Source of the DNA: Lysobacteraceae bacterium
Lineage (GTDB): Bacteria; Pseudomonadota; Gammaproteobacteria; Steroidobacterales; Steroidobacteraceae
NCBI GenBank assembly: GCA_012516015.1
Contig: JAAYXG010000134.1
Span: 1-10,182, forward strand
Reading direction: 5' to 3'
Length of the DNA stretch: 10,182 bases
How positions within the stretch are numbered: the stretch's first letter is position 1; each line of letters starts with the position of its first letter. A program made the position numbers and the translations under genes. Positions 1 to 10,182 of this stretch are shown here, piece by piece. The notes beneath the pieces are model-generated. The model saw only the letters and a list, made by a program, of their open reading frames with translations. It made no database searches and had not been told where the DNA came from.

Positions 1-65
1 GTTGACGGTTGACGGCCAGAGGCGCGTCTTTTCTTGCCGTCGACAGTCAACAGTCAACAGTCAAC
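1..65. repeat. Heptamer repeat forming an imperfect inverted repeat
   Basis: Three exact tandem copies of AGTCAAC lie at 45-51, 52-58 and 59-65, preceded by a degenerate copy, CGTCGAC, at 38-44. On the other side, GTTGACG occurs twice (1-7 and 8-14); it is the reverse complement of CGTCAAC, so the two blocks face each other. Positions 1-16 can pair with 36-51, with one G-T wobble and one mismatch, leaving a loop of about 19 nt. The element may continue to the left of the window. It could be a dispersed intergenic repeat or a transcription terminator of the gene to the left. There is only a short T-rich stretch in the loop and no T-run after the stem, so a classical intrinsic terminator is not well supported. 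Confidence 0.7.
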
Positions 66-84
66 TCGATCGAGGCATCGCGTC

Positions 85-885
85 ATGACGTCCATTCCGC
101 AACGCCCCTCGCCGCGCGATTTCCGCAAGCGGCTGCTCGCTCGCGAATTCCTGATCGGCACGTTCTGCAAGACGCCCACGTCGCATGCGACGGAGATTCT
201 CGGCTCGATCGGCTATGACTTCGTGATGCTCGACGACGAGCATGCGCCGTGGACGAGGCAATCGCTCGAGGTCGGGTTTCTCGGCGCCCGCGCGTTCGGC
301 ATCGCGGGGCTCGTGCGGATCGCGCGGCCGGATGCGAACAGCATTCTCTCGGCGCTCGACGACGGCGCGATCGGCGTCATGGTTCCGCACGTCGCCTCCG
401 CCGAGAAGGCGCGCAACATTGCATCGTGGGCGCGCTACAAAGGCGGCACGCGCGGCTCGGGCATCGGTCGCGGCGGCGACTACGGCGGCCGGCCGATGCA
501 GATGCACTACGAGTCTTCCGATGCAACGACCACGGTGATCGCCATGATCGAGGATCGTGAAGCGATCGAGCATATCGATGAGATCGTCGCGGTCGAGGGC
601 ATCGACGGGTTCTTTCTCGGACGCGGCGATCTGGCTTTGTCGTTGAGCAATGCGTCCGGCCCCGTGCCGAGCGTCGAGGAAGCGGTGAGCCTCGTTGCCG
701 AGGCGGTGCTGAAGAGCGGCAAGGCACTGTGCGCCGTCACGCGCGACATGGCTTCGGACGATGCGAAGAAGATGATCGATCTCGGCGTCACGGTGCTGAT
801 GGTGGCGAGCGATCAGGGTTTCATGCGCTCGGGCGCGCTCGCACAACTCGATCATTTCAAGAAGCTGGTGACGCCGGAAACCTGA
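85..885 (+). CDS. HpcH/HpaI-family aldolase/lyase
   Basis: A 266-residue protein of the HpcH/HpaI (2-oxo acid aldolase / citrate lyase beta-like) family, which are class II metal-dependent enzymes that reversibly cleave hydroxy-oxo acids to pyruvate and an aldehyde or oxo acid. The active-site landmarks of HpaI are visible: LDDEHAPW with the catalytic His53, LVRIARPD with Arg78 that binds the oxo acid, IEDREA with metal ligand Glu156, and FLGRGDLA with metal ligand Asp182. The Gln two residues before the Glu in HpaI is Met154 here, so the specificity may differ. The length is normal for the family. I chose the ATG at 85, with GAGG at 72-75. An in-frame TTG at 34 would run translation through the heptamer repeat and is unlikely. 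The gene converges on the amidohydrolase-like gene. The family is clear; the substrate is unknown. Confidence 0.9.
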   Translation: MTSIPQRPSPRDFRKRLLAREFLIGTFCKTPTSHATEILGSIGYDFVMLDDEHAPWTRQSLEVGFLGARAFGIAGLVRIARPDANSILSALDDGAIGVMVPHVASAEKARNIASWARYKGGTRGSGIGRGGDYGGRPMQMHYESSDATTTVIAMIEDREAIEHIDEIVAVEGIDGFFLGRGDLALSLSNASGPVPSVEEAVSLVAEAVLKSGKALCAVTRDMASDDAKKMIDLGVTVLMVASDQGFMRSGALAQLDHFKKLVTPET

Positions 886-906
886 GGAGATCCTCGATCG
901 TCGGGG

Positions 907-959
907 GATACGAACGATGCCTTTTGTCGCCCGCGAGCTCGATTGAGCCTGTTCGTATC
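907..959. terminator. Candidate bidirectional terminator between convergent genes
   Basis: A perfect 9-bp inverted repeat, GATACGAAC at 907-915 and GTTCGTATC at 951-959, sits in the 72-bp gap between two convergent genes. The right arm overlaps the stop codon of the minus-strand gene (958-960). The loop is 35 nt and contains a smaller palindrome, CGAGCTCG, at 934-941. The position suits shared termination, but the loop is long and no T-run follows, so Rho-independent termination is not proven. It could also be an mRNA 3'-end protecting structure. Confidence 0.4.
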
Positions 960-1902
960 AGATGCCCAGCAGCTCGAGCGGATTGCGGGAGATCATCTTG
1001 TGGATGTCTTCATCCGAGTAGCCCAGGTTCATGCAGATCCTGATCACGTTGCGGAAGCCGACGACCGGATGGTCGGCGCCTTGCTGACCGAGGTCCGACG
1101 CGAGAATGGTTCGGTCCACCGTGCCCGCCTTGATGAGCTTGTCCAATTCTTCGGGCGGAAACGGATCACGCTTGCGTCTCGGAACCGGGATGAACATGCA
1201 CAACGAGTGCTCGATGTAGGCGCCCATCGACACGAGCTCTTTGATGTCATCGTACGAGGCGCCGACGACGAAGCTCGGGTGATTGACGAGCAGCCGCTTA
1301 ACGCCGCGCTTCTTCGCCTCCTCGAACACCGGGAAGATTTCCGAGATGTGGCAGTGGCCGCCGGCGAGGATCACATCGTTCTGCGCGATGAGATCGAGGA
1401 TTTCCTTGACGTCGTCTCTGACGTTGCCGTTGCCATCGAGCGGCGAGAGCTGATCGATCGGCAGCAGTTTCTTCTTCGTGCGCGGGAAGCCGACCTTGAG
1501 TCCGAAGGGGGATTCGCAATGGTTCTTCGAAGAGAACGTCGGGAGCCACACGAGCTTCGCGCCGAGCGCGATGCCGTGATCGACCGCGTGCTTGTTGAAG
1601 CCGCCCAGCGCGTTGTTGAGCGGCACGCCGGAGAACATCTTGACGTTGAGATGCGCATAGGCCTGGTTGAGCATCTCGGTAATGGGCGTCGCCGAGTAGT
1701 AGTGGTCCTTGATCAGCATCGCGCGGAAGCCCGCGGCGGCGGCTTCTTGCATGGCCTCGATGTGATTGATGTCCCGAGCCATGACGGACGGGCCGGAATG
1801 ACAATGCATGTCCACGGCCCCCACGAGCAGGCGGGAGATACGATCCTCGATCTCCTGATCGGTATTTCCCGGTGTGCTTCCGGGGTTCAGGTTCGCGGCC
1901 AT
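958..1902 (-). CDS. DUF6282-type protein, amidohydrolase superfamily
   Basis: A 314-residue protein resembling the DUF6282 group of the amidohydrolase (metal-dependent hydrolase TIM-barrel) superfamily. Its metal-site motifs appear in the usual order: DMHCH with His33 and His35 after the first strand, IKDHY with Lys65 (a possible bridging carboxylated lysine), GGHCH with His183 and His185, VNHPS with His208, and ASDLGQQG with Asp270 near the C-terminus. This is consistent with a cytoplasmic hydrolase or decarboxylase-type enzyme using one or two divalent metals. There is no signal peptide. An ATG 15 nt upstream (1917) is in frame, but GAGGTG lies 5 nt before the ATG at 1902, so the shorter start is preferred. 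The gene is divergent from the LysR regulator and shares its promoter region, so it is a likely target. The reaction is not known for this family; hydrolysis of an amide or lactone-type intermediate is an inference. Confidence 0.8.
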   Translation of the reverse strand: MAANLNPGSTPGNTDQEIEDRISRLLVGAVDMHCHSGPSVMARDINHIEAMQEAAAAGFRAMLIKDHYYSATPITEMLNQAYAHLNVKMFSGVPLNNALGGFNKHAVDHGIALGAKLVWLPTFSSKNHCESPFGLKVGFPRTKKKLLPIDQLSPLDGNGNVRDDVKEILDLIAQNDVILAGGHCHISEIFPVFEEAKKRGVKRLLVNHPSFVVGASYDDIKELVSMGAYIEHSLCMFIPVPRRKRDPFPPEELDKLIKAGTVDRTILASDLGQQGADHPVVGFRNVIRICMNLGYSDEDIHKMISRNPLELLGI

Positions 1903-1907
1903 AAAGG

Positions 1908-1913
1908 CACCTC
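1908..1913 (-). promoter_or_regulatory. Ribosome binding site deciding the amidohydrolase-like start
   Basis: Read on the minus strand this is GAGGTG, placed 5 nt before the ATG at 1902. No comparable site precedes the in-frame ATG at 1917, so it supports the shorter protein. Confidence 0.6.
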
Positions 1914-1921
1914 GCATGCTA

Positions 1922-1948
1922 CCGGTGCTCGATTCTGGTCAGCACCGG
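1922..1948. promoter_or_regulatory. Probable LysR-type operator (T-N11-A palindrome)
   Basis: CCGGTGCT at 1922-1929 and AGCACCGG at 1941-1948 are perfect reverse complements separated by 11 nt. The inner bases give T-N11-A, the classical LysR-type recognition geometry. The site lies in the 101-bp divergent gap, 20 nt upstream of the amidohydrolase-like start codon and 55 nt upstream of the LysR start codon. This position fits autoregulation together with control of the divergent gene. I did not find a convincing second copy before the operon at 3138. Confidence 0.7.
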
Positions 1949-1968
1949 CCCTCACTGTCCAATAGCCC

Positions 1969-1981
1969 ACCCGATACGGGT
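1969..1981. promoter_or_regulatory. Short palindrome, possible second operator half
   Basis: ACCCG at 1969-1973 and CGGGT at 1977-1981 are perfect reverse complements around ATA. The site lies 22 nt before the LysR start codon and about 20 nt from the larger palindrome. LysR-type promoters often carry a second, weaker activation site, but this element is short and has a different sequence, so the assignment is tentative. Confidence 0.3.
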
Positions 1982-2003
1982 CATAACCAAAGGATGTGAC
2001 TTC

Positions 2004-3029
2004 ATGGATTTCGCGCAGCTCAAACGCTTCATTGCCGTGGTCGAGGGCGGCAGTCTCGGCAAGGCGGCCGAGGCGCTCAGCCTGTCGCAGCCGGGGTTGA
2101 GCAAGAGCATCCAGCAGCTCGAAGCGTACTTCGGAGAGCCGCTGCTCTATCGCGGCACGAAGGGCGTTACGACGACCGAGCTCGGCAAAGCGGTTTATCG
2201 CCGCGCGAAGCGCGTCCTCGCGGAATGGCATCAGCTCGAGAACGAGCGCGCCGCCATTTCGGGCGGCTTCACCGGTCACGTCACGGTAGGCGTCGCACGC
2301 GGAACGGGCTTTCTCGGGAGAGTGATTCCCGCCGCCAACGCCAAGTTGTCTCAGAGCCGCTATTCCGTGCGACTCACCGTGGTGAGCGGGGTGGCCGAGG
2401 AGCTCGTGCCCGCGCTGCAGCTCGGCGAGCTGGATTTCGCCATCGCACCGTTGGATGCGATCGTGGGTAAGCCGGATCTGGTGGGGGAGGCGCTGTTCTA
2501 TGACCGCTGCGGCCTGTTCGTCGATGTGAACCATCCGCTCGCTCGCGTCGGTTCGGTCAGTATCGAGCAGCTCACGAAGTACAGTTGGCTCTACTCCGCC
2601 GACGTCATTTCTTATTACAACGCGCTGTGCGCGCTCGCGCACAGCCGAGGCGTGCAACCGCGCGCCACGACCATTACGAGCAACTCGGTGGTGTATCTGA
2701 ACGCCGCCACGATCGGCAGCGAGTTCATCGGCATCTTGTCGATGGACTCGGTCGAGGATCACGTGATCGCCGGAAAGCTGTTAGAGATCGTGCTGAAGCC
2801 GTCGCAGCGAGCCCAGGTCGCGACGGCTGCGGTCGAGCGGCCTGTGGGTTTCTTGATGCGCGCCGACGCGCATTTGTCGCAGCTCGCGCGCGTGCTCCAG
2901 AAGGAGATCTATGAGCTCAGTCCGACGCTCGGATATCCGCTGCTGCCGCGGCGTACGCAGAACGCGAGCGAGAAGAAACGAAGCAAGAAGAAAACGAAGC
3001 AAGGCTCCGGTAAACGCTCAAAGGGATAA
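2004..3029 (+). CDS. LysR-type transcriptional regulator
   Basis: A 341-residue LysR-family regulator. Residues 1-60 form the winged helix-turn-helix, starting MDFAQLKRFIAVVEGGSLGKA and continuing through AAEALSLSQPGLSKSIQQLE. A linker helix follows, then a periplasmic-binding-protein-like effector domain at about residues 90-300, with the usual GELDFAIAP and NHPLARVG landmarks. The last 23 or so residues (from about 317) are very rich in Lys, Arg and Ser, an unusual extension beyond the normal end near residue 310. The start has AGGA at 1991-1994. The gene is divergent from the amidohydrolase-like gene across a T-N11-A palindrome and sits 108 bp upstream of the seven-gene operon on the same strand. 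It is a likely regulator of one or both, probably responding to a pathway metabolite. The family is certain; the inducer is unknown. Confidence 0.93.
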   Translation: MDFAQLKRFIAVVEGGSLGKAAEALSLSQPGLSKSIQQLEAYFGEPLLYRGTKGVTTTELGKAVYRRAKRVLAEWHQLENERAAISGGFTGHVTVGVARGTGFLGRVIPAANAKLSQSRYSVRLTVVSGVAEELVPALQLGELDFAIAPLDAIVGKPDLVGEALFYDRCGLFVDVNHPLARVGSVSIEQLTKYSWLYSADVISYYNALCALAHSRGVQPRATTITSNSVVYLNAATIGSEFIGILSMDSVEDHVIAGKLLEIVLKPSQRAQVATAAVERPVGFLMRADAHLSQLARVLQKEIYELSPTLGYPLLPRRTQNASEKKRSKKKTKQGSGKRSKG

Positions 3030-3125
3030 CGATCGGCTATGGGTTGTTGAGCAAGGGCTAATGGACGGCATGTGCTCGTGCCCCGACAATGCTTCTCGTC
3101 AATCGCAGCGCCGCGTCATGCGGTC

Positions 3126-3134
3126 AGGAAGAGG
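3126..3134 (+). promoter_or_regulatory. Purine-rich ribosome binding site before a GTG start
   Basis: The purine run AGGAAGAGG precedes the GTG at 3138 and fixes the start of small subunit 1. An upstream ATG (3072) is in frame, but its extra 22 residues do not resemble the family and no comparable site precedes it. Confidence 0.55.
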
Positions 3135-3137
3135 AAC

Positions 3138-3671
3138 GTGTCGACGAACTGGGTTTTTCAGGGGCGTTGCTGGAAATTCGGCGACAACATCCCCACCGAT
3201 GCACTGGCGCCGACGCACGTCATGTTCAAGACGCCGCAGGAAATGGCGGCGTCCGTACTCGAGACCGTCAACCCGGAATTTCCAAAGAAGGTCCGTCCGG
3301 GCGACATCCTGGTTGCAGGGCGCAACTTCGGTTGCTCCTCCGGGCGCGCACTCGCCACCAAGGCGCTCGCGGCCACGAAGATCGGCGCGGTCGTTGCCGA
3401 GCAGTTCTCCCGCACGTTCTATCGCAATTGTCTGGAGATCGGTTTGCCGCTCATGGAAGCGCGCGGCGTACACGCCTTGGTCAACGACGGCGATGAAGTG
3501 CGCGTCGACATCAAGGCGGCAACGCTCGAGAACCTCACCACGGGCAAGTCCATCCAAGGTACGCCCCCGTCGCCGTTTCTGCTGAAGATGTTGGAAGCGG
3601 GCGGACTCATTCCGCTGCTGAAGTCAGGCAAGTTTGCGGCGGGCGATTTTGCTGGCGCGGCGAGACGGTGA
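3138..3671 (+). CDS. LeuD/aconitase-like small subunit 1 (altered motif)
   Basis: A 177-residue swivel-domain protein of the LeuD / aconitase small-subunit family, which normally pairs with a LeuC-like [4Fe-4S] subunit to catalyse reversible (de)hydration of a hydroxy acid. Family landmarks are KFGDNIPTD (residues 13-21), AGRNFGCSSGR (60-70) and SRTFYRN (91-97). The active-site motif, usually SRE followed by His or Gln and Ala, reads GRALA here: Arg70 is kept but the Glu is Ala71. The companion small subunit 2 keeps REQA, so this copy is the divergent one. The GTG start is chosen from the ribosome binding site and because the family begins just before the FGDN motif. It is the first gene of the apparent operon, 108 bp after the LysR gene and 7 bp before M24-like A. 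Its likely partner is the cluster-less large subunit 1, which is an inference. Confidence 0.88.
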   Translation: MSTNWVFQGRCWKFGDNIPTDALAPTHVMFKTPQEMAASVLETVNPEFPKKVRPGDILVAGRNFGCSSGRALATKALAATKIGAVVAEQFSRTFYRNCLEIGLPLMEARGVHALVNDGDEVRVDIKAATLENLTTGKSIQGTPPSPFLLKMLEAGGLIPLLKSGKFAAGDFAGAARR

Positions 3672-3678
3672 GCGGCCC

Positions 3679-4782
3679 ATGCTGAAGTTGAACCCACAAC
3701 GCAAGGCAGAGTTTCTCGAGCTGATGGCGGCGCGCGGCTGGGACATGCTGCTGTTCTACGGCGATACGTGGCGCAAGGATCATTTTCGCTGTCTCGTGAG
3801 CGTGTGCTTCACGGGTCCGCAAGCGGTCGCGTTGCTGACGAAGGAAGGCGAGGTACGCGCCGTCGTGACGCATCCCTGGGACGTCGAGCCCGTGAAGGCT
3901 GGAACGGGCGGTGCCGTGACGTACGTGCCGCGTCTCATCGAGGGATTGAAGACGCTGTTGCGCGATGCCGGTAAAGCGCTCGTTGCCGTCAATGGGCTCG
4001 AGCAGATGGAAGCGCGCTTTGCGCGCGTCGTAGCAGAGCTTTCCGGCGCGGCACCCGTTTCGGCGACGAAGGACGTCGAGGAGATCCGCCGCGTCAAGAC
4101 ACCGGAGGAAATCGAGGTGATCCGCAAGGCTGCGGAGCTCGCCGACCGCGGCTACCAACACTTCGTGAGCGTCGCTCGCGAAGGCATGACGGAGTACGAG
4201 CTCGTCGCGGAAGTAGAAGGCTTCGTCAAGGCGCACGGCGCCGAGGACAACTTCATGTTGGTCGCCTCGGGAGGCACCGAGGTGACGGGAATGAAACCGC
4301 CGACGGCACGCAAGCTGCGCACGGGCGATTCGGTGATCACCGAGCTCACGCCGCAGATCGACGGCTACTACGCGCAGATCTGCCGCACGCTCGTCATCGG
4401 ACCGCCTTCCGAAAAGCAACTTCAGTCGTACGCCATTTTCGCGGAAGCACAGCAGGCCGCGCAGGACTTGCTGCGCCCCGGCGTCGATATCTCCGATGTG
4501 GCGCGCGTGCAGAACGATGTCTTCCGCAAGCACGGCTTCGGCGAATACACCGGACCGCAGTACACGCGCGTGCGCGGCCACAATTTGGGGCTGTACCCGG
4601 ATGAGCTGCCGCACGTGCTCGAGAGCACGCACTACACGTGCAAGAAGGACATGGTGATCATCTGTCACCCCAATACTTACTTGCCGCTTTCGGGATACAT
4701 GGTGTTCGGCGACACGCTGCTGGTGACCGAAACGGGTTGTGTGTCGCTGAATCAAACCGAGAGGAGGCTGTTCCAGGTATGA
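3679..4782 (+). CDS. M24-family protein A with non-canonical metal ligands
   Basis: A 367-residue creatinase/aminopeptidase-P-fold (M24) protein with an N-terminal creatinase-like domain (about 1-135) and a C-terminal pita-bread domain (about 140-367). Canonical M24 metallopeptidases bind two metals with Asp, Asp, His, Glu, Glu. Here the first Asp is Glu222 (in VITELTPQ), the second is Gln233 (in YYAQICRT), the His is kept as His301 (in RGHNLGLYPDE), the first Glu is His330 (in VIICHPN), and the last lies in FGDTLLVTETG, where the expected Glu is Gly344. A dinuclear peptidase centre is therefore unlikely; a metal-free hydrolase like creatinase, or an altered metal site, is possible. Creatinase's catalytic His region has no His here (Met205-Lys206). 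The ATG at 3679 is preferred over an in-frame upstream start that would overlap small subunit 1. Its stop overlaps the next start (ATGA). Confidence 0.85.
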   Translation: MLKLNPQRKAEFLELMAARGWDMLLFYGDTWRKDHFRCLVSVCFTGPQAVALLTKEGEVRAVVTHPWDVEPVKAGTGGAVTYVPRLIEGLKTLLRDAGKALVAVNGLEQMEARFARVVAELSGAAPVSATKDVEEIRRVKTPEEIEVIRKAAELADRGYQHFVSVAREGMTEYELVAEVEGFVKAHGAEDNFMLVASGGTEVTGMKPPTARKLRTGDSVITELTPQIDGYYAQICRTLVIGPPSEKQLQSYAIFAEAQQAAQDLLRPGVDISDVARVQNDVFRKHGFGEYTGPQYTRVRGHNLGLYPDELPHVLESTHYTCKKDMVIICHPNTYLPLSGYMVFGDTLLVTETGCVSLNQTERRLFQV

Positions 4783-5717
4783 AAAGAGGACTCGTCAGCT
4801 GGGACAAGATCAACGAGCTGCCGCCGGAGGAGTTCGCGGCGCGGCTCGCTGCAGTTCACGCCGTGGCGCGCGAGAAGGGCGTCGACGCGGTCGTCGTGTA
4901 CTCAGACGTATGGCGCTCGAACGACGCGCGCTATCTCTCGAACTTCATGCCTTACTGGAATCGGGCGTTCGTCGTCGTGACGCCCGATGAGAACCCCATT
5001 CTGCTGTGCGCGCTGTCGCCGCGGGTGTATCCATGGATCAAGACAGTGACCATGCACGAGACCATCATCGCAAGCTCGAGCCCGCCGGCGACGCTCTTCA
5101 AGCTTTGCGCCGAGCGCGGCTGGACGCGCGTGGGCGTGTGCGATCTCGACGGCCTGCCCGAGGACCTGCATGCCGAGTTGACGGCGGGTGCGCTCGAGCT
5201 GGTCGATATCTCCCGCAGTGAGATTCGTCCCGCGCCCGTCGAGAGCGAGGTGCGAATGCACGCACGTGCTGCTCGAATGGCGCGCGAGGTGCTCGAGCAG
5301 GAGCTCGCTAGCGGAGGAGCGAAGACGGATCACGAGCTCACCGGGCGATTGGAGCGAGTGTTGCGTCGCGCGGGCGCGGAGGACGTGGTCGTTCTGGTTT
5401 CCGATGGCGAAGGTCCGCCCATTCCAGCGGAGGGCCGTCCGGTCGGCCCGCACACGTCGGTCGTGGTCGCGAACGAGTACAACGGCCACTGGGCAAAGGT
5501 CACGCGCAACTTCGCGGGTGTGACATCGGGATTCGATCCGCGCGATGGCGTGACTCAGTTGCGCGAGATTCTTTCGGGGCCGTACTCGTGGGAGAGCATT
5601 GCCGACACGAAGGCCGACGCCGTCGTTTCGCTGCAATTGCAGATCCCCGCGAACGGTCGACAGTACTACTACGGCGATACTTGTCTGCAGAGTCGGGAAG
5701 GATTGCGCGTTCTATGA
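4779..5717 (+). CDS. M24-like protein B, strongly degenerate paralogue
   Basis: A 312-residue protein with the same layout as M24-like A. The N-terminal creatinase-like domain (about 1-145) includes VVYSDVWRSNDARYLSNF, which parallels the FYGDTWRKDHFRCL region of A. A shortened pita-bread domain (about 155-312) follows. The strand pair carrying the two metal Asp residues in active M24 enzymes reads as Val229 and Lys240 (in GHWAKVTRNF). The GHxxG, Glu and final Glu motifs are not recognisable, and the protein is about 55 residues shorter than A. It is most likely a non-catalytic partner or an enzyme with a new chemistry. M24 proteins commonly form dimers, so an A-B heterodimer is plausible (inference). 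It overlaps A by 4 bp (ATGA) and large subunit 1 by 4 bp. A GGAGG precedes the start. The reading frame is intact and codon usage matches its neighbours, which argues against a decaying pseudogene. Confidence 0.75.
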   Translation: MKRGLVSWDKINELPPEEFAARLAAVHAVAREKGVDAVVVYSDVWRSNDARYLSNFMPYWNRAFVVVTPDENPILLCALSPRVYPWIKTVTMHETIIASSSPPATLFKLCAERGWTRVGVCDLDGLPEDLHAELTAGALELVDISRSEIRPAPVESEVRMHARAARMAREVLEQELASGGAKTDHELTGRLERVLRRAGAEDVVVLVSDGEGPPIPAEGRPVGPHTSVVVANEYNGHWAKVTRNFAGVTSGFDPRDGVTQLREILSGPYSWESIADTKADAVVSLQLQIPANGRQYYYGDTCLQSREGLRVL

Positions 5718-6994
5718 ACATGGTCGAGAAGATCCTGGCCCGCAAGAGCGGCCAGAAAAGCGTCGCGCCGGGCGACGTCGTGCTCGCCGACATCGATCTG
5801 ATGTGCATGCACGACCTCAGCGCGAACTTCGTCATGAAGGTGTTCGAGCACGAGATGGAGGGCGCGAGCATCGCAGATCCGAACAAGCTCGCGTTCGCCT
5901 TCGATCACAACTTCGCCCCGGCAACGCGCGAAGCAGCGGAGGCGCTGGCGGCCGTGCGCAGGTTCGCGAAGAAGCACAAAGTAAAGAACGTCTTCGACAG
6001 CGGGTGCGGTAGTCTGCATCACGTCATCATGGAAGCGGGACTCGTCACGCCCGGCATGATCGTCGTCGGCTGCGATTCGCACTCGCCGATCTACGGTGCG
6101 ATCGGCGCGTTCGGCACCGGTATCGGCAACAACTCGATGGCCGCGCTGGGCTTCACGCAGAACAAGGGATGGTTCAAGGTACCCGAGACCATCAAGATTC
6201 ATTTTCACGGCACGCCGATGAAGTCGGTGATGCCGCGCGACATCTCGCAATATCTAGTCGGCAAGCTCGGCGAGGACGGCGCCATCTACAAGGCGTTGGA
6301 GTACGCGGGGCCGTATATCGAGTCGCTCGAAGTCAACGACCGGGCGCTATTCCCGCTGCAGGCGATCGATGTCGGCGGCAAGTGCGGCTTCGTGAATCCG
6401 GATGAGAAGACCGTGCGCTATGTGCAGCGGCTATTCGCGTCCAAGCCGAGTGTGCCCGAGTTCGAGATGCTCGCGAACGATGCGGATTGTCGCTACGCGG
6501 AGATCGTCGACATCGACGTTAGCCGCATCGAGCCGCAGGTGGCGTGTCCGCCGACGGTCGGCAATGTGAAGCCTATCGACGCCGCCGTCGGGACGCCGAT
6601 CAATGTCGCGGAGGCGGGCGGAAGTACGGGCGGAAGGCTGAGCGACATCCGTGCGCTCGCTCGCTGCCTTGCCAATCGGCGCATTCATCCGGACGTGCGT
6701 CTGCAGGTCGTACCCGCATCGCGCGACATCTACTTGGCCGCGCTCAAGGAAGGTTTGTTCGAGACGCTGCACATGGCGGGCGCGAACATCTTCCCGCCGA
6801 GCGCCGGCTCCAATCAAGCGTTCAACATGGGCGCGCTCGCGGAAGACGAAGTCATGATCTCCACGCAGGCGCGCAACTTCCCGGGACGCAACGGCCATCC
6901 CAAAGCCCGTCACTTCCTGGCATCGCCGCTCACCGTCGCGGCCTCGGCGCTGACAGGCAAGATCACCGACCCGCGAACGCTGGAGGTCCAATGA
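5714..6994 (+). CDS. LeuC/aconitase-like large subunit 1 lacking Fe-S cysteines
   Basis: A 426-residue protein of the LeuC / homoaconitase / aconitase large-subunit family. Conserved parts include FDHNFAPAT (63-71), the CGSLHHVIMEAG segment with its conserved His, DSHSPIYGAIGAFGTGIG (121-138), and ARNFPGRNG near residues 386-394. All three cluster ligands are replaced. The GSCTGGR motif reads GGSTGGR, with Ser304 in place of Cys. The CxxC motif, normally PGCGxC, reads PSAGSN, with Ala364 and Asn367 in place of the two Cys. Other Cys residues (31, 98, 120, 224, 259, 278, 318) are not at ligand positions. A [4Fe-4S] cluster of the usual type is therefore unlikely. The ATG at 5714 overlaps the upstream stop (ATGA); Met at 5720 is an alternative. 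It is an adjacent paralogue of large subunit 2. It may be a new enzyme, a structural subunit or a pseudoenzyme. Confidence 0.9.
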   Translation: MNMVEKILARKSGQKSVAPGDVVLADIDLMCMHDLSANFVMKVFEHEMEGASIADPNKLAFAFDHNFAPATREAAEALAAVRRFAKKHKVKNVFDSGCGSLHHVIMEAGLVTPGMIVVGCDSHSPIYGAIGAFGTGIGNNSMAALGFTQNKGWFKVPETIKIHFHGTPMKSVMPRDISQYLVGKLGEDGAIYKALEYAGPYIESLEVNDRALFPLQAIDVGGKCGFVNPDEKTVRYVQRLFASKPSVPEFEMLANDADCRYAEIVDIDVSRIEPQVACPPTVGNVKPIDAAVGTPINVAEAGGSTGGRLSDIRALARCLANRRIHPDVRLQVVPASRDIYLAALKEGLFETLHMAGANIFPPSAGSNQAFNMGALAEDEVMISTQARNFPGRNGHPKARHFLASPLTVAASALTGKITDPRTLEVQ

Positions 6995-8250
6995 GTCAGA
7001 CAATCGCGGAAAAGATTCTCGCTGCGAAAGCCGGTGTCGATCGCGTTGCGCCGGGTCAGATCGTCGACGCCTATCCCGATCTCGTCATGAGCCACACGGC
7101 GACGTGGCGCTCCGTCAGCGTGATGAAGAAGATCGGCGCGAAGCGACTCTACGATCCCGACCGACTCGCGATCGTGCTCGACCACATTTCGCCGGCGAAG
7201 AGCGAAAAGTACGCTGCCGACCAGCAGACCTCGCGAAACTTCGCGCGGGAATACGGCATCAAGAAGTTCTATGACGTGGATGCCGGCATCGCGCATTTGG
7301 TGTTGATGGAGCATGGCCACGTCAAACCCGGCGATCTGATCGTCGGCACCGATTCTCATTGCACGATCTACGGCGCGTTGGGCGCCTTGGGATCGGGTAT
7401 CGGCTACACGGAAGTCGCTTCCGTGTGGGTGACCGGTAAGCTGTGGCTGAAGGTGCCGACGACGATCAAGATCACCTTGAACGGCCGCTTCGCCGCCGGC
7501 GTCAGTGCGAAGGATCTGATGTTGCATCTCATCGGCACGCTCGGCGCCGATGGCTGCGGCTACAAGTCGGTGGAGTTCTATGGCAGTGCGCTGCCGGAGA
7601 TGAGCATCTCCGAGCGCATGACGATGGCCAATCTCGCGATGGAGATGGGCTCGAAGTGCGTGTTCATTCCGTCCGACGAGAAAACGAAGGAATGGCTGCT
7701 GCCCCGGCTCGAGGATCCGGCGAGCTACCGGCCCGTCTTCGCCGACGAAGACGCGTCCTACGAGCAGAGCATTGAAGTCGACTTGTCGAAGCTCACGCCC
7801 ATGATCGCGTGTCCGCACCAAGTCGAGAATACGAAACCGATCGACGAAGTCATCGGCACTCGGATCGACCAAGCGTTTCTCGGCTCGTGCGCGAACGGGA
7901 AATACGAAGACCTCGCGGTTGCCGCCCGCATCCTCGAGGGCCGCAAGATCGATCCGCGCGTGCGACTGATCGTCACCCCCGGATCGAAGCAGATCATGCT
8001 GGAGGCGATGCGCTCCGGCGTGCTCGCCACGCTCATTGAAAGCGGTGCTTTGGTGACGAACCCGGGCTGCGGCGCGTGCGCGGGCGATGGCGGCATGATG
8101 GCCGATGGCGAAGTTTCCCTATCCACGGCGAATCGCAATTTCGTGGGCCGCATGGGCAGCAACAAGAGCAGCATCTATTTGTCGAGCCCGGCGACGCTCG
8201 CGGCCTCGGCGCTCAAAGGTGCGATCGCGGATCCGCGCGAGTTCTACTAG
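6991..8250 (+). CDS. LeuC/aconitase-like large subunit 2 with intact Fe-S site
   Basis: A 419-residue hydro-lyase large subunit of the LeuC/homoaconitase family. The three [4Fe-4S] ligands are present: Cys300 in LGSCANGK, and Cys360 and Cys363 in NPGCGACAG. It also keeps LDH (63-65), TDSHCTIYGALGALGSGIG (120-138) and the NRNFVGRMG substrate loop. Together with small subunit 2 just downstream it should form a functional dehydratase/isomerase acting on a hydroxy di- or tricarboxylate. Isopropylmalate, homoaconitate and dimethylmaleate hydro-lyases share this fold, and the exact substrate cannot be read from the sequence. GGAGG at 6982-6986 precedes the ATG, which overlaps the stop of large subunit 1 by 4 bp. 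A catabolic role is more likely than leucine synthesis, because no leuA or leuB lies nearby and the neighbours are aldolase- and hydrolase-like. Confidence 0.93.
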   Translation: MSQTIAEKILAAKAGVDRVAPGQIVDAYPDLVMSHTATWRSVSVMKKIGAKRLYDPDRLAIVLDHISPAKSEKYAADQQTSRNFAREYGIKKFYDVDAGIAHLVLMEHGHVKPGDLIVGTDSHCTIYGALGALGSGIGYTEVASVWVTGKLWLKVPTTIKITLNGRFAAGVSAKDLMLHLIGTLGADGCGYKSVEFYGSALPEMSISERMTMANLAMEMGSKCVFIPSDEKTKEWLLPRLEDPASYRPVFADEDASYEQSIEVDLSKLTPMIACPHQVENTKPIDEVIGTRIDQAFLGSCANGKYEDLAVAARILEGRKIDPRVRLIVTPGSKQIMLEAMRSGVLATLIESGALVTNPGCGACAGDGGMMADGEVSLSTANRNFVGRMGSNKSSIYLSSPATLAASALKGAIADPREFY

Positions 8251-8277
8251 GAATGTCTTTTGGATGGTGAGTGCGAG

Positions 8278-8790
8278 ATGCAAGACAAGATTACCGGCCG
8301 GGTTTACAAGTTCGGCGACAACGTCAACTCGGACATCATCATCGCGGGTCGCTATCTGATCTACATCGATCCGGTGAAGCTCGCGGAGCATGCGTTCGAG
8401 ATGCTCGGCGAGGGTTTTCCGGAAAAGCTGCGAAGCTTCGACATTCTCGTCGCCGGCCGCAACTTCGGCTGCGGCAGCGCTCGCGAGCAGGCGTCCACCG
8501 CGATCAAGGGTCTCGGTATCAAAGCCGTGGTCGCGGCTTCTTTCGCGCGCACGTTCTATCGCAACGCGATCAACGACGGGCTGCCGATCTTCGAATGTCC
8601 GGCGGTGTACGATGCGGTGGCCGAGGGCGATGAGATTTCGATCGATCTGAAGAAGGGTGTGATTTCACACGCCGGCGGCGAACATGAGTTCCCGCGTATT
8701 CCCGAATCGGTCGCGAAGATACTCGAGCTCGGGGGCCTCGCGAGCTACTTGAAATCGACGCTCGAGCTCGATCGGGAAGCGACTGCTTAG
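8278..8790 (+). CDS. LeuD/aconitase-like small subunit 2
   Basis: A 170-residue swivel-domain small subunit of the LeuD/aconitase family. KFGDNVNSD (11-19), AGRNFGCGSAREQA (59-72) with the substrate-binding Arg69, and ARTFYRN (90-96) are intact. The protein begins a few residues before the FGDN motif, as usual. The ATG at 8278 has GGTGAG 6 nt upstream; a TTG at 8260 is an alternative that would add six residues. It follows large subunit 2 after 27 bp and should be its catalytic partner, with both chains contributing to the active site. It is shorter than small subunit 1 and retains the Glu that copy has lost. It ends two bases before the bicupin start, so the two are almost certainly co-transcribed. 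Confidence 0.93.
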   Translation: MQDKITGRVYKFGDNVNSDIIIAGRYLIYIDPVKLAEHAFEMLGEGFPEKLRSFDILVAGRNFGCGSAREQASTAIKGLGIKAVVAASFARTFYRNAINDGLPIFECPAVYDAVAEGDEISIDLKKGVISHAGGEHEFPRIPESVAKILELGGLASYLKSTLELDREATA

Positions 8791-8792
8791 CC

Positions 8793-9734
8793 ATGTACGA
8801 CAAGTCAGATCCGCGTGCGTCGCTGGCGGCACCGAAAGGTGGCGCGCAGTTCGGTACGACCCAGATGCCGGCATCCATTTGCCGCTACTATCAGGATAGC
8901 CCTGTCGATGACGATGCGAACGGCCGGGGCTGGTACACCCGTGGACAGAATCTCGTCGTTCACTGGATCGAGGCGAAGCCCGGCGCGGCGTTCACGCGCA
9001 CCGCTCAAGTGGACGAGTACATGGTCGTCGTCCCCGATGACGACACGCCTTATGAGGCCACGGCGAACGGCGAATCGGTGCGCGGTGAAGGTCATCAACT
9101 GCTCATCGTTCCGCCGGGCGACAGCAAAATCAGCTTGCCGAAGGGCGGGCGTATCGCGAGAATTTTCTCGACGCAGTCGCCCGATCTGAACGCAAAGTGC
9201 TCGAATGCGGCGACGTACGCGCAACCCGATCCGTCGCATCCTCCGTTCAAGCCTTGGCCCGCGCCGCCCGCGGGCTACAAACTGCGACAGTACGAGCTGC
9301 AGAGAGGCGAGCGGGCGCCGGGCCAGATCGGTCCGATGTGGCGCTGTACGACGATCATGTTGAGCTTTCCGCCCGTGAGCCGCCGCGCGCGCGACGCGAC
9401 GAAGCTATCGCCGCATAGTCATTATGACTTCGATCAATGCTCGCTCATTTTCGAGGGCAACTACATTCATCACTTGCGCTGGCCGTGGAGCTCGAACAAG
9501 CACGAGTGGCGGGCAGATGAACATATCGAGATCGGTTCGCCTTCGGTGACCATCATTCCCGCTCGAGTCATCCATACTTCGGAAGCTCAAGCGCCGGGTC
9601 CGAAAGGCAATCGGATGGCGGACATCTTCGCGCCGCCTCGGCTCGATTTTTCTCTCAAGGAGGGTCTGGTGAGAAACGCCGATGAGTACCCGATACCGGA
9701 GGAGTCGTTGCAGGGCGAGCCAACGAAGCGATGA
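8793..9734 (+). CDS. Bicupin-like protein of unknown function
   Basis: A 313-residue protein with two apparent cupin halves. The C-terminal half (about 180-285) carries a metal-type cupin motif: SPHSHYDFDQCSLIFEGNY gives His208 and His210, Gln215 in the Glu position and Gly222. The second motif, in SVTIIPARVIHTSEA, supplies His261. The N-terminal half (about 45-130) has the beta-barrel pattern, with VDEYMVVVPDD followed by LLIVPPGDSKISLP, but no HxH motif, so it is likely structural. A 3His or 3His-plus-Gln metal site suggests an isomerase, dioxygenase, lyase or small-molecule sensor. No signal peptide is visible. It is the last gene of the operon, 2 bp after small subunit 2, and converges with the dehydrogenase gene. 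I do not recognise a named family, so the cupin fold is the supported call and the enzymatic role is open. Confidence 0.7.
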   Translation: MYDKSDPRASLAAPKGGAQFGTTQMPASICRYYQDSPVDDDANGRGWYTRGQNLVVHWIEAKPGAAFTRTAQVDEYMVVVPDDDTPYEATANGESVRGEGHQLLIVPPGDSKISLPKGGRIARIFSTQSPDLNAKCSNAATYAQPDPSHPPFKPWPAPPAGYKLRQYELQRGERAPGQIGPMWRCTTIMLSFPPVSRRARDATKLSPHSHYDFDQCSLIFEGNYIHHLRWPWSSNKHEWRADEHIEIGSPSVTIIPARVIHTSEAQAPGPKGNRMADIFAPPRLDFSLKEGLVRNADEYPIPEESLQGEPTKR

Positions 9735-9744
9735 AGCGACGCTG

Positions 9745-9760
9745 AGCGCTGACGGGCGCT
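9745..9760. terminator. Weak hairpin in the convergent gap
   Basis: AGCGC at 9745-9749 and GCGCT at 9756-9760 can form a 5-bp stem with a 6-nt loop, in the 44-bp gap between the bicupin gene and the convergent dehydrogenase gene. There is no T-run, so termination is supported only by position. Confidence 0.25.
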
Positions 9761-9778
9761 GCTCTAAATCCGACGCGT

Positions 9779-10182
9779 TCAGCCGCGCCCCACGAATGGC
9801 ATTTTCGTGGGCAGCAACGTCGTGAAGAGCATGTTCGCTTCGATCGGCAAGTTCGCCATGTGCAAGACGGCCTGTGCCGCGAGCTGCGTGTCGAGCTTGG
9901 GAATCGTGCTCGGATTGGCTTTCGGGCGTGCGGATCGAGCGCCGATCTCGCTTTCGATTCTGCCGACATCGATCTGGCCGCAAGCGATGTCGAAGTCGCG
10001 CGCGTCGAGCGCGATCGATTTGGTGAGCCCGGTGACCGCATGCTTGGCCGCCGTGTAGGCGATCGAGTTGCGCCGCGGTACCTGTGCGGAGATCGAGCCG
10101 TTGTTGATGATCCGACCGCCGCGCGGCGTCTGATGCTTCATGATGCGTACGGCTTCCTGAATGCACAGGAACATGCCGGTGA
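9779..10182 (-). CDS. Short-chain dehydrogenase/reductase (5' end off the window)
   Basis: The C-terminal 133 or so residues of a classical short-chain dehydrogenase/reductase. The N-terminal Rossmann half with its glycine motif lies beyond the right edge, because the frame is open to position 10182 (reading [10 protein letters not shown]). Visible landmarks are [12 protein letters not shown] with the catalytic Ser, and YTAAK with the catalytic Tyr and Lys. After these, where many members have a PG loop, this protein has ACGQIDVG. The C-terminus reads MPFVGRG. The enzyme would oxidise or reduce a hydroxyl/oxo group with NAD(P). It is convergent with the operon, so it belongs to another transcript and its link to the pathway is uncertain. 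The Met at 10174 is internal, not the true start. Confidence 0.9.

Follow-up and report, generated by a model that had tools for sequence, protein, structure and literature searches.

Aconitase relatives are Fe-S hydro-lyases, and creatinase, one of the pita-bread proteins of the M24 family, works without metals. Both creatinase and ectoine hydrolase are homodimers encoded by a single gene. The metal ligands of M24 prolidases, which we take from 1pv9 to be D, D, H, E and E, are a further point of reference. The described two-subunit isopropylmalate isomerases and homoaconitases (LeuCD, HacAB, DmdAB; 4kp1, 4kp2) share their fold, their split into subunits and their acid-base and arginine residues with both of the hydro-lyase-type gene pairs treated here. 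Their Fe-S cysteines are kept in one pair, large2/small2, whereas the cluster ligands are absent from the large subunit of the other, large1. Changed cluster ligation is also a feature of aconitase X (AcnX; cis-3-hydroxyproline dehydratase, phosphomevalonate dehydratase), an aconitase relative which, according to the available portion of PMC8184944, retains an Fe-S cluster bound through other cysteines. The available part of PMC5144071 states that the cis-3-hydroxyproline dehydratase makes delta1-pyrroline-2-carboxylate, which a reductase converts to proline. Full-text searches of the open-access PMC library listed no paper that appeared to describe a cluster such as the present one or a cluster-less aconitase relative.

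The genes lie on the + strand at 3138-8790 of the window, the whole 10,182-nt stretch of DNA that was analysed, in the order small1-M24A-M24B-large1-large2-small2 (Table 1). The preliminary description gave a layout of two hydro-lyase pairs and two M24-fold proteins, and the open reading frames and family matches agree with it. Overlaps of 4 nt join M24A to M24B, M24B to large1 and large1 to large2, and gaps of 7 and 27 nt separate small1 from M24A and large2 from small2. Gene spacing thus suggests one transcription unit, as had been proposed, but six is not its total: because a cupin-like reading frame begins 2 nt after small2, the likely unit has seven genes. The cupin-like protein has no Pfam match up to E 0.5, and among the loci compared its gene was seen in L023 only. 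A consensus-based promoter scan of 2900-9900 says little, with none found against 1.3 expected. The LysR-type regulator has an orthologue that adjoins the cluster in L023 and is divergent in L024.

Table 1. Features of the window in and around the likely transcription unit
Feature	Position	Strand	Basis
LysR-type regulator, likely local regulator	2004..3029	+	Pfam LysR_substrate + HTH_1
small1, small (swivelling) subunit of LeuD/DmdB type, altered pair	3138..3671	+	GTG start; TIGR02087
M24A, creatinase/prolidase-fold subunit, usual M24 metal ligands replaced	3679..4782	+	Pfam PF00557
M24B, shortened M24 pseudo-subunit, probable M24A partner	4779..5717	+	Creatinase_N; pita-bread model
large1, HacA/LeuC-type large subunit without Fe-S cysteines	5714..6994	+	PRK00402
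large2, canonical HacA/LeuC-type Fe-S large subunit	6991..8250	+	PRK00402
small2, canonical LeuD/DmdB-type small subunit	8278..8790	+	TIGR02087
Cupin-like protein, last gene of likely unit	8793..9734	+	by-eye assignment; 2-nt gap to small2

The large2/small2 pair is that of an aconitase-type Fe-S hydro-lyase: large2 scores 536.1 bits against PRK00402 (cut-off 385) and small2 177.3 bits against TIGR02087 (cut-off 108.95), and all three cluster cysteines are present in 12 of 12 large2 sequences. Neither pair reached an equivalog cut-off; for LeuCD or HacAB, large2 gave 461.5 against 610.65 for TIGR02083 and 413.1 against 550 for HacA_Meth. In a 53-row tree, midpoint-rooted and with long branches that meet, the large2 of G598 (L076) falls inside the large2 group. 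For the other pair, small1 scores 154.7 bits against TIGR02087 (cut-off 108.95), while large1 scores 421.6 against PRK00402 (cut-off 385) and 412.8 against TIGR01343 (385.7) and falls below the TIGR02086 cut-off (396.9 against 410.15). Curated family cut-offs thus assign large1 to the HacA/LeuC sequence family, and an aconitase fold is predicted for it with confidence. At the large1 equivalents of cluster residues Cys358, Cys421 and Cys424, Cys is found in 0, 3 and 0 of 35 sequences, compared with 12/12 in large2, so that the earlier distinction between a canonical and an altered pair holds; among the 120 homologues listed the counts are 0, 20 and 0. The altered pair thus lacks the three [4Fe-4S] cysteines of the aconitase type and keeps its Ser base, acid and arginine residues: D64, H65, H102, D121, S122, H123, R387 and R392 of large1 are invariant (35/35 sequences; 120/120 of the homologues listed), and the catalytic-Ser and Arg motif of small1, SSGR, is kept in 14/14. 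On the substrate side of large1, N258 is replaced by L and N446 by A or S, and the S643 equivalent is also changed. H102, H103, C120, D121 and H123 could still hold a different metal; loss of the cluster ligands could also mark a non-catalytic subunit. One locus, L028 (34% identity), was left out of the large1 set because its hydro-lyase is closer to large2 (39.6%) than to large1 (34.0%) and it shows no M24 neighbours. In a plasmid collection large1 matched 523 records, of which the ten listed were 37.6-38.8% identical, and no match reached at least 60% identity.

Besides changed cluster ligation, a likeness is that type I aconitase X acts before an imine reductase. The two differ in that large1 has His, not Cys, at the site of AcnX Cys273 and is far closer to LeuC/HacA. 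By the ligands given in PMC8184944, an aconitase X would have Cys where mAcn has His147, together with the further AcnX cysteines; large1 falls outside this group, with His102 in 35/35 sequences.

M24A scores 129.3 against Pfam Peptidase_M24 (cut-off 23), and its alignment with the prolidase 1pv9 spans the C-terminal two thirds, residues 133-364. The five metal-ligand positions are E222, Q233, H301, H330 and G344, identical in 14/14 sequences, so that four of the five ligands usual in an M24 metallopeptidase are replaced; E222, H301 and H330 could still hold a different metal. M24B is shortened relative to the prolidases, its sole family match is Creatinase_N (27.6; cut-off 22), and its predicted model is a pita-bread fold. 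Most of the catalytic half of M24B is missing in several loci. The possibility that M24B is a frameshifted or annotation fragment was rejected, given that the 312-aa form is conserved (74-86% identity in 19 other alignment rows, picked among 120 matches listed) and that shorter forms occur elsewhere. M24A and M24B share the pita-bread fold of creatinase and ectoine hydrolase and differ from them in being two diverged genes with another set of site residues. In Neorhizobium galegae an M24A/M24B pair occurs with hydantoinase A/B and MmgE/PrpD genes and no aconitase genes nearby, and the pair is therefore separable from the hydro-lyase genes.

The preliminary description would have been undermined had the six genes never been found together; instead, the set was found again in 16 genomes. 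In 15 of these large2 is complete, and in the sixteenth a contig end truncates it; small1, M24A, M24B and large1 are kept together wherever the contig allows. By contrast, large2/small2 may adjoin the core, diverge from it, lie several kb off or be found on a different contig (5/16 genomes), and there are at least four variants of the arrangement. The conserved core is small1-(OCD)-M24A-M24B-large1, OCD being an OCD-type reductase gene, and large2/small2 changes place as a block. A strict six-gene order was rejected, because large2/small2 is separable and OCD mostly lies between small1 and M24A. In a draw of 200 genomes from the family of G598, the 9 genomes with large1 were exactly those with large2 and with M24B, 8 of them also had OCD, and the other 191 had none of the four at the cut-offs used: large1 E<1e-200, a limit placed after a gap in the scores was seen, and large2 E<1e-140, M24B E<1e-30 and OCD E<1e-90, for which the listing covers only matches above the stated limit. 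Of 28 genomes in the large1 search, 19 had best E-values no better than 5.5e-101 to 2.0e-108, and their matches were treated as ordinary paralogues; for large2, G597 has an ordinary paralogue that is 50% identical and scores 1.3e-125. Among 199 genomes drawn from the family of G593, 5 have large1; 4 of these, and none of the remaining genomes, have large2, which in the fifth is truncated at the end of a contig. Pairwise gene divergences correlate, with r of 0.86-0.99, one 68-aa large2 fragment (L083) being included. Recurrence goes beyond chance; the chance figure for nine identical genomes, 8.5e-16, overstates independence because the genomes are related. Chance neighbourhood was rejected on presence/absence and co-divergence. 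Recurrence in 16 genomes with the same presence/absence in the 200-genome draw makes a single pathway well supported, as the preliminary description had suggested, while its fixed order did not stand. In a draw of 196 genomes from the window's own order the genes were lacking outside the source assembly, G000, the best other match being 32% identical. Contamination of that assembly was considered and was not shown; in 4-mer composition its contigs resemble the Peristeroidobacter locus (r 0.88-0.94, and 0.95 for the window), a weak comparison with 7 of 18 contigs masked.

The OCD gene is present in 12/16 genomes of the set and lies between small1 and M24A in 9/11 loci, counting those outside class (d) with both genes on the contig; only the window and L023 depart from this. 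The OCD protein of L024 scores 141 bits against Pfam PF02423 (cut-off 24), the ornithine cyclodeaminase/mu-crystallin family, whereas the window genome gave no OCD match. Since L023 also lacks OCD, either the pathway varies or another enzyme substitutes. MFS transporter genes are found in many relatives, and flanking genes vary widely across lineages.

The company that related genes keep in distant bacteria probably reflects one undescribed breakdown pathway. We favor, at slightly better than even odds (about 0.55), a dedicated catabolic pathway encoded by a recurring unit among soil-type bacteria and comprising a canonical hydro-lyase, an aconitase-fold isomerase or lyase free of Fe-S and a two-subunit M24 enzyme. 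In it, large2/small2 would be an ordinary [4Fe-4S] hydro-lyase for a di- or tricarboxylic acid. The related heterodimer large1/small1, with cluster ligands lost and Ser base, acids and carboxylate-binding arginines kept, would most likely catalyse proton transfer independently of any Fe-S cluster, either on the same intermediate or on an adjacent one; candidate reactions are isomerisation of a double bond, tautomerisation, epimerisation and loss of a good leaving group by elimination. The two M24 subunits would form an enzyme of creatinase type, probably lacking metal and most likely breaking a C-N or ring bond; the active residues would sit in M24A, with M24B as the other half of the dimer. 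To these, most relatives would add an NAD(P)H imine/keto-acid reductase of OCD type, and often an MFS importer as well. The lack of OCD in the window and in L023 and the variety of flanking genes weigh against this reading.

It is rather unlikely that the substrate is a nitrogen-containing ring (a cyclic imino acid, lactam, amidine or hydantoin-like compound) that the M24 pair opens in the manner of ectoine hydrolase or creatinase, both among its M24 relatives, after which the altered pair would act on a hydroxy-amino acid by dehydration or isomerisation, much as cis-3-hydroxyproline is handled by aconitase X, leaving an imine for OCD to reduce. The closest match of OCD is delta1-pyrroline-2-carboxylate reductase (6t3e, E 1.4e-37); delta1-pyrroline-2-carboxylate is also the AcnX product that a reductase turns to proline, and the hydantoinase genes beside the M24 pair of N. 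galegae point the same way. We consider improbable a lower route for aromatic acids, in which the altered pair would act as allylic isomerase and the canonical pair would hydrate an oxo-homoaconitate-like tricarboxylate (e.g., 4-oxalomesaconate), with aldol cleavage as the next step. A LigY-like protein (5vn5, E 8.4e-119; 4-oxalomesaconate hydratase 2gwg, E 8.4e-68) directly follows large1 in L079 and has counterparts in L080 and L081; UbiD adjoins small2 in L105; L024 has an MFS protein of aromatic-acid type by eye, for which Pfam gives only MFS_1/Sugar_tr; L023 has a GCV_T-domain protein, LigM-like by eye; and the window has an HpcH/HpaI aldolase gene. Each such neighbour, however, occurs in one or few lineages only, no ring-cleavage dioxygenase was found among the flanking proteins scanned (the flanks being scanned in part), and OCD and the M24 pair have no natural role in such a route.

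Quite unlikely, too, is a reading in which large1/small1 and M24B are paralogues that have lost catalysis and serve as regulatory or structural subunits, with large1/small1, for example, controlling large2/small2. Loss of the cluster cysteines and of some substrate-side residues from large1, the absence of most of the catalytic half of M24B in several loci and the large1/large2 overlap in the window would fit, but the invariance of the acid-base and arginine residues of large1 and of the Ser and Arg of small1 is unusual for a dead subunit, and large2/small2 stands apart from the core in the genomes where it is on another contig. As we propose tentatively and at somewhat less than even odds, large1/small1 may be the first aconitase-superfamily branch that is enzymatically active without any Fe-S cluster, in an undescribed catabolic pathway with a canonical Fe-S hydro-lyase and an M24 heterodimer minus the usual metal site: two enzyme pairs of a single operon in which the metal-centre ligands of each family are lost and the rest of the active site is kept. 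Such a conserved branch would show what the aconitase fold catalyses without its Fe-S Lewis acid. Linked as they are, the two hydro-lyase-type pairs and the M24 pair, in most cases with a reductase and often with a transporter, would mark a catabolic route, for which Peristeroidobacter soli offers an entry to the window-type set and N. galegae to the M24 pair.

The six-gene layout small1-M24A-M24B-large1-large2-small2 of the preliminary description was borne out in the window, where all six genes lie on the + strand in that order (see table). From small1 to the cupin-like ORF, three junctions are 4-nt overlaps and the others are gaps of 7, 27 and 2 nt. In family scans, both small and both large subunits exceeded the subfamily cut-offs and fell below the equivalog cut-offs of the matched models. 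Among the loci compared, the cupin-like ORF had a counterpart only in L023, the Peristeroidobacter soli locus.

Genes of the window, listed by position
Feature	Coordinates	Strand	Remarks
HpcH/HpaI-type aldolase	34-885		farther from gene run
DUF6282 protein	958-1917	-	228.9 bits; adjoins cluster; orthologue in L023
LysR gene	2004-3029		5' of small1-to-cupin run
small1	3138-3671	+	ORF; LeuD/DmdB family by family scan
M24A	3679-4782	+	ORF
M24B	4779-5717	+	ORF
large1	5714-6994	+	ORF; HacA/LeuC family by family scan
large2	6991-8250	+	ORF; HacA/LeuC family by family scan
small2	8278-8790	+	ORF; LeuD/DmdB family by family scan
cupin-like protein	8793-9734	+	by eye; without Pfam or NCBIfam match
SDR	9779-10180	-	ORF cut by right window end; SDR identity from comparison with L023 and L025

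The strongest test of whether the genes belong together is presence/absence. In 200 genomes drawn from the family of the relative G598, large1 orthologues (E<1e-200) were found in nine, the next genome scoring 2e-108, and large2 orthologues (1e-140; 74-80% identity) and M24B (1e-30) were found in exactly the same nine. OCD, the ornithine cyclodeaminase-family reductase gene (1e-90), was present in eight of these, the contig of the ninth, G953, ending in M24B. None of the four genes was found in the other 191 genomes at the limits used. The large1 cut was chosen after the score gap was seen; the other limits were fixed beforehand and hide weaker matches, e.g., a paralogue of the ordinary kind in G597 (1.3e-125, 50% identity). 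Under independence the chance of nine identical genomes is 8.5e-16, a value that is too small because the genomes are related. Of 199 genomes drawn from the family of G593, five have large1, and four of these, but no others, have large2. Pairwise divergences correlate between genes (r 0.86-0.99). The cluster is rare: when 398 genomes were drawn evenly from the window's phylum and only the few top candidates of each were scored, no genome but the window's own gave a large1 match at 1e-100.

A large1 profile made from the window and 19 of 120 listed homologues retrieved seven loci from named genomes, of which L028 was excluded as an ordinary relative (34% identity). Adding the window and the genomes found in the two family draws brings the number with a large1 orthologue to 16. 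M24B is found in all 16, small1 in 14 and M24A in 13; in the remaining genomes the contig stops within M24B or shortly past it. Large2 is whole in 15, a contig end in G624 leaving a 68-residue piece (L083), and small2 is likewise seen in all but G624. The large2/small2 block is on a separate contig in G595, G596, G597, G598 and G953. OCD is present in 12 of the 16, with no match in the window's genome at E 1e-10 and a best match only 30% identical in that of L023.

The gene set recurs across 16 genomes, but its order differs among loci. The window and L023 share LysR-small1-M24A-M24B-large1-large2-small2-cupin. In L024, small1-OCD-M24A-M24B-large1 is followed by genes for a TonB receptor and an MFS transporter, after which comes large2-small2. 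In L079-L082, small2-large2 is divergent from an MFS-small1-OCD-M24A-M24B-large1 run; the same run recurs in L025, L026, L027 and L029, where large2/small2 sits on another contig, and in L077 the two blocks are convergent. In the ~50% identical loci L083-L085 the order is OCD-small2-large2-large1-small1-M24B-M24A, followed downstream by an MFS gene, with the genes seen as far as the contigs reach. In a midpoint-rooted tree, large1 of the window, L023 and L024 branches among sequences of Bryobacteraceae/Bryobacterales MAGs (L025, L029), which suggests that the cluster has moved between phyla.

Among the matches listed from the open-access full-text literature, there was no such gene cluster and no aconitase relative without an Fe-S cluster. 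The folds are already known; it is the conserved gene combination, and the fact that both sets of metal-centre ligands have been lost, that appear new to the literature.

The substrate clues diverge and point to two rival readings. A nitrogenous substrate is favored by OCD, which passes Pfam PF02423 and is closest to the delta1-pyrroline-2-carboxylate reductase 6t3e, by the likeness of the M24 proteins to creatinase and ectoine hydrolase, by the hydantoinases in Neorhizobium galegae, and by the precedent of aconitase X (AcnX; PMC5144071). An aromatic or tricarboxylic substrate is favored instead by the LigY-like protein that follows large1 in L079 and has counterparts in L080 and L081, by UbiD beside small2 in L105, and by MmgE/PrpD beside large2 in L106.

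The L079 protein (14283-15386) is a LigY-like amidohydrolase (5vn5, E 8.4e-119) encoded immediately 3' of large1, with an NMT1-type transporter gene. In G597, large2/small2 is adjoined by two MmgE/PrpD proteins and ABC-transporter-like genes (L106:2023-7405). A second M24A/M24B pair in G596 (L105:528-2680, - strand) lies ~7 kb from large2/small2, with no other aconitase genes adjoining. The N. galegae plasmids (L119:11220-22982 and L120:8192-19977) carry hydantoinase A/B - M24A - M24B-like - MmgE/PrpD - NMT1 ABC transporter - amidohydrolase, M24A being one ORF in L120 and annotated as two genes in L119. In L023, a beta-keto acid cleavage enzyme (BKACE; 3211-5091) adjoins the HpcH/HpaI aldolase orthologue, and a CoA-ligase-like protein is found at 202-2295.
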